Notes under the pieces: generated by a model | Databases searched by the model: none | What the model was told of the DNA's origin: nothing | Seen by the model: only the letters and a program-made list of their open reading frames with translations | Part shown: positions 1 to 64,000 of the stretch, piece after piece | Layout of the letters: the number at the start of each line of letters is the position of its first letter | Position numbering within the stretch: the stretch's first letter is position 1 | Made by a program: the position numbers and the translations under genes | Assembly: GCA_019359045.1 (NCBI GenBank) | Contig: JAHHIA010000006.1 | Location: 1-64,000 of the forward strand | Length of the DNA stretch: 64,000 nucleotides | Origin: Scytolyngbya sp. HA4215-MV1 | GTDB lineage: Bacteria > Cyanobacteriota > Cyanobacteriia > Leptolyngbyales > Leptolyngbyaceae | Direction of reading: 5' to 3'

Positions 1-655
1 GATTCTCAGCATAGAGATCGCGCATCCAGGCAAGATAGCGATCGCGGTATTTCTCTTGATCGACGATTCCAAAGCTGGGGTCTGGTTTGCCGGGAATGCC
101 ATCAACCGGGTATTCATCCTCTAACCGTTTTACATCTCTGACTGTGGACTTAACCCAATCCTTCCACATATCCGCAAAGTATTTAGACCGTCGCTCAGTT
201 GGGACATAGCTTAACGGGTTTTGCTCGATAAACCACTTGAGTAGCTTTCGTTCTCGCCTCAAGTTGGTGGGATGGTAGCAACTCCATCGTTCATTTTCCT
301 GGGGTTGATTGAATGCAGGATATTTCTCATCAGTAGCGGGCTTTTTGACCGCAGGCAAGACTTGAGCATTACCGATCGCGGCTTCCGCTACCCACAGTCT
401 GTTTTGACGCTGGATACACATCGCGATCGTCTGCACCAAATGCCATTCGATTGCCCCTTCTGGCTGGAAGTCATTTACCAGACTTTGCATCAAGCCCTGA
501 AAGGTTTCTAGATCTTCGGTTGCCAGAATGGGAGGTTGTTCAGCCAGTAACCCGTGTTTGATGGCATTACGAGCGGCGATCGCTTTGCCTCTAGGGGTAA
601 TTGCCCCTTTTGACTTGGCTCCATTCAATCGGCAAATTTCAGGACTGGCAACCAT
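1..655 (-). CDS. Hypothetical mobile-element protein, C-terminus outside window
   Basis: An open frame starts with ATG at 655 and runs leftward past the edge of the window, giving at least 218 residues. The N-terminus reads NGAKSKGAITPRGKAIAARNA, a Lys/Gly/Arg-rich pattern followed by KHG that I associate with short proteins of unknown function in phages and integrative elements. The rest is mostly charged and probably helical, with no membrane segment. It lies downstream of the element's primase on the same strand, so it is probably element-encoded. The function is unknown. The frame is clean through the whole visible part. Confidence 0.6.
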   Translation of the reverse strand, partial: MVASPEICRLNGAKSKGAITPRGKAIAARNAIKHGLLAEQPPILATEDLETFQGLMQSLVNDFQPEGAIEWHLVQTIAMCIQRQNRLWVAEAAIGNAQVLPAVKKPATDEKYPAFNQPQENERWSCYHPTNLRRERKLLKWFIEQNPLSYVPTERRSKYFADMWKDWVKSTVRDVKRLEDEYPVDGIPGKPDPSFGIVDQEKYRDRYLAWMRDLYAEN

Positions 656-724
656 TATTCTATGCTGAGTCTCAACTGTCTTAAGGGTAGCTCAATCTCT
701 CAATCTGAGATGATAACGGCTAAC

Positions 725-1495
725 CTAACCTGTCTTATAAACTTTTTGAAGCTGATCCAGTGGTTTCTCATGATCCACATACCAGCCATTCGCTGTAAGA
801 ACTGCGCGATCATCCTCAATAGCTTTGATTAACAACCGTTTACCACTGGCAATTCTAGAAAAACTTGGATCAACTCCAATGAAAATCACGCGATCTCCAA
901 CTTTCATAGGAGAACTCTTTAACGGAGTGAAGGATGAAGCATCTTTCATGAAGGATGAAGAGTGGAGGGTCAAATCCTTATCCTGAGGAGATATGAAGGA
1001 TGTGAAGGATAAATCATCCCTACTTCTTATAGGACATAAATTCTCACACGACACATCATCCTCTAATGCATTCGATGTTTGATCATCTGATTCATTAGTT
1101 TTTTCCAGTTCAGCCAGTTTAGATAACCCTTCATACCTTTCACAAGGCTTATCCTGCAAAGGTTCTGACTCTTCAGTCTCACCCTTCACTGATTCTTCAC
1201 CCTTCATTGCTAGGGATTCCAAACATAAGGGGATATCAGCGTCGCGAGAAGTTCTAAGCCGTAACCCTAAAATCACATTCCCTCGACTGGTATGCTTCTT
1301 GATAATTCCCCATTTCAGAACGTTGTTGCAAAGTTCGAGCAAGTGAGGGGAAAACTCACGGCTACCCTTGGGGCGGCTGCCTGTGCGATCGCAGTATTGC
1401 CAATAGGAGCCAAACAGGGTTGATTCATCGTTTTTGTCATCTCCGATGGGTTCAGATGCTTCTGGATCACGAATGATGCAGGCATTTAACCAAGC
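725..1495 (-). pseudogene. C-terminal part of the P4-type primase/helicase, split off by a frameshift
   Basis: This frame has no good start of its own at its 5' end. The first Met gives 205 residues from 1342, but the frame is open from 1495. Its beginning, AWLNACII..DP, continues with residues typical of the domain that follows the helicase in cyanobacterial P4/D5-type primases: TLFGSYWQYC, then FSPHLLELCNNVLKW, then GLRLRT. It joins the end of the upstream gene exactly if one base is restored (...TDNIE plus AWLNACII...). The remainder is an acidic low-complexity linker and a small basic C-terminal domain containing GDRVIFIG. The linker DNA is rich in a repeated 'aaggatga' word. Confidence 0.65.
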
Positions 1496-3690
1496 TCAAT
1501 GTTATCTGTCCTGATTCGGTAATCCCAGGTTTGAGCCACAACTTCTGAGGATTCATCCTGAGATTGCAGCAGTGTTACCTTGACATCTTCATCAGAGAGT
1601 GTCAGCACATAGTTGGTTAACGCCGCTAATTCAGGCTCAAACTCTTCATCCAGATTGCGTCGTTTTCCCATTGGGACAACCTGGTTAAAGGGAATCACCA
1701 ACGCTCGACGAGCAATGCCTGCGCTAGAGTCTCCCGTAAAAATAGGGAAGTTGGACGATAACATGACCATCCCCTCATAGATGAATTGAAAAACATTTTT
1801 GTTCTTGAACTCACCCCGGATAAAATCCCCACCTGTTAACGACTTGAACTTACCCAGACTACCGTTGAATTTATCCTCATCCCAGAACACAACCAACCGT
1901 TTCTTATAGGCGTTGGCAGATTCAAAACGGTTGTTGATCCAATCTTGAAGGCTAGTGGAATGAGTATTCTCAGAACCAACTAGATTCGTTGTAAGCCTCA
2001 TAAAGGTGCCTTTTCCACTTCCTCCCCATCCAGTCAGGTGTAGAAATCGTTGTAGTTCATAGCGACCTTTTAGGCAGGCATTGAGCCAACACAACAGAAT
2101 ATGTTTGATCTTTGGTTTGTTTGCAGTTGCTTCATCGAGCCAAGCTGAAATCTTGCTCCAGTCTTGGGCTGTAGGATCATGATTTCTAGGAAGTGACCAG
2201 GTTAGCCGATACCCTGGTGCATGGTCTAACAGTTGACCCGTTGCTAATTCCAGAACTCCATTACGGAATGGCAGTAACCCAGGCTTTTCCTCCCATTTCG
2301 GAGTTACAAGATAGCCTTTCAATAGCCCAAGGATAGATCGCACCGTTTCAAGACTATAGCCATCTGTGTTTCTAAAATCAGCATCCAATTCCTGCTGAAT
2401 GACACTTTGCAGGGTTTCGATAGACTGGGCTGACCAAACCCCTGGATAGTCTAATTCATACCAGTACCAGGTCTGATTTTCAGCACTATAGAGCCATTTA
2501 GGTCGATACTTTTCCGCTAGTTCCGACGCTAAGATTGAGGTTTTCGGCAGTCCCTCAGGTTCTCCCCTACCTTCATCCAGTTGTTGACTTTGTTGGGGTT
2601 GTTTTTTGGCTTTTGGGGATTTCTGGCGTTTGGCTTTTGATTCACGTTTCTTCCACCCTTCAATACAATTGGTAATTGCATCAGAAGAAAGGCTGGGTTT
2701 TGGATTCTTGCTCTCTGCTGATTTCCATATTTGCTCTCTCTCGCGAGTATCTAAAGGTGGATGGCAGCGATCGCAAAAATCATCAAACAACTCTCTAGCA
2801 CTAGGTTGATAGCCCTGTCGAATTGAGGCTAAGTGATTAGCCGCTCCAATGAGATCCCTGGCTAATGCTGCCCCTGAGTTGTTTCTAGTACCTTCTTCTA
2901 CACCCGACTCAATCCAGTTTCGATGTTCTTTTGTCAGACAGAGATGAAGGGGGATTCCATCGCTAGAGGAGGAGATGTCATGAGAAGTCTGAGATATTTC
3001 CTCAACACTTTGATTAGCACTTTCAGGAATGATGACTCTCAATTCATCAAAGGAGTACCGCCTACCAGAATGGGAGATGATTTGGCTTTGCTGCCCGGTT
3101 CCTTTGTGATAGCACCCAGCCAATCGCATCACCCTAGATGGATTTTTGAGACTGCGATCGCCATCGGCAAAATTCAGCAGGTCAATCTGAAGGATTCGCC
3201 AGCATTCAGGCTCAATCGGCTCTGAGAACACCCAATAGGAGTGAATCGACTTTCCCCCTGTGTCTATCTGAATGCTTGGTTCTGGCAGTCCTAATGCTTT
3301 CCAGAGCGTTGTTTGTTTTTCCTTCGGTAAGTTGTCATGTTCATAAAAGATGGCAATGCAGGCAGTAACATCTTTATCGCTCTGTCCCCCTTTGTTGACG
3401 ACGACATAGCATCCCATCCCTTGAGATTGGAGCTTTTCTATCTCATCCCAAGGAAGGTCAGGAAACCTGCAATTTATGTTGCGACCTCCTCCCTTTCCAG
3501 CAGGATGGAAGAATCGCAGATGAATCGCATCACCAGCTTTGCAGTCTAATGCCTCAAGATGGGCAATTACCTGATCACAGTCAATTTGAGACTTAAGAGA
3601 CTCAATACTAGAATTAGGACGAAAAGATTTCTTGCTTGAAGAGTGGACAGGGTGCCCAAAACCCTGCCCACTTCTATTTTTTGCATCCAT
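1486..3690 (-). CDS. P4-type primase/SF3 helicase, truncated by frameshift
   Basis: The 734-residue product has an N-terminal primase-like region, including a conserved RVMRLAGCYH stretch near residues 186-195. A linker follows at about 340-380, then an SF3 helicase with Walker A GWGGSGKGT at 554-562 and Walker B VVFWDED near 600-606. Proteins of this family prime and unwind DNA when phages, plasmids and integrative elements replicate. The frame ends at TAA 1486, exactly where the family's C-terminal domain should begin, and that domain continues in the -1 frame (725-1495). The start is coupled to the upstream HTH gene by a TAATG overlap. The protein may be non-functional, or the split may be an assembly error. 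Confidence 0.8.
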   Translation of the reverse strand: MDAKNRSGQGFGHPVHSSSKKSFRPNSSIESLKSQIDCDQVIAHLEALDCKAGDAIHLRFFHPAGKGGGRNINCRFPDLPWDEIEKLQSQGMGCYVVVNKGGQSDKDVTACIAIFYEHDNLPKEKQTTLWKALGLPEPSIQIDTGGKSIHSYWVFSEPIEPECWRILQIDLLNFADGDRSLKNPSRVMRLAGCYHKGTGQQSQIISHSGRRYSFDELRVIIPESANQSVEEISQTSHDISSSSDGIPLHLCLTKEHRNWIESGVEEGTRNNSGAALARDLIGAANHLASIRQGYQPSARELFDDFCDRCHPPLDTREREQIWKSAESKNPKPSLSSDAITNCIEGWKKRESKAKRQKSPKAKKQPQQSQQLDEGRGEPEGLPKTSILASELAEKYRPKWLYSAENQTWYWYELDYPGVWSAQSIETLQSVIQQELDADFRNTDGYSLETVRSILGLLKGYLVTPKWEEKPGLLPFRNGVLELATGQLLDHAPGYRLTWSLPRNHDPTAQDWSKISAWLDEATANKPKIKHILLCWLNACLKGRYELQRFLHLTGWGGSGKGTFMRLTTNLVGSENTHSTSLQDWINNRFESANAYKKRLVVFWDEDKFNGSLGKFKSLTGGDFIRGEFKNKNVFQFIYEGMVMLSSNFPIFTGDSSAGIARRALVIPFNQVVPMGKRRNLDEEFEPELAALTNYVLTLSDEDVKVTLLQSQDESSEVVAQTWDYRIRTDNIELG

Positions 3691-3986
3691 TAGCTTACCT
3701 TCCTTCCCCGCTTCGGTTGATTGGAAGGTAAAGCCTTTAGATAAGCTTCGATCGTTCGTTGATGCGCCTGGGGAGAATTACGATTGGCTAACCAATCTAA
3801 AATTAAAGGCAAGTTGTAAAGTACACAACGACTGTTAACACTTTGCCAGTGAATTCCTTTAATCCAAATACCAGAAAGCCGATACTTCTTGAAAGTTTCT
3901 GGTGACAATCCGATCGTGTCAGATAGGCTATTTTTCGAGACAAATTGGGGATTCATAGGGTAGGTTGAGTGACTACCCATCATCAA
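3690..3986 (-). CDS. Excisionase-like HTH protein
   Basis: The 98-residue basic protein contains a helix-turn-helix-like stretch, SDTIGLSPETFKKYRLSG, followed by IHWQSVNSRCVLYN, where a small wing is expected, and a basic tail (PKRGRK). This layout matches small excisionase/AlpA-type DNA-binding proteins encoded next to integrases and primases in cyanobacterial integrative elements. It probably binds att or origin DNA and directs excision. The stop codon overlaps the start of the primase gene (TAATG), so the two are co-translated. The first three Met codons are alternative starts. Confidence 0.65.
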   Translation of the reverse strand: MMMGSHSTYPMNPQFVSKNSLSDTIGLSPETFKKYRLSGIWIKGIHWQSVNSRCVLYNLPLILDWLANRNSPQAHQRTIEAYLKALPSNQPKRGRKVS

Positions 3987-4033
3987 AGCGACTAAAACTT
4001 AAAAACGGAAGAATGTCGAAGTGCAAATAAATG

Positions 4034-4954
4034 TTAAGACTTCCAGGAGAGAACACCCTGATGATATTGACCTTGTTTCCAGGTGTGTGAAGGTATCCTG
4101 TGATGTCTAAAATTAGGGTCACAGTCCCGTTGAATCTGTAGCTTGGTCAGGGCGTATAAGCCCTCTCGATAATTTTCTAAGTACTCTTTAATTAAAGAGT
4201 TTTTGTTGCTTAAGATTTCAGCACTAGTAAGTAAGCGATTAAGCCAGGTTGCAAAGGGTACATTTTGATCAATGAGATTTTGAAGTTTATCGATTTCGAT
4301 GTTTGAAGCTTTAGCTTGATGAACTTTTCGTTTCAGTTTTGCTATCTCCTTTATGTGGGAAGCATTGTATATGTAACGTCTTTTCAAACAATTAAGAAAT
4401 TCATTTTCAAGAATTTCTCTAACAATTTCAACCAGCAAAGCACGGCTTGAGTCAAACGGAAAACCCCAATTTTTGCTTAAAATTGTTTGAATATTAGACT
4501 CATCTGCTTTTATAAGCTTCCACAGATTCTTGTAAATTTTTGCTTCTGCTACCGAATAGTTATAAGAGAACTGATCAATTTGCTTCTTTTTGAGTAGCTC
4601 TTTCAAGTAGAGGGGTTCTTCTTCAGCCCCAAAAAAAAGTGCAAGATTTATAGCACTGTCTCTATGACATACCCAATTCCAAACTTGATCCAAGCTAGTG
4701 AAATTTATAAAAAAGTCAACATCTGGCATATAGGAAATGCGATTTCCTATCCATTCTTCATCGGTATCCGAAGAAAATGTTCTCCCAATAGGAATCCACT
4801 CAGGTGAGAAATGCCATTGCTCACTGTCAGCTTGCTTTGAAAGCTGGTAACAATCTACTGAACAATGTGTACCTTTAATTACTAGATCTGGTTCTCCAAC
4901 AATAGCGAGACTGAAAAACTGTGGCTTGGCTGCAAGAAACTGGTAGAGATTCAT
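4034..4954 (-). CDS. Unknown cargo protein of the integrative element
   Basis: I do not recognise this 306-residue protein. It is soluble and rich in aromatic and charged residues. The second half (about 190-260) is strongly helical with a likely coiled coil (KEIAKLKRKVHQAKASNIEI). The coding DNA is visibly more AT-rich than the neighbouring core genes, in keeping with recent transfer. It lies alone between the integrase and the excisionase-like gene, which is where such elements often carry accessory cargo. No catalytic motif is apparent. Confidence 0.6.
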   Translation of the reverse strand: MNLYQFLAAKPQFFSLAIVGEPDLVIKGTHCSVDCYQLSKQADSEQWHFSPEWIPIGRTFSSDTDEEWIGNRISYMPDVDFFINFTSLDQVWNWVCHRDSAINLALFFGAEEEPLYLKELLKKKQIDQFSYNYSVAEAKIYKNLWKLIKADESNIQTILSKNWGFPFDSSRALLVEIVREILENEFLNCLKRRYIYNASHIKEIAKLKRKVHQAKASNIEIDKLQNLIDQNVPFATWLNRLLTSAEILSNKNSLIKEYLENYREGLYALTKLQIQRDCDPNFRHHRIPSHTWKQGQYHQGVLSWKS

Positions 4955-5099
4955 AAGCTTGAGAAGTAAATCTATACTTCTCTAAAATACCTAAAGTCAC
5001 CTAAAATTACCACGCTTAAGACTTAGGTACTAAGAGTTCTTAATTATGAGCAATACCCCAATTGATGACGTAATTACAACAACTCTAGAGCAAAACTCG

Positions 5100-6254
5100 C
5101 TAAAGGTTTGGAACCTGGACGTGATCAGTGGGTTTAGCATAAACTCGATCAATCATTTGAGCTGAATTCCCCACCCACTTTGCAATCTGAATGCTAGCGA
5201 TATCAGCTTCTCGGCACAAACTACAGAAGGTGTGTCGAGTCTGATATGGATTCCGATATTCAATTTCTGGCAGACTTTTTAGGACAGCTTTCCAAGCTCG
5301 ATTCGTAAAATTATGCCAATCAATAAATTTTCCTTCAGGACTAGGAAAGACTAATATTTCTAGATTGCATGGTTTGGGTTTAATGGTTTGCAGAAGTGCT
5401 GCTAATTGAGCATTAATAGGAAATTTTCTAAACTTCTGAGTCTTTAATCCATTTTTTAGCGCCAGTCCCTTCCCGTTGTACACAACTGCTCGTTCAAAAG
5501 TAACTGTAGAAGAATTGATGTGCTTCCATTGCAAAGCTAGAGCTTCTGACGGTCTACAGCCTGTCAAAAATAGAAATTCAACTAGAGGAGCATACCGACT
5601 GTAATAGTTATTGATTTTGAAGGCTTGAATGATGCGATCGCGCTCTTCTCTAGAAAAAGGATAAACTTCATCTTCCTCAGTTCCAGCTTTTTTCACCTTT
5701 ACTTCTGCTGCCATCCCTTCAAATGGATTGACCATTTCCAGCAACTCGGTTTTCTTTGCCCATTTACAACAGGCAGCCAAATGCATCAAAACTCGCTTTG
5801 TAGAATCAGCAGGTACATTCGCGTTCAGCCAATCAAAGATCGCTTGTGCTTCGGTAGGAAGCTTATAGGGACATCTTTCCAAGTGATTAGCTACCCATCC
5901 ATACATTCTGATCGTTGCAGGAGATTTGCCCGACTGTTTAGTTTCGCTATAACGCTTCCAAATTTCAGGAAGACTGGGTGTAACTTTGGGTGTAATGTCT
6001 GGAGCCGATACGCTTAGTGATGATTGAGGCTTGTACTTTGAAAGGGTTTGATCGAAGTGCCCTGCAAGAATATCCAGTTCGATCTCTCTAGCCTTCATTT
6101 CAGCCAGTTTTCGATTTTCCGAGGTATCCGGAAAACCTAAAGAGACATAGTGACGTTTTCCGGCAAAGCGAAAACGTAACTGCAACCGACCATGAGAAGT
6201 AATGACTTGAACGGAACCCTTAGAAGCCTTACCCGTTAAAGTTTTTGAGTACAT
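5100..6254 (-). CDS. Tyrosine recombinase (integrase)
   Basis: The 384-residue site-specific recombinase has an N-terminal arm-type DNA-binding region at about 20-70 (RLQLRFRF, YVSLGFPDT), a SAM-like core-binding domain at about 95-180, and a C-terminal catalytic domain. The visible catalytic residues are Arg234 in TGCRPSEAL, the RH pair at 340-341 in QTRHTF, and Tyr372 in RVYAKP. Its gene begins about 180 bp from the 3' end of the tRNA-Thr gene and reads away from it, the usual arrangement when an element has integrated into a tRNA 3' end. It probably catalyses integration and excision of the 1-6.4 kb element. Confidence 0.9.
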   Translation of the reverse strand: MYSKTLTGKASKGSVQVITSHGRLQLRFRFAGKRHYVSLGFPDTSENRKLAEMKAREIELDILAGHFDQTLSKYKPQSSLSVSAPDITPKVTPSLPEIWKRYSETKQSGKSPATIRMYGWVANHLERCPYKLPTEAQAIFDWLNANVPADSTKRVLMHLAACCKWAKKTELLEMVNPFEGMAAEVKVKKAGTEEDEVYPFSREERDRIIQAFKINNYYSRYAPLVEFLFLTGCRPSEALALQWKHINSSTVTFERAVVYNGKGLALKNGLKTQKFRKFPINAQLAALLQTIKPKPCNLEILVFPSPEGKFIDWHNFTNRAWKAVLKSLPEIEYRNPYQTRHTFCSLCREADIASIQIAKWVGNSAQMIDRVYAKPTDHVQVPNL

Positions 6255-6390
6255 GGGTGTAGTCTCTTCAGTACGCTTGATCTTACACCCAGTTTACACC
6301 CAAATTACACCCAAACAACCCTAAAGAGACCCGATCTTTAGTCAGAATTTAGAACACTTGTTTGCCTGTTACCTGTAGAGCTAAAACTTA

Positions 6391-6424
6391 AAAACCCCTG
6401 AAATCTTTCAATTTCAGGGGTTTT
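6391..6424 (-). terminator. Rho-independent terminator 3' of tRNA-Thr
   Basis: A perfect 14-bp inverted repeat (AAAACCCCTGAAAT / ATTTCAGGGGTTTT) with a 6-base loop lies 9 bp beyond the tRNA 3' end. On the minus strand the stem is followed by a U-rich stretch. The stem is nearly symmetrical, so it could act in both directions. Confidence 0.75.
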
Positions 6425-6432
6425 ACCTTCTA

Positions 6433-6505
6433 AGCTGGTGACAAGACTCGAACTTGCGACCGGCTGATTACAAATCAGCTGCTCTACCAACTGAGCTACA
6501 CCAGC
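6433..6505 (-). tRNA. tRNA-Thr (anticodon UGU)
   Basis: Read on the minus strand, the 73-nt gene has a GCTGGTG/CACCAGC acceptor stem, a D-loop with AGTTGGTAGAGC, an anticodon stem CTGAT/ATCAG around the anticodon TGT, and a T-arm with GTTCGAGTC. The discriminator base is U and CCA is not encoded. It is the likely integration target of the neighbouring integrase. Confidence 0.93.
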
Positions 6506-6686
6506 ATTCACTCCCAACAGATCAGAATAGCAAATTCTGGCGCGAACGGACTGGCGATCGCCAGAATTTGCTCATCAATTAATCATCGCCTTCCAAAAAA
6601 TTTTTATCCTTGTCACGATCTATTTGACCCACCCCGATAATGATCTGCATTCTGTTGATTGATTTATCACATAAGGTAATTCAAGC

Positions 6687-6717
6687 AAAAGCGATCGAGC
6701 ATTACTCGATCGCTTTT
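6687..6717 (-). terminator. Terminator downstream of ftsH
   Basis: A perfect 13-bp inverted repeat, AAAAGCGATCGAG / CTCGATCGCTTTT, has a 5-base loop and T-rich flanks on both strands. It lies 57 bp past the ftsH stop codon. Each arm contains the cyanobacterial GCGATCG word. Confidence 0.7.
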
Positions 6718-6773
6718 GTTTTGTAGTACAAAGACTCAGTTTTTAAACCCGCTGCTGAATTGGATCCTAAGGA

Positions 6774-8660
6774 TTATAGCTGAGGAACATACTGCTCTTT
6801 TTCAGGTATATCCGTATACTCGGAAACAATCCGGCGGAATTCTTCCCCATCGATCGTCTCTCGTTCGACCAACAAATCTACGAGGCGATCAATCACTACA
6901 CGATTTTCACGAATGATGCGGCGTGCATTGTCGTAGCAGTGCTCAACAATGGAACGCACCTGAGCATCAATTCGGGCAGCAATCTCTTCTGAATACTCCG
7001 ATTTCATCATCCAATCGCGTCCCAAGAAGACCTCACCCGACTGACTCTCCAAAGAGAGGGGACCTAAAGTAGACATACCAAAACGGGTGACCATTTGGCG
7101 TGCCATGCCTGAAACTTGTTGCAAGTCGTTCCCTGCACCTGTTGTGACTTCAGCATCGCCAAAGATCACCTCTTCAGCCGCTCGACCACCCAGCGCCCCA
7201 GTAATACGTGCTAGGATTTGCGCCCGAGAAATCAAGCTCTGCTCATCACTGGGCGTAAACCAGGTTAAGCCTCGCGCCTGTCCCCTAGGCACCAGGGTCA
7301 CTTTTTGGACAGGATCGTGATCTTTGACGATTGTGCCAATAATGGCGTGACCGATTTCATGGTAGGCAATCAAACGCTTGCTCTTGCTATCGACCAGAGG
7401 CGTGCCTTCCATCCCCGCAATTACGCGATCAATAGCATCATCGATTTCCAGCATGGTGATCGCATCCTTTCGGCGGCGTGCTGTAAGAATCGCAGCTTCG
7501 TTCAATAAATTGGCGAGATCTGCTCCTGTGAAGCCAGGTGTGCGTCGTGCGATCGTGTCAAGCGAAACCTCAGTTGCTAATTTCTTGTTGCGTGAATGGA
7601 CTTTGAGCACATCCAGACGTCCTTTAATATCGGGTGCGTCCACCGTCACTTGACGGTCGAAACGACCAGGGCGCAACAATGCTGAATCCAGGACATCAGG
7701 GCGGTTAGTCGCAGCGATAATAATAATCCCTGTATTGCCCTCAAACCCGTCCATTTCAGTGAGCAACTGGTTCAGTGTCTGTTCACGTTCATCATTGCCG
7801 CCGCCAATGCCTGCGCCGCGTTGTCGTCCGACCGCATCAATCTCATCGATAAAGATGATGCAAGGTGCATTTTCTTTGGCTTTTTTAAACAGGTCGCGTA
7901 CGCGAGACGCCCCCACACCGACAAACATTTCGACAAACTCAGACCCCGAAATGCTGAAGAAAGGAACCCCTGCCTCTCCTGCAATCGCCTTTGCTAAAAG
8001 CGTTTTACCGGTTCCGGGAGGACCCACCAACAACACCCCTTTGGGAATGCGAGCACCCACGGCGGTAAAGCGTTCTGGTTTTTTCAAAAAGGTCACCACT
8101 TCTTGCAGTTCCTCTTTGGCTTCCTCAATGCCTGCGACATCATCAAACATTACCCCAGTTTTGGCTTCCATTTGGAAGCGGGCACGGGATTTGCCAAAAT
8201 TCATCGCCTGTCCGGGACCACCGGGAACGTTGCTAGAACGTCGGAATAAGAAGAACAATCCACCAATCAACAAAACTGGGAACAGAAGATTACCTAACAG
8301 CCCCCAAATTGCCCCATCGTTTCGCATGGGATGAGTGTCAAAGTTAATCTTCGACTCTTTCAGACGAGAAACCAGTTCAGGAGCATTACCAGGCAGGTCT
8401 ACCCGAAACCGCTGTACCCGATTATCCAATTCTGTATCGACGGCTTCACCGATCGCGCTACGTCCACCATCATAAAAATCGACACTAACGATTCTTCCCG
8501 CGTCCAAATATTCCAGGAATCGCCCATACGTCATCCGGGTACTGGCAGTGTTTTTGCCCACATTGCTGGGGGATGTTGCAAAAGACCCCTGCCATACAAA
8601 AAAGCCAATTACCAGGACAGGCAATGTCCAGAGCAGAGCTGTTCTCCAGGAAATTTTCAT
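6774..8660 (-). CDS. ftsH: ATP-dependent zinc metalloprotease FtsH (FtsH2/Slr0228 type)
   Basis: This 628-residue membrane-anchored AAA+ protease degrades membrane proteins; in cyanobacteria the FtsH2 type works in photosystem II repair by removing damaged D1. An N-terminal membrane segment (about 8-25) and a second one (about 118-140) flank a short lumenal domain. Walker A GPPGTGKT is at 213-220, Walker B IFIDEID at 269-275, and the zinc site HEIGH at 434-438. The start [11 protein letters not shown] matches the usual start of this subtype. The frame stays open for 19 more codons upstream (to 8717), but that extension is not typical of the family. The subtype call is from remembered similarity. 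Confidence 0.95.
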
Positions 8661-9025
8661 AAACCGACGGCCTCTAAATACATCTGAAACGAGCCTTAAC
8701 ACTTCGAAGAAGAGCACTCATCTACCCAGGATTCTAGGAAGATGAAAACTTGTCTGTTAAATAACTTCCGATTGATCAAGAATCTCTCGATCAAGAGAAC
8801 GTGAAGTTTAACTTTGCAACCGAATCTAAATAGAATTCTTAATTAAATTTAACTTATTTATCAGAATTAGATCAACCGAATCAATTTCGCCAGCCGAAAA
8901 TCATCCTAAAAATGTTGCCACAGCGCCGTTTGGCTGAACTCCGCTGTATGCTTGATTTTTTGCAAAAACGCGGCCCCAGGTCTTCCGCTAGAAAACCCAG
9001 GGCTTAGAAAAAATCAAATCTCTAC
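8661..9025. other. Intergenic region upstream of ftsH
   Basis: This AT-rich spacer separates the start of ftsH from the stop of the DUF928-like gene. It probably contains the ftsH promoter. I see no RNA gene, repeat family or convincing terminator in it. Confidence 0.4.
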
Positions 9026-9844
9026 TTAGCGATGGCTAATTTGGGTGCAGTATTGAGCTAAGGGTTCAGCTGCAAAGTCGTTGAGCTCAACCGAGTTGAG
9101 TAAGGTTATCCACCGGCTGGTGAGCAGGGGGTCTCCGGGGCGCAGGCAGCGCAGTTCTGCCAGGGTGCTTAAAGCATCATGCCAGATACCGGCTTTGGCA
9201 TAAATCTCGGGACGATCGCGAAGCGGCGATCGCTCTAAACTTTTGGTCAGAGATTGGCTGATTTCAACCCGTTGGATTTCTCCTTCTACAAAAGGGTTGG
9301 CGGAAGGAACATTGGCATCACAGACCAGAGAAAATTGCCAACGATAGCTCTTCTGCAACTCTAACATCGTGCCTGCGGGTAGTTGAAAGCTGATGATACC
9401 TGGAACTTTTTGCAGAGGCAGGGTCGTTTTGTAAACTTCCTTATAGTTCTCATCCAATAAGGTGAATTCTGCTGACTGAGCCGAAGTCGGGGGAACGTAC
9501 CAGAAAAGCGTTGGCTGATCCTCTACGGTGGTACCAAATGCATTGGTAGGGACAAGGGGCATCAGCGGTCTACCACTCTCCATGCAGACGCCCCGCACGC
9601 CAGCACCAACTCTGCGCCCCGGTTTCCCTAAACGGGGAGGAGTGTAACTTGCTAGGGCGACAAAGGGCGCTAGCCCCACGGCTAGCCCGATTGCAACTGC
9701 CAGGTTGATTTGGACAAACTTTCTCCAATGAAATGCTGAGGAATCTTTTAGCAACGGAATGCGAGCTGGCAAACAAGAAGAAGATAAAGACTTGAACCAG
9801 GGGGGCTTCTGTCCAAAATCAGATGGGGGGTAATGAGGTCTCAT
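9026..9844 (-). CDS. DUF928 family protein
   Basis: The 272-residue protein is probably exported or anchored: a hydrophobic segment lies at about 48-68 (AVAIGLAVGLAPFVALA). A beta-rich domain follows, with PTLFWYVPP, TLLDENYKEVYKT, GIISFQLPAG and YRWQFSLVCD, which is the pattern of the cyanobacterial DUF928 family. The C-terminus is helical (WHDALSTLAELR). DUF928 genes in cyanobacteria often neighbour CHASE2 or TPR genes, but not here. The molecular function is unknown. Confidence 0.75.
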   Translation of the reverse strand: MRPHYPPSDFGQKPPWFKSLSSSCLPARIPLLKDSSAFHWRKFVQINLAVAIGLAVGLAPFVALASYTPPRLGKPGRRVGAGVRGVCMESGRPLMPLVPTNAFGTTVEDQPTLFWYVPPTSAQSAEFTLLDENYKEVYKTTLPLQKVPGIISFQLPAGTMLELQKSYRWQFSLVCDANVPSANPFVEGEIQRVEISQSLTKSLERSPLRDRPEIYAKAGIWHDALSTLAELRCLRPGDPLLTSRWITLLNSVELNDFAAEPLAQYCTQISHR

Positions 9845-10041
9845 GTCAGCTACACAGCGAGGTGGAAACCATTTCTTAAAGGCAAGCCAATGCTAGCGCA
9901 CCGTTGATATAGACTTCATCACCCGTAAGGAGGCTATTTCAGCAAGATTTTAATGAAGATCTAGAAAATTATTTATAAATCAGAAAACTCCGGAATGTGG
10001 GCCATGTTGATTGAACAACTACTCTTCAAAATTGCAACTCT

Positions 10042-10083
10042 AAAATCTAAATCGCCCATCCAAAATCGCCCATCCAAAATCCC
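10042..10083. repeat. Short tandem repeat AAAATCGCCCATCC
   Basis: About 2.5 copies of a 14-bp unit lie directly beyond the stop codon of the 1385-residue membrane protein gene. Tandem repeats of this kind are common in cyanobacterial intergenic DNA. Confidence 0.6.
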
Positions 10084-10084
10084 T

Positions 10085-13000
10085 CTATTCCCATTCTCGC
10101 AACTCATCCAACCAAGACTGTACTAGAACACCCACCTGTGTGCGGCGTGATTCAAATGTGGCAGCTACCCAGATGAAACCGAGACCAATCAAAATCCCGA
10201 TCGCCCAAATGAGTTGAGAATATTGATTGACATAACTCCAGACTTGCCAAAGCAGTTTAATTAGAAAAGTGGCAGTCCCTAAATAGAGAAAAGCCCGAAT
10301 TTGCAAGGCTAATCCAGCGATGATCAGAGCAATGCTGAGACTTAGCACGACCAGACTAAAAATCAGGCTGTTTGCGGATTGGTAAAGCGCTGTCATACAG
10401 ATTAACCCGACCGCCAAGCAACGCAACCAGTGACGTTTTTCGCGTTCAGTCGATGGTCGCAAATCGGGATCAATTTGTACCACATATAACAAAGAACAAC
10501 CCAACACAGTGCTGAAGTACAGTGGCTCTGTGACCTTGTACTGCAACATTAGACGGATGATTGCCCAGTCTGCTAGCAAAACACTCAGGTAACTCAGGCG
10601 AATCTGATCCGAGCGCCGAGCACCCCAGGCATAGAATGCTGCAAGCAGAAATAATCCCGGAATGACGATGCTCTGAACTGTGACCGCTAATACGATCGCT
10701 GGTAGAAGCAAAGCAGATTGTTTCCAGGGAATGGGCGACCAGCCCAACGTTCTCCAGGGAAGGCTGTACATCAACCAGGCAACCACACAGGCAATGGCAG
10801 ATCCCCACTCCAGCAACCAGCGATCGGCCAACAGCAAATGCAGAAAATAAGTGAACGCGATCAGGTATTCCCAAATGCCTGCGTAAGTCCACAAGGCAGC
10901 AGAATCAGAGGAATCGGAAAGCTGCGGGGAGGCATCCGAGACATCTTGGCTCCTCGTTCTGCCATGTACGAGCGCATAGACTGACAGAAGGGCGACCATC
11001 ACTAGCCAACACCATCGCCCCTGATCGCTGAGGGGGTTGACGATTGCCAAGAGCAAAAAGCCATTCCCAATCAGCCAATGTAAATGCGCGATCGTAGCAA
11101 TCTCTCGCTTTTCCAACCGCCAATAGATGACCAGCCAGGGGGATAGTAACCGTTCCACGATCGCGATCGCGGCTGCCAGGATTGCAAGTAACACAATGCC
11201 ATCGCCTGCGCTGCCCCCCTTTGCCTGGGAAAGTTGGTAAATCAGTAACTCATACGTGCCAAAGGAAGCAATGAAAACGGAGAGGTAAGTGAGAGGCTTG
11301 AATTTGCGATCACGGCGACTGACACCAATTCCCACCAGGGCTGCCGCCAGGGTACAGAGTCCGGTATATGCCTTTAATGCTGGATGCTCGGTGTCACCGC
11401 TTGGTCCATATCCATCGGGGAAAAAACTAGTGTATCCAGTCGGTTCTTGATGTTGGATAAGTAGACCGATCAAGGCATACAGCAAAGGAATGAAGAGGAG
11501 GTGGATAGCGGGAAAATGATTGGACAGGGGAATGCGGACAGAAGGGAAGGCGCTGGTGGTGGGATGCGGAAGCGAAGTCAGAGATGGGGGGGAAGAAGAA
11601 GAGGAAGAAGATAGGACAACGGGAGAAAAATAATTTGGGTGATGAACTAGCCACCAATCTCCGACGAGTTGGGTAATCAGTGCCAATACGAGATTTGCAA
11701 TTCCTAGGGCATCGAACGAACGGACTGTCAGCGCAACAGCACTCGCGACTAATAGCTCCAGGTTTAATACCAGACTGTAAAGATTAAGAGGGTGGGGGCT
11801 TTGCCAGTGGCGATAAGCAAGGGCTACAAACAGAAAGGCTGTAGTAGAGGCGTATACCCAGGTTGCCATTCCCGTGAAAAAGATAAGTATCCAGTAGATT
11901 GTTAAGAACAACAAAAGCAGCAGCGAAATGATGATTGCCCAACTGTCTGCCGCTTGTGCGTATTGTTTGGCTAGTTGGGTATTGCGATGGGCGAGCCAGC
12001 TCCTCAGTAGCCAAAGGAGCGCTGCAGCGATCGCTGCCAGATTCAAGCCCAATTCCATCAAGTTGTGCTCGAAGATGACGACGCTGCCCAAAACAAGCCC
12101 AAATCCTAGGGTCAGGAAGGCTGCTACCCAGGTAGAGAGACGATAGGTATTGAGCAACATCAACCCGGTTGCCAATCCCAAACTCACCAAACGAAAAGGT
12201 TCTGAATCAAAAGTCAAAGCCTGTACTAGCACTAGCGCCCCAATACTGCAGCCTGCTGCCGCTTGGGGAGCGCGTACACGCGGTAAATACGCCAACAACG
12301 TCAATGCCGAGGGAGTCACTAGCCAGATTGCCACCCAAGCAGTCTTGTGAAGCAAGAAGGCATTCCACAGCAATATATAGCTACAAGCCGCCAGCACTAA
12401 ACCCGCATACCAGGCACTCTGTCGCCAGATTGATACGGCTGCGGTTGAGGGGGCAAAAGCGCTCAATGCCCATTCTGCCAGCATTCCTCCTAATAAAATT
12501 GCCGCCCACAGGGTGAGCGTCAGTCCAGGACATAAGAAGTTAATGCCAGAAAAAATGGCAAGCAATCCTGTGGCGTGAGTTAGATAAATCAGCCAGCCGG
12601 GAGCCGCGGGACGATCGCGCAAAGCCCAAACGAACGCTGCGGTCGAGAGAAGCAGGTTAAGCGATCGTACCCCCCCATTTGCCAAACTCACCGACGTGAG
12701 TAAAACGCCTAAAATCAATGCCAGACTCTCAGCATGGAGTGCCAGGTTAGGTTGCCGCCAGCGTCGAAAAGCAAATGCTAAAAGTAAAGTGAAGATCACA
12801 TAGGGAAAAACGCTTACTCCTAAGAGTGCATTGGGCATTCCGTCTTCGCCTACCCAGAGAGTCACTCTGCTGACTAGGAAAATACGCCATTCTACGGGCA
12901 GGCATTGCTGAATCAGCCAGCCAGTCTGCAAACCTACCAGAAATAGAGCTGTCAAATCAATTCGCCGTGCCAGTTGCCAAACTCGTTCTGCTAGCAGACT

Positions 13001-14242
13001 CATACCCAGTCCACTAAGGGCGATCGCTTGCCAGGGCAATTTTTCGGGTACTGCCAACCACCATGCCAACAACAACAGCACCGCCCCTGCCCGTAACCAG
13101 GATTTGTGCGCAGGATCGCGCCGCGCCAACCAACACAGCAGCCAGCCACTGATGCCTAACGCCAGCCCCATCTGGTTAATCGGAACTTGTTTGACAAAGA
13201 CCGCTCTAGTAACCAGCAGGAGCAAAGAAATGGCAATGCTGATCAGAGAAAGGGGTGGGGGAGACGCGGTTAGAGGGAGCCGCGGGGACATGGAGAGAGG
13301 CAGGGATGAGGGAGGAGAGGAGGAGGACTCTACATCGCTTTCGATTTCCGTTTCCTGACTTCTGATTCCTCGCTCCTGTCTCCCATCAAACAAATAAAGC
13401 TGGAGGCAAACCGTGCCCACCGTGCCGATGTAGGTTGCCAAAAGGGGTAAGCCTTGCCTGCTCCAACCCCATTGCAGCCAACTCAGGGCAATGCTGTTGA
13501 AGATGAGCAAGGAGGAATTTCCCTCTGTAATCGCGAGACCGATCGGTTTAAGCAGAAGATACGTTATTCCAGTCAAAAGGACGGCTGCGATCGCGGCTAA
13601 GCCCATTCCTGGCAACTGGCTCCATAGGCGAAACCCGTCCATTGTCCAGAAATTGATTGGAACCAGGAGCAACGATGCAATCTGGAGCATACGGGAAGTC
13701 AGTTGCAGATTGGTTTGCTGCCCCGTCCACAGCCCTGCTCCCCAAAAAGCTAGAGTGTAACCCAGCAAAATACTGTATTGCCCTTCCGGGGGAAAGTCTT
13801 TCCAGAGAATGGCAGCTAGCACTATGGAAGACACCAACACCAGAAACACGCCCAGCAGCAACAGCCACATAACGCTGAAGTTTGCCAACAGCGATCGCAC
13901 CATACCAGAAATCACTGCTCCAGCCGAAACCACCGACTTTTTAGGCGCGATAGCCGATTCCCTCTCCTCGGTCAGAAAATCAGTAATTGCGCCTGCCAGC
14001 ACGGGATCTTTGTCAGATAGCGGCGAAGCTTTTTTCCCCCGAGTCTCTGCGGTGGTGGTCGCCTGTGCCAACGTGCAGACCAGATTTGCCTGACACAAGT
14101 GCCGTACTTGCGTGTCCGTCAGCCAACCCAACCGCAGCACAGTATCCAGACCTTCAAGCAAGAAGGGTTGGTCAGGGGGAAGCTGAAGTGAAATCAAAAT
14201 TGGGCGATCGGGTTGAAATGTCACGGAATGCTTTCTCCCCAC
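10085..14242 (-). CDS. Giant polytopic membrane protein, 1385 residues, unknown function
   Basis: After a soluble N-terminus of about 110 residues (containing LDTVLRLGWLTDTQVRHLC), the chain is almost entirely hydrophobic segments, roughly 35-40 of them by eye. Related large membrane proteins are annotated as hypothetical in cyanobacteria. Two hydrophilic Ser/Pro-rich stretches interrupt it. One, near residues 285-325, is encoded by a repeat like those seen elsewhere in this window; the other is near 865-905. Both look like repeat insertions kept in frame. There is no recognisable catalytic motif. Cell-envelope or transport roles are possible but unsupported. It stands alone, followed by the 14-bp tandem repeat. 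Confidence 0.75.
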   Translation of the reverse strand: MGRKHSVTFQPDRPILISLQLPPDQPFLLEGLDTVLRLGWLTDTQVRHLCQANLVCTLAQATTTAETRGKKASPLSDKDPVLAGAITDFLTEERESAIAPKKSVVSAGAVISGMVRSLLANFSVMWLLLLGVFLVLVSSIVLAAILWKDFPPEGQYSILLGYTLAFWGAGLWTGQQTNLQLTSRMLQIASLLLVPINFWTMDGFRLWSQLPGMGLAAIAAVLLTGITYLLLKPIGLAITEGNSSLLIFNSIALSWLQWGWSRQGLPLLATYIGTVGTVCLQLYLFDGRQERGIRSQETEIESDVESSSSPPSSLPLSMSPRLPLTASPPPLSLISIAISLLLLVTRAVFVKQVPINQMGLALGISGWLLCWLARRDPAHKSWLRAGAVLLLLAWWLAVPEKLPWQAIALSGLGMSLLAERVWQLARRIDLTALFLVGLQTGWLIQQCLPVEWRIFLVSRVTLWVGEDGMPNALLGVSVFPYVIFTLLLAFAFRRWRQPNLALHAESLALILGVLLTSVSLANGGVRSLNLLLSTAAFVWALRDRPAAPGWLIYLTHATGLLAIFSGINFLCPGLTLTLWAAILLGGMLAEWALSAFAPSTAAVSIWRQSAWYAGLVLAACSYILLWNAFLLHKTAWVAIWLVTPSALTLLAYLPRVRAPQAAAGCSIGALVLVQALTFDSEPFRLVSLGLATGLMLLNTYRLSTWVAAFLTLGFGLVLGSVVIFEHNLMELGLNLAAIAAALLWLLRSWLAHRNTQLAKQYAQAADSWAIIISLLLLLFLTIYWILIFFTGMATWVYASTTAFLFVALAYRHWQSPHPLNLYSLVLNLELLVASAVALTVRSFDALGIANLVLALITQLVGDWWLVHHPNYFSPVVLSSSSSSSPPSLTSLPHPTTSAFPSVRIPLSNHFPAIHLLFIPLLYALIGLLIQHQEPTGYTSFFPDGYGPSGDTEHPALKAYTGLCTLAAALVGIGVSRRDRKFKPLTYLSVFIASFGTYELLIYQLSQAKGGSAGDGIVLLAILAAAIAIVERLLSPWLVIYWRLEKREIATIAHLHWLIGNGFLLLAIVNPLSDQGRWCWLVMVALLSVYALVHGRTRSQDVSDASPQLSDSSDSAALWTYAGIWEYLIAFTYFLHLLLADRWLLEWGSAIACVVAWLMYSLPWRTLGWSPIPWKQSALLLPAIVLAVTVQSIVIPGLFLLAAFYAWGARRSDQIRLSYLSVLLADWAIIRLMLQYKVTEPLYFSTVLGCSLLYVVQIDPDLRPSTEREKRHWLRCLAVGLICMTALYQSANSLIFSLVVLSLSIALIIAGLALQIRAFLYLGTATFLIKLLWQVWSYVNQYSQLIWAIGILIGLGFIWVAATFESRRTQVGVLVQSWLDELREWE

Positions 14243-14479
14243 GCAATTGGTTAACCCGTCACCATCATTATCTATTTCGGAAAGATCGCTGAGCCGTTTC
14301 TAGCGCAGTTTTTTAACTGGCTGTCGCCCCTAAACTGTGACATTGATCACTCTATCAGCCCGATCAAATCACGCTTAAAAGGATGAAAGATCACAGGCTT
14401 TTGCGAGGGTGCTCACCGGAATTTATAGAGAAATACTCGATGATTACAAATAAGAGTTCCTGAGAATGGTTGCACCGCT

Positions 14480-14701
14480 ATGCAAGTCAAGCTTTGTTTA
14501 TTGCCCTCGGCGATCGCGGAATTGTTTGTTCAAGCAACATATTCGGGTCATCTTACCCTGGCAGACCGCTATGGCTTGCTGGCAGCTCTTTTGGAAGAGT
14601 CTCTTACTGATGATGAAAGATTTTCAATCGATCGGTTAATCCGTGCAATCTGTCGGGGCACACTAACCATATCTAATGAAATCTCCACCGTTCAAGGGTA
14701 G
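14480..14701 (+). CDS. Small conserved hypothetical protein
   Basis: The 73-residue protein is helical and leucine-rich (LLPSAIAELF, YGLLAALLEE), with a charged centre (DDERFSIDRLIRAICRG). It has no membrane segment or cysteine pair. It lies 34 bp upstream of the 37-residue membrane peptide gene on the same strand, so the two may share a transcript ending at the 14902-14930 terminator. Its function is unknown; its size and context suggest a cyanobacterial accessory or regulatory protein. Confidence 0.55.
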   Translation: MQVKLCLLPSAIAELFVQATYSGHLTLADRYGLLAALLEESLTDDERFSIDRLIRAICRGTLTISNEISTVQG

Positions 14702-14735
14702 GAGTTCCTGAAAACCTTCACTCTCTCTAGACAAA

Positions 14736-14849
14736 ATGATGATGACACTTGGTGTTGAAACCTGGCTGACTTTGATCATTGGCTCGATTGCCCTTCTGTA
14801 TAGCTACTACTGGCTCATTGGAGAGGCAGAGCGCCAAAACAAGGCTTAA
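14736..14849 (+). CDS. 37-residue single-span membrane peptide
   Basis: Three consecutive ATG codons open a 37-codon frame (MMMTLGVETWL...). One hydrophobic span, LTLIIGSIALLYSYYWLIG, is followed by a charged tail, EAERQNKA. The frame ends just before a strong Rho-independent terminator, and a gene lies upstream on the same strand. It resembles in size and layout the small subunits of photosynthetic or respiratory complexes, but I cannot match it to PsbX, PsbY, PsaM, PetN, NdhP or another known one. Confidence 0.5.
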   Translation: MMMTLGVETWLTLIIGSIALLYSYYWLIGEAERQNKA

Positions 14850-14901
14850 CCCATCCGCTCCTCGGTCAAGCAACTCGTACAAAAAAGCAAAACAAGTAAA
14901 C

Positions 14902-14930
14902 AAAGCGGCATTTCATAGAATGCCGCTTTT
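14902..14930 (+). terminator. Rho-independent terminator
   Basis: The inverted repeat AAAGCGGCATT / AATGCCGCTTTT has a 6-base loop, and the plus strand continues TTGTTTTT. It closes the transcript of the two small genes at 14480-14849. Confidence 0.85.
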
Positions 14931-14977
14931 TGTTTTTCACCAATTTTGTTTTCAACAATCAGCCGCTCGTCAGTGTA

Positions 14978-15059
14978 GCAATAGTCATGGCTTAAGACGT
15001 TTCAAAGGCTGAAGCAACAAGGGGTTTAAGCCCCTTGTCCTAACCTGAATGACTATAGC
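14978..15059. repeat. Small palindromic MITE-like element
   Basis: The ends GCAATAGTCAT and ATGACTATAGC form an inverted repeat with one mismatch across an 82-bp unit. Inside is a second palindrome, ACAAGGGGTTTAAGCCCCTTGT. I have seen the word string 'aagccccttgtcctaacctgaatgactatagct' as a dispersed cyanobacterial repeat, which fits a non-autonomous element. Confidence 0.6.
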
Positions 15060-15208
15060 TATAAATTGTGGAGGTTATACCGAAGGGCGACATGACCAGG
15101 CAAAAACTGGTCACGAATTTTCTCTCATCCCCCCATCGCATTTCCCAAACGCCATCCCAAAATTCGTTTAGGATCAGAGAGCTGGATTTTTGACAGAGTT
15201 CACCCACA

Positions 15209-16957
15209 ATGGTACAGTCCCGATTTCAAAAACTGCTGGCTTACCTGCTGCCACACTGGCGTAGTGCATCTTTAGGGGTTGGGGCATTGCTCATTGTGAA
15301 TCTGGTAGGAGTCTATATTCCCCTACTAATTCGAGATGGGATTGACAAACTTAAGGTAACGTTCAGCTTTAGCCAGATTTTGTGGTATGTAGGACTGATT
15401 TTAATTCTAGCTTCGATTATGTGGGTGATCCGGATGGTGTCCCGGATGTTGTTGTTTGGAGTGGGACGGCAGGTTGAGTTTGACCTGAAGCAAAAGATTT
15501 TCAATCATTTGTTGACACTGGAACCCTCCTATTTCGCCACCAATACGATCGGAGATTTGATCAACCGTGCCACCAGTGATGTGGATAATATTCGGCGATT
15601 GTTAGGTTTTGCGGTTCTAAGTTTAGCCAATACCTTATTTGCGTATGGGCTAACGTTACCCGTGATGCTGGCAATCAATGTGCGATTAACGTTGCTAGCG
15701 TTGTCAGTTTATCCGGTGATGTTAGTGCTGGTACAAACCTTTAGCCACAAGCTACGGACTCAGCAACAAACTGTTCAAGAGAATTTATCAGACATCAGTG
15801 AGTTAATTCAGGAAGACATGAGTGGCATTGCGCTGATCAAAATCTACGCGCAAGAGGAGAATGAACGACGTGCCTTTCGAGGATTAAATCGACAATTGCT
15901 GAATGCTAATCTGAAGTTGGCAAAAACCCGCAATACACTATTTCCCATTTTGCAAGGATTGGCATATACCAGTACGTTAATTTTGCTGGGATTTGGCTCT
16001 GCCTCGATCGTGAACGGTTCCATTAGCGTCGGCGATTTTATTGCCTTGTTGTTGTATGTGGAACGGTTAGCCTTTCCTACCGCATTACTGGGTTTTACGA
16101 TTACTGCCTATCAACGGGGCGAGGTGAGTGTCGATCGCGTAGAATCTATTCTCACCGTTGAACCCAAAATTCGAGACGCGTTAGATGCCCTGCCTTTGCC
16201 GCTTGAGCAAGTCCAAGGGGCACTGATGGCAAAGCACTTTTCCTATACCTTTCCGGGTGCCCCCCAACCTGCATTGCAAGCAGTCAACTTCACCATCGCT
16301 CCCGGAGAAACTGTGGCGATCGTGGGACCCATTGGCGCAGGCAAGTCTACTCTGGTGAATGCGCTGCCACACTTGCTAGATATCGATCGCGAACAGCTTT
16401 TTTTAGATGGACAGGATATCACTCGCATTCGATTGCAAGATTTGCGATCGGCGATCGCCTACGTGCCCCAAGACAGCTTTTTGTTTAGCACCAGCATCCA
16501 CAACAATATTGCCTATGGCAATCCCGCGGCCGATCGAGCCGAAGTGGAACAAGCTGCCAAACAAGCCCAAATTCATCCCGAAATCCTTAATTTTCCCCAC
16601 CAATACGAGACGATAGTGGGTGAACGGGGTATCACCCTTTCAGGAGGGCAACGTCAGCGCACGGCTCTGGCACGCGCCCTCTTAGCCGATGCGCCCATCT
16701 TAATTCTGGATGATGCCCTGTCCAGCGTGGACAACCAGACTGCTACCCAAATCTTAAATAACTTATCGGAAGGCACCCGCCGTAAAACCGTGATTTTTAT
16801 CTCGCACCAACTGTCGGCTGCTGCCAGCGCCGATCGGCTTTTGGTTATGGATCAGGGCAGAATTGTCCAATCCGGTACCCATGCTGAGTTAATGGCTCAA
16901 ACCGGACTGTATCAAACGCTTTGGGATAAGCAGAAGTTAGAAGAAATTTTGCAGTGA
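15209..16957 (+). CDS. ABC exporter, fused permease/ATPase
   Basis: The 582-residue half-transporter has about six membrane helices in residues 20-290 and then a nucleotide-binding domain. Walker A GPIGAGKST is at 373-381, the Q-loop Gln at 421, signature LSGGQ at 477-481, Walker B ILILDD ends near 502, and the H-loop His is at 533. The residue after Walker B is Asp rather than the usual catalytic Glu, as in some MdlB-like exporters, so it may act with a partner half or be a slow ATPase. A homodimer or heterodimer would export a lipid or hydrophobic compound; the substrate cannot be told. It is a lone gene. Confidence 0.9.
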   Translation: MVQSRFQKLLAYLLPHWRSASLGVGALLIVNLVGVYIPLLIRDGIDKLKVTFSFSQILWYVGLILILASIMWVIRMVSRMLLFGVGRQVEFDLKQKIFNHLLTLEPSYFATNTIGDLINRATSDVDNIRRLLGFAVLSLANTLFAYGLTLPVMLAINVRLTLLALSVYPVMLVLVQTFSHKLRTQQQTVQENLSDISELIQEDMSGIALIKIYAQEENERRAFRGLNRQLLNANLKLAKTRNTLFPILQGLAYTSTLILLGFGSASIVNGSISVGDFIALLLYVERLAFPTALLGFTITAYQRGEVSVDRVESILTVEPKIRDALDALPLPLEQVQGALMAKHFSYTFPGAPQPALQAVNFTIAPGETVAIVGPIGAGKSTLVNALPHLLDIDREQLFLDGQDITRIRLQDLRSAIAYVPQDSFLFSTSIHNNIAYGNPAADRAEVEQAAKQAQIHPEILNFPHQYETIVGERGITLSGGQRQRTALARALLADAPILILDDALSSVDNQTATQILNNLSEGTRRKTVIFISHQLSAAASADRLLVMDQGRIVQSGTHAELMAQTGLYQTLWDKQKLEEILQ

Positions 16958-17064
16958 AGTCGATGGAGGTATACAGGCATCGGATTCAGCATCCAGAAGA
17001 CTTGAGCAATCGGGCTTTCACAATTGACCCGCTAAAATCTAGCAGCTGATTTTTTGTTTGCTAA

Positions 17065-18168
17065 TTAAATCACCTGAGATTTCACTTCGATGCCCCGACT
17101 TTGCATCGCTTGTTGAAACAAGTGAGTCGGTAGGGCTTCTTCCACAACCCATACTCCCGGTTTGTGAAGCTGTTGGTTGAGCAACAATTCAGCGATGCTA
17201 CCTGTGCCATTCCCGGCAGATATAGCAGTGTTGTCGTGCACTAGAGTGGAACAAGCACGGGTTGGGTTTCCTGCTTTGATACCACTCACTTCCGATCGAA
17301 TCGCCACCCCAATGCCACTAAAACGATCGCTGACATCGGTCATGAAGTGGCTGACTTGCGACAAAAATTCGATCACAAATTTTTGTCGCAAAAGCCAGGG
17401 ATGCCATCCCCGCGCCACAGTCCAGGTGAGGAAGTTATAGAAATCGGGCACGGTCCCAAATTTGGTAATAACGGTTTTGACGGGAAATGTGCTGGGTAAA
17501 GTAAAAGTTTCGGGCATATCAAACCAGTACACACCTGTGCGTCCATAGGGGGCAGGAAATGCGATCGTTTCGCGATCGCTGTAGGGTTTCACAGTCCGCC
17601 ACTTACCGTCGATCCATGCCTGGAACGGGTTTTGTAGCCCCAAAAAAGTGGTTCTCATCACGGTCACTCCAGCACCCCCTGAACCTGCAACCACGTAGCT
17701 CAGGTGAATGGTTTCAGCCGTATCCAACTGCTCCACATCCTGCCGCACCATGCTGTTAGAAATACCTGGAAAAATCCCTGTGTTAATAATCGCCGTGATG
17801 CCCGCTGCAGTTGCCGCCGCTTTGCATTCCAGGGCTTTACGGGTAAAGGAAGGATGATCACTTACATCCAGATAATTCACCCCTTGCAGAATGCAGGCTC
17901 GAAGCACGTGGGTATCTCGATAGTGAAAAGGTCCTGCACAGTGGATGACCACATCCGTTTGGGCGATCGCCTGCTGCAACCTCTCGTGATCATCCAAATC
18001 GAGCACCCGAAACCGCACCTGTTCCCCTAGCTGCTGGCTCACTCGCTCACCCAGCGAGACATTGCGTCCCGCGATCATAATTTCTGCCTGGGTATGCTGC
18101 ACCAGATCAGCAGCTACACAACTGCCGATGCGCCCGCTGCCTCCCAAAATCAAAACCCGATTGGTCAT
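17065..18168 (-). CDS. Saccharopine dehydrogenase-like NAD(P)-binding protein
   Basis: The 367-residue protein opens with a Rossmann fold: GGSGRIG at 9-15, then IAGRN and VLDLDD, then VVIHCAGPF. The rest follows the saccharopine dehydrogenase-like oxidoreductase layout (GVNYLDVSD, GIFPGISN). Members act in varied pathways, and nothing here fixes the substrate. The gene is monocistronic, convergent with the ABC exporter and separated from it by about 107 bp without a clear terminator. Confidence 0.8.
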   Translation of the reverse strand: MTNRVLILGGSGRIGSCVAADLVQHTQAEIMIAGRNVSLGERVSQQLGEQVRFRVLDLDDHERLQQAIAQTDVVIHCAGPFHYRDTHVLRACILQGVNYLDVSDHPSFTRKALECKAAATAAGITAIINTGIFPGISNSMVRQDVEQLDTAETIHLSYVVAGSGGAGVTVMRTTFLGLQNPFQAWIDGKWRTVKPYSDRETIAFPAPYGRTGVYWFDMPETFTLPSTFPVKTVITKFGTVPDFYNFLTWTVARGWHPWLLRQKFVIEFLSQVSHFMTDVSDRFSGIGVAIRSEVSGIKAGNPTRACSTLVHDNTAISAGNGTGSIAELLLNQQLHKPGVWVVEEALPTHLFQQAMQSRGIEVKSQVI

Positions 18169-18414
18169 TCAGTCCACCGTCTATCTGCGTAATTAAACCT
18201 GAATTAGAACGATTATCCCTTGGAGATTCACCGTAATCTCCATATGCCAATTTTGCAGGCATTAATCGTATTGTTTTATAGCGCTTCCATGTCTTTCTGT
18301 GAAGCTCTTGCCGCGATTCGTTACGCTTAAGGAACGATAGATAAGCTCGTATCCCAGGACATTTGAATCGTCAGTGATTTTTCGATTTCCATCTCAAGTT
18401 TTATCCTCTCCCCT

Positions 18415-18732
18415 ATGCCAGTTTCTTCAGAATGTCCTTATTGTTCCTCCCGCTTACTTCAGCAAATTCGCCAAAGTAAACCCTACTGGTTTTGCCATCG
18501 TTGTTTTGAAGAAGTGCCCTACGGTATCGATCGCACCACTTTAGGGGTGCAATTGCGCTGGCTATTGCCGAACACCCTGTCAAAAGAAGCGATCGAACAG
18601 GTAGAAATCCAAGCTCTACCAGTCAAAGATCATCCCCTGGTTCCTTTAGAAACTTATTACCAGGAGACCCATTCTCAGGAACGCCATTACAAGCTAATGT
18701 CTCCACCGTTAGTCCCCCTCAGCAAAAGTTAG
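18415..18732 (+). CDS. Small zinc-ribbon protein
   Basis: The 105-residue protein has two Cys pairs, CPYC at 8-11 and CHRC at 27-30, spaced as in a zinc ribbon, followed by a hydrophilic helical tail. Such proteins bind nucleic acid or protein partners; the partner is unknown. Its end overlaps the convergent crtO gene by 4 bp. The start ATG directly precedes PVSSECPYC. Confidence 0.65.
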   Translation: MPVSSECPYCSSRLLQQIRQSKPYWFCHRCFEEVPYGIDRTTLGVQLRWLLPNTLSKEAIEQVEIQALPVKDHPLVPLETYYQETHSQERHYKLMSPPLVPLSKS

Positions 18733-20423
18733 GATTTGGGCAAAACAGCAGCCAAAGTTGATTTTAGCGAGTTTCTAATATCCCGCCAGGTCTGGGCAAG
18801 CGGTTGCTGGGTTTGCAAAAAGACACGGGCACAGTTCCGTCCCGGCATTCCTGAAATGGAGCCACCGGGGTGGGTGCCTGCTCCCGTGAGAAACAGTCCG
18901 GCGATCGGGGTTTTGTAGTTGGCTATTTCAGGCAAAGGACGGAAAAATACCATCTGCTCCAATGTCATATCAATGTGGTAATAGTTGCCTTTAAAGGCTC
19001 CCAGTCGTTCTCCTAGCTCCGCGGGACTTTCTACCCGACGGGCGATTGTTGCCTGTTTCACGTTGGGAGCATACTCTGCCAGCTTATCGATCACCCGGTC
19101 TGCCACTTGGTGCTTCAAGTCATCCGTCCAGCCAGTGCCATTCAACCCCGTCCCTTGCCGTCCTTCAATTTGGTAAGGGGCAAAGAATTCAATCCACAAT
19201 GTATGCTTCCCATCAGGTGCCATCGAGGGATCGAGCATGGTGGGTTGCACCACATACATGGAAGGATCAGCATCGGGGATTTTGCCCATCGCAGGTTCTG
19301 CATGGGCAATTTCGACCTGACGCACCGAATCAGCAATCAGTACGGAACCGATTAAGTACTCATCCTGATGGTTGTGGTGTTGAAACCGCAGGGGTTCAGA
19401 CATCGCCAGGTCGATTTTAAGAATCGTTTCATTATTGTTGATAATGCGTCGCTCCAGGCGCTCGCGCAAGTTGGGGTCAGCCGCATCTACATCCGCTGCA
19501 TCCATACAGTGCAAAAATAGCCGCTGCGCATCAATATTAGAAATGACTCCGTGCTTTACCCGATACTCCGTACCGTTGGCAGTGCGAACACCAACAGCGC
19601 GACCCTCATCTACCAAAATCTGCTTCACCCTCTGATCGGTGAGAATTTCTCCTCCCAGTGCGTTCACCAGGTTAACCAGGGCTTTGGTCAGGGCACCCGT
19701 GCCGCCTTTGGGGCGTGCCATGCCAGGATGGTGACGGGTAGACATCATCATTGCCCCGATCGCTAGATTTTTTTGCGAAGGTGGTACTCCCATTTCGGCA
19801 CTTAAGCGTGCCAGGGGTGCTTTAATGATTTCTGAGTCAAACCATTCGTTGAGCAGGTCTTCGGCACTAGTGAGCATGGTACGGATAAACTCCAATGCCT
19901 TTTGGGTAGACCCGACCGAAGCTACTAAATCTTTGATCTTGCCCAAGTCATAGTTTCCAGCAATGTCAATCAGCGACTTGGGGGGGGCATTGAATATGGG
20001 TGCCAGGGCGCTCACCAGTCGTTGCCAGTATTCCATGAACTCGCGATATTTGCGGGCATCTCTGGCGCTGTAGCGTTCAATCTCGGCACAGGTTTGCTCC
20101 AGCGATCGATGCGCCAAAAAAGCTTGCCCATTGGGATGGGGACAAAACACCACCGGGTCGCAAAATAAATACTCCAAACCATACTTGGTCAGTTCCAGTT
20201 CCTGCACTACAGGTCCTAAGTGGATCAATTCGTGATCAATGGCGCAGAGGTTGAACTGAAAACCGGGAGCCTGATCGGGAATGACTTCTTCGGTGGTGGC
20301 AGCTCCACCGGGCACGGTGCGCTTTTCTAGCAGCAGTACCCGATATCCGGCTTTGAGCAGATAGGCTGCACAGACTAGTCCGTTGTGCCCTGCCCCAATC
20401 ACAATTACGTCGTAAGACTCCAT
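18729..20423 (-). CDS. crtO: Beta-carotene ketolase CrtO
   Basis: This 564-residue FAD-dependent oxidoreductase of the phytoene desaturase superfamily introduces the 4-keto group of echinenone from beta-carotene at membranes. The dinucleotide site GAGHNG is at 10-15, followed by LLEKR and GGAATTE. The C-terminus has the family signature TGAGTHPGGSISGMPG. Long stretches match my memory of Synechocystis CrtO (Slr0088), for example CAIDHE near 60 and LEYLFCDP near 82. I chose the ATG at 20423; a TTG six codons upstream is less likely. Echinenone also serves the orange carotenoid protein. Confidence 0.9.
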   Translation of the reverse strand: MESYDVIVIGAGHNGLVCAAYLLKAGYRVLLLEKRTVPGGAATTEEVIPDQAPGFQFNLCAIDHELIHLGPVVQELELTKYGLEYLFCDPVVFCPHPNGQAFLAHRSLEQTCAEIERYSARDARKYREFMEYWQRLVSALAPIFNAPPKSLIDIAGNYDLGKIKDLVASVGSTQKALEFIRTMLTSAEDLLNEWFDSEIIKAPLARLSAEMGVPPSQKNLAIGAMMMSTRHHPGMARPKGGTGALTKALVNLVNALGGEILTDQRVKQILVDEGRAVGVRTANGTEYRVKHGVISNIDAQRLFLHCMDAADVDAADPNLRERLERRIINNNETILKIDLAMSEPLRFQHHNHQDEYLIGSVLIADSVRQVEIAHAEPAMGKIPDADPSMYVVQPTMLDPSMAPDGKHTLWIEFFAPYQIEGRQGTGLNGTGWTDDLKHQVADRVIDKLAEYAPNVKQATIARRVESPAELGERLGAFKGNYYHIDMTLEQMVFFRPLPEIANYKTPIAGLFLTGAGTHPGGSISGMPGRNCARVFLQTQQPLAQTWRDIRNSLKSTLAAVLPKS

Positions 20424-20569
20424 GCACTCTACCCTGGACAAATGGTTCTTCTAGTATTGAGTGTCAGGTCCCTGACATCAACTATCCGAAAGAATAAAGA
20501 TAGCCGGTATCAGGCGCTTGTATGGCAGGGTACTCCTCACTGCGCGCTCCTCACCAAGTCGTCTGTAAT

Positions 20570-21565
20570 TCAAGGGCGTTTTTTCAACGTTTGCACTGTC
20601 GATAGAAATTGCCCCAAAAAGGGGAGTCCCCCGATCGCGGGTAGCAAGTAGCGCGAAGTACACAATACGCCCAAAGCTGCTGCCACCGGAGCCGCGAAAT
20701 AGGGTTGGTAGAACACAATCAATGCCGCATCCCGTGTGCCAACGCCGGCAAAGGTGAGGGGCAATAAGCCTGCCAAGATTGCCAGCGGAGATAACGCTAG
20801 GTTGGTAAGAAAGGGCACCCAAGCTTTGAGCGCCAAAATGAAAAACCAGATCTGCAATAGGTGCAAGAACCAGATGAAAATCGAAGTGGTAGTGACTTTC
20901 AGCAGTTGCAGCCGATCGCGCCAAAAATAGGTGTGCATTTCTTGCCAGGCAGTCTGCATTTTTGCCAACTTGGCTCTCAGCTTTTTGGGCGAGATCGTTT
21001 GTCCCACAAAAAAGAATAACTGAGCAAAGGAACGAGAAGCCAGCAGCAATCCCCCGATCGCTAACCCTGCCAGAATGCTGAAGGTCATCACCCAAAACAA
21101 CCAATCTTTTTGCGGATAGAGCAGTAATCCAAACGCGCACCAGAGCAACAGCGACAACATATCGCAAGCTTTTTCAAAAATCACCAGTGAGAGCGATAGG
21201 GAACCACTGAGGTGACCTCGTTCTCTCATGAAATATGCTTTGGCGATATCGCCCATTTTGGATGGCAACACCATATTGAGGGTGCTGGCAGCCAGGATCA
21301 AGCGGTTGGCTTCGGGGAAGGACAGAGCGGAGGAGGGGGGAGATGGGGGGAGGGGGAGATGAGGGGAAGGGGGGGAGGAGGCTGGCATTAATTGTTGCAG
21401 TCGCCAAGCGGTGATCAGAGTGATGGGAACGACCATGCTGAGACTGAGGGTCATCCAGACAGGGTCGCAGTTCAGGAAAACCCGAAGTAAGCCCTGAAAA
21501 TCAATCTTCCAGTAGATCACTGCCAAAATGGCAAGGCTGACCAGAATGGAAATCAGGCGTTTCAT
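20570..21565 (-). CDS. LPG-synthase-type (UPF0104) membrane protein, putative flippase
   Basis: The 331-residue protein has about eight membrane helices and motifs of the lysylphosphatidylglycerol synthase transmembrane family (ILAASTLNMVLPSKMGDIAKAYFMRE, and GVGTRDAALI near 270). Members lacking the soluble synthase domain, as here, are often linked to glycolipid or lipid-carrier handling. A Ser/Pro-rich stretch at about 63-80 (PPSPHLPLPPSPPSS) comes from a GA-rich repeat and is probably an in-frame insertion. The gene starts one base after the stop of the upstream gene, so it is the third member of the 20570-24134 operon. Confidence 0.8.
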   Translation of the reverse strand: MKRLISILVSLAILAVIYWKIDFQGLLRVFLNCDPVWMTLSLSMVVPITLITAWRLQQLMPASSPPSPHLPLPPSPPSSALSFPEANRLILAASTLNMVLPSKMGDIAKAYFMRERGHLSGSLSLSLVIFEKACDMLSLLLWCAFGLLLYPQKDWLFWVMTFSILAGLAIGGLLLASRSFAQLFFFVGQTISPKKLRAKLAKMQTAWQEMHTYFWRDRLQLLKVTTTSIFIWFLHLLQIWFFILALKAWVPFLTNLALSPLAILAGLLPLTFAGVGTRDAALIVFYQPYFAAPVAAALGVLCTSRYLLPAIGGLPFLGQFLSTVQTLKKRP

Positions 21566-23164
21566 CTACAGTCTGCGCTCCAGTTGCAAGGGTTCCCCAG
21601 GCGGGAGGGATTTGATGGGTTCGGTCAGGTCGAGCCAGGGTTGTAGCTGTCCTGCCTGATAGGTACGGCTCATCACAACGTAGATGGAAGTCTGGTCGCC
21701 CCCGATCGCCGCTGCTTCAATGGATTTCCAGGAGGGGGCTTTCAGGCGATCGGTCACCAGCCAATAGCCATCCTGCCAACGCAATTGCCGCACAAAGCTG
21801 AAGGGGGCAGATTTCTTGCCCGTAATTAGCACCTTTTGCAACAGACTGCGAATTAAATTGGGGAAGAAGCGCCCAAAACTCAACATCACAATCCGTAAAA
21901 TCATCAAATTCAGCGGGGTCATTTGCTTCTGCTTTGCCCATCCCAGGTTGCCTTGAATAACAATTTCATCCTCGCTGATTTGAGTTTGATAATTGCCAAC
22001 CAGATGCCCCACCGCATTTTTGAGGGCTTTTCCCTGTTGCACCAAAAGCGAGAATTGGGTATCGGAGACAATCAGCCGATTGTGGCTGAAGAATTTGAAG
22101 ACGCCACCTTTGTTTAGTGCCAGATAAAGCTCGGTATTTTGGCGGCGATCGATGAGAACTTTGGCATTCTTGAGCCAGATCCTGCCTTCGGGACGGGACA
22201 GAGGAGGGGGGCGATCGGGGACAAAATCTCGCCATGCTAACAGATAGTTCCAGGTATGGTGCCCCACAATGTGGTCGTCGGCATAGCAGGGAGCCAGACC
22301 CTTTTGCAAACCTACCAAAAACGCATCATTGATTTGCAACGCCTCTGGTAGCCAGCGCCCCACCCACTCAAACCCCGCTGGGAAAAAGTTGTAGGTATTG
22401 CGACTGGTATATTCGCCCCCATAGGAACCATCGGGATGAACAAAATGGGCAGCCAATTTTACAGCTTTGGTCAGCGCTTCCTGAAGCCGAGGCTCGGGTT
22501 GCATCTGGTAAATCCACGCCAGACAAGAAATGGTCAGTGTGTGATAGCCCGGATCACAGCCTTCATATTCCTGAAACCAGCCTTCCGCATCCTGCCAGGA
22601 CAGCACCTTTTCTAGCCGTTGTGCTTTGGCGCGATCCCACTGTGGCGTTTGCAGCAACCGCGACAGCAACTCTAGACACAGCACAATCAGCGCCTGATGA
22701 TTGGCAAGCTGTCCACTTTCGTTATGGTGTGCTAGCCAGTTTGCTCGCTGTTCAAAAAAGCGCAGTGCAGCATAATTATTCAACTCCATCAGTTGATAAC
22801 TCTCGATGCAGGCAAGCAGTGAAAAGGCGGCAGCTCCTCCGGCACGTTCAAAGGGAAAATAATCATCGCAGGAGCCGTCGGCATGGGTACTTTTGGCAGC
22901 GTAGAGAATACCAGCCTCGACCCAATTGCGTAAAATTGGCTGTTGATAAAATGGATTGTCGGCAAGTTGGGTGTGGTATGCCAACGCTAATGGCAACACA
23001 AACTCTTGAGACATGCCGCTGGGAAAGTCGATGATTTTATATTGCCAGAAGTTGCGATCGCAACAGCCATAAGTCGGGCTATGGTGGTTGCGATCCATGA
23101 GCGTCAGAATTTTGGGAATCTGGGCGATCGCCTCCCGCGCAAACAAATCTCGACTCATGGACAC
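21566..23164 (-). CDS. Helical toroid-like protein, possibly polysaccharide-acting
   Basis: The N-terminal 330 or so of its 532 residues look like an (alpha/alpha) toroid, as in heparinase-like lyases or unsaturated glycuronyl hydrolases. Repeated helical motifs include DGSCDDYFPFER near 97-108, CDPGYHTLTISCLAWIYQ and HPDGSYGGEYTSRNTYNF. The C-terminal 200 residues are beta-rich. This suggests an enzyme acting on a uronic-acid-containing glycan, but catalytic residues cannot be assigned from sequence alone. It lies between a GT2 glycosyltransferase and a membrane protein in a tight operon (10-bp gap upstream, none downstream). Confidence 0.6.
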   Translation of the reverse strand: MSMSRDLFAREAIAQIPKILTLMDRNHHSPTYGCCDRNFWQYKIIDFPSGMSQEFVLPLALAYHTQLADNPFYQQPILRNWVEAGILYAAKSTHADGSCDDYFPFERAGGAAAFSLLACIESYQLMELNNYAALRFFEQRANWLAHHNESGQLANHQALIVLCLELLSRLLQTPQWDRAKAQRLEKVLSWQDAEGWFQEYEGCDPGYHTLTISCLAWIYQMQPEPRLQEALTKAVKLAAHFVHPDGSYGGEYTSRNTYNFFPAGFEWVGRWLPEALQINDAFLVGLQKGLAPCYADDHIVGHHTWNYLLAWRDFVPDRPPPLSRPEGRIWLKNAKVLIDRRQNTELYLALNKGGVFKFFSHNRLIVSDTQFSLLVQQGKALKNAVGHLVGNYQTQISEDEIVIQGNLGWAKQKQMTPLNLMILRIVMLSFGRFFPNLIRSLLQKVLITGKKSAPFSFVRQLRWQDGYWLVTDRLKAPSWKSIEAAAIGGDQTSIYVVMSRTYQAGQLQPWLDLTEPIKSLPPGEPLQLERRL

Positions 23165-23174
23165 ACTATCCTCA

Positions 23175-24134
23175 TCACGAATCTTTTCCCGAACGCAACT
23201 CCGATCGGCGCAATCTTAACTGAATATCCTCCAACAGTTTGCGATTGACTGCCATCAGATCTGCCACCAACCCCAACATCCACAACTGGAACCCAATTAA
23301 CAGCAAAATAGCTGCCAAGATCAAACTGGGAATGCGTTGCAATTCTCGACCAAATTGCAAAAACAACAGCAACCAGCGAATCCCCAAAATCAGCCCCAGT
23401 GAGAAGGGTATACTGCCCAAAATCATAAAAAACTGGAGCGGACGATAGGTCATGAAGATGCGAAAAATCGTCAGAATCGATCGCTGAATATACGAGGGAA
23501 TACTTTTTAGCAGGCGGGAAGGACGCAAGTAGCCATTCGTCCGAATCGGCACGGACGTGATTGCCATCCCTTTCTGTCCTGCCTGGATAATCATTTCCAG
23601 GGTGTAGGTATATTCGTTGAAAACATTGATCTGCAAGGCAGCATTCCGGCTAATTGCTCGGAATCCGCTGGGAGCATCAGGGATACTGGTATTGCTGACA
23701 ATTCGCACAATCCAACTGCCAAATTTCTGAAGAATTTTCTTGGTTGGTGAAAAATGTTTAATATTTTGGATGGGACGGGCGCCAACGACAATTTCAGCTT
23801 GTCCAGTGAGAATGGGGTCAACCAACGAGGGAATATCTTCGGCGCAGTATTGGTTATCAGCATCTGTATTTACAATAATGTCTGCCCCTAGCTGAAGCGA
23901 GGCTTCCAGACCTGCCATAAAAGCTTTTGCCAAGCCACGATTATGGTCAAAACTGACAATGTGATCGACCCCATACGCTTTAGCAACCTGAATGGTGCGA
24001 TCAGTACTGCCATCATTAATAATCAACCATTCCACTTGATCCACTCCTGCGACTTGTCGAGGTAGCGCTGAAAGAGCAATGCCCAAAGTTGCTTCCTCGT
24101 TATAGCAAGGGATTTGAATAATCAATTTCGTCAT
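23175..24134 (-). CDS. GT2 family glycosyltransferase, polyprenyl-phosphate type
   Basis: The GT-A fold is recognisable in this 319-residue protein: NDGSTD at 40-45, DHNRGLAKAF near 63, and the metal-binding DAD at 91-93. Two C-terminal membrane segments (about 228-255 and 265-295) follow. This is the layout of polyprenyl-phosphate glycosyltransferases similar to dolichol-phosphate mannose synthase, which load a sugar onto a lipid carrier at the inner membrane. It is the first gene of the three-gene operon down to 20570, which fits a pathway where a lipid-linked sugar is made, used and moved across the membrane. Confidence 0.85.
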   Translation of the reverse strand: MTKLIIQIPCYNEEATLGIALSALPRQVAGVDQVEWLIINDGSTDRTIQVAKAYGVDHIVSFDHNRGLAKAFMAGLEASLQLGADIIVNTDADNQYCAEDIPSLVDPILTGQAEIVVGARPIQNIKHFSPTKKILQKFGSWIVRIVSNTSIPDAPSGFRAISRNAALQINVFNEYTYTLEMIIQAGQKGMAITSVPIRTNGYLRPSRLLKSIPSYIQRSILTIFRIFMTYRPLQFFMILGSIPFSLGLILGIRWLLLFLQFGRELQRIPSLILAAILLLIGFQLWMLGLVADLMAVNRKLLEDIQLRLRRSELRSGKDS

Positions 24135-24242
24135 GACTCAGTGAGATGCAGCGGATGACTGTGAGAAAAAGCAATGGGAGGAAGGCACGAGCAAGAAAAT
24201 TCCGAAAACCCCTGTCTGACCCAGCACGATCGAGATCAGCAT

Positions 24243-25268
24243 TTAATGAAACAGTGCCAACCAGACCGGGATCATCATCAATAAGGTGACTGTGGTCAGG
24301 GCAATACTACTGGTTACCAAGTCGCGATCGAGATCATATTCTTCGGCAAGAATTAAGCCGGCAAACGCACTGGGCATTCCCGCCATCAACACCATCACCA
24401 GGCGCGGATCGCCGGTAATTCCTACCACCGTGAGACCAGTCCCTACCAAGCCAGGTAACACCATAGTCTTCAGCACAACCGGAATCAACGCCATTCGCAA
24501 GCTTTGCATTCCTTTGAGCTGACTCAAGCGAATCCCGGTCAACAAAAACGCACTGGGAATCACGAGCCAGATAGAAGCATTCAACCCCGATTCCAGGAAA
24601 ATCGGCAGAGACACGGAACGCGTGGAAAACCCGATCGCAAATGTCCAGAGCGAGGGCACCGTCAGCATATCCCTTGCCTGTATCCACCAATGGTTTTGTT
24701 GTTGAGTGCGACCAAAATAGCTAGCGACCAAAACCCCCACCACGTAAATCCCAATCAGGTTATGGGTGACGCTGTAGAACACTGCCCAACTCAAATAATC
24801 GCTACTGACCAGGGAAGGGACGATCGCCAGCCCAACAAACCCCGTATTTCCCAGGGTTGCAGCTAGGAAAAAGCTACCTTTCCGATGCCGCTCCAAATCA
24901 AACGGTGGATTCACCGACGTTGCATCAGCCGTACTAGCAACTAACAAATCCTGCTCGATCGCAGAAAGCATCTCTGGCGGAGGTTGCCAATATTGGTTTA
25001 AGTAGTGCAACCCACGCCAACTCAACCAGGAGAGCGCTAATCCCAATAGCAAAGCTATGACTGTGACAAACGGAGCCAGACCCACCTGCCCCGAAAAGTC
25101 GGCCTGTCTTGCCAGTGCCAGAATTTCTAAAGGAATACCCACCCAATAGAGGCTACGTCCTAACAAGCGAGGGAAATTCTGCGGCAAAAATCGAAACAAC
25201 AAAATTCCGAGACCTGTCCACAGAATCAAAGGAGAATAAGCACGGAACAGGACTTCAACCATTGGCAT
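24243..25268 (-). CDS. AEC family transporter
   Basis: The 341-residue protein has about ten membrane helices and features of the auxin efflux carrier family: GNTGFVGLAI near 150, MAGMPSAFAGLILAEEYDLD near the C-terminus, and a central hydrophilic loop. Bacterial members are proposed to export small carboxylates or related compounds; the substrate is unknown. I chose ATG 25268 (MPMVEVLF); a TTG start 19 codons upstream is possible. The gene precedes the GT2 operon on the same strand with a gap of about 108 bp. Confidence 0.8.
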   Translation of the reverse strand: MPMVEVLFRAYSPLILWTGLGILLFRFLPQNFPRLLGRSLYWVGIPLEILALARQADFSGQVGLAPFVTVIALLLGLALSWLSWRGLHYLNQYWQPPPEMLSAIEQDLLVASTADATSVNPPFDLERHRKGSFFLAATLGNTGFVGLAIVPSLVSSDYLSWAVFYSVTHNLIGIYVVGVLVASYFGRTQQQNHWWIQARDMLTVPSLWTFAIGFSTRSVSLPIFLESGLNASIWLVIPSAFLLTGIRLSQLKGMQSLRMALIPVVLKTMVLPGLVGTGLTVVGITGDPRLVMVLMAGMPSAFAGLILAEEYDLDRDLVTSSIALTTVTLLMMIPVWLALFH

Positions 25269-25359
25269 GGAGGAATCTAACAGCGGCCAGCGATCGATGT
25301 TTGCCCTTTGCTTAGCATCAGGCAAAAAGCGAAGCGTACTAACAGCACTTTACCAAGAG

Positions 25360-27780
25360 CTACTGTAACACCTTAACGTCTTGAATCAGCCACCGATTGT
25401 CTTTGCGAATTAACTCATATTGAATGGGCAAATTCTCATCGTTATAAGATAATTCTTGCTTCAAATTATCTCCTTCATAATGCTGAGCATTTTCAGTTAC
25501 TTCAGCATCAACCGTTGCCAGATCAGGATTCACATCACTAATTTTGACAGACGTAATTTTCAATGTGTGCTCGTACTTCCAGTACCAACCATCTCGCTTG
25601 GCTTCTTCAGCTCTGGCTCGATACTGAGCCAACATTGGCTCCGTCAAAATCTGATCCAGTGCCTCAATTTGGTGATCAGACCCCAATGCCGCAGCCTTGG
25701 TTGTAAGCCAGGTCTGAATCACTTGCTGGGCAGATTCTTGTGTCAAAGGTCCTGAGGCGTCCACCGCTTTCACTGTCGGAGCGGGAGAAGGAATATCCAC
25801 GATCGGGCGATCGAGACTGACCATGGGATATTCCCCCCGCAAGAGCGGCTTAGGTCCAGACAGTAAGCGAGTAATTAAAAAGCCAGCGGCTCCTACCAAT
25901 AGCAGCCCCAGTAAAATTAACCAGATTGCCCCCGACATTCCCGATCGAGAAGCAGCAGATTGTCCACTGCGTCCTCGTCGAGGTGGAAAATCATCCCCAA
26001 AATCGCTGGACCGAAATCCATTACTCACTTGACCCCGCCCTCCTTCTCTAGCACCCTGACGTGCAGTATTGCCAACCGATGTAGAACTTGTAGTTGAAAA
26101 CTCAGATTCCACCGATCTCTGTCCAACCCGCTCGGCGGCAGGCATGGTGGTTCCAGCAACATTTCCTGATCGTCCATTGCCTGAAGCCAGCGTTGCTGTC
26201 GCCGTTCGAGCCGCCACGGGAGGAACATCCTCAATTACTTTGTCGGACGCCATTGCTGTTGCTCCCCAACCACCCGTTTGAGTCAACCTGACCGAGCCAG
26301 TCGCATAAGCCTGGTTGTTTGCATAGGTTTGATTGTTTGAGTTTCGCGCCGATCGATCTGTGGCAGTATAAACACTGCGTCCTCCTCCTACTGTAACCAC
26401 TGGAGAAACTGCGATCGGTTCTTCGGAAGCGACTGCTGGGCTACCATAAGACGTCGATCGATGCGCAGGCAATACCGTCCACTCATTCTGTGACTCTGGC
26501 TCTGCTGGCAAAGCTTCCAAATAAGCTTGCACTTGCTCATCAGCAAAATATTCTTTTAAAGAAGTCCGACGCTTAACCAAGTCACGAAAATGAGGGAACA
26601 CCTCATCCTGAAGCCAGCGTTCGCCATACAAACAGAGTCCTGGCAACAGATCGGGCGCACCTTGAGAATGTTCTCGAATAAACGCCAGCGGCTCATATTC
26701 CTGGCTGAGTTCCAGCGCTCGGCTGGCTTCCTCTGTCTGACCTAACAAGAGGCAACAAACGGCTTGCTCCAAATGCACATCTTGACGGCTACTCAGACGC
26801 ATCAACATCAATTTGGCTCTTCGCACCAATGCAGGCTGCTGCTCAGCAAATCCGCGCGCCAATAGCGCATACACAGCCAAATAAGTTGCTACTGCCGAGG
26901 GACGATTGGCTTCTGCTTCAAATAAAAGCTGCTGATCGGCTGCGGTCAAATAGCTCCGCAATTGTTGAATAAAGCGCAGAAAATCATCAATATTTAGCCC
27001 AGATTGATCATTGCCGCCGCCATCAATCCCACCTCGCTCCTGCAACATATCTCGCAAAAGCTGCAAGCCCTGTTGGCGATCGTTCACATTTTCTTCAGGT
27101 AGAGCCAACAACTCCAAAATTCGGTAAGGGCGTAACTTATAGAGATCGGATTGGATTTCGCCCCGCACGCTGGGGAATAAAGCCTCTCTTAGCAATAATT
27201 CTTGACCCGTCTCTAACGCCTCGGCTGCATTTTCGTATTGCCCTTGCTGCCACTGTTCCCGCCCCAATTCCAGGCAAGCCAGCGCAACGGTTAACACAAT
27301 ATCTTCTTTCACCAGCCCCACTTGACCCATGCGTCCACTTCTCAGGCTGGCAGTGCCACCACTGAGATAAGGACGCCCCAAGCGCAAAACCAACTCGTAT
27401 TCACCCAATTCTTGCAGAATCAGCAATGCCCCAATCAGCTGATCCTCCCGAATCTCAATACTCGGCGTATAAGCATCCGGGGTCACCTCTTCCGATCTTG
27501 CCCGCAATAAAGACTGTGCCGTAGGGGTTGCCACAGTCAGATCAGACTCTAAATCATAAGTTGTTGCCAGGAAGGTGGCATCGTAGGTCTGACGTTGGGA
27601 GGGGTCTGAAAGCACAGCATATGCTTCATCAAGCAGCTGTCTGCGCGCTGCAATTGCCGCATCCGAATACTCCCGTCTGGGCAATTGCAGGGTGCGATCG
27701 CGGTGCGCCTGCTGCAATTGGTCAGCGGTTGCTTGAATGGGCAAACCTAAGATTCGGTAGTAATCAATTGGGATACGCAC
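25360..27780 (-). CDS. ftn2: Cell division protein Ftn2/ZipN (ARC6 homologue)
   Basis: This 806-residue divisome protein is the cyanobacterial counterpart of plant ARC6; it tethers FtsZ to the membrane. An N-terminal J-like domain (1-70, IDYYRILGL) leads into a long helical region with TPR-like pairs. A low-complexity linker at about 430-610 follows, one membrane span lies at 617-636 (GAIWLILLGLLLVGAAGFLI), and the C-terminal 120 residues (TQESAQQVIQTWL, GWYWKYEH) form the IMS/DUF4101 domain. The usual HPD of J domains is absent, as is normal for this family. It is divergent from pdhA across 608 bp. Confidence 0.9.
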   Translation of the reverse strand: MRIPIDYYRILGLPIQATADQLQQAHRDRTLQLPRREYSDAAIAARRQLLDEAYAVLSDPSQRQTYDATFLATTYDLESDLTVATPTAQSLLRARSEEVTPDAYTPSIEIREDQLIGALLILQELGEYELVLRLGRPYLSGGTASLRSGRMGQVGLVKEDIVLTVALACLELGREQWQQGQYENAAEALETGQELLLREALFPSVRGEIQSDLYKLRPYRILELLALPEENVNDRQQGLQLLRDMLQERGGIDGGGNDQSGLNIDDFLRFIQQLRSYLTAADQQLLFEAEANRPSAVATYLAVYALLARGFAEQQPALVRRAKLMLMRLSSRQDVHLEQAVCCLLLGQTEEASRALELSQEYEPLAFIREHSQGAPDLLPGLCLYGERWLQDEVFPHFRDLVKRRTSLKEYFADEQVQAYLEALPAEPESQNEWTVLPAHRSTSYGSPAVASEEPIAVSPVVTVGGGRSVYTATDRSARNSNNQTYANNQAYATGSVRLTQTGGWGATAMASDKVIEDVPPVAARTATATLASGNGRSGNVAGTTMPAAERVGQRSVESEFSTTSSTSVGNTARQGAREGGRGQVSNGFRSSDFGDDFPPRRGRSGQSAASRSGMSGAIWLILLGLLLVGAAGFLITRLLSGPKPLLRGEYPMVSLDRPIVDIPSPAPTVKAVDASGPLTQESAQQVIQTWLTTKAAALGSDHQIEALDQILTEPMLAQYRARAEEAKRDGWYWKYEHTLKITSVKISDVNPDLATVDAEVTENAQHYEGDNLKQELSYNDENLPIQYELIRKDNRWLIQDVKVLQ

Positions 27781-28388
27781 AGTCCACTTCCCTAGCAGCG
27801 AATCAACAGAATCAGGCTATAGCATAAACCACAGGTCATCCGGCGAGTGCCCCCATGATAGCTCTTAGCTCGTTCAACAATTTCAAAAATCAAGTCTACT
27901 CCCGAATATCAATCACGATCGGCTGAAATAACATAAGTTTTAACAACTTGCATGGTACAACAACAAAACTTGAATCACTCCCTTGCCAATCTGTTTCAAA
28001 TCCGCCACCCAAAACGCAAAAATATTGAAATTGGCATCCATTACTTCGCATTTGAAGCAATCAGGTCACCCCATTAACCCGATCTGCCAAAAGCATCGAC
28101 ATCCAGGATTAAGAATTTGCCTTTTATCCCATCAGGAAGGTATTTTGATGGCGGGCACCCAATATTAACAACCTATCCACTTGAGTTCTGCTGCTGTACT
28201 AAGACGCCCCTGCTTAGCCGATAATGATGCAGGATGCCCTAGTATACAGCCAAATTCTTGAAAGGGAACGGGTTAGATTTGTCTAGGTTTCATGGGAACT
28301 TCACGGTTCAGCTTGAACCCAAAGACAACAACTACAGGTATCTTAGAGAAAATCTGCTTCCGTGTTGCTGCGAGGATACTATAAGTCG
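27781..28388. other. Divergent intergenic region between ftn2 and pdhA
   Basis: This 608-bp spacer must hold promoters for both flanking genes. I see no RNA gene, long repeat or convincing ORF in it. Its short ORFs overlap shadow frames and lack family features. Confidence 0.4.
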
Positions 28389-29420
28389 ATGGTTCAGGAA
28401 AGAACATTACCCACATTTCATGCAAGCTCGGTAGAAATGAGCCGAGAAGAGGGGCTAAGGCTCTACGAAGATATGGTTTTAGGGCGCATGTTTGAAGACA
28501 AATGCGCAGAAATGTACTACCGGGGCAAAATGTTCGGATTTGTTCATCTTTACAACGGTCAAGAGGCTGTTTCAACGGGTGTGATTAAATCGATGCGCCC
28601 TGGCGAAGACTACGTCTGTAGCACCTATCGGGATCATGTCCATGCCCTGAGTGCTGGAGTCCCCGCTCGCAATGTCATGGCAGAGCTGTTCGGCAAGGCA
28701 ACCGGTTGCAGCAAAGGGCGGGGCGGTTCGATGCATTTGTTCTCAGCAGAACATCGCTTATTGGGCGGTTATGCCTTTATTGGGGAAGGGATTCCAGTCG
28801 CCACAGGAGCAGCCTTTCAAACCAAGTACCGTCGCGAAGTGATGGGCGATAAGACTGCAGATCAAGTGACAGCCGCATTCTTTGGGGATGGCACAACCAA
28901 TAATGGTCAGTTTTTTGAATGCCTCAATATGGCTGCTTTGTGGAATTTGCCGATTCTATTTGTGGTGGAGAACAATAAATGGGCGATCGGGATGGCACAT
29001 GAGCGGGCAACCTCTCAGCCTGAGATTTACCGCAAAGCCAGTGTGTTTGGCATGCCCGGCGTAGAAGTTGATGGAATGGATGTGTTGGCTGTCTGGTCAG
29101 CTGCCCAAACCGCAGTCGCCCGTGCCCGCGCTGGGGAAGGTCCTACCTTAATTGAGTGCCTCACCTATCGCTTTAGAGGGCACTCTCTGGCAGACCCAGA
29201 CGAGTTGCGTTCCAAAGCGGAGAAAGAAGCCTGGTTAGCCCGGGATCCGATCAAAAAGTTCACAACTTATTTAATCGAGCAAAAGCTGGCAAGCCAGCCA
29301 GATCTGAAAGAGATTGACTCTAGAATTCAGGCATTGGTTGATGAGGCGGTTCAGTTTGCGTTGGAAAGCCCAGAACCTAGCCCTAGTGAACTCTATCGTT
29401 ATATCTTTTCGGAAGATTAA
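28389..29420 (+). CDS. pdhA: Pyruvate dehydrogenase E1 component, alpha subunit
   Basis: The 343-residue subunit, with E1-beta, decarboxylates pyruvate and feeds acetyl-CoA synthesis. The thiamine-diphosphate motif GDG...NN is visible ([11 protein letters not shown] up to [10 protein letters not shown]). The phosphorylation-loop region [15 protein letters not shown] and the substrate-binding [12 protein letters not shown] are intact. I chose ATG 28389 ([10 protein letters not shown]), which matches cyanobacterial PdhA; the frame opens nine codons earlier. No pdhB lies next to it, as is common in cyanobacteria. Confidence 0.93.
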
Positions 29421-29584
29421 TTTCATGCCGAATTTAAGCCAGGGTAAATCGCTTGGATTTCCAGCTTCCAATTTTCAACGGTGAATTTTGGGACACCCGA
29501 CTTCGGAGAGTAGGTAGACTTTGGAACATAGGCTTTAGGCTGTTGAAGACATATTCTTTCAAAGAAACGCTCTGAAAAAGAAAG

Positions 29585-29631
29585 ACTAATCACTTGTTAA
29601 GATGAGCAATGTCACCTTACAAGTGATTAGT
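29585..29631. repeat. Perfect 13-bp inverted repeat in the pdhA/TPR intergenic region
   Basis: ACTAATCACTTGT and ACAAGTGATTAGT are perfectly complementary across a 21-base loop. It lies between the convergent ends of pdhA and the TPR gene. No strong U-tract follows, so it may be a weak bidirectional terminator or a binding site. The rest of the 302-bp gap shows nothing else. Confidence 0.55.
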
Positions 29632-29722
29632 ATACTTGGGCTATTATCCAAAGCTCCAAAATGCTCAAATGAGTCTAAAGTCCAAGTTTAAGAGCACCTG
29701 AGCTGCAATTTTTAGCGCCAGC

Positions 29723-31114
29723 CTAAAAATTCAAGCCCAGTAATCCGCGCATGCCATTAACCATTTTCCAAGCTGAGGTGTTGGCAAGCTTAGATTTGGG
29801 AGAGTCCGCTTCGGTAGCTTGCATTTCACAAATCTTATTGAGATTGCGTTGGAATGTAAGAGTTGTCGGATGGTCTTTACCAAAATTCTGAGTGCTTAAC
29901 TGCACAGCACGCTCATAGAGCTGTTTGGCATCCCCGTATCGCTGCTGTGCTTGATACACACTTGCCAGGTTATTCAGGCTGATTGCCAGCCCAGGATGAT
30001 TGGCTCCAACCAGGCTCTTTTTCAGTTGTAAGGCTCTCAGGTAAAGAGTCTCAGCCTCACCATAGCATCCCTGAGCATAGTAAATTCCTGCCAGGTTATT
30101 GAGTCCAGTTGCAACGCTGGGGTGGGCTTCTCCGAACAAATGTAGTTTGAGATCGAGTGCTTGCAGATACAGGGCTTCTGCTTTGCTGTAATCTCCTTGC
30201 ACTTTGTAGAAACCAGCAAGATTGTTCAAGCTTGTTGCCAGTTCAGGACTGTTGCTGCGCGATCTCTGGTTAATTGCCAATGCTTGGATAAAAAGAGGCT
30301 CAGCTTCTGAATAACGCTGCTGCGCTTGATAGAAACTTGCCAAATTATTCAAGCTGATAGCAACTTGAGGATGATCGCCTCCTAACCGGGATTGAAGTAG
30401 TACTTGTCCTTGTTGATACCAGCTTTCTGCTGTAGAAAACTGCTGATTCTCTGTATAGAAATTTCCTAGGGCTGTGAAGAGATAGTTTAAGTCAACCGCT
30501 TCTAAATATTGTGTATAGGTTTGAACAACTTCAATAATGTGAGGCACAGCAACAGCGATTGCTTGACTCTGAGTAGATGAAAGTGGCTGAGTCAACTGCT
30601 TGGTAAACAACACAGTTGCTTCTGCAAATGCTGCATTCAAGCAGTCTTGCTGTTGCGAACCTGACAGATTTTGCCAAGGTATTTCACGGAGTACTGGAGC
30701 AATTTGATATAATCCTATATCTATCAAGTGCAGAAATTTACAATCCAAAAGCTGTGTTCTGGCATCGTCCACTTGTTCTTGTGCCCAATGCAACTGGGCA
30801 GAGGCAATTTCTACAAGCTGCCAGTCAATAGGAGCAGTAGCAAATAAATTTAACAGTTGAGCAAGTTCTGAAGCAGATTGAGACACCGATAAACCCATGT
30901 CCAACTCTTGCGTCGAATAGCAAGCGTTCAAATCGACTGGGATTATATTTTCCTGCACCATTGAAGACCTCTGCGCAATAGGAAAATTATTATTTTTTGG
31001 GTCTGTCATCCATGCCAATTTTTTAGAAGAAGATTGATCCGTGACCTGTCGAGACTGTTTCACGGCACCATCATCCAATAGAAATAGATTGAGCCGATCT
31101 TCAAAGCCTTTCAT
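29723..31114 (-). CDS. Tetratricopeptide repeat protein
   Basis: A variable N-terminal part of about 170 residues is followed by five or so TPR units of kinesin-light-chain type in this 463-residue protein, each with the pattern VAISLNNLASFYQAQQRYSEAEPLFIQAL or close to it. Such repeats bind partner proteins. There is no enzymatic domain and no signal peptide. I chose ATG 31114 because GGAG lies about 6 bases upstream; the frame extends to a TTG at 31174. The gene stands alone, so the partner is unknown. Confidence 0.8.
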   Translation of the reverse strand: MKGFEDRLNLFLLDDGAVKQSRQVTDQSSSKKLAWMTDPKNNNFPIAQRSSMVQENIIPVDLNACYSTQELDMGLSVSQSASELAQLLNLFATAPIDWQLVEIASAQLHWAQEQVDDARTQLLDCKFLHLIDIGLYQIAPVLREIPWQNLSGSQQQDCLNAAFAEATVLFTKQLTQPLSSTQSQAIAVAVPHIIEVVQTYTQYLEAVDLNYLFTALGNFYTENQQFSTAESWYQQGQVLLQSRLGGDHPQVAISLNNLASFYQAQQRYSEAEPLFIQALAINQRSRSNSPELATSLNNLAGFYKVQGDYSKAEALYLQALDLKLHLFGEAHPSVATGLNNLAGIYYAQGCYGEAETLYLRALQLKKSLVGANHPGLAISLNNLASVYQAQQRYGDAKQLYERAVQLSTQNFGKDHPTTLTFQRNLNKICEMQATEADSPKSKLANTSAWKMVNGMRGLLGLNF

Positions 31115-31656
31115 AAGGCACTCCAGACATGTGTTACGGTAGAGCGTTTGAGCAATTGAACCCAGGGTTGACAAAATTGTTGTCTGTCATTACCTGCTAA
31201 CTACTTTCTAATCAGCAACAATTCCAGATTGTTCTTTTAAGCAGAAGCCTCAGTATTGCTGCAAGATACAAGGTGATTCAAATTACTCAACGAAACTATA
31301 TTACTGAGTGAACTCCTTCTATTTAATCTAATGAATATGAATTGCAAATGGCATTTTTATGGCAGTTTGTTTATGCTCTCTTTCAATTCAGGCTTTTTCT
31401 TCTAAGCGAATGTGAAGCTGGCTTCCAAGTTACTTTTAGAGACAAGCCATTACGGAGGATTTACCAGCGTTATGACTGATTCATTTTTCCTTTAATAAAT
31501 AGAATTTTTGGGGCAATTTTGTCATTCTCGTCTCTTCGAAATCGATCGCGGTATTACGTTCCAGCCAATATATCGATAGACGCTAGAATCGCATTCAGAC
31601 CATTAGATCGTTTGGTAAACGGTCGATCAATCTTGCTCCTTCGTTGAATTAGGGAT
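31115..31656. other. Divergent intergenic region between the TPR gene and mutL
   Basis: The AT-rich region of about 540 bp must hold two promoters. I see no RNA gene, no repeat family and no supported ORF. Confidence 0.4.
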
Positions 31657-33510
31657 ATGCAGCCGGGTATCCAGCCATTGCCAACAGACGTGGTTCATTT
31701 AATGGCTGCTGGAGAAGTCATTGATTCTTTGGCGGCCGTGGTACGAGAGTTGGTTGAGAATGCATTGGATGCTGGAGCAACGCGCATCAGTGTTGCAGTA
31801 TCTCCTGAACACTGGCGGGTGCGCGTCGCTGATAATGGCTGCGGTATCTCATTGGCAGATTTGCAACAGGCTGCCAGTCCCCATTCCACCAGCAAAATCC
31901 GAACTCGTCAGGATCTTTGGGAAATTGGCAGTTTGGGGTTTCGGGGGGAAGCTTTACATAGTCTGGCTCAGTTGTCAGAACTAGAAATTTTAAGTCAGGC
32001 TGGTGGGATGGCGGAAGGGTGGCGAGTGACTTACACCCCCCAGGGAGAGGTCAGTGAAGTCACGACAGCTGCGATCGCTCCTGGCACCATTGTCTCTGTC
32101 TCCAATCTTTTTGGAAATTGGCTGGCTCGTCGGCAGGGATTGCCTGCACCCTCTCAGCAGATGCGTCAGGTGCAGATAACACTTCAACAACTGGCACTCT
32201 GTCATCCGCACGTCACCTGGCAAGTGCAGCAAAACGATCGCGATTGGTTTTCGATTTGGGCAGGAGCGACAGCTCAACAGATTTTGCCTCAATTTTTACG
32301 AGAACTGCGACCGTCGGATTTGCAAGAGTTAGTGCTGCCAGCCAATGTGCCCCAAGGCGCAGCCACAGAGGATGCTGCTCATTCTTTGTCCCTGACGCCT
32401 GATGCCTCTCTCTATTTATTACTCGGGTTACCCGATCGCTGTCATCGATATCGTCCAGACTGGGTGCGTGTAGCAGTGAATGGACGTGTGGTACACCTGC
32501 CAGAACTAGAGCAAACTATACTAACTGGGTTTCGTCGCACGTTGCCCCGCGATCGCTACCCCATTTGTTTCCTCCATCTGCATGTGGCTGCAAATCAGGT
32601 CGATTGGAACCGTCATCCTGCCAAATCAGAAATTTATCTACATCATTTGAAAGCATGGCAAAACCAAGTGTTGCAAGCGATCGATCAAGCACTTCGACTG
32701 AATCCGACTGCTCTGCCAGAAAGCACTTATCTCGATCGAGTCAGTACGCTACTCAAAACGGCTGAATCGGCTACTGGCTATACCTTTCAGCGCCAAATCC
32801 AACCGATTCCGGCGCTCCCGACTGAAAATATGTCCACAGACTCGGCAATTTCCGCAGATCTGGAGGTGTCCCATGCTCCCGTCATGCCCGTAAATGCCAC
32901 AGTCGTAAACTCTATCGAAAGGACAAACCCAATTGATCAGTCTTTATCAGAGTCTTTCCTTCCGCCTGCTCTATCCCTGCGTGCGATCGCCCAAGTTCAT
33001 AACACCTACATCGTTGCAGAACATACAGATGGGCTTTGGTTGGTGGAGCAGCACATTGCTCATGAGCGGGTGTTGTACGAACAGCTTTGCGATCGCTGGC
33101 AACTAATCTCCCTTGATCCCCCCATTATGCTTCATCACCTGACTCTGGCTCAGCAGGAACAACTGCAACGCTTAGGATTGGAAGTTGATCCCTTTGGAGA
33201 ACAGCTTTGGGCGATTCGCACAGCGCCCAACTTGTTGGCTCAACGACAAGATTGTGCAGATGCCCTGCTGGAACTGAGCCTGGGAGGCGATCTGCAAACA
33301 GCACAGGTGGCAACGGCTTGTCGGAGTGCGATTCGGAATGGGGTGCCGCTAACCTTACCTGAAATGCAAAGCTTGCTCGAACAGTGGCAACAAACTCGTC
33401 ATCCCCGCACCTGTCCCCATGGTCGCCCGATCTATTTATCTTTGGAAGAGTCTGCCCTTGCTCGCTTCTTTCGTCGTCATTGGGTAATTGGCAAAAGTCA
33501 CGGCATATAA
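31657..33510 (+). CDS. mutL: DNA mismatch repair protein MutL
   Basis: The 617-residue protein carries the GHKL ATPase motifs at the N-terminus: ELVENALDAGA near 33-43, DNGCGIS near 60, and GSLGFRGEAL near 92-101. A variable linker (about 350-440) precedes the C-terminal dimerisation/endonuclease domain. That domain shows EQHIAHERVLYE, ACRSAIRNG and CPHGRP, the metal-site signatures of endonuclease-type MutL, although the first motif has Glu where Asp is usual. It couples MutS mismatch recognition to strand removal. Its 3' end overlaps the convergent murF gene by 13 bp. Confidence 0.93.
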   Translation: MQPGIQPLPTDVVHLMAAGEVIDSLAAVVRELVENALDAGATRISVAVSPEHWRVRVADNGCGISLADLQQAASPHSTSKIRTRQDLWEIGSLGFRGEALHSLAQLSELEILSQAGGMAEGWRVTYTPQGEVSEVTTAAIAPGTIVSVSNLFGNWLARRQGLPAPSQQMRQVQITLQQLALCHPHVTWQVQQNDRDWFSIWAGATAQQILPQFLRELRPSDLQELVLPANVPQGAATEDAAHSLSLTPDASLYLLLGLPDRCHRYRPDWVRVAVNGRVVHLPELEQTILTGFRRTLPRDRYPICFLHLHVAANQVDWNRHPAKSEIYLHHLKAWQNQVLQAIDQALRLNPTALPESTYLDRVSTLLKTAESATGYTFQRQIQPIPALPTENMSTDSAISADLEVSHAPVMPVNATVVNSIERTNPIDQSLSESFLPPALSLRAIAQVHNTYIVAEHTDGLWLVEQHIAHERVLYEQLCDRWQLISLDPPIMLHHLTLAQQEQLQRLGLEVDPFGEQLWAIRTAPNLLAQRQDCADALLELSLGGDLQTAQVATACRSAIRNGVPLTLPEMQSLLEQWQQTRHPRTCPHGRPIYLSLEESALARFFRRHWVIGKSHGI

Positions 33511-34859
33511 GCCGCCCGAAATTGTTTGACTACCTGATCCAAACCCACCGCACGGGACGCTTTGAACAAAATTCGATCGCCAGATTGCACACTTTTCTCT
33601 AGATGCTCAACTAAATCCGTCTGGCTAACAAAGCGATCGCAAGGTAAGGGAAAAGCCCCCACAGCCATGGCTTCTGCCTCGGCTTCATCTGCCAGAACGC
33701 AAAATCCATCTAGATTGAATTGACGGACCGTTTCCCCAACTTTTTGATGAAATTCCAGTGAGCGATCGCCTAATTCTTTCATCGTGCCTAAAACTGCAAT
33801 ACGGCGATTACCCGGTGTTTCTGCCAACATTTGTAAAGCTGCTAACATCGATTCCAACCCAGCATTATAGCTTTCGTCCAAAATCACCACATCACCTGGC
33901 AACACATCGCGCTGCGCTCTACCATCGGGCAACGTCACTATCACACCTGTAGAGAGACACGACCAATCGATTTGTAGAGTCTTGGCAACTGCCAGCGCTG
34001 CCAGGTAGTTGGTGGCGTTGTGGCGACCGGGTAGGGGTAGCGGCAACGACACTCCATTCACCTCCAGTGTTTGCCCATCTAAAAGCTGTCCATGCAAATC
34101 TCCACCTGTCAATCCATAAGTCAGCGTTTTACCCTGCCAAACCGTCTCTGCCGTTTTGAGGAGTAAAGGATTGTCATAGTTCAAAATTGCGATCCCCGTT
34201 GGAGATAGCTCTGCCAGCAACTCACATTTGGCACGGGCGATCGCCGCTTCAGACCCCAACCGACCAATATGGGCAGTCCCCACATTCGTAATCACAGCAA
34301 TATCAGGACGAGCAATTTGAGTTAAAAGAGCAATTTCCCCTGCTCCCCGCATTCCCATCTCCACCACGGCATAGCGATGTTCCGAAGACAACTCCAGCAG
34401 CGTTTTGGGCACACCAATTTCGTTGTTATAGTTCGCCTGACTTTTGAGTACTGATCCTTGCTGTGACAAAATTGCGGCAATCATCTCTTTCGTCGTAGTC
34501 TTGCCAACCGACCCTGTTACCGCGATCACAGGAATCGTAAATTGGTTGCGCCACCAATGCGCGATCGCCTGATAAGCCTGAAGCGTATCCTCTACCCTCA
34601 GTAAAGAAAAATCTGCTAGTCCTTCGCCAGCAAACTTCCGATCAACAACTGCGGCGATCGCCCCTTTTTCTTTTGCCAGGAGGATAAATTCATGCCCATC
34701 AAACCGTTCACCCCGCAAAGCAACAAATAGTTCACCTGGTCTCAAGTGCCGAGTATCTGTAGTAATACGATTTAGCTTTGTATCCAAAGGAACAGTCCCT
34801 AAATCTGTCCAAGAAAGGGATAAAACATTCACCAGGTTAACCAAAGTAATACAAGACAT
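33498..34859 (-). CDS. murF: UDP-N-acetylmuramoyl-tripeptide--D-Ala-D-Ala ligase MurF
   Basis: This 453-residue cytoplasmic ligase adds D-Ala-D-Ala to the peptidoglycan precursor. The N-terminal substrate domain has TDTRHLRPGELFVALRG. The ATP loop is GSVGKTT at 116-122, followed by NYNNEIGVP, MGMRGAGEI and the C-terminal LDESYNAG. It is divergent from the 428-residue gene at 35307 and overlaps the end of mutL by 13 bp, so neither gene's end can change freely. Confidence 0.94.
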   Translation of the reverse strand: MSCITLVNLVNVLSLSWTDLGTVPLDTKLNRITTDTRHLRPGELFVALRGERFDGHEFILLAKEKGAIAAVVDRKFAGEGLADFSLLRVEDTLQAYQAIAHWWRNQFTIPVIAVTGSVGKTTTKEMIAAILSQQGSVLKSQANYNNEIGVPKTLLELSSEHRYAVVEMGMRGAGEIALLTQIARPDIAVITNVGTAHIGRLGSEAAIARAKCELLAELSPTGIAILNYDNPLLLKTAETVWQGKTLTYGLTGGDLHGQLLDGQTLEVNGVSLPLPLPGRHNATNYLAALAVAKTLQIDWSCLSTGVIVTLPDGRAQRDVLPGDVVILDESYNAGLESMLAALQMLAETPGNRRIAVLGTMKELGDRSLEFHQKVGETVRQFNLDGFCVLADEAEAEAMAVGAFPLPCDRFVSQTDLVEHLEKSVQSGDRILFKASRAVGLDQVVKQFRAAYMP

Positions 34860-35306
34860 AAAGCTAAGCGATATTTCGATCTGGATGAATTATAGTGGCT
34901 GAGACTCAAAGGCTGAAAGGAGTTTGGACAATTCATCAGTGTTCACACTGATGTGCTTCTCTAGGAACTTGTGTAAAGTTTGAGCGAAGATAGTAGACGC
35001 AATACATTAACTCTGGAAAATCTTGCATAAAATGAATTTGATAGGAATGTACGACCTAGCTACTAATTTTTAATCCTTAATTGTTAGATATACGACTGAC
35101 ATCGTATAAGAAATGTGCTCTACTCAAGTAGCTAAGGAACCCCTTTGAGGGAAATGGAGTCTACGGTCAGAAAGCTTAACTTAGATGCTGAGATCTCAGA
35201 TACTTGCCCCGTAACTGGATTCTAATTTGAGGGTAGTTCTGCAAGTTCAACAAGATAGTCTGTTAAAGTTTGCCACTGACTTCTGGGTATAGGAGCGCTA
35301 ATCAAC
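34860..35306. other. Intergenic region upstream of murF and the 428-residue gene
   Basis: This 447-bp divergent spacer contains a small perfect hairpin, CATCAGTG / CACTGATG, at 34934-34953. No RNA gene or supported ORF is visible; promoters for both genes must lie here. Confidence 0.4.
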
Positions 35307-36593
35307 GTGAGTACTTGGACAAGTCAATCTAGTCGCCAAATAGAATCTGAAGCGCAACAGCTCTACGACCATTTGTTGCACCAGGTTCAGGTAGCTACGC
35401 CCAGTCAGATGGTTGAGCGGTTTCGTTCTTTATTTGTAGATGGTGTCGGTTACCCTGACGCTGTCATTGCTTCCGCTCTAGATAGACTCATTTCTTCTAA
35501 AGCAGCTGAGCAAGAATTTAAATTTGTGCTCAATCGGTGCTGTCACATTTTAATTAACCGTTGGCAGACACGCCCACAGTTTCAGGCAGTAATTCCCGAG
35601 CTGATCGCTCTGTTTGAAGATTCTCCAGCCAGACCTGTCGCTGAATTTTCTCGATCTCGATCTATTCGGCGGCTCCGAGAACTGGTTAGGCTTTTTATTG
35701 AAAGTGAGCAATACATCACACTTCGTCGTCTGGCTCAAGTGATTTCTGACGCTGAGGTCAATGGCGCAGGCTCATTGCCGTTGGGTACCTTGATTCGTCG
35801 ATATCCATTTCTCTACGGGCACTGTCTACTGGCTGAAGGGAGTACTGAAGAACAGCAGCAAACTATTAAGCAATTGCAACTGCAAGCGCAACGAAAGTAT
35901 GAAGTTGACCTTTCTCAGTATGTGACTTACCAGGTTCGGCGTGCTAAGCTTGCCCGGAATGTGTCATCCGCAACTGCCAGCCGAATTATTCAGCCCGTTA
36001 AAAACCCTACCTTGCTGAGCGATCGTGAGTTATGTTACGCACTCAAGCATTTTGTTGGTAAGGCGGCAGGTTCATCCACCTGTCGAGATGCTGCTCAACG
36101 GTTTTTAACTCATACCAGCCAGGTACGGACTTTTGGTGAGTTCAAAGATGACCTCTATCAATACATTACAGCTTCGGTCGATTCTGAATACGGCAAACGG
36201 CAATTTAATAATCAACTGCACGCCCAGCTCAAGAGTATTTTCCCCGATAGCAACTCGCAACACTTCAGCGATTTTCTGCTGATGAGAACTTGCAGCCAAC
36301 TGCTAAACTTCCTCGTGGTTGAGAGTTCTCAGCAACCGCACCATTTCATCTTCATTGATCTAATTACAAACCTAGGACCGACACTAACCACCAGTTTGCT
36401 CCTTAAGATTGTGCTGCTTTGTCGCAAGATTAAGCCCTATCTTGAAAAGCGATTTTCTATCCTGTTTAATCACTACGAGTCTTACACTCGCGATGGAGTG
36501 CAATGGCTGGTAACATCTATGGAAAATGTCAATCTTGCACTGAGTACAAACTTTGGTAGCATGGATCTTTCATTTATCAATCAGGTTGTTTGA
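35307..36593 (+). CDS. Conserved hypothetical protein
   Basis: The 428-residue soluble, mostly helical protein starts at GTG, with GGAG about 12 bases upstream. Stretches such as ILINRWQTRPQFQAVIPELIALFE and LLLKIVLLCRKIKPYLEKRF suggest an armadillo/HEAT-like or all-helical fold. I know of similar proteins only as cyanobacterial hypotheticals. There are no catalytic motifs or membrane spans. It lies upstream of rpsU on the same strand, with 222 bp between them. Confidence 0.65.
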   Translation: MSTWTSQSSRQIESEAQQLYDHLLHQVQVATPSQMVERFRSLFVDGVGYPDAVIASALDRLISSKAAEQEFKFVLNRCCHILINRWQTRPQFQAVIPELIALFEDSPARPVAEFSRSRSIRRLRELVRLFIESEQYITLRRLAQVISDAEVNGAGSLPLGTLIRRYPFLYGHCLLAEGSTEEQQQTIKQLQLQAQRKYEVDLSQYVTYQVRRAKLARNVSSATASRIIQPVKNPTLLSDRELCYALKHFVGKAAGSSTCRDAAQRFLTHTSQVRTFGEFKDDLYQYITASVDSEYGKRQFNNQLHAQLKSIFPDSNSQHFSDFLLMRTCSQLLNFLVVESSQQPHHFIFIDLITNLGPTLTTSLLLKIVLLCRKIKPYLEKRFSILFNHYESYTRDGVQWLVTSMENVNLALSTNFGSMDLSFINQVV

Positions 36594-36815
36594 TCCCTAC
36601 TGAATTTTGGGTAAAATCCTGACTGAGAATGAACTCAGCCACAAGTGAGTCTTGCTGGCTTGATAGAATGAATTTAAAGTTGTAGTGGGACAAATACAGC
36701 TCTTTTTCTCTGGAATCCTTGATTAACCAGAAGACAGCGAGTCGAGCGTCCACACGGTAGCTTGCATGGATTTTGAGCAACTAAACGAGTCAAGTTTATT
36801 AAGGGAGGAAATTGC

Positions 36816-36995
36816 GTGACCCAAGTTGTTCTTGGCGAAAATGAAGGGATTGATTCTGCTCTGCGCCGATTTAAACGACAGGTTTCCAAAGCTGGGATTT
36901 TGGCGGACTTACGTTCTCATAGACATTTTGAAACCCCGCTTGAAAAGCGCAAGCGTAAAGCAATTGTGGCTCGACGCAAGCGCCGCTATAACTAA
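36816..36995 (+). CDS. rpsU: 30S ribosomal protein S21
   Basis: This is a 59-codon gene starting at GTG with a strong Shine-Dalgarno (AAGGGAGG) six bases upstream. The product reads [21 protein letters not shown] and ends in an Arg/Lys-rich tail ([16 protein letters not shown]), the typical S21 layout: a conserved N-terminus and a basic helix. It is a small-subunit ribosomal protein involved in translation initiation. The GTPase gene follows 16 bp downstream and may share its transcript. Confidence 0.95.
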
Positions 36996-37011
36996 GTATT
37001 TTCCCTAATCC

Positions 37012-38544
37012 ATGCCTGAGCGACCTGCAAATTCTGGCGACTTTATTCCCACCTCTTCCAACCCAATCGAGCTAGACCAGGAACTGGATAAGACGATTTT
37101 AAGTTTTGAAGAAATTCAAGCAGAGCTAAACTATAGGCGGGCGCAAACCGTCTTGCAGGATTTGATTGGCAATCTAGATTTAACTCCTCAGGAAAGACGG
37201 GGGTTAGAATCTGAGATTCATGCTTTAGAGTCAATGCTAGACCGCTTGGAGGATCAGGTCGTTTACATTGCAGTCTTTGGTATGGTTGGGCGGGGCAAGT
37301 CTTCAATGCTCAATGCTTTGCTGGGCAGACCCGTCTTTGAAACGGGACCTGTGCATGGGGTGACTCGCGATCGCCAAAGTGCTAGCTGGAGTCTATCTCA
37401 TGAAGTTGTGCAGGGCAGTGAGCAAGAAATTACCCGACTTGTCCTGCCTGGTGTAGGGGATTCTCGCATTGAGCTAATCGATACGCCTGGAATTGATGAA
37501 GTTAATGGAGAGGCACGAGAAGCCCTAGCACGGCAGGTTGCCCAGCAAGCAGATTTGATTTTGTTTGTGATTGCAGGTGACCTGACCAAGGTAGAGTTTG
37601 AAGCGCTGGCATCGCTGCGACAAGCCAGTAAACCGATTTTGTTGGTTTTTAACAAAATTGATCAGTATCCCGATACCGATCGTCTGGCAATCTATGAAAA
37701 GATTCGGGATGAGCGGCTGCGGGAGATCCTTTCACCGGATGAAATTGTCATGGCGGCAGCTTCTCCGCTCATTGCCAAAGCTGTACGCCGTCCTGATGGC
37801 AGAGTTGCGGCGCAATTGAGCATGGGCGAACCTCGAATCGAGGAACTCAAACTCAAGATTTTAGAAATTTTGCATCGAGAGGGGAAATCGCTAGTTGCAC
37901 TGAATACGATGTTGTATGCAGATGATGTGAATGAGCAACTGATTGAACGGAAGATGGAAATCCGGGATCAAAGTGCAAATCGGGTTATCTGGAATGGGGT
38001 AATTACAAAAGCAGTAGCGATCGCACTCAACCCGCTAACCATTGTGGATATTTTGAGCAGCGCTGCGATCGATGTCGCGATGATTTTAGCCCTCTCACGG
38101 CTTTATGGTATGGCGATGACTCAACGGGGAGCTGTGAGCCTTTTGCAAAAAATTGCTTTTACTATGGGTGGGATCAGCGCCAGTGAGCTATTGGCAAATT
38201 TGGGTCTCAGCTCTCTCAAGGGGCTTTTGGGATTGGCAGTTCCGGCAACAGGTGGAGCTTCTCTGGCTCCCTATCTTTCGATTGCGATCACTCAGGCGGG
38301 AGTGGCGGGAGTCTCTTCTTACGGCATTGGGCAAGTGACCAAAGCCTACTTGGCAAATGGGGCATCTTGGGGACCGGATGGACCCAAAGCCTTGATCGAT
38401 CGCATTCTAACTTCTTTGGATGAGAACTCGATTCTCAGCCGCATTAAGCAAGAACTCCGAAGCAAAATCGATCTGAAAGCTCGTCCGGACCAAAGAACAG
38501 AAGGTGAAATGCCATCTAACTCATCCACCGAAGCAGAATCTTGA
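37012..38544 (+). CDS. Era/dynamin-like GTPase with C-terminal membrane domain
   Basis: Of 510 residues, a helical N-terminus (1-80) precedes a GTPase domain with G1 GMVGRGKSS at 90-98, G3 DTPG at 157-160 and G4 NKID at 214-217. After it, at about 310-450, come hydrophobic helices (VDILSSAAIDVAMILALSRLYG and a Gly-rich stretch) characteristic of the DUF697-type membrane region of such GTPases. A role in membrane remodelling or envelope homeostasis is plausible, but no substrate is known. It starts 16 bp after rpsU. Confidence 0.8.
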   Translation: MPERPANSGDFIPTSSNPIELDQELDKTILSFEEIQAELNYRRAQTVLQDLIGNLDLTPQERRGLESEIHALESMLDRLEDQVVYIAVFGMVGRGKSSMLNALLGRPVFETGPVHGVTRDRQSASWSLSHEVVQGSEQEITRLVLPGVGDSRIELIDTPGIDEVNGEAREALARQVAQQADLILFVIAGDLTKVEFEALASLRQASKPILLVFNKIDQYPDTDRLAIYEKIRDERLREILSPDEIVMAAASPLIAKAVRRPDGRVAAQLSMGEPRIEELKLKILEILHREGKSLVALNTMLYADDVNEQLIERKMEIRDQSANRVIWNGVITKAVAIALNPLTIVDILSSAAIDVAMILALSRLYGMAMTQRGAVSLLQKIAFTMGGISASELLANLGLSSLKGLLGLAVPATGGASLAPYLSIAITQAGVAGVSSYGIGQVTKAYLANGASWGPDGPKALIDRILTSLDENSILSRIKQELRSKIDLKARPDQRTEGEMPSNSSTEAES

Positions 38545-38646
38545 TGTTACGAATGGCTGATTTATTGACCTATGGCTTCGGACTAAAGTATTCATATTCA
38601 ATAGAGATTTCTGTATGATGAGTGTTCTTTTTGTGTATGGGTGGGG

Positions 38647-39105
38647 ATGATTACGCCTCAAGTTTTTGAACAATCGATTCAGATTAATGCCAGTGCCACG
38701 GCGGTGGAGCGTTGCATTACCGATCGCGATCTGATGCATCGCTGGTTAAATCCGGCATTGCGTTGCGAGCCTGTGGGTCAGTGGTCTACTGAATTAGGCA
38801 GTGAAAGTTTATTTATTATTCAGGTGCCGCTGCTCCAGCCCAAGTTAAGGAGCGTAGTGGTGACCCGCGAACCTGGTTTAGTGGTTTGGCAGTTTAAGGG
38901 GTTTTTTAAGGGGCGAGATCGCTGGGAATGCCAACCAACTGCAAAAGGCACCTGTCTGATTAACCGTTTTGAGTTTGAAATTCCCAATCCAATCGTGCGG
39001 TTTGGGTTCAATAGGTTTGCTGTAACCTGGACACAAAACGATATGCAGGCACAACTGCGTCGTCTGAAACGGGTCGCAGAAGCGTTATATCAGAGCCTTG
39101 GTTGA
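38647..39105 (+). CDS. SRPBCC/START-like protein
   Basis: The 152-residue single-domain protein has the helix-grip layout: FEQSIQINASATAVERCI at the start, LMHRWLNP, alternating strands (SLFIIQVP, GLVVWQFKG), and a long C-terminal helix (MQAQLRRLKRVAEALYQSL). Members bind hydrophobic ligands such as lipids or pigments. I chose ATG 38647; a GTG two codons upstream is also possible. It lies about 100 bp after the GTPase gene. Confidence 0.7.
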   Translation: MITPQVFEQSIQINASATAVERCITDRDLMHRWLNPALRCEPVGQWSTELGSESLFIIQVPLLQPKLRSVVVTREPGLVVWQFKGFFKGRDRWECQPTAKGTCLINRFEFEIPNPIVRFGFNRFAVTWTQNDMQAQLRRLKRVAEALYQSLG

Positions 39106-39310
39106 AGTCTAAAGTGAATCTATGATGGTGCGTCTGTGACTAAGGGCTTTGACTAAGGGCTTTTTGGGATTAGCCGCTTTGCCTTACCAAGCAGTAAATG
39201 CACTCCTGATGCATTCCTGCGGGGATGCTGGCTGGTACTTTGCACCTGAAGCGAGTACTATAAAGAAATATTGGAATATCAAAATTTGATTGACGATAAG
39301 GAGTTTTCAG

Positions 39311-39424
39311 GTGGTAGAGCCGATTCTTTCAGGCATCGTGCTGGGGCTGATCCCGGTGACTCTCGCAGGGTTGTTTTTTGCGGCTTACATGCAATATCGC
39401 CGGGGCAACCAATTGGGGCTGTAG
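39311..39424 (+). CDS. petG: Cytochrome b6-f complex subunit 5 (PetG)
   Basis: A 37-codon gene starts at GTG with AAGGAG eight to nine bases upstream. The product, [15 protein letters not shown] then a hydrophobic span and [14 protein letters not shown], is the single-helix PetG subunit needed for assembly of the cytochrome b6-f complex in thylakoids. Length and the MVEP start match the family exactly. A strong terminator follows at 39510-39540. Confidence 0.95.
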
Positions 39425-39509
39425 TCCAATGGGGCGATTGTGTCCTGCTCAATGGTTAATTTGTGACTAGAAAGCAGCAAGGTCACTGCTTGATTTCTCT
39501 AAAGCTGAA

Positions 39510-39540
39510 TCCCTGGCGTTCTGGATTAGAACGCCAGGGA
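39510..39540 (+). terminator. Rho-independent terminator after petG
   Basis: The inverted repeat TCCCTGGCGTTCT / AGAACGCCAGGGA is perfect over 13 bp with a 5-base loop and is followed by TTTTGGTTT on the plus strand. It is 85 bp past the petG stop. Confidence 0.85.
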
Positions 39541-39621
39541 TTTTGGTTTGGAAGCGGTGCTGTCCGAATCGCAGGTTATTCGGTTGTTCAGAAAAGCCAG
39601 AAATCGCAATCAGACTAGAGA

Positions 39622-41274
39622 CTAGCGATCGCCTGCTTGAGACAGCAGTTTACCCACCGTGCGATTTTGAGACGTAAAGGTCGCCTGCGCGACTCGTTGA
39701 ATGTCGGCTGCGGTAATCGTGGCGATCGTCTCCACTTCCTTGAAGAGATTCCGCCAACTACCCGTTTTTACGTCATAGTCCACTAACAAACCTGCCATTC
39801 CTTCGTTGGAATCCAGCGTTCGCAAGAGTCCAGCTTCAGCTTGCGTTTTTACTCGATCCAATTCCTGGGCAGAAACGGGTTGATTTTTCAGCCGTTCAAT
39901 TTCGGTTCGCAATGCCGTGGAAACGTCCTCAACGCTATGACCAGGGGCAGTGAGTGCATAAAATAACATCAAGTTAGGATACTTATCGCCTGGAAATCCA
40001 CTCAGCCCTTGCGCAGTCAAAGCGACCTGCTGCTGCTCGACTAAGGCTTTATACAGGCGAGAGGTTCTGCCATCACTGAGCAAGCTGCCAATTAAGGTGT
40101 AGATGGCATTGTCAGGATGTTTCATTGCTGGGCGATGATAGCCTTCCAAATACCAGGGCTGGGTAGGTAGTTTGAGCGTCACTTCTTGCTCAGCCGTTTG
40201 AGGCGGTTCAACAATTGCCACGGCTGGAGGTGTTGGTTTAGCTTTATAACGACTGAAATAAAGCTTTGCCAGACGCTTTACATTTTCTGGCTCAACATCA
40301 CCCACAACGGCGATCGTTAACTTACTAGGAATATAATATTTCTCGAAGAATGCTTTGACATCTGAACGAGATAAATTGCGGATGTCTTGCATGTAGCCAA
40401 TCACTGGGCGACGGTAAGGATGCTTCTGAAAGGCTTTATCCAAAAAGACTTCAATCATCTTTCCGATCGGGGAATTATCCGTTCGCAAGCGACGCTCTTC
40501 GGTAATTACATCCCGCTCTTCAAAGAATTCTCGAAACACAGGTTCCAGAAAGCGCTCTGACTCCAGCGACATCCACAATTCCAACTTGTTGGAGGGGAAA
40601 CTGTAGAAATAGCGAGTAGAGTCGTTAGAAGTTGCCGCATTGAGTCCGACTCCGCCTGACTGCTCCACAATTCGCCCCAGGTCATTTTGCTTGACATAAC
40701 TAGCCGCTTTTTTCTGAACCTGAGCAAACTCAGCTTGTAACTTTTGCACTTGTTCTGGCTTACCGGTTGCCTTGGCCGTCTGAATTTGGCGATCGAGTTG
40801 GTCTAAACGGCTCAACAAAGGCTTTTCCGCCGTATAATCTTTGGTTCCAATGCGAGTGGTGCCCTTAAAAGCAAGATGTTCCAAAAAATGGGCAACCCCA
40901 GTTTTTCCATCGGGTTCGTCTACTCCCCCAACGTCGGCATAGGTGAGGAATGACACAACAGGCGCTTGATGCCGCTCTAGCACAATAAACTTAATGCCAT
41001 TTTCCAGACGAAATTCGGTGACGCGATCGATAACGCGATCAAGGTAGGGGCGAATGGATTGCTTTTCCGATTTCGCCAGAACGGCTTCGCCCCCTTCCGT
41101 TTTTGCCCAGGCATCCGGGACGAAGAAACTTCCTCCCCATAGGAGAAAACAGAAGGTCAAAATTGCCAGCGATCGCCAGCGCTGACCAGGTACAGAAAGA
41201 AGATTAAGCCAACTTTGCAGGCAGGTGCGTGATGCAACAGTCACACGCAAAGCAAAACGAATCAGCGGGTTCAT
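39622..41274 (-). CDS. M16 family zinc metallopeptidase
   Basis: The 550-residue protein has an N-terminal hydrophobic segment (about 36-56), suggesting export to periplasm or thylakoid lumen. The inverted zinc motif HFLEH is at 129-133, with the distal Glu region in ITEERRLR. A second, inactive-type half with a Ser/Thr-rich binding pattern follows, as in pitrilysin/insulinase-like peptidases. They degrade short peptides. It is monocistronic, with a small membrane gene 70 bp upstream. Confidence 0.9.
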   Translation of the reverse strand: MNPLIRFALRVTVASRTCLQSWLNLLSVPGQRWRSLAILTFCFLLWGGSFFVPDAWAKTEGGEAVLAKSEKQSIRPYLDRVIDRVTEFRLENGIKFIVLERHQAPVVSFLTYADVGGVDEPDGKTGVAHFLEHLAFKGTTRIGTKDYTAEKPLLSRLDQLDRQIQTAKATGKPEQVQKLQAEFAQVQKKAASYVKQNDLGRIVEQSGGVGLNAATSNDSTRYFYSFPSNKLELWMSLESERFLEPVFREFFEERDVITEERRLRTDNSPIGKMIEVFLDKAFQKHPYRRPVIGYMQDIRNLSRSDVKAFFEKYYIPSKLTIAVVGDVEPENVKRLAKLYFSRYKAKPTPPAVAIVEPPQTAEQEVTLKLPTQPWYLEGYHRPAMKHPDNAIYTLIGSLLSDGRTSRLYKALVEQQQVALTAQGLSGFPGDKYPNLMLFYALTAPGHSVEDVSTALRTEIERLKNQPVSAQELDRVKTQAEAGLLRTLDSNEGMAGLLVDYDVKTGSWRNLFKEVETIATITAADIQRVAQATFTSQNRTVGKLLSQAGDR

Positions 41275-41344
41275 ACAAAGCAGATACGATTTAGCACTCT
41301 TCCCAGGATAGCTCTCGGAAAGGGCTTCTAACCTGCTGCGTCAA

Positions 41345-41638
41345 TTAATCTCCCCGAAAGTTTTGATATCGATAGAAAGCGTAGGCATCAAATAGGGCGC
41401 CCACCAGGGCACAAGTGCAACCAATCACGAGCACACCTTGTAAGGCACTGCCACTCCCAAAAGTGGTCAAAAATTTGAGAAGCTGTTCCAGACAAAGTTG
41501 ACTCAAGGAATCTAGAAGCGGGAGACATCCGACCAGCATGAGGGTGACGATTGCACCTCCTACTAGCAAGACAGGAGTCGCAAAGCTCACAAAGCTGGTC
41601 AATAGCAACGAACGAAGAAAGGCGGATGAACTGCTCAT
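41345..41638 (-). CDS. Small membrane protein
   Basis: The 97-residue protein has two or three hydrophobic spans (SFVSFATPVLLVGGAIVTLMLVG, GVLVIGCTCALVGALFDAYAF). The ATG start is followed by SSSSAFLRSLL. I do not recognise a family beyond cyanobacterial small membrane proteins. It lies upstream of the M16 peptidase on the same strand with 70 bp between them; a shared transcript is possible. Confidence 0.6.
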   Translation of the reverse strand: MSSSSAFLRSLLLTSFVSFATPVLLVGGAIVTLMLVGCLPLLDSLSQLCLEQLLKFLTTFGSGSALQGVLVIGCTCALVGALFDAYAFYRYQNFRGD

Positions 41639-41914
41639 ATGAAAAAAATATGCTGTTTGCGCAGAACGAACGGTATCCGCATAGACAGGACTGATTGCAC
41701 CCGTCAGAGAGAAAAAGGATTTTGTTTACAACTCAGCTGCTTAGAAAGACGTAAGGTTGCTCTCTATCTACAATAGGGGCGTTTTGAGGAGAACAACGGA
41801 GATGACAGAAATCTTAAGTTTTGATTAAAAAGCTTGTTGAAGATCTATGAATTGATCTCAGCGATCGTGTCACAATCCTGTTGCCATTCAAGATGAATCA
41901 GGTATTCTGAGAGG

Positions 41915-42733
41915 TTGTTGCTTAACACAACCCAATTGAGTGAATCCACACCTTCTTTTGCTTTAGGACTCTGGGGACAGCGGTTACTGTCGGCAGTCTT
42001 GCTGGGCGGACAAGTAATGGTGCACCTGCTAGCTGGCAAAATTAACCGTCGTAATACGGTTGAACAGATGTCAGCTGTGGGGCCCGAATCCTTGATTATT
42101 GCTCTGATTACAGCAGCTTTTGTCGGCATGGTATTTACCATCCAGGTGTCTCGCGAGTTTATTAATCTAGGGGCAGGCACCGCTGTCGGCGGAGTATTGG
42201 CATTATCGCTGGCACGTGAATTAGCCCCCGTCTTGACTGCCGTGATTCTGGCAGGTCGCGTAGGTTCTGCCTTTGCTGCTGAGATTGGCACCATGCGGGT
42301 AACCGAGCAGATTGACGCACTGTATATGTTGAAGACCGACCCGATCGATTATCTTGTCATTCCCCGTGTCATTGCCTGTTGTTTGATGTTGCCCATTTTG
42401 ACATTGCTCTCCTTAATTACAGGTATGGTAGGCGGCATGTTTATTGCCAACGGACTCTATGGCATTTCGCACAGTGTTTTCCTCAACTCAGCCCGAAATT
42501 TTCTTTCACTCTGGGATTTGTGTAGTGCCCCAATTAAGGGGTTTGTGTTTGGTGCTTTAATTGCCATTATTGGTTCCAGTTGGGGCTTGACCACAACCGG
42601 TGGGGCGAAGGGAGTCGGTCAGTCCACAACGGCGGCAGTCGTCACCTCTTTGCTCGCAATTTTTATTGTGAACTTTTTCTTGTCGTATCTCATGTTTCAA
42701 GGCACCGGGAGCGCTGTAACACAGGGACTTTAA
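41915..42733 (+). CDS. MlaE-type ABC transporter permease
   Basis: The 272-residue permease belongs to the MlaE/TGD1/Ycf63 family, which moves phospholipid-type lipids between membranes together with an ATPase and an MCE protein. It has five or so hydrophobic spans and the family core EQMSAVGPESLIIALITAAFVGMVFTIQ, then ELAPVLTAVILAGRVGSAFAAEIGTMRVTEQIDAL. No ATPase or MCE gene lies next to it. The start is uncertain: the frame opens at TTG 41915, and another TTG lies seven codons downstream; no good ATG is near. Confidence 0.9.
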   Translation: MLLNTTQLSESTPSFALGLWGQRLLSAVLLGGQVMVHLLAGKINRRNTVEQMSAVGPESLIIALITAAFVGMVFTIQVSREFINLGAGTAVGGVLALSLARELAPVLTAVILAGRVGSAFAAEIGTMRVTEQIDALYMLKTDPIDYLVIPRVIACCLMLPILTLLSLITGMVGGMFIANGLYGISHSVFLNSARNFLSLWDLCSAPIKGFVFGALIAIIGSSWGLTTTGGAKGVGQSTTAAVVTSLLAIFIVNFFLSYLMFQGTGSAVTQGL

Positions 42734-42895
42734 GCGGTCATTACAGCAATTTTTGCCCCCTACTTTCTAAAACTGGAGAAGCAAGAAGCAAAGTGTCAGT
42801 TGAAAGAACTGGAGGAAGCATCGCTTGGCATAGTCCCGAGTCAACCTCCAACGCTCTTCTCCTTGCGCTCCCGGTTCACGTCCCAGTGACACTCA

Positions 42896-44194
42896 CTAAA
42901 TCGCTGCTAGCACCTCGTTTGCAGCGGCTAGCGTTTGCTCAATATCTTCTTCCGTATGTGCCAAGGAAGTGAAACCAGCCTCAAACTGTGAGGGGGCTAG
43001 ATATACGCCCTTCTCCAACATCCCCCGATGGAAACGGCTAAATTTGGCTAGGTCGGCAGCTTTCGCCTCTTCATAGTTGTGCACAGGTCCTTCGGTGAAG
43101 AACATGCCAAACATGCCACTGATACGTCCACCACAAACGGCATGTCCATGGTCTTTCGCAGCTTGCAGCAGCCCATCAATCAACTTTTTGGTGAGGCGAT
43201 CGAGGTATTCATAAGTTCCCGCTTGCCGCAACAGTTCCAGCGTTTTAATCCCCGCGGTCATGGCTAGGGGATTTCCCGATAGGGTGCCTGCCTGATACAT
43301 CGGACCTGCCGGAGCTACCATTTGCATAATCTCTTTGCGTCCGCCATAGGCACCAACAGGCAGACCGCCACCAATGACTTTCCCCAACGTGGTCAAATCT
43401 GGTGTGATACCAAACTTCTCTTGTGCCCCGCCATAGGCAATGCGGAAACCCGTCATCACTTCGTCAAATACCAGCAGTGCCCCGTACTCACGGGTTAGCT
43501 CGCGCAGACCTGGCAAAAATCCGGCATCCGGCGGAATGAACCCGGCATTGCCTACCACTGGCTCTAGAATGACACCCGCAACCTGATCGGGGTTTTCCTC
43601 AAATAGTTTTCGGACTGCTTCTAGATCGTTAAACGGAGCCGTCAGCGTATTGAGTGTGGTTGATTTAGGTACACCGGGAGAGTCGGGCAAGCCCAGGGTA
43701 GCAACTCCCGAGCCCGCCTTGACCAGAAACATATCAGCGTGACCGTGATAGCATCCTTCAAACTTGATAATCTTTTCTCGTCCCGTAAATGCACGCATTA
43801 AACGCAGCACCGACATGCAGGCTTCGGTGCCCGAGTTGACAAAGCGTACCATCTCAATACTGGGCACGGCATCAATCACCATTTCTGCCAGCACGTTTTC
43901 TAGATAGCAAGGCGCGCCAAAGCTGGTGCCTTTTTCCAGCGCTTCATGCAGAGCGTGGATCACATCAGGATGGGCATGACCGCAGATGGCGGGTCCCCAA
44001 GTGCCGACGTAATCAATGTACTGATTGCCATCCACGTCCCACACATGAGAACCCTTGACGCGATCGAATACAATAGGTTGTCCTCCGACGGATTTAAACG
44101 CCCGCACCGGAGAACTCACTCCTCCTGGCATGAGCTTCTGGGCGGCAGCAAAAATTTCTTCTGATTTTGTTGTTTTCAAGCTGCTGATGATCAA
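42896..44194 (-). CDS. hemL: Glutamate-1-semialdehyde 2,1-aminomutase
   Basis: This 432-residue PLP enzyme makes 5-aminolevulinate from glutamate-1-semialdehyde, the start of heme and chlorophyll synthesis. PLP-binding Lys272 is in [13 protein letters not shown], and [11 protein letters not shown] provides the ring-binding Asp. The N-terminus [17 protein letters not shown] matches the family. It is monocistronic and convergent with the MlaE-type permease. Confidence 0.95.
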
Positions 44195-44411
44195 AGCTTA
44201 TCTCCTTAAGTTGGTTGCTCGACCAGAATCTATCCCCGGACACAGGTGCAGAATAGTCTCTCAGTAAAGGTCACAGGAACTGGCGAAAAATACTATTTGA
44301 TTATCTCACTCAGGGAGGTTGGACGGATTTCGAAGATGTTGTTTTTTATAAGGAAGGGTGTTCTGAGATCAAGATCGCTCCAGCCCACGTATCAAGATGG
44401 AGATGAATGCA

Positions 44412-44615
44412 ATGCCTTATCAAACTAATCAAGATTTGCCCGATAATATCCGTGCTTGTTTGTCGCAAGCTGCACAACACTTCTATCGGGTCGCTTTCAA
44501 TTCAGCTTTGCAGTGGTATGGGGAAACGGAGAAGGCGCATCATATTGCCTGGAGTGCGGTGAGAAATCAGGCAGTGAGTTTGAACAGTGCGATTGGTGAA
44601 ATCGTAACGTTTTAG
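44412..44615 (+). CDS. ChaB family protein
   Basis: The 67-residue protein begins MPYQTNQDLPDNIRACL and continues with FNSALQWY and AHHIAWSAVRNQ, the pattern of ChaB, a small helical protein first described as a cation transport regulator. Its actual role is unclear. The frame opens five codons earlier (44397), but MPY is the usual start. It is a single gene, convergent with the kinase-like gene. Confidence 0.8.
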   Translation: MPYQTNQDLPDNIRACLSQAAQHFYRVAFNSALQWYGETEKAHHIAWSAVRNQAVSLNSAIGEIVTF

Positions 44616-44720
44616 GCAAACTGGGGGAAAGGATGGGGAGACCGGAGAACAAAAAAGTTACGTCGAATCCTGCGTCTCCGCATCCCTACTTCCCTGTGTC
44701 CCTTCTCCTCGTGCTTTTCC

Positions 44721-46820
44721 CTACTCAGTCTTTGCCGAAGACTCGCCTGAAGCTTGTAACTTCTTGAGCTGAAACTGTGCGTCTTTATAGCAGGTGGTTC
44801 TGCCCTGGTCGAGACACAGCTTGGCAGACTGCTCAAAATCCGCGATCGCCCCGGGACGATCGCCCAAAGCTAACCGAGCTAGGGCACGATCGTAATAAAC
44901 CAGCGTGTGATCGGGTTTGAGCCGGATTGCGGTTCCAAAGTCTTCGATCGCGCCTCGATGATCGCCCAGATCATTGCGTGCTAAACCGCGATTGTAATAG
45001 GGATCTGGATCGCGAGGTAGCAAGCGGATCGCGACATTCAGATCATCGATCGCCTTCTGCACATTTCCCAGGCGGCGATAGACCAAGCCACGATTTTGGT
45101 AGGCAAAGGCGTAGTTGGGATTGAGTTGAATGGCAGTGGTGCAATCTTGAATTGCCCTGTCTTGATCATCAAGGTTAGAACGGGTCAGGCAACGGTTCAT
45201 ATAAGCAGGAGCCTGGCTCGGATCAAGCTGAATTGCCTGGTCATAATCGGCTAATGCCGCCTTTTCATCCCCTAGCCCTGCCTTAACCGTGCCCCGATTG
45301 AGATACATATCTGACGCAGTCGGATCGAGTTTAATAGCTTGATCCAAATCACCGAGTGCTCCCTGGTCATCCCCTAAACTAAAACGGACATTACCCCGAT
45401 AATAGTAAGCTTTGGCATTGCTGGGATCGAGCTGAATGGCGCGCGTCAGATCGGTTAATGCTTGCTGTTGTTGATTGAGCTGATAGTAAGCAAAGCCGCG
45501 ATTATAAAAGGCTTCACTATTTTTATCGTCTGTCTGAAGCGCGTGCGATGCAGCGACGATCGCCCCTTGGTAGTTCTTGCGTTGGTTCAACTCACGCGCT
45601 TGCTTGACGGCAAATTGAGCGAGTATCCCCCGATTGGCAACCACCAATGCCAATCCCAACATCAAAATCGCAGCCCCTCCTAACAAGAGCGGTAATCGCC
45701 TGGATGGTGTTACCAGCGATCGCTTTTCTTCTAGTTTGGCGGCCACCTGGACTGTTGGAGCTTCTCCCTTAGGTGGGCGACTCAGCTGCTGTGAGAAGCT
45801 ATCCGCCACCACTAACTTGTTAGAAGTTCCTGGCTGATGTGTATCCGTATTGCTAGCAATTGGTAGTTTTGTAGGCGTGGGTGGCGGCGGAACCGGTGGC
45901 ACGTTGACTGGAGGTAAGGGTGGTGGAGTAGGCGCAAATTCGACAGAGAAAGCAGGCGTTTCGACAGTAGTGCCGCCAATTTGGCGGACATGGTTTAGGG
46001 CTTCTGCCGCTGTTTGATAGCGCAACTTGGAGTCAGGATTGACCATGCGATCGAGTACTTCTGCCAAGCGGCGATTGACCTGCACCTTTTGCCGCCAAGG
46101 AATTTCTCCGGTTTCAGTTGCCTGGCGCATTTCAGCAATCAGGTTAGCAGTTAACCCGGTGAGCGCTTGAATGGCAATGATGCCTACTGCATAAACATCG
46201 CTTCCTGGTAATGGCTTACCCTGAAGTTGTTCGGGTGCTTTATAAACCGTTACTTCAGGCACCGTATCTAAATGGGACTGCCACTTGGAATGAAGGTCGG
46301 GAGTATTGATGGTACTAACCAATGGAAAGTTGATCAGCATGAGCTTGCTATCGGGCACCCGACGCAGTACATTGCGAGGTTGGATATCTTGATGTAAAAC
46401 CCCATGCCCGTGGATAAAAACAAGCAATTCCAGCATTGCTTGGAGCAAATGAATGGCTTGCTCTTCCGGGATTGATCGTCCCGATAACAGCTCTCGGCTC
46501 AGCGAGTTACCTCGAATCAGTTCTTCAACTTGGTAGAATTCTTGATTTTCTTCAAAAAAATCTAAAACTTCGGGGACATGGTCGCTTCTGCCCAGCTTTC
46601 TGCGGATTTCTACCCTTTTTCGCATCAATAGCTTCAGTACCTGGGGAGTTCTAAGTGCTTCTCCAGGAGAATGTAACCGTCTAATAATGCAATAGGGATA
46701 ACCCGATCGATAGGTGTCTGACGCAACATACGTCTCACCAAAAATATTAGAGGCTTTAACTTCAATGATTCGATAGCGATCAGCTAGAAGTTGCCCAATC
46801 ATGGTAGTTGCGGTGCCCAA
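44721..46820 (-). CDS. Degenerate Ser/Thr kinase domain fused to TPRs
   Basis: A 699-residue protein. Residues 10-290 follow the Hanks-type kinase fold: RYRIIEVKASNIFGETYVA, catalytic loop HQDIQPRN at 143-150, APEQ at 195-198 and DVYAVG near 208. However, the ATP-anchoring Lys is replaced by Arg (IIRRL, 45-49) and the DFG motif by NFP (164-166), so it may be a pseudokinase. A Pro-rich linker (310-335) and one membrane span (378-400) lead to about eight TPRs (410-690) on the far side of the membrane. It probably acts as a scaffold or ligand sensor. The start may instead be Met7. Confidence 0.85.
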   Translation of the reverse strand: MGTATTMIGQLLADRYRIIEVKASNIFGETYVASDTYRSGYPYCIIRRLHSPGEALRTPQVLKLLMRKRVEIRRKLGRSDHVPEVLDFFEENQEFYQVEELIRGNSLSRELLSGRSIPEEQAIHLLQAMLELLVFIHGHGVLHQDIQPRNVLRRVPDSKLMLINFPLVSTINTPDLHSKWQSHLDTVPEVTVYKAPEQLQGKPLPGSDVYAVGIIAIQALTGLTANLIAEMRQATETGEIPWRQKVQVNRRLAEVLDRMVNPDSKLRYQTAAEALNHVRQIGGTTVETPAFSVEFAPTPPPLPPVNVPPVPPPPTPTKLPIASNTDTHQPGTSNKLVVADSFSQQLSRPPKGEAPTVQVAAKLEEKRSLVTPSRRLPLLLGGAAILMLGLALVVANRGILAQFAVKQARELNQRKNYQGAIVAASHALQTDDKNSEAFYNRGFAYYQLNQQQQALTDLTRAIQLDPSNAKAYYYRGNVRFSLGDDQGALGDLDQAIKLDPTASDMYLNRGTVKAGLGDEKAALADYDQAIQLDPSQAPAYMNRCLTRSNLDDQDRAIQDCTTAIQLNPNYAFAYQNRGLVYRRLGNVQKAIDDLNVAIRLLPRDPDPYYNRGLARNDLGDHRGAIEDFGTAIRLKPDHTLVYYDRALARLALGDRPGAIADFEQSAKLCLDQGRTTCYKDAQFQLKKLQASGESSAKTE

Positions 46821-46942
46821 TCTGCTCGATTATGGCATGAATGGTTGCCGGTGCTAAGAATTCAGTTGCTAACTTTAAATTGAAAGGAATTCGATGACCG
46901 AAAACCTTCAAAATTTCATCATAAAAACTAAAATCGGATACC

Positions 46943-48448
46943 ATGTCAGATTGCACGATCGCAGCGATCGCCACCGCCATTGTGCCACAACAAGGCAGCG
47001 TGGGCATTGTACGAATATCGGGGGCAGACGCGCAGACAATTGCCCGCAGCCTGTTTCACGCACCCGGTAAGCAAGTATGGGAGAGCCACCGCATTCTCTA
47101 CGGTTATGTGCGGCATCCCCAAACCCATCAGGTGGTGGATGAAGCCTTGTTGCTAATCATGATGGCGCCCCGATCGTATACCCGCGAGGACGTAGTGGAG
47201 TTTCATTGTCATGGCGGCATGATGGCGGTGCAACAAGTTTTGCAACTTTGTCTAGAACAAGGCGCAAAACTGGCACAGCCAGGCGAGTTTACTCTACGGG
47301 CTTTTTTGAATGGACGGTTGGATCTGACCCAGGCGGAGAGTATTGCCGATCTGGTGGGTGCTCGATCGCCCCAGGCAGCCCAATTGGCGCTGGCAGGGTT
47401 ACAGGGTAGACTGGCATCCCCCATTCGCTACCTGCGGGCAACTTGTCTGGATATTCTGGCAGAAGTGGAAGCTCGGATTGATTTTGAAGAAGATCTGCCC
47501 CCTCTGGATGAGGCGGACATTCAGGCACGGTTGGCACAAGTCTTAGCAGAAGTGACCCAGATCTTGGCAACAGCGGATCGGGGTGAACTGTTGCGAACAG
47601 GTTTGAAAGTGGCGATCGTTGGTCGTCCCAATGTGGGCAAATCCAGCTTGCTCAATGCCTGGAGCCGCAGCGATCGGGCAATTGTCACCGATTTGCCTGG
47701 CACTACTCGCGATGTGGTGGAATCCAATCTAGTGGTAGGAGGCATTCCGATTCAAGTGCTCGATACTGCAGGCATTCGTGCGACCGATGATCAAGTGGAA
47801 AAAATTGGCGTAGCCCGATCGTGCCTCGCGGCTCAACAAGCTGATTTGGTGTTGTTGACGATCGATGCCACCGCTGGTTGGACGACAGATGATCAGGCAA
47901 TTTATGAGCAGGTGCAGGATCGTCCGTTGATTTTGGTGGTGAATAAGGTGGATTTGGTGGAAAGGGGAGTTGGGAGTCAGGAGTCGGGAGTCGGGAGTCG
48001 GGAGTCGGAAAGCAAGAGGCAGGAGGTAGGAAGTAGGGGGCAGGAGGCAAAATTGCAAAATTCTTCTGAATCCTGGCTTCTGAATTCTTCATTTGCTGGC
48101 AAGCCAAATTCTCCCAATCCAAAATCCAAACTCCTTTGGGTTGAAACGGCGGCGGCGTTGAATCAAGGCATTGAGGCACTGGAAAAGGCGATTTTGAAGC
48201 TTGTGCGAGCAGATAATTTACAGGCGGCAAATTTGGAGATGGCGATTAATCAACGGCAGGCGGCAGTGCTGATTCAAGCGCAGGCGGCGTTGCAACAGGT
48301 GCAGACGACGATCGCCGATCGCTTGCCCTTAGATTTCTGGACGATCGATTTACGATCGGCAATTCAGGCGCTCAGTGAAATTTTGGGCGAAGATGTGACG
48401 GAATCGGTGTTGGGTCAGATTTTTAGTCGGTTTTGCATTGGGAAGTAA
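46943..48448 (+). CDS. mnmE: tRNA modification GTPase MnmE
   Basis: Working with MnmG, this 501-residue protein modifies U34 of certain tRNAs. The N-terminal folate-binding domain ([11 protein letters not shown]) is intact. The G domain has G1 GRPNVGKSS near 230, G3 DTAG and G4 NKVD, and the C-terminus is FCIGK with the conserved Cys. Between G4 and G5, residues of about 338-385 are a Gly/Ser/Glu-rich insertion encoded by repeats of GGGAGTC-type heptamers at 47966-48060. The reading frame survives. Such repeats occur elsewhere in this window. Confidence 0.93.
47966..48060. repeat. Heptamer repeat block inserted within mnmE
   Basis: Tandem copies of GGGAGTC and close variants (GGAGTCA, GGAGGTA) run through the G domain coding sequence of mnmE. 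Related complementary copies (GACTCCT) occur at 48493-48520 and 63597-63620. Confidence 0.8.
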
Positions 48449-48492
48449 AGGGAGGAGAGAGAATTCAGGAGACAGGAGGGAGAATAATTGAC

Positions 48493-48520
48493 AACTCCTG
48501 ACTCCTGACTCCCGACTCCT
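48493..48520. repeat. ACTCCTG/ACTCCCG heptamer repeat
   Basis: Four tandem copies lie between mnmE and pgm. With the purine-rich GGAGACAGGAGGGAG just upstream they could form an imperfect hairpin that ends both convergent transcripts; this is the complement of the block inside mnmE. Confidence 0.7.
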
Positions 48521-48534
48521 AAACTTTTTTCCCA

Positions 48535-50181
<1,647 letters not shown>

Positions 50182-51207
50182 CTAGGATGGGGTCTTCGCC
50201 ACAACAATCTCCTGTAGCTTAACCTCATTGGGGGACGGACGCGCCTGTTCAAAATCGGTGATGTTTTTGAGGGTGGTTTCAGCAATATTTTTCAACGCAT
50301 CGCGGGTGAAAAATGCCTGATGCGCAGTCAGCACGACATTGGGAAAGGATTGCAGGAGCTGATAGTCGTCATCCTGAATCACCGTATCTGATAAATCTTC
50401 AAAGAAAAGATTTTCCTCTTGCTCATATACATCCAAACCGAGATAGCCAATTTTGCCAGACTTGATGCCTGCGATCGCGGCTTTGGTATCGATTAGTCCC
50501 CCGCGGCTGGTGTTGATCAACATGGTATTAGGCTTCATGTGGTCGATCGCCTCTGCATCGATCAGGTGATAGGTCGCAGGCAGCAAAGGACAGTGCAGTG
50601 AGATGATATCGGCATTCTCAATCAACTCAGGCAACTGCACATACCGCGCTGCCCCGATCTCCTCAAATTGAGGATTGGGATAGGCATCGTAGCCCAACAA
50701 CTGACAGCCAAAGCCGTGCATAATTTGGGCAAACACCATGCCAATTTTGCCCGTGCCGACGACCCCCACCGTTCTGCCATGCAAATCAAAGCCTAATAAC
50801 CCTTCCAGAGAGAAGTTGTCATCTCGTACCCGGTTGTAAGCTCGGTACAGCTTGCGGTTGAGCATCAAAATCAGCGCAACTGCATGTTCCGCCACAGCAT
50901 AGGGAGAATAGGCAGGCACCCGCATCACTCGAATGCCCAACCGTGCCGCCGCCTTGAGATCTACATGATTGAATCCTGCCGATCGCAGTGCCAGCAGCCG
51001 CGTTCCCCCAGATGCCAAGATCTCCAGGGCTGCCACGTCGGGTGCATCATTGATAAACAAACAAACTGCCGGAAACCCCTCTGCTAGAGGTGCAGTGGTG
51101 CGATCGAGCTTTGGCTCAAAATAGACCAGATCGTGGGCATGATCGGCATTGGCAGCATCAAGAAATTGGCGATCGTAGGACTTTGTACTGAAAACAGCGA
51201 CGCGCAT
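50182..51207 (-). CDS. D-2-hydroxyacid dehydrogenase (D-lactate dehydrogenase type)
   Basis: The 341-residue NAD-dependent enzyme has the Rossmann motif GTGKIG near 151, a catalytic Arg in NTSRGGLID near 235, Glu in YEQEENLF, and His in LTAHQAF near 297. The pattern RSAGFNHVDL...AYSPYAVAEH matches fermentative D-lactate dehydrogenases, which reduce pyruvate to D-lactate. It sits 9 bp upstream of pgm, perhaps linking glycogen use and fermentation. It is the last core gene before the integron array. Confidence 0.88.
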   Translation of the reverse strand: MRVAVFSTKSYDRQFLDAANADHAHDLVYFEPKLDRTTAPLAEGFPAVCLFINDAPDVAALEILASGGTRLLALRSAGFNHVDLKAAARLGIRVMRVPAYSPYAVAEHAVALILMLNRKLYRAYNRVRDDNFSLEGLLGFDLHGRTVGVVGTGKIGMVFAQIMHGFGCQLLGYDAYPNPQFEEIGAARYVQLPELIENADIISLHCPLLPATYHLIDAEAIDHMKPNTMLINTSRGGLIDTKAAIAGIKSGKIGYLGLDVYEQEENLFFEDLSDTVIQDDDYQLLQSFPNVVLTAHQAFFTRDALKNIAETTLKNITDFEQARPSPNEVKLQEIVVAKTPS

Positions 51208-51384
51208 AAATTATCAGTTAAGGGAGTCAGGAGAAGTGTACAAAATTTTGCGCGGGATGTTCGTACTACGGTAAAAATCGATCGGTATATCAGAGTTTCC
51301 AGCCTATGACTGCCGCTCCAAATCCGTTAATTTCTGAGATGCCACGTTTTTTTTCGTACATCCCTACCCTTCAAGAGGCTTGCA

Positions 51385-51473
51385 GCCCAACGGTCGCACT
51401 CACCGGACGCAGATAACCCTTGCAACTCAATCGACCATATTAGAATGTTCCGGGTGCAGCGCGATTGCTAGGT
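51385..51473 (-). other. attC site 1 (end of the integron array)
   Basis: An 89-bp imperfect palindrome is bounded by GCCCAAC at 51385-51391 (matches RYYYAAC) and GCTAGGT at 51467-51473 (one change from GTTRRRY). The inner arms ACTCACCGG / CCGGGTG pair. The stop codon of the oxidoreductase gene lies inside the right-hand box. The central loop contains AGATAACCC, a variant of the motif shared by other sites here. Confidence 0.75.
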
Positions 51474-52445
51474 TTTGTTGTTGTGCTCCACAGTGATGAC
51501 CACACTTCCCTTTTTGTGTCCTTGTTCAACATACCTATGAGCCTCGGCAGGCTGTTCCAAACGATAATGCCGATCGATTATGGATTTCATCTTTCCTGCC
51601 TCAATTAACTCTTTAAGGAAAATTAAGTCTTCTTTACCCCCAACTGCCACCCCACCCATTACTTTCTTGCTGCTTGTGAGGGAAGCCCATAGCCCTTGAA
51701 GGATCGAGGACAGCTCCATATGGACAGCCCTGAGATAGATTCCGCTTGGCTTTAAGGATCTGAGACAACCTGAAAACGGACTTTTGCCTACCGTGTCAAA
51801 CACAATATCGTAGGTCTTGCCGCTCTTGGTAAAGTCCTCTTTGGTATAATCGATAACCTCGTCAGCTCCCAGAGATTTCACTAAGTCCAAATTTGCCGTA
51901 CTGCAAACTCCGGTAACTTCTGTCCCAAAATACTTGGCAAGTTGCACAGCAGCCGTACCCAACGCTCCAGAAGCCCCATAGATCAAAACGTTTTGTCCAG
52001 GCTGAATATTTCCCTTGTCTCTTAGGAAAATCAATGAGGTGATCCCAAAAGGAACGGTGGCGGCTTGCTCGTAGGTCATATTGAGAGGCTTTATCGCAAC
52101 CGCTCCTGCTTCAGGCAGACAGATGTACTCGGCATTCGCACCAAGACGGGTGCCTGTACTCGCAAATACTGAGTCACCTGCTTTGAATTGTTTTACATTT
52201 CTACCAACTGCTTCAATTTCTCCGGCTAGCTCCGACCCTAGTATGGTGTTGTTTTTGGGTCTTATAAAACCATAGAAAAATCTCACGGGGAATGGGTCAG
52301 CTTTTCGGATGCGGATGTCTCCTGACGATACTGTTGTTGCATAGGTTCTAATCAGGACTTCGTTTTCCTTAGGAGCAGGTTTCTCCACCTCCTTTACCTG
52401 CATCACCTCAGGTGATCCGTACTCTGTACATACGATCGCTTTCAT
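51468..52445 (-). CDS. Zinc-independent MDR-family oxidoreductase (cassette gene)
   Basis: This 325-residue NAD(P)H-dependent quinone oxidoreductase or enone reductase of the medium-chain superfamily has a GroES-like N-terminus ([17 protein letters not shown]) and a Rossmann fold with [16 protein letters not shown] near 157-172. The zinc ligands of alcohol dehydrogenases are absent, so it probably reduces quinones or alpha,beta-unsaturated carbonyls. GAGGAG precedes the ATG by a few bases. The stop overlaps attC 1, the usual compact arrangement of a gene cassette. This is the cassette farthest from intI. Confidence 0.87.
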
Positions 52446-52509
52446 GAATGCTCCTCAAAGATAGCTTTAGTGTAGTTCGCCACTATCTTCCATCAAATAA
52501 GTTTGCGAA

Positions 52510-52593
52510 ACCTAATGCTCTCAATCACCAGACTTAGATAACCTCTACTAGAAACGCCTATTTCAAAACCCCGGTGCCTTGCGGTTGTTAGCT
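52510..52593 (-). other. attC site 2
   Basis: An 84-bp site runs from ACCTAAT (52510-52516) to GTTAGCT (52587-52593), with inner arms ATCACC / GGTGCC and a loop containing AGATAACCTC. It lies 24 bp beyond the stop of the alpha/beta hydrolase gene. Confidence 0.72.
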
Positions 52594-52617
52594 TGAGGAA
52601 ATTTGCCTGTCATTTCG

Positions 52618-53610
52618 TTAACGAAGTTGTTTTACCATCTTCACGATCGCGGCGATCGCAGCCTCCGGTTGGTCAATTTCGAGGTTGTGACCACTCTTCT
52701 CAGCAATCAGTTGTTGACGATTGGATGACAATTGCAGCAACTCGGACTGCATCGCCTGCCAGTCCGAATCCAGATCCAGCCCACGCGACAGCACGATCAG
52801 GGGCAAAGCACCGAAGCTCTTCACGGCTCGTGCCTGAACTCCACTCTCTGGCATACCCGAGCCTTCGTCTGCCCACGCTTGAACCGATCGGGGGGTCACC
52901 GAGAAAGCTGTAAAGGCTTTTTGTACCCCCGGCAGCAAAGCTGGCTTTAAACCGAGCGGTTCAGCCAACAAACGAACTAATCCGATACGCGCCAATGCAA
53001 AGGGAATCGAAAAACCGCGAGGTTGCAAGGTGTGCTGAGGCTTTTTATCCGTAGGAGATTGCGAAAATTGTGCAGGACTCATTGACTCGATCAGCACGAC
53101 CCCCGCAACTTCTGCCGCATAGTCGTGAGCAAACACGCGCACGGATAAACCACCCAGTGAGTGCCCGACCAACACATAAGGAACCGGAATATTGGCTTGA
53201 TGCAGCAAGGTATGCAATTCTTTAGCAAATTGCTTGGCGTTTCGCGGTAGAGAGCGAGCCTCGCTATAGCCCATGCCTGCTCGATCGTAGGTACAGACCT
53301 GCGTGGTCTTTGCCACTTCCGGTTGCACCCAACTCCATTTTGCAGACCAATCACCCCAGCCTGCATCGATCACCACAGTCGGACTACCCGTACCCGTGCA
53401 GTGTATGTGCAACTGATAACCACCCACGTTGACCATTTGACCAGACGGCGGATAGAGCTGCACATCAATGGCTTCTGCTACCGACTCGTAAATCGCCCCT
53501 AACAGAATTAAACTAAGGAAGAAAACAATAACCAGCCGTAGCCAGAGAAAACAACCTCGACCTCGGCGCTTGAGTGCATTCACCCGTCCCACTTGATTTT
53601 TTTGGCCCAT
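52618..53610 (-). CDS. Membrane-anchored alpha/beta hydrolase (cassette gene)
   Basis: A basic N-terminus and one membrane span at about 23-42 anchor this 330-residue protein. The hydrolase fold has the nucleophile elbow GHSLGG with Ser151, an oxyanion-side YDRAGMGYSE near 109-118, and a C-terminal His in KSGHNLEID. The substrate is unknown; esterase or lipase-like activity is likely. The DUF6010-like gene lies 12 bp upstream on the same strand, with no attC between them, so both belong to one cassette ending at attC 2. Confidence 0.85.
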   Translation of the reverse strand: MGQKNQVGRVNALKRRGRGCFLWLRLVIVFFLSLILLGAIYESVAEAIDVQLYPPSGQMVNVGGYQLHIHCTGTGSPTVVIDAGWGDWSAKWSWVQPEVAKTTQVCTYDRAGMGYSEARSLPRNAKQFAKELHTLLHQANIPVPYVLVGHSLGGLSVRVFAHDYAAEVAGVVLIESMSPAQFSQSPTDKKPQHTLQPRGFSIPFALARIGLVRLLAEPLGLKPALLPGVQKAFTAFSVTPRSVQAWADEGSGMPESGVQARAVKSFGALPLIVLSRGLDLDSDWQAMQSELLQLSSNRQQLIAEKSGHNLEIDQPEAAIAAIVKMVKQLR

Positions 53611-53622
53611 TTGATGCTGTGC

Positions 53623-54036
53623 TTAAGCAAGGGGTGAGGTCGCATTCGATGACCGTCGAACGAGAATTAGCGCGGCTAAGTAGACAGCGGCGGTTATGTC
53701 ATAGGTAAGACAGAAACCAGGCCACCATATTGGAACTCCTGGGTTAGTGATCACGACGTGATGAATGAAATCAAAGACACCGTGAAGCGCTAAGCCGACG
53801 ACCACGAGCCAGGGAGTCTTCCGGAACCCAAGCGTAGCTGTCACCACAAACAGGAGTGCAGGAATGGATTCCGCTACAAGGGACTCTGGGGAGCCAGCGA
53901 TCGCCGCAAATAGGAGGTATAAGATGGCAATGACTATCAGCACGACTGGGTAGAAGCTGCGCTCCTTGTCAAAACCAATCACGCTGGCGAACAATCCAAC
54001 TGCGATTGCAGCGGCGACTCCAATAGCGTATTCCAT
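53623..54036 (-). CDS. DUF6010-like membrane protein (cassette gene)
   Basis: The 137-residue protein has four hydrophobic spans (GVAAAIAVGLFASVIG, PVVLIVIAILYLLFAAIAG, a third around LFVVTATLGF, and a C-terminal AAVYLAALILV). A HGVFDFIHH stretch resembles the DUF6010 family, from memory. The function is unknown. It is the first gene of a two-gene cassette with the alpha/beta hydrolase, which suggests they act together at the membrane. Confidence 0.65.
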   Translation of the reverse strand: MEYAIGVAAAIAVGLFASVIGFDKERSFYPVVLIVIAILYLLFAAIAGSPESLVAESIPALLFVVTATLGFRKTPWLVVVGLALHGVFDFIHHVVITNPGVPIWWPGFCLTYDITAAVYLAALILVRRSSNATSPLA

Positions 54037-54066
54037 TTTGTTTCTTCCAAATGTGGTTACTATGCA

Positions 54067-54152
54067 ACCTAACGGTTGCGGTCAGCGGTTGTAGTAACTT
54101 TCAACTCAGCACCAGCAGTTTCCTTCAATCCGCTGTACCGCAATTGTCAGAC
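54067..54152 (-). other. attC site 3
   Basis: An 86-bp site runs from ACCTAAC (54067-54073) to GTCAGAC (54146-54152, one change from GTTRRRY). The arms GGTTGCGGTCAGCGG and CCGCTGTACCGCAATT pair with few mismatches. It lies 15 bp past the stop of the 117-residue gene. Confidence 0.75.
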
Positions 54153-54167
54153 CGCAATAGCATAATA

Positions 54168-54521
54168 TTAGATAGAGTTTGGGTCAGCACCCATAAATCC
54201 TACTTTGACGCCAGAAGATTTCATTGTTTTCATCGCTTTATCATGCATAAAGAGCAGTATCAAAAGACCGATAAGTGGTACAAATAAACCAACAATAAGC
54301 AATATCATCCATACAATTGAGAGCTTGAGAGTTCTCCCCAGCTTGTACAGGGCAAACATCTGAAATGCAGCTGCCAAAAAGTATATGAGTAACCCTATCG
54401 GTTGATTTCCTAAAGAAAGACGAGAAAGATTAGCAATGATAGCGGCGAGGATAGACCACAAAAGTAACCTGTGATACTTGACAATTGCTTGAAGTTCTGG
54501 ACGTGAAAAAGCTGTACTCAT
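54168..54521 (-). CDS. Small membrane protein (cassette gene)
   Basis: The 117-residue protein has three hydrophobic spans (LLWSILAAIIANL, LLIYFLAAAFQMFALY, VWMILLIVGLFVPLIGLLILLFM) and a basic, Gly-rich tail. The function is unknown. It forms a one-gene cassette with attC 3; the upstream 150 bp, up to attC 4, could hold its own promoter. A perfect 11-bp inverted repeat at 54610-54646 (ATTGTTTGTGA / TCACAAACAAT) lies in that stretch. Confidence 0.6.
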   Translation of the reverse strand: MSTAFSRPELQAIVKYHRLLLWSILAAIIANLSRLSLGNQPIGLLIYFLAAAFQMFALYKLGRTLKLSIVWMILLIVGLFVPLIGLLILLFMHDKAMKTMKSSGVKVGFMGADPNSI

Positions 54522-54609
54522 AGCAACTCCTCATATTTAGTCAATCATCACTATACTCAAACCATTTTCCATAGAAGATCGCTAGCTAGCTAAAGCATCA
54601 GTTTTAGAG

Positions 54610-54646
54610 ATTGTTTGTGACTCGAACACCGCAACTCACAAACAAT
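54610..54646. terminator. Possible cassette-borne terminator hairpin
   Basis: A perfect 11-bp inverted repeat with a 15-base loop lies between attC 4 and the 117-residue gene. The plus strand continues TTTTCC. It would limit read-through between cassettes, or it may be a binding site. Confidence 0.4.
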
Positions 54647-54674
54647 TTTCCACTGCCCTCTCCAAAGATTCGTG

Positions 54675-54759
54675 GTCTAACGACCAAGTTGAGCGGTGAT
54701 CAATATTATGGAAACGAAGCAGAAATGACTTGGTTCGCCGCCCCAACGACTTGTTAGCT
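54675..54759 (-). other. attC site 4
   Basis: The 85-bp site runs from GTCTAAC (54675-54681) to GTTAGCT (54753-54759), with AACGACCAAGTTGAGCGG on the left arm and CCGCCCCAACGACTTG on the right arm. The Doc stop codon lies inside the right box. This is the most canonical site of the array. Confidence 0.85.
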
Positions 54760-55140
54760 AGTGATTGTGTTCCGTTGCAACCAATCTACAAATGCCTCGC
54801 GTCCTAGCTCACCCGATATAATCGCCAACACTACATGCTCTTGCTCATCTACAGAAGCATTAATTTCCATTCCATTCAGAACAAGAAAGGTTTCTGTCGC
54901 AGCATGACCTGTACGTTTGTTTCCATCCACAAATGGATGATTCATGATGATCGAAAACCCTAATGCTGCTGCTTTCTCCAGCAAACTTGGGTACAGATCT
55001 TCTCCGCCAAACGTCATTTGAGGTTGGGCGATCGCTGATTCCAACAGACCCATATCGCGGATACCCAACGCCCCACCGGATTGTTCAAGGATTTTGCGAT
55101 GTAGCTCTAATACCTCAATTAGTGCCAAGTAGCGAATCAT
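54754..55140 (-). CDS. doc: Doc-type toxin (Fic/Doc fold)
   Basis: The 128-residue protein has the Fic/Doc motif HPFVDGNKR at 68-76, with ESAIAQPQMTFGG upstream as in the death-on-curing family. Doc toxins modify a translation factor (phosphorylation of EF-Tu in the studied case). The start overlaps the antitoxin stop in an ATGA, so they are translationally coupled. The cassette is typical of chromosomal integrons, where toxin-antitoxin pairs stabilise the array. Confidence 0.9.
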   Translation of the reverse strand: MIRYLALIEVLELHRKILEQSGGALGIRDMGLLESAIAQPQMTFGGEDLYPSLLEKAAALGFSIIMNHPFVDGNKRTGHAATETFLVLNGMEINASVDEQEHVVLAIISGELGREAFVDWLQRNTITS

Positions 55141-55334
55141 GCCAAACGCCGATATAATTCAGCGTTTTTTGCTAACACATAATCAGATGCATTAACAAAA
55201 TCGCCTTTTTGTAGATTTAGCCAATCCTCTAGGCTTGCCTTCAAAAGCACTTCAGTCGCAACGCCATGCACTCTTGCTAAATTCTGTAGCTTTTGGAATT
55301 GGCTGTCTGAAAGATCAATTGTGATAGAAGCCAC
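55137..55334 (-). CDS. Antitoxin partner of Doc
   Basis: The 65-residue protein MASITIDLSDSQFQKLQNLARVHG... has a short ribbon-helix-helix-like N-terminus and an acidic C-terminal helix (LAKNAELYRRLA) expected to bind and neutralise the toxin. It is the first gene of the pair and overlaps doc by 4 bp. It probably autoregulates the operon; the promoter should lie in 55335-55425, upstream. Confidence 0.8.
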   Translation of the reverse strand: MASITIDLSDSQFQKLQNLARVHGVATEVLLKASLEDWLNLQKGDFVNASDYVLAKNAELYRRLA

Positions 55335-55425
55335 AGCGATCGCTCTCCTAATGTTTCTGAGTCAACTTTAACATTCACTTCTAGCCGATAACCTCGCTGT
55401 ACCGTCTCAGTCCCAAAACGAAGCC

Positions 55426-55512
55426 AGCTAACGTTCCCCTTCAGCGGCGGCTATTAACTTTTGCAGCACCACCCAGATCTTCATTCCGTCCGCTGCAAGG
55501 GGGTTGTTAGAC
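55426..55512 (-). other. attC site 5
   Basis: An 87-bp site runs from AGCTAAC (55426-55432) to GTTAGAC (55506-55512), with arms AACGTTCCCCTTCAGCGG / CCGCTGCAAGGGGGTTGTT. A partial second copy (CCGATAACCTCGCTGTACCG) lies just to the left at 55385-55404 and looks like a remnant of another attC. Confidence 0.78.
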
Positions 55513-55552
55513 CGGGTCTCACTGGTTGATTTCTGGGATTCCATCTTTACTG

Positions 55553-55975
55553 CTAGCTACTTTGCTTGGGGCTAATTTCAAATTCAGAACGCGCACGAAA
55601 GAAACAGACCTCAAACTCGAAGAAGAAATTAGCCTGTCCTAAAATCAAAGGCACATCGGTTGCTCGTGTCCACGCAAATGCTAGATTCACCCTCGGAAAT
55701 GAACTGACTTGAGCATCAACAACGACTGCACGAGCTTCAAATCGAGCCAAGTTTCCTGCCAACACAACTGAGAGTGTCTCATTTTCCCAAATCAAACCCA
55801 GTTGTATCCCCAACTCATAGGGCAAAACATTAACGCTTGCGCCTGTATCCAGTAAACCCTCAGTATTTAAGGCTTGATCATCAAGGCTGAGCGTGAGAGG
55901 CAGGTATGGCATTCGATCAACCATGCCAAGGCTGCTGTCAATGATTTTGTAGGGAAATTTTTGAGTGTCAACCAT
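55553..55975 (-). CDS. Retropepsin-like aspartic protease (cassette gene)
   Basis: The 140-residue protein has the catalytic triad DTGAS at 43-47 and, near the C-terminus, a hydrophobic-hydrophobic-Gly turn (PLILGQANFF), the two signatures of a single-lobe retropepsin that would act as a dimer. It overlaps the 72-residue upstream gene by 8 bp. Such pairs of a small protein and a DTGA protease are frequent in cyanobacteria, but their role is not established. Possible roles are toxin-antitoxin-like or stress proteolysis. Confidence 0.75.
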   Translation of the reverse strand: MVDTQKFPYKIIDSSLGMVDRMPYLPLTLSLDDQALNTEGLLDTGASVNVLPYELGIQLGLIWENETLSVVLAGNLARFEARAVVVDAQVSSFPRVNLAFAWTRATDVPLILGQANFFFEFEVCFFRARSEFEISPKQSS

Positions 55976-56186
55976 TCTTCTCTTGCTGCTTTGTCGCCAG
56001 AAGGTCCATCAGGACATTAGCAGCCTCAGAGCAATTGTAGGGCGACCAAATCGGATACTCTTGGTTCGCAACAAAGAAGTTTGCATCTTCTTCCTTGACC
56101 AGTTCTGTTGCCAGAAACTGCATCAGCCGAAGCTTGTCAATTTTTGGAAGTTCCTGAATTTGTGAGATAAGTTCACCTAATGGCAT
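55968..56186 (-). CDS. Small partner protein of the retropepsin gene
   Basis: The 72-residue acidic protein has a helical N-terminus (LISQIQELPKIDKLRLMQFLATEL) and a central YPIWSPYN stretch. It overlaps the protease gene by 8 bp, so expression is coupled. The N-terminal LPKIDKLRLMQFL pattern is common in cyanobacterial toxin-antitoxin-like small proteins. It may be an inhibitor or substrate of the protease. Confidence 0.65.
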   Translation of the reverse strand: MPLGELISQIQELPKIDKLRLMQFLATELVKEEDANFFVANQEYPIWSPYNCSEAANVLMDLLATKQQEKNG

Positions 56187-56373
56187 TTGAGAATTTCCTC
56201 GTCTGATGGTTGGTAAAAGGAAATGGTTACCCTCTTATTTTAACTGAGCGATCTCGTCCACAGTCACAGGCTTAAGTGTAATCGCCTCGCTCCTCAGTGT
56301 CGCCAAGAGGAAAGTGATACTGGGCTTCCCGCATCAACCCAACCTATAGACGATCATTGACTGTCCTAACTTA

Positions 56374-57112
56374 TTATTCAAGAGCAACCCCGTATCTAGA
56401 CTCAAGCTTAATTTTTACGGCATCTCTTTGAGATATAAGAGCTTGGAGATTTTGGTCAATCTGCTCAAGACTTGCTGAATTACTACTCCATTCATTCTTA
56501 ATTTGATTTGATTTCTCTGCTAAAGCTTTAGGAATAGCAAGTCTATCCTTTTCGTTAAATAATAAAGACAAGTACTGCTGCTCCCGTCACCTCATCTGAT
56601 TTACTTGCTTTCACAAATGCATTCCACTCAGACAATATGTTTGCCTGTTCTTGTAAAAGTCTCGCTCGGCTGCTATACAGTTGGATAGCACTTGCAGCTA
56701 CTTCTATCAATTCCGGGTCAACATTTACAGCAGAAAGTGATTTTAGCTGTTTTGCAGTTTCTTCATTCAAAGACGATAGAGTCGTTGAGTTTTGAACAGT
56801 GTTCTCACTAATAAGTGGCTTAGCATTTACCTCAAAGCTTTCTCGAAAGCTTTTCCAGCTTTTCCAGTATTCAGCAGTTGCCTCAGCAATAGTATTCCTC
56901 TTCTGAGCTTCGACATCGGGTGTATTGTTAGCCTGCGTACTACCATCTGACTGCGGAGACACAGGAGATGGAGATGAAACTGTGCTGGAATCTCCTACAT
57001 TAGATTTGTTAGAGGAGGGAAGAAGTAGAAGAGCGATAAAAATAACAAAAGCAACAACGGCAAATCCACCAATTGCCATCAAACAACCTTTGAGAATTTT
57101 CATTTTAATCAA
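56374..57112 (-). pseudogene. Membrane-anchored helical protein split by a probable frameshift
   Basis: Two overlapping frames, 56555-57112 (185 residues) and 56374-56571 (65 residues, TTG start), read as one protein if a base is removed from the GGG run at 56583-56585: KSDEVT then EQQYLSLLFNEKDRLAIPKALAEKS. The N-terminus has a membrane span at about 10-30 and then a Ser/Pro/Gln-rich linker and helices. Alternatively the shorter frame is only fortuitous. The function is unknown. It shares a cassette with the retropepsin pair, since no attC separates them. Confidence 0.5.
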
Positions 57113-57214
57113 TCAACTCCTAGAACATGAGTTTGCCGATGCTGTTCCCACCTTGCCGGGCGAATATCCCGAAACAGATAAGCTTCAGGCTGCGTCCCCA
57201 CCGATAGCCTTGCG

Positions 57215-57300
57215 GTCTAACGGTGAAGTTGTGCGGTAGCAGATAACCTCGAACACCCACCGATAACCTCTGTACCGTCCGCACCAACGCAGTGTTATGC
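57215..57300 (-). other. attC site 6
   Basis: An 86-bp site runs from GTCTAAC (57215-57221) to GTTATGC (57294-57300) with arms AACGGTGAAGTTGTGCGG / CCGCACCAACGCAGTGTT. The loop holds two copies of GATAACCTC. It lies 25 bp past the HNH gene stop. Confidence 0.83.
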
Positions 57301-57325
57301 CGCTGCAACCGCCCTTTTCTCTGAG

Positions 57326-57775
57326 TTAAGACTCAATAGCATCATTGGATGGTGGGTGCCAACCACCTTGAATCCACAAACGACGGGCTTTGACAATCGC
57401 CCCCTCATTATGATTTTGGTCATTCAAATCTAAGCGATCGCACGTTGCACGCCCAATTGAAGTTTTACCTCGAATTACTAGACCGCCTTTCTCCCAAACA
57501 AAATGCTCATTCCACTGATGCAGTCGTGGGTTAAACAACTGAGTAGAAACTTGAGATTCTGGGTCAGTTCCTTCTGTGAAGTTGTAACGGTAGCTATTAC
57601 ATCGCTGACAAGCCAAAGCTAAATTTTCAAATGTATCTGCCCCTCCACGCGATTGCGGTTGGATGTGATCAATTTCAAACCGTGCTGCACTGGCTTCTTC
57701 CGAGGAATGGCAGTATTCACACAGATACTTAGCCCGCTCTCGAACCTGCTGCCGAATCTCTTTTGCAATCGCCAT
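57326..57775 (-). CDS. HNH endonuclease (cassette gene)
   Basis: The 149-residue protein has the zinc-binding pairs CEYC (19-22) and CQRC (56-59) around the catalytic DH at 36-37 and Asn51, the usual HNH layout. A C-terminal region of about 80 residues (HEGAIVKARRLW) follows. It starts 2 bp after the 80-residue gene, so the two are coupled. Similar pairs occur in cyanobacteria, and a toxin-antitoxin or defence role is possible but unproven. DNA cleavage is predicted. Confidence 0.85.
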   Translation of the reverse strand: MAIAKEIRQQVRERAKYLCEYCHSSEEASAARFEIDHIQPQSRGGADTFENLALACQRCNSYRYNFTEGTDPESQVSTQLFNPRLHQWNEHFVWEKGGLVIRGKTSIGRATCDRLDLNDQNHNEGAIVKARRLWIQGGWHPPSNDAIES

Positions 57776-57777
57776 AC

Positions 57778-58020
57778 CTACGCAGACTCAGCAATAATTT
57801 TTGCGTTAAGCAGTGTGAAAATTCGATCGAGTTCCAAAATTCCAGTCAGTTCTACTGCTTCATCGGATGATAACTGTGACTCTCGCTGTTTCCCGTTCAG
57901 GCTCTCTAGTCGCTCTTGTAAGTCTTCGCTAAATTTGAATAAGAAAAGTCCTCGAACTGGCTGGATTTGAATGCCAGCATCAATAAAAGAGGAGGGTTGG
58001 ATCATCAGTTGTGCATTCAT
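57778..58020 (-). CDS. Small partner protein of the HNH gene
   Basis: The 80-residue protein has a mixed N-terminus (SFIDAGIQIQPVRGLFLFKFSEDLQERLESL) and an acidic C-terminal half. It carries AAGGTGAG about 5 bases upstream of ATG. It precedes the HNH gene with a 2-bp gap. Its position and size suit an antitoxin or immunity protein, but there is no recognisable DNA-binding fold. Confidence 0.6.
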   Translation of the reverse strand: MNAQLMIQPSSFIDAGIQIQPVRGLFLFKFSEDLQERLESLNGKQRESQLSSDEAVELTGILELDRIFTLLNAKIIAESA

Positions 58021-58056
58021 GGCTCACCTTAGAGACTATACGATGCTTACTCTGCT

Positions 58057-58500
58057 CTAAATCTTTACAGTTTTGAGAAGAGATAAACTCTGTTTTAATG
58101 CAGCTCGTTCTATTTCATGATTAGGGTTTGCCATCCATTCATTTTCAAGCCATTTATCCCATTTTTCTTTGCTCACTCGGAAACTGCTTCCAGATTGGCG
58201 TAAAATCACTTCTACTTGTTTAGCGGCTTTCCCATATGCAACACAAATATCTTCTGTTCTTTTCAAAATTTTCCAATACGAGTTCCCGTTAAACCAGTCA
58301 ACCTGTTCTTGAAAGTACAAATTGGCAAATTCTTGTCGGAGCTCCCAGCTTGCAAAACAATCCCAGTGCATTGCTGCATCACTATAACCCCACGGCTCTT
58401 CAAAAGCAGACATAGCGTAAATCGGGTCTGAGAGTCTTTGGTTGCACAATATACACTCAGTTAAATATTCATTGGCTTCATCGACTGAAATCAGCGCCAT
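58057..58500 (-). CDS. Hypothetical protein (cassette gene)
   Basis: The 147-residue protein has a Cys/His-rich N-terminus (CILCNQRL, then MHWDCF about 30 residues later) that could bind zinc, followed by helical, Trp-rich sequence (WDKWLENEW). I chose ATG 58500 because AGAGGAT precedes it; the frame is open from 58539. It lies 36 bp upstream of the HNH pair in the same cassette. I do not recognise a family; immunity or accessory roles in the HNH system are possible. Confidence 0.55.
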   Translation of the reverse strand: MALISVDEANEYLTECILCNQRLSDPIYAMSAFEEPWGYSDAAMHWDCFASWELRQEFANLYFQEQVDWFNGNSYWKILKRTEDICVAYGKAAKQVEVILRQSGSSFRVSKEKWDKWLENEWMANPNHEIERAALKQSLSLLKTVKI

Positions 58501-58605
58501 ATTGCTATCCTCTGCTACTGATCCTTGACCACATCGCAAACGAGCTTACGCTTAATTTCAAATGCTAACAGATCTGCTCAAAAACACGCCTCACCAAAAC
58601 TGGCG

Positions 58606-58691
58606 GCATAACGACCAAGGTGAGCCGCCGCAGATGACCTCTGAAACTCACCGATAACCTCTCGGCGGTCGGCTCCAACGACTTGTTAGCT
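58606..58691 (-). other. attC site 7
   Basis: An 86-bp site runs from GCATAAC (58606-58612) to GTTAGCT (58685-58691), with arms AACGACCAAGGTGAGCCGCC / GGCGGTCGGCTCCAACGACTTG. The loop has GATGACCTC and CCGATAACCTC. It lies 40 bp past the vapC stop; a third CCGATAACC at 58700 is a further remnant. Confidence 0.85.
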
Positions 58692-58731
58692 GGCTTATCT
58701 CACCGATAACCTTTAAGTACGATTAGAGGAT

Positions 58732-59130
58732 CTAAGGCTGAAAACGAAGGTTTTGAAGAGGGCGCACCTGGGCAATGGCTTCAAAGTCACGATCATTGTG
58801 AATCAGAATCAAATTGTTTTCCAGTGCTGCTTGAGCAATGCAGCAATCGATTGGACTGCGAACAGTAAGTCCTTGGCGGCGTAGGTCAAAGTAGATACGG
58901 GCTGCTGCTTGCCAAGACTGATTTGTAAGCTCAGCGTAATCTTGTGTTTCGAGGTAAGTGGAAAGGAGATCCCATTCTTGCTCATTCAAGCTGCCTTGGA
59001 GCAGTTCAAGCTGAGTAAATCGAGTGAGTAAAACTTCTCGATTGGCAATCAGGGTTTCAAGTTGCTGGCGAGTTTGACCACTGCGATCGCGAAAGACGCT
59101 GATCCAAACAGACGTATCAATCAGCAGCAT
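58732..59130 (-). CDS. vapC: PIN-domain toxin VapC
   Basis: The 132-residue RNase-type toxin has the PIN acidic residues in LLIDTSVW (Asp5), the Glu of FTQLELLQG, the Asp of SPIDCCIA and HNDRDF near the end. It presumably cleaves tRNA or other RNA. I chose ATG 59130 (MLLIDTSVW); the frame extends upstream to 59226 inside vapB. The two genes overlap by 14 bp, so they are translated together. Confidence 0.9.
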   Translation of the reverse strand: MLLIDTSVWISVFRDRSGQTRQQLETLIANREVLLTRFTQLELLQGSLNEQEWDLLSTYLETQDYAELTNQSWQAAARIYFDLRRQGLTVRSPIDCCIAQAALENNLILIHNDRDFEAIAQVRPLQNLRFQP

Positions 59131-59329
59131 GACGAGTCTCGCGCAAAGCCTTATAATCAAAATCCTCGGTAAATTGGATTTGCCCCGCGAGATCCAGAAG
59201 GTTTTTCTTGCGGCGCGATCGCACAAATTCTGTCAAAGCAAGATTTACCAACTCTTCTTGAGTCGTAAGGTTGGTAAGTTGAAAAGCCTCATTGAGGAGA
59301 GATTCATCCAGGTTCAGGGTAATTTGCAT
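59117..59329 (-). CDS. vapB: VapB-type antitoxin
   Basis: The 70-residue protein MQITLNLDESLLNEAFQLT... has a strand then two helices (ribbon-helix-helix-like) and a basic/acidic tail ending in the vapC overlap. It is expected to bind VapC and the operon promoter. I chose Met at 59329; a Met nine codons upstream (59356) is possible. Confidence 0.85.
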   Translation of the reverse strand: MQITLNLDESLLNEAFQLTNLTTQEELVNLALTEFVRSRRKKNLLDLAGQIQFTEDFDYKALRETRHAAD

Positions 59330-59424
59330 AGGATAAGTAAAGGCTGAAGTAGGCACAATTTCTCACAGTTCAACTCTACAGACCGATCAGCTTTCACTGG
59401 TGACGTAGCTAATCCTTGTGAGCC

Positions 59425-60462
59425 TTAATCCAATTTAATAAATTTTGGCTTGGGAGAAATTATTTTTGGTGCCATTGCTTTGATATGAAGCCAATCCGGC
59501 GCATTGACACTCACAAGTTTATGTGAACTGGCAACTAGGTCTTGCTGTGCTGCTTCATTCAATGCATCTTCAATATCAATAGCCTTTGCATCTGGATATT
59601 TTTCTAACTGTTCCTGAACCTTTTGAGCTTTTGCACTTGGCTTAATAAAATATGGTGGCGGCTCCTGTTTACCAAGAGTGCATATCGCCCTAGCTACTGC
59701 GTGGTATGCATCGTTAAATAGCCCCATAAAACCATTAGGATCAGCTAGTGTTACAACCCATAACCCATGCCTTTGGCTAAATGCAACTCCAGTTTTATTC
59801 TGTGGGCTAGTAGATTCTGGGACGATTCCTATCCGTAAACCTTGCCCGCCCTCTAATTGAACATAATTTGATTTTATTGTCGCAGCAAAATGTCTTTGAT
59901 CGTCGATAGTGGAGAGAAATAAATCAGTTTTCCATATTTTCTTAATTCGTTCATTGAGCAAATGCTCTGCTGTATGTCCTTGTGCCGCAACTGCAACCCA
60001 GGGTCCAAATCTGAAGGGTTTTCCTTTTCCTTGAGGCAGAAGATATGAATCTGTACCCGCTTCGTCTACAACAGCCTCAAGAAATCCCAGGTACTTTGCA
60101 CGCTCTTGACCAAACAACAAAGATGTTGGTTCACTGTCTTTTACGTATTTCGATGCACGTCTCAGTGCTTGACTAAGTGGGTTTAATACGCTCGGCTCCT
60201 TTCCAAGAATGGCTTCGTGAACTGCCCACTCGAACCCATCACCCCTCATCCCCTTATCGCGCTCAAGCCTTGCTATTTTGGCTAATTGTCTCATCCTAAC
60301 ATCAGCCAGCGGAGTGTTTAAGTCTGTCAAATCTTCATCAGATATGGAATCGATCAATGCTCTCAGAATTGATCGAGAAACCGCATAAAGGGCACGACCA
60401 TACTCATCTATCGGGGCATTTTGTTCAATAAAGGTAATATTTGCTGCCACTTTTAATCTCAA
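59425..60462 (-). CDS. Possible PD-(D/E)XK-like nuclease (cassette gene)
   Basis: In this 345-residue protein I see Glu78 (GDGFEWAVHEAI), Asp180 (WKTDLFL) and Lys197 (FAATIKSN), in the order and spacing of a PD-(D/E)XK nuclease core, with Thr at the position of the second acidic residue, followed by QLEGGQGLRIGIVP. I think related proteins occur in bacterial accessory regions, but I cannot name the family. It is in the same cassette as vapBC, with no attC between. A defence or restriction role is an inference. Confidence 0.6.
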   Translation of the reverse strand: MRLKVAANITFIEQNAPIDEYGRALYAVSRSILRALIDSISDEDLTDLNTPLADVRMRQLAKIARLERDKGMRGDGFEWAVHEAILGKEPSVLNPLSQALRRASKYVKDSEPTSLLFGQERAKYLGFLEAVVDEAGTDSYLLPQGKGKPFRFGPWVAVAAQGHTAEHLLNERIKKIWKTDLFLSTIDDQRHFAATIKSNYVQLEGGQGLRIGIVPESTSPQNKTGVAFSQRHGLWVVTLADPNGFMGLFNDAYHAVARAICTLGKQEPPPYFIKPSAKAQKVQEQLEKYPDAKAIDIEDALNEAAQQDLVASSHKLVSVNAPDWLHIKAMAPKIISPKPKFIKLD

Positions 60463-60593
60463 TTTTTCAGTACTGATGACTAAGATAAGCGACGGTAGAA
60501 AATTTCAGCAACTCTATCTACTGAACTTTTACTATGCTTTTCTAGATAAACTACTCATCCGTAAGAACCCGCGCAAGAACTGTTTGCGAAGCC

Positions 60594-60678
60594 AGCTAAC
60601 GGCACAGTTGAGCGGCAGCAGACAGATTAGATTAACACCAATATCTTCTCGGCTGTCCGCTCCAACGCAGTGTTAGCC
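60594..60678 (-). other. attC site 8
   Basis: An 85-bp site runs from AGCTAAC (60594-60600) to GTTAGCC (60672-60678), with arms AACGGCACAGTTGAGCGG / CCGCTCCAACGCAGTGTT. It lies 25 bp beyond the stop of the 518-residue gene, the first cassette after the presumed attI. Confidence 0.82.
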
Positions 60679-60703
60679 TGCACCGGATACCAACAGATTA
60701 TGG

Positions 60704-62260
60704 TTAAGAAGGTGCAGGGCTACCTACTTTTGGAGTAATGAGATTTAAGGCAAATTCTTGTCCCAAAAATCCTATTAGAAAACCGAGAAACAATCCACCC
60801 CAAAAATCTTCAACAGAAACAATTTGTTGAGTTCCGCTCTTTCTTGCAAACGAAACTACAGTGATCGCGCTTAGAATTACTGCTAGAAGTATACTTAGAA
60901 TTCCTGCACTTGGACTCCCTAAGTTTTGATTAGATTTTATATCACTCAATAGTCTAGCCATACCTCCAACAGCACTACCAACGATTGCTCCTATCATTAC
61001 AGCCCGAATCTCTGCTTGTATTGTTAGATCAAAAGGAATTGTATAGGAATGGTCACGATTATCTACTGAGTAATAAACCTGAATTTGCAGAGTGTGAGCA
61101 AGTGGTGTGAAAAACAACCAAGATCTAGTCCGAAAGATGAACTGCTTTACAACTGAATTTCCAGGCTGCAAAACTATAGGGACTACACCGCGTTTGAAGG
61201 CTTCAAATCGCCAAAGAATACTGTCTATATGCTTAGGCGAGGCACTGTCTATCATAATATCTAAAGTTTGGTAACGTTCGATGAGTGCCCCCGTTGCACT
61301 ACCTCCTTGGAAATTTTCTATCTGCATAGTGACGTTGAGATCAATCGGCTTTCTATTTCTGTCAATCTCAGTAGCGGAAACAGCTTGAGCAATTCTGTTA
61401 TCAGGCTCACTCGCCAACTTCCAGTCAAGTCTCAATTGATCTACTGTTGAACGGAAAAAATCACCCAAAAAATTATTCTTTCTGCGTTTTAGAGAAGGAT
61501 CATTAGATAACAAAGCTGTTCGGCGGCGTTGTTTTTCAACAATATCAACAATTTCAACAGGAATTTGTGTTTCAACTGAATAGAGAACTAATGGAACTTC
61601 AAAAGGATTATGGATTACGACGAACACTGAAAATTCTTGACCAGCAACCACCGTTGGTTTAGAAGCAGATATCCTTACTTGCAAATCTCCTCTAAGCATG
61701 GAAGGAGATGACATTTGCTCTGAAGCGATAGTTATATCAAGTCTTTGAAACTTTCCTTGATTATGCCAACTTCTTAATTCATCATGGACTTGCTTGAGAA
61801 TCCATTCTTTATTGCAGAAAAGTTCTTCAAGTGTGGGGATGACCTCTGTAAATATTAGAAGACTTTCAAAAACCTCTACAACGGATCTATAAGGCTTATT
61901 ATCTCTCTCAATAGCCTTTTTGATAGATGTAACCAGATCAGTTTTATCAACCTCTTCTAGTAAATAACGTTCAAGTATTGAGTATTTTTGTGGCAAGATT
62001 TTTTGAATGAGTTCTTTAGCTCCTTCAGGATCAGCATGATAATTTCCTAATATAGGCTTCAGGCTAATTAGTATTAAGTAAACCAGTAAGGATTCTGTCC
62101 CAATTGCTTGAAGTGATTTAAAGACACTTTTACCCAATTCGTCTTCGATTCTTCTGCTAACGCTTCTGCGTAATTCATCTGCTCCTAAATGAACCTCATC
62201 ACCAAATCTAGGTTGATTTGTGTCAGTGTCTTCGTCAGTAAAATCTGGTGGCATGATCAA
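60704..62260 (-). CDS. Unknown membrane protein, first cassette of the integron
   Basis: The 518-residue protein has a helical N-terminal part (1-160), a central beta-rich region that resembles an Ig-like domain (about 185-400: LQVRISASKPTVVAGQEFSVFVVIHNPFEVPL), and three C-terminal membrane spans (about 430-450, 458-478, 485-510). The DNA is AT-rich. I do not recognise the family. As the first cassette it would be nearest a promoter in attI, so it may be the most expressed. Confidence 0.65.
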   Translation of the reverse strand: MIMPPDFTDEDTDTNQPRFGDEVHLGADELRRSVSRRIEDELGKSVFKSLQAIGTESLLVYLILISLKPILGNYHADPEGAKELIQKILPQKYSILERYLLEEVDKTDLVTSIKKAIERDNKPYRSVVEVFESLLIFTEVIPTLEELFCNKEWILKQVHDELRSWHNQGKFQRLDITIASEQMSSPSMLRGDLQVRISASKPTVVAGQEFSVFVVIHNPFEVPLVLYSVETQIPVEIVDIVEKQRRRTALLSNDPSLKRRKNNFLGDFFRSTVDQLRLDWKLASEPDNRIAQAVSATEIDRNRKPIDLNVTMQIENFQGGSATGALIERYQTLDIMIDSASPKHIDSILWRFEAFKRGVVPIVLQPGNSVVKQFIFRTRSWLFFTPLAHTLQIQVYYSVDNRDHSYTIPFDLTIQAEIRAVMIGAIVGSAVGGMARLLSDIKSNQNLGSPSAGILSILLAVILSAITVVSFARKSGTQQIVSVEDFWGGLFLGFLIGFLGQEFALNLITPKVGSPAPS

Positions 62261-62466
62261 TCTCTATTGAATTTCTAGGCTTTTGAACGGTATTTACAGC
62301 TCAGTTGAGAAGTAGGTAAATCGTACTACTTTTCTACCTATAGATGCAGCTTAAGCATAGCTCCCACTTCTCGACTGATAAACTTCAAAGTCTACTTAGT
62401 TAAAAAACTTTGAGGATAGAACCCGAATAGACAGCTTGGATGAACTGCCCTATTGAGAAACCAGCA

Positions 62467-62473
62467 GGCTAAC
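62467..62473 (-). other. Candidate attI crossover site
   Basis: GGCTAAC here reads GTTAGCC on the minus strand, matching GTTRRRY, at the position expected between the first cassette and intI. A second candidate, ATCTAAC, lies at 62497-62503. Neither can be confirmed without other genomes. Confidence 0.35.
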
Positions 62474-62512
62474 TACTTTATAGACAGATCCGATCTATCT
62501 AACACGCTCCTA

Positions 62513-62590
62513 CGGGGTATATAGGCAGAATAACGTCCGTCTATATGCCCTTGCGGGGTATATAGGCAGAATAACGTCTGTCTATATACC
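62513..62590. repeat. Tandem palindromic repeat next to intI
   Basis: Two 37-38-bp copies, period 41, differ at two positions in CGGGGTATATAGGCAGAATAACGTC-GTCTATATRCC. Each is an inverted repeat (GGTATATAGRCAG / CTGTCTATATACC). Further TATAGACAG words occur at 62480 and 62644. They may be IntI binding sites of attI or a small transposon-like repeat. Confidence 0.65.
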
Positions 62591-62668
62591 TAAAACAACA
62601 ATTAAGGCAGACGAAGTGCCGTTTATATACCCAAATCGGACTTTAGACAGAATATATCCTCCCATTGA

Positions 62669-62851
62669 GAAATTAGTGCTTCAACACAGAATCAAGCCCT
62701 CAGCGCCTTACTTTTTCTCTACCGCTATGTCCTTCAGCAGCCCTTAGAATCATCGATTGACGCAGTTCGGGCAAAGCAATCCCAGCATCTGCCGACTGTG
62801 CTGACTCCGACCGAAGTGCGTGAGATCATTCAGCAGCTAGCGAGTGTTTAG
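62669..62851 (+). pseudogene. intI: Integron integrase (IntI) remnant
   Basis: The 60-codon fragment encodes EISASTQNQALSALLFLYRYVL, then IDAVRAKQSQHLPTVLTPTEVREIIQQL, the end of the N-terminal domain and start of the catalytic domain of an IntI-type tyrosine recombinase (about residues 55-115 of a protein of some 320). A TGA lies just 5' (62666) and TAG ends it at 62849-62851. The catalytic Arg, His and Tyr are all missing. It is transcribed away from the cassettes, as intI should be, and abuts the group II intron fragment. Confidence 0.85.
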
Positions 62852-63440
62852 CTTTGCATCTAACGTGTCCCTCAGTTGGGTTCCATTACTTCGACCTTTG
62901 GGTGATTCACCTGACCCACGTCTGCCCCCTTTCAGGGCGGGCAATTGCCCTATCCAGCAGGTTATGATTTCCCTTGTCCTTTCGGAGCACTGGCATTCGC
63001 TTTTTGGGTCATCCTCTTCCCACTGAGGATTTAAGTCTTCCTTGCGGTTGACTGACTGTAGTCGTTGCTTCAGACCTCATTGGGGTTGTCACGTTTCACA
63101 CGCTTGAGATACATCTGGAGAGGGTGTCTCCTTTACTGCGGGGACAGGTGTCCTCAGACCTAATTCCACCGGCTAGGTCTCCTTGTCCCAATATCACCGT
63201 TTCAGCCCTATTTCAGTGACCGGAATTCACGCAGCCTCTTCAGAGATTCACTCTCGTTCACCCATCCAGACTTCCCCTTGCCCGGAACCCCTTGTATGGC
63301 TAAGAGCCTCCTTAGACATTACCTCCTTGCAAAAGACCTCTCCGTTACCAGAAACGCCCTTGGAGGTTGGGGATAGGTTTTTGGATACTAACCTAGAGAA
63401 GTCGGCTTCTCACTCAAGAACGTGCAACTTCGTGTCGCAC
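62851..63440 (-). mobile_element. Group II intron 5' fragment
   Basis: On the minus strand, a region of about 590 nt starts with GTGCGACACG at 63440, matching the 5' consensus GUGYG of group II introns. It continues with stem-forming words that I associate with domain I of cyanobacterial introns (GAGAAG-CCGA-CTTCTC; AGACCTA...TAGGTCT; CCGCAAGGAAGAC). It ends at ATG CAA AGC, possibly the start of the intron-encoded protein, fused to the intI remnant. No domain V or reverse transcriptase is present. The assignment rests on pattern memory. Confidence 0.55.
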
Positions 63441-63585
63441 GACGGAATTTTTCCGCCTATTTTCAGATTCACTCCTGGGATGAGCATGGGCGCGATGAGA
63501 TGCCTGGTACATCAACTGGTCTCCTATGCAACCCTAACCCAAGAAGTCGTTAGACCCAAGTGCGAGAAGGCATTCAGCTCTCTGT

Positions 63586-63632
63586 ATTCTGCATTCTGAC
63601 TCCTGACTCCTGACTCCTGTATTCTGAATTCC
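63586..63632. repeat. CTGACTC heptamer repeat
   Basis: Tandem CTGACTC units flanked by TGTATTCTG and GTATTCTGAATTCC lie directly after the phosphoketolase stop. They are the same family as the blocks inside and after mnmE and probably form part of a 3' hairpin or dispersed repeat. Confidence 0.65.
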
Positions 63633-64000
63633 TTAGCCTTGCCACTTCCACTCAACAATCTCCGGCTTATCAATGCCATGTTCGTAGGCATAGTGGCGGC
63701 AAGCAATTTGCTCATTGCGGAAGCGCTCTTTGGCATGAGCACCTGCCACTCTCAGCTTGGGCACCCGATCGATCACATCAATGGCAATGCTAAAGCGATC
63801 GATCTGATTATTCATCGCCAACTCTAGAGGCGTGTTAATGTTGCCTTTCTCTTTGTAGCCCCGCACATGCATATTCTCATGGTTGTGGCGACGATAAGCC
63901 AAACGATGAATCAACCAGGGATATCCATGGAAGTTAAAGATCACGGGCTTATCTAAGGTGAAGATAGAATCGAAGTCGCGATCGCTTAAGCCGTGGGGAT
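63633..64000 (-). CDS. Phosphoketolase, 3' part only
   Basis: The visible C-terminal 121 residues, running off the right edge, contain DFDSIFTLDKPVIFNFHGYP, RRHNHENMHVRGYKEKGNINTP and DIIDRVP-like sequence (AIDVIDRVPKL), ending EWKWQG. This is the C-terminus of xylulose-5-phosphate/fructose-6-phosphate phosphoketolase, which yields acetyl-phosphate. The N-terminus and thiamine-binding part are outside the window, so completeness cannot be judged. Confidence 0.92.
   Translation of the reverse strand, partial: PHGLSDRDFDSIFTLDKPVIFNFHGYPWLIHRLAYRRHNHENMHVRGYKEKGNINTPLELAMNNQIDRFSIAIDVIDRVPKLRVAGAHAKERFRNEQIACRHYAYEHGIDKPEIVEWKWQG

What the first reader, a model, noticed from the sequence alone, without database searches (positions are those of the whole stretch)
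57326..58500. Three-gene HNH cassette as a possible defence or toxin system
An HNH nuclease, an 80-residue coupled partner 2 bp upstream, and a 147-residue Cys/His-containing protein 36 bp further upstream form one cassette ending at attC 6. The layout resembles nuclease plus neutraliser modules. The third gene is unrecognised and could be an immunity or sensing protein.
Basis: inference. Interest (0 to 1): 0.6.

Follow-up and report, generated by a model that had tools for sequence, protein, structure and literature searches.

The report
HNH nuclease with dedicated small partner
In a cyanobacterium's array of movable gene cassettes, a DNA-cutting enzyme travels with a small partner protein that probably keeps it harmless, like a toxin and its antidote; the third gene beside them is an unrelated neighbour.

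Summary
The three ORFs are real, with the stated spacing, between two attC sites. The three-gene reading fails. In cyanobacteria the 80-aa partner (PAR) and the HNH gene form a two-gene module: of 66 close HNH homologues in 386 genomes, 63 have PAR directly 5' (-5 to +20 bp). The other three show a cut-off, frameshifted or partial PAR. All seven HNH paralogues of this type in the genome have a coupled upstream gene. The 147-aa third gene has no credible homologue in two samples of 386 and 388 genomes, in plasmids, phages or viral contigs. DNA homology of relatives starts inside the 36-bp gap between it and PAR. PAR-HNH plus attC recurs in at least seven other contigs. Both genes are under purifying selection. 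PAR often survives where HNH is broken or absent; the reverse is rare. PAR matches no curated family; it is predicted as a beta-hairpin plus a helical hairpin shared with longer partners. Best reading: a nuclease-neutraliser (type II TA-like) module carried as an integron cassette. Toxicity and neutralisation are untested.

The parts
57326..57775 (-). HNH endonuclease gene, 149 aa (predicted toxin/effector)
   Evidence: PF01844 E 1.4e-15; CxxC, D36-H37, N51, CxxC-N60 conserved or nearly so in 19 aligned homologues (catalytic roles recalled)
57778..58020 (-). PAR, 80-aa partner (predicted neutraliser), ends 2 bp before HNH starts
   Evidence: coupled in 63 of 66 close HNH homologues; no Pfam, NCBIfam, PADLOC or PHROG match; model pLDDT 86.6
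58021..58056 (-). 36-bp gap in which DNA homology of the mobile pair begins (about 58039-58047); holds a TATAGT (-10-like) and an AAGGTGAG Shine-Dalgarno-like stretch
   Evidence: the promoter scan found no sigma-70-type site on this strand, so the promoter is inference
57215..57299 (-). attC site closing the cassette after HNH
   Evidence: 94.8 bits with model R1 (in the training set)
58606..58690 (-). attC site of the preceding (VapBC-bearing) cassette; 5' border of the three-gene interval
   Evidence: 78.2 bits (in the training set)
58057..58500 (-). 147-aa Cys/His-containing gene: co-passenger in the interval, not part of the module
   Evidence: no homologue co-occurs
62648..62848 (+). decayed integron integrase fragment, divergent from the cassettes
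   Evidence: TIGR02249 60.2 bits, one TGA inside

Best explanation
A two-gene nuclease-neutraliser module (type II toxin-antitoxin-like), carried as an integron gene cassette. The upstream gene makes an 80-aa protein (PAR) that is translated just before the HNH nuclease. Its conserved C-terminal helical hairpin binds the HNH protein and holds it inactive. If the partner is lost or outcompeted, the HNH enzyme cuts DNA and stops the cell, which makes the cassette addictive and possibly protective against phage or competing elements. The 147-aa gene upstream is an unrelated passenger in the same attC-attC interval. SHOWN: gene order and coupling, phylum-wide co-occurrence, purifying selection on both genes, conserved HNH active-site residues, attC-borne mobility, frequent loss of HNH with PAR kept. 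INFERRED: toxicity, direct binding, DNA as target, own promoter, addiction or defence role.
For: Of 81 HNH hits (E<=1e-35) in 55 of 386 cyanobacterial genomes, 63 have PAR (E<=1e-8) directly 5', spaced -5..+20 bp. Of the 18 others, 3 at >=52% identity have a cut-off, frameshifted or partial PAR, and 14 of 15 at 45-51% have another coupled small upstream ORF. All 7 HNH paralogues of this type in the own genome have a coupled upstream gene. In Nostocales homologues the genes overlap by 4 nt. PAR hits lack a full HNH in 54 of 117 cases, 20 of them with HNH fragments; in the 47 loci, 39 have a recoverable PAR frame and 19 of those lack an open HNH, against one clear reverse case (L033). dN/dS of the window genes against 8 intact relatives is 0.06-0.29 for PAR (8 comparisons) and 0.06-0.13 for HNH (7 with usable dS). 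The PAR C-terminal hairpin is homologous to that of longer HNH partners (hhalign 94.8%, E 5e-8). attC follows HNH in 7 of 47 loci, weakly in an eighth. Neighbouring cassettes hold VapBC- and Phd/Doc-like pairs.
Against: No toxicity or binding data. Length-scaled, the lesion asymmetry (10 HNH-only against 1 PAR-only where both genes can be aligned) gives p about 0.06, some lesions may be shared by close relatives, and that set was fetched with PAR as query. L033 and G085:C22 keep an open HNH with a damaged PAR. PAR has no recognisable DNA-binding domain and no convincing structural antitoxin relative. The HNH model was too poor to use (pLDDT 46).
Confidence: 0.57

Rival explanations
1. The pair is a restriction- or defence-type nuclease with an obligate accessory subunit: PAR activates, targets or stabilises HNH rather than neutralising it.
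For: Best PADLOC matches of HNH are PtuB (Septu) models, E 2.9e-14 over residues 5-120; defence genes lie directly upstream in some loci (Abi_alpha in L012, AbiA-like RT in L011, GHKL plus SduA_C-like in L033).
Against: PAR persists without full HNH in 54 of 117 hits, odd for a mere subunit; upstream neighbours are otherwise heterogeneous: no PADLOC or Pfam family in more than 2 of 29.
Confidence: 0.27
2. A free-standing homing-type HNH endonuclease that spreads itself, with PAR as its regulator.
For: HNH fold; sharp unit borders; many decayed copies.
Against: Neighbours differ from locus to locus rather than being one homing site; purifying selection on both genes; movement is explained by attC in part of the loci.
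Confidence: 0.08
3. A true three-gene system in which the 147-aa protein senses or gives immunity.
For: One attC-attC interval, same strand, 36-bp gap.
Against: No relative of the third gene near any of 47 PAR loci or in two samples of 386 and 388 genomes beyond one weak partial hit (E 0.004, 33% identity, query residues 42-113); relatives' homology stops between the genes; in L012 and L022 other genes sit at the same place.
Confidence: 0.04

Closest known systems
Septu PtuB HNH nuclease (also HNH node D51 of the NetFlax TA network, PMC10440598, passages seen)
   Same: HNH domain with a similar C-terminal extension (PADLOC PtuB E 2.9e-14, residues 5-120); bicistronic; counted as TA-like in NetFlax
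   Different: Partner is an 80-aa protein without ATPase domain instead of the AAA ATPase PtuA; NCBIfam PtuB score 25.6 against a cut-off of 150
Type II toxin-antitoxin modules in integron cassette arrays (VapBC, Phd-Doc)
   Same: Two small coupled genes, partner first, attC-borne, often decayed; such pairs occur in the same array
   Different: HNH enzyme instead of PIN or Fic; the 80-aa partner has no recognised DNA-binding domain
HNH domains of IscB/Cas9
   Same: HNH core residues (NF040563 51 bits)
   Different: Below cut-off (175); no RuvC or guide-RNA parts in a 149-aa protein
UPF0291/YnzC helical hairpin
   Same: Helical hairpin, 52 residues at 1.5 A, Z 6.4
   Different: Z under the level the tool calls informative for helical folds; no functional link

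Membership tests
Type II toxin-antitoxin system | Two small, adjacent, co-directional, coupled genes | tested here: met
   2-bp gap in the window; -5..+20 bp between matches in 63 pairs
Type II toxin-antitoxin system | Pair conserved across distant genomes and mobile | tested here: met
   attC next to the pair in 7-8 of 47 loci; on plasmids
Type II toxin-antitoxin system | Partner tolerated alone, effector not | tested here: inconclusive
   54 of 117 PAR without full HNH against 3 of 66 HNH without a PAR hit; lesion test p about 0.06
Type II toxin-antitoxin system | Toxin inhibits growth, antitoxin neutralises by direct binding | not testable with these tools
   needs expression assays
Type II toxin-antitoxin system | Antitoxin DNA-binding domain (usual, not universal) | tested here: inconclusive
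   none recognised in PAR; RHH_5 below cut-off in two longer partners
Septu (PtuAB) | AAA ATPase PtuA as partner | tested here: not met
   partner is 80 aa without Pfam or PADLOC match
Septu (PtuAB) | PtuB-type HNH above the family cut-off | tested here: not met
   NF041761 25.6 bits, cut-off 150
RNA-guided IscB/Cas9 nuclease | Model score above cut-off, RuvC part | tested here: not met
   51 bits against 175; only residues 5-63 match
Integron gene cassette | attC sites on both sides in array orientation | tested here: met
Integron gene cassette | integron integrase in the genome | tested here: met
   488-bit IntI on contig C25; fragment at 62648-62848 in the window

The most novel reading that the evidence does not exclude
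A cyanobacterium-wide, undescribed family of HNH nuclease-antitoxin modules. Its antitoxins share one toxin-binding helical hairpin but carry interchangeable N-termini (RHH-like, other, or the short beta-hairpin form seen here). Integrons move the compact form, and it rides behind anti-phage genes as an addiction or abortive-infection device.
Probability: 0.32. Interest if true: 0.6.

Novelty: new variant of a known kind. Interest (0 to 1): 0.4.

Why it matters
HNH enzymes are common in restriction, CRISPR and homing systems. In the held papers searched I saw no report of this small HNH family with this partner as a toxin-antitoxin pair; the nearest was the PtuB-like node in PMC10440598. The partner has no curated family. 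A nuclease-neutraliser pair seen in 55 (HNH) to 70 (PAR) of 386 sampled cyanobacterial genomes, and moved by integrons, would add a DNA-targeting class to cyanobacterial TA systems and explain many 'HNH endonuclease | hypothetical protein' annotations.

Tried and rejected
Third gene: no convincing match in Pfam, NCBIfam, PADLOC, PHROGs or PDB sequences, plasmids, phages, viral contigs (56); two genome samples gave only the own copy and one weak hit (26, 77). GC by codon position is compatible with coding but not strong.

A fixed upstream defence gene: the idea came from Abi_alpha (L012, L027), an AbiA-like RT (L011) and GHKL/SduA_C (L033). The scan of 29 upstream neighbours (PADLOC, Pfam) and of 25 downstream neighbours as control (PADLOC) showed no recurrent family, so it is kept only as a speculative part of the novel case. 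Of 31 upstream ORFs, two (L027, L048, near-duplicates of L012 and L047) were left out. Of 35 downstream ORFs, ten (L013, L020, L024, L032, L039, L041, L042, L046, L047, L048) were left out, most as HNH remnants.

Own promoter: a -10-like TATAGT is visible, but the promoter scan found nothing on this strand. The HNH structure model failed (pLDDT 46). Structural neighbours of PAR are only common helical hairpins. A paper search for 'HNH toxin' with 'antitoxin' found 0 papers. The mycobacterial case in PMC9416677 (passages seen) is an ArsR regulator acting on expression of HNH DNases, a different arrangement.

Full report
WHAT IS THERE. On the - strand the window has a 147-aa ORF (58057-58500), an 80-aa ORF (57778-58020, called PAR here) and a 149-aa HNH ORF (57326-57775), with gaps of 36 and 2 bp. 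Six attC sites of 84-86 nt lie at 60594-60677, 58606-58690, 57215-57299, 55426-55511, 54675-54758 and 54067-54151. They trained the model R1, so their scores are not independent; R1 also finds a weak seventh site at 51385-51472 (27.9 bits) and 28 sites in the whole genome, the six included. An integrase fragment with a stop codon lies at 62648-62848, divergent from the cassettes; an intact integron integrase (488 bits) is on another contig. So the finding sits in a cassette array next to a dead integrase.

THE PAIR. With PAR as query, 47 loci came back, nearly all titled as cyanobacteria (one record is titled Chloroflexaceae). HNH follows PAR directly in most, and the third gene in none. In genome samples the same 386 genomes were searched with both proteins: HNH at E<=1e-35 gave 81 hits in 55 genomes, PAR at E<=1e-8 gave 117 hits in 70 genomes. 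Pairing by coordinates: 63 of 81 HNH hits have PAR just 5'; among the 66 hits with at least 52% identity it is 63. The three exceptions were inspected: one contig ends inside PAR, one PAR is frameshifted beside a truncated HNH, one PAR is a remnant beside an apparently open HNH. Of the 15 hits at 45-51% identity, 12 have a different coupled upstream ORF by script and two more by eye; one has none that I recognise. In the own genome, 10 HNH hits were found. Three (L008-L010) are a different, longer HNH type, matched only over about 55-60 residues, and have no coupled partner. The other seven (the window's and six more) all have a coupled upstream gene of 80-136 aa.

THE PARTNER FAMILY. PAR has no Pfam, NCBIfam, PADLOC or PHROG match. 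Its C-terminal half, with the stretch GILELDRIFTLLNAK, is nearly invariant in 32 homologues. The predicted structure (pLDDT 86.6) is a beta-hairpin plus a helical hairpin. The hairpin is shared with longer partners of other HNH paralogues (hhalign 94.8%, E 5e-8; weaker against a second set, 57%), whose N-termini differ and are RHH-like in places (RHH_5 below cut-off). Structural searches gave only common helical hairpins.

THE NUCLEASE. HNH matches PF01844 (E 1.4e-15). Among 19 homologues the CxxC pairs, D36, N51 and N60 are invariant and H37 nearly so (the catalytic roles are recalled). PtuB models of PADLOC match residues 5-120 (E 2.9e-14), but NCBIfam PtuB is far below its cut-off. The HNH structure model was unusable.

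SELECTION AND DECAY. Against eight intact relatives, dN/dS is 0.06-0.29 for PAR (8 comparisons) and 0.06-0.13 for HNH (7 with usable dS). PAR often outlives HNH: 54 of 117 PAR hits lack a full HNH, 20 of them with HNH fragments and 34 with none in the stretch examined (up to 1.1 kb) (one fragment, L152, is doubtful). In the 47 loci, 39 have a recoverable PAR frame; 20 of these have an open HNH and 19 do not. The frames of L024 (start lost), L027 and L033 (altered C-termini) are counted among the 39. Where both genes can be aligned I count 10 HNH-only lesions (L013, L020, L028, L031, L032, L039, L041, L044, L046, L047) and one PAR-only lesion (L033); L024 (both genes) and L045 (shortened HNH) were left out. 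With lengths taken into account p is about 0.06, and some lesions may be shared by descent. This points to HNH being the costly gene but does not prove it.

MOBILITY AND BORDERS. DNA homology of close relatives starts at window position about 58039-58047, inside the 36-bp gap, and in several loci runs through HNH into the attC. attC lies directly after HNH in L011, L012, L013, L014, L022, L023 and L033 (all in the training set) and, weakly, L015. Upstream genes differ: Abi_alpha in L012, an IS110 transposase in L022, a GHKL/SduA_C-like pair in L033, an AbiA-like RT in L011. Over 29 upstream neighbours no family recurs more than twice. So PAR-HNH is the unit and the 147-aa gene is one of many possible upstream passengers.

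THE THIRD GENE. Its CxxC and HWDC suggest zinc binding (by eye). No homologue in 386 and 388 genomes (overlapping samples) apart from the own copy and one weak hit (E 0.004); none in plasmids, phages or viral contigs.

KNOWN OR NEW. Paper searches (listings) and passages in PMC2701414, PMC4963859, PMC9416677, PMC8352920, PMC3482391, PMC10440598 and PMC11980606 showed no description of this pair as a TA system. PMC10440598 treats a PtuB-like HNH node with an AAA ATPase partner as TA-like, which is the nearest precedent. I therefore call it a new variant of a known kind: TA-like architecture, an HNH effector, an uncatalogued partner family, integron-borne. Toxicity, target and neutralisation remain to be tested.

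Noticed in passing
window 58732-59356: VapBC-like pair (PIN domain PF01850 plus small upstream gene) in the preceding cassette, which also holds a 345-aa gene without any match.
   Followed up: partly
window 54754-55334: Phd/Doc-like pair (Fic domain PF02661 plus 65-aa upstream gene) lying between two attC sites.
   Followed up: partly
window 55553-56186: Small aspartyl-protease-like protein (PF13650, barely over cut-off) overlapping a 72-aa upstream gene: another coupled pair in the array.
   Followed up: no
window 62506-62587: Two tandem 41-bp units (90% identical) beside the integrase fragment, near where attI would be expected.
   Followed up: no
L012 4224-4979 and L027: Abi_alpha (PADLOC PDC-S47) gene directly upstream of PAR-HNH, about 90 bp after an attC site in L012.
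   Followed up: partly
L011 3274-4949: AbiA-like reverse transcriptase, split over two overlapping ORFs, directly upstream of PAR-HNH.
   Followed up: partly
whole genome G000: 28 attC-like sites over many contigs and one intact integron integrase (C25:2345-3286): scattered cassette arrays.
   Followed up: no

Follow-up and report, generated by a model that had tools for sequence, protein, structure and literature searches.

A decayed integron platform in Scytolyngbya sp. HA4215-MV1 and a near-identical intact integrase elsewhere in the genome

The integrase relic and its surroundings

The window analysed here, a stretch of 64,000 nucleotides from contig C10 (JAHHIA010000006.1) of Scytolyngbya sp. 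HA4215-MV1, harbors a piece of an integron integrase gene (intI), which is bordered by an attI copy and a cassette array on one side and by part of a group II intron on the other side (Table 1). The array is ∼11 kb in length; it adjoins the relic on the left and lies on the opposite strand. It contains six to eight attC sites, whose scores are among the best of the genome.

Table 1. Features of the C10 locus (R1 and R2 are the two attC models; positions are those of the window)
Feature	Position	Strand	Remarks
Distal attC, array end	51385..51473	-	52.8 bits (R2), 26.7 bits (R1)
Weak attC, probably decayed	52510..52593	-	29.0 bits (R2); not found by R1
attC, cassette 6	54067..54152	-	63.6 bits (R2); outer box CTGAC for CTAAC, from sequence
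attC, cassette 5 (antitoxin-like + Fic/Doc)	54675..54759	-	41.0 bits (R2)
Small antitoxin-like ORF + Fic/Doc toxin	54754..55334	-	Pfam PF02661; antitoxin weakly ParD-like
attC, cassette 4	55426..55512	-	81.6 bits (R2)
attC, cassette 3 (HNH protein and others)	57215..57300	-	65.4 bits (R2)
attC, cassette 2 (345-aa ORF + VapBC)	58606..58691	-	73.5 bits (R2)
VapB antitoxin + PIN (VapC) toxin genes	58732..59356	-	Pfam PF09957, PF01850
attC, cassette 1	60594..60678	-	72.2 bits (R2); folds
First cassette ORF, 518 aa	60704..62260	-	no confident family
attI copy + intI-upstream region	62464..62676	-	core GTTAGCC, second motif GTTAGAT, 41-bp tandem repeat; 95% identical to C25:2020-2233
Left deletion junction	62676..62677	.	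290 bp of C25 (2234-2523) absent, including intI start and first ∼70 codons
intI relic	62677..62850	+	codons ∼71–128 of C25-encoded IntI; 173/174 bases = C25:2524-2697; TIGR02249, 60.7 bits
Group II intron 5' part	62855..63440	-	ends at start codon of its reverse transcriptase; 76–87% identity to relatives

The frame at 62669–62851 (+) translates to EISASTQNQALSALLFLYRYVLQQPLESSIDAVRAKQSQHLPTVLTPTEVREIIQQLASV, followed by a stop codon, and is one 60-codon IntI piece. Beyond the relic it takes in a few unrelated codons, and its stop codon arose from the fusion; no ORF of at least 50 residues starting with ATG, GTG or TTG covers it. The relic aligns at about residues 69–128 of the 325-residue IntI. 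Its best model is that of the integron integrases, TIGR02249 (E value of 1.5e-16), whereas XerD and XerC are far behind, with scores of 21.9 and 17.1 bits, respectively. The preliminary description had allowed for a better match to non-integron recombinases; such an origin is ruled out by these scores. In the intact copy of the gene, the catalytic residues are located in the segments GSGMRLSE (Arg), CHTFRHSF (His/Arg) and GHKDVKTTMIYTH (His/Tyr), all downstream of the part that corresponds to the relic. No catalytic residue is present in the relic, which is itself without function, and no intact intI is left at the locus. The TIGR02249 match and the position of the piece (residues ∼70–128, ahead of the catalytic ones) confirm what had been described at first, about 60 IntI codons lacking any catalytic residue.

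At the right junction, intI codon ∼128 is followed by four unassigned bases (62851–62854) and then by the intron portion, which begins with GTGCGACACGAAGTTGCA on the minus strand. The assignment to group II introns rests on homologous regions in relatives, which are followed by a reverse transcriptase (RT) frame: in loci L135 and L137, this frame is located directly behind the region homologous to 62855–63440, and the window copy ends at the RT start codon. Both the RT and domain V are absent from this portion, it is thus one truncated relic. Rfam group II intron families gave no match to 62855–63440, even at relaxed threshold. Judged from the sequence, C10 has lost the catalytic ∼60% of intI as well as the remainder of the intron. 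Beside the 5' end of the intron, one stretch of ∼106 bp (63450–63556) has an 80% copy at C15:743-848, at the left end of that contig and near another attC-like site.

The region next to the relic can be regarded as an attI site: it closely copies the attI region of C25, and its core lies at the border to the cassettes. On the cassette side, the similarity between C10 and C25 runs to AAAGTAGTTAGCC (core GTTAGCC), and beyond it the first cassettes differ. In attI x attC recombination, the crossover falls at the attI core. Because the similarity ends there, cassettes have been exchanged after the split at one attI copy at least, if not at both. A promoter scan of this region stayed at chance level.

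Two models were used for the attC sites. R1 was made from seven sites, six from the C10 array and one from C25, which show compensatory changes in 10 of the 19 pairs. R1 matched seven sites in the window, all on the minus strand between 51385 and 60678; the remaining ∼50 kb of the window gave no match, even at E ≤ 5. R2 is independent; it was made from 79 sites, solely from other genomes, and recovered the seven local sites of R1 together with one weak site. The R2 set displays real covariation, with 90.5% of the cells paired and 172 double changes vs 50.5 in shuffles, although this alignment, having been fitted to the structure, is biased towards it. In total, six strong and two weaker foldable sites form an array that points away from intI. 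The impression of intact attC sites, gained earlier from the letters alone, is borne out by the scores of the independent model (29.0–81.6 bits) and by folding. The scores rise towards attI (Spearman 0.71, p 0.047). Two cassettes are of toxin-antitoxin (TA) type, one with VapBC and the other with an antitoxin-like protein and Fic/Doc; they may add to the stability of the array, as the preliminary description had supposed. The cassette genes at 57326–57775 and 55553–55975 match PADLOC candidate anti-phage families; one encodes an HNH protein resembling PtuB and the other a protein that matches PDC-M52B (E value of 1e-54).

An intact integrase on contig C25

The genome is 6.6 Mb in size and is split over 33 contigs. 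It contains one intact intI, which is located at C25:2312-3289 and is 325 codons in length; its match to the integron-integrase model is full-length and scores 488 bits, compared to a cut-off of 265. The encoded protein aligns over residues 13–324 with the solved Vibrio IntI 2a3v, including the catalytic segments, and possesses the catalytic residues. The preliminary description had proposed a whole-genome search for a second intI and had named another integrase of the genome as one possible server of the sites; the C25 copy, with its 99.4% identity to the relic over 174 bp, supports that alternative. No third copy of intI or attI was found in the genome. Next to the C25 integron, C25:1-120 appears by eye to be the start of an IS1-like transposase at the contig end, ∼1 kb past the first attC, and the live integron is thus left with a truncated array.

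The nearest of the compared intI genes from outside the genome shares only ∼72% DNA identity. Given the near-identity of the relic and C25 intI and the lack of a third copy, the two are close paralogues, and duplication within the genome would be the simplest reading for the pair. The C10 and C25 copies differ at 12 positions in total. The integrase piece and the attI piece seemed to have diverged unequally (1/174 vs 10/213, p 0.027), but p rises to 0.126 without the junction-adjacent columns, and this comparison was not used. A recent loss of the integrase, as had been suggested, is supported by the single change in 174 bp relative to the live paralogue, though such a short relic does not allow good dating of the loss. 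However, what was lost appears to be one duplicate platform, not the sole one.

We consider it very improbable that the relic is the mis-assembled edge of an intact intI, an artefact which the division of the genome into 33 contigs might suggest. The 12 differences between the copies, the internal deletion and the junction with a homologous group II intron all argue against it; the number of differences, together with a genuine intron 5' region with homologues right of the relic, makes a mis-join with the C25 contig unlikely. Moreover, live and broken intI copies are also found together in genomes G012, G016 and G025, each a single contig, which rules out contig breaks as the cause of broken intI.

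The direction of copying may also be read the other way round: C10 would be the older, original platform and C25 intI a mobile or newer copy, to which the live function was relocated. This is a rather unlikely reading. It draws on locus L027, in which intI is followed, at some distance, by murJ; murJ is also found right of the C10 array, behind a phosphoketolase gene. However, the L027 arrangement occurs in one of 80 loci and in none of the fetched family loci, and the intervening genes differ. It also bears on the direction of copying and leaves the main reading, a decayed duplicate platform at C10, as it is. An attempt to find the ancestral location by synteny gave L027 as the only suggestive locus, with nothing among the fetched family loci. 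L027, from Leptolyngbyaceae cyanobacterium T60_A2020_046, carries an intact intI with transketolase, glgB and murJ, which is a weak hint of a common ancestral position.

Access to the C10 array in trans

Taken together, C10 is probably the copy of a duplicated integron platform that has decayed, and the C25 integrase most likely continues to serve it in trans. Comparison of the two contigs shows the attI–intI unit to be present twice, intact at C25 and decayed at C10. At C10, one deletion took the start of intI, and a second event, in the order that we infer, joined intI codon ∼128 to the RT start codon of the antisense group II intron. The C10 array retains its attI copy and foldable attC sites, and C25 IntI would most likely still excise and insert C10 cassettes in trans, as at the ∼35–40 dispersed attC sites of the genome.

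Depending on the filter and cut-off, 35–42 attC-model matches were found in the genome, in clusters on C10, C7, C27, C23 and C5 and as singles elsewhere. About 30 attC-like sites have no intI nearby; they are located on C7, C27, C23, C5 and C4, with singles on C14, C18, C32, C31, C15, C20, C8 and C21. Cassettes are thus scattered through a large part of the genome, in clusters or singly, away from intI. Clusters of attC sites that lack a usable integrase nearby (CALINs) are open to mobilisation in trans if a functional IntI is present (PMC12444791). Owing to the near-identical intact intI and the dozens of scattered attC sites, the C10 array is more likely reachable than frozen. Service in trans is further favoured by the integrase being of the same type, the conserved attI and the good attC sites, which tend to be stronger near attI. 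The array is thus likely to be accessible in trans to C25 IntI.

A truly frozen array, in which the C10 cassettes have been immobile since the loss of intI, strikes us as improbable, though it has several observations on its side. C25 IntI might rarely be expressed or might be biased towards its own attI, with drift and the TA cassettes preserving the array. Apart from attC sequence, C10 has no cassette in common with any other attC locus fetched from the genome, and two TA-type cassettes are indeed present in the array; in Xanthomonas, inactivation of intI accompanies stabler arrays (PMC12444791), and nine of the 42 family genomes carry attC sites with no intI match at E ≤ 1e-10. Against it, the genome still contains an integrase of the same type that could act on the sites, and the attI core is retained. 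Nor are the C10 attC sites visibly worse than those elsewhere: their median score is 64.5 compared to 48 bits (p 0.050), a difference in favour of C10 that is suggestive only.

The label "frozen (or CALIN-like)", which the preliminary description had given to the locus, is therefore not supported: a near-identical integrase type is available in trans, the local attI is preserved with its core and the intI relic is retained. With at least two attC sites and no functional intI nearby, C10 fits the CALIN definition operationally, but only in that sense, as attI and the relic are kept.

Several known systems come close to the C10 locus. In the sedentary chromosomal integrons of Xanthomonas, intI is inactivated by deletions or stops, the arrays and attC sites persist and extra attC clusters occur elsewhere in the genome (PMC12444791). 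Different from C10, one single ancestral platform at ilvD dies in place there, whereas here a dead duplicate coexists with a near-identical live intI. Like CALINs, C10 is an attC cluster lacking a usable local integrase, and the "loss of a recognisable intI" is one proposed origin of CALINs (PMC8618304); unlike them, it is a decayed complete integron with attI and intI relic, not just a cluster of attC sites. Fragments of group II introns have also been reported in CALINs, beside cassette arrays that hold TA cassettes as well (PMC7923331); there the 3' part of the intron is retained, whereas C10 retains the 5' part, fused into intI itself. For cyanobacteria, the literature search found only one attC model, inside a taxonomy study (PMC8352920), and no dedicated study of Leptolyngbyaceae-type integrons. 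Both a broken intI next to a surviving array and CALINs with pieces of group II introns have thus been described before; the distinctive points of the present case are the near-identical live twin and the recurrence of live plus dead copies in the family.

The persistence of intact attC sites next to a dead intI can be given one concrete and testable answer, namely a near-identical integrase that survives elsewhere in the genome. With nearly the same attI and with attC sites that are related, the live C25 and the dead C10 platforms offer a natural comparison for integrase action in trans on distant platforms.

Live and broken intI in the family

Across the 42 family genomes, attC sites were found in all and intI-like sequence in 33. 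The attC model is specific, with no match in 85 of the 117 genomes drawn across the phylum. By our own reading of the tables, full-length intI is present in ∼26 family genomes, broken copies away from contig ends in ∼20 and both in ∼15. The normal divergent attC position beside a broken intI was seen in 10 of the 22 cases examined, in addition to C10.

Some of the relics are near-identical to the live copy of their own genome, with 99.4% and 97.0% identity in G016 and 99.5–99.6% in G025. In G016, one duplicated block reaches past intI, with clean deletions of ∼711, 826 and 126 bp. Based on sequence comparison, the G016 and G025 pairs are regarded as analogous recent cases of duplication and decay. 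Other family relics are not closest to the copy of their own genome and are thus older or came from outside.

These observations suggest that copying and loss of intI are routine in Leptolyngbyaceae-type cyanobacteria. We tentatively propose, as a possibility short of an even chance, that the integrons of the family form a distributed system, in which one or two live integrases would serve many attC clusters; platforms would be copied time and again to new locations and their intI then quickly deleted, leaving attI-bearing satellites that could be used in trans. The pattern of live plus dead copies throughout the family is a more interesting lead than the single locus.

G016 also contains one attC-containing unit of ∼308 bp (L176, L177, L179 and L180, for example L177:5153-5460), which is repeated many times head to tail beside intact and broken intI. 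No long conserved ORF is obvious in the unit, which may represent an amplified cassette whose gene is either very small or absent.
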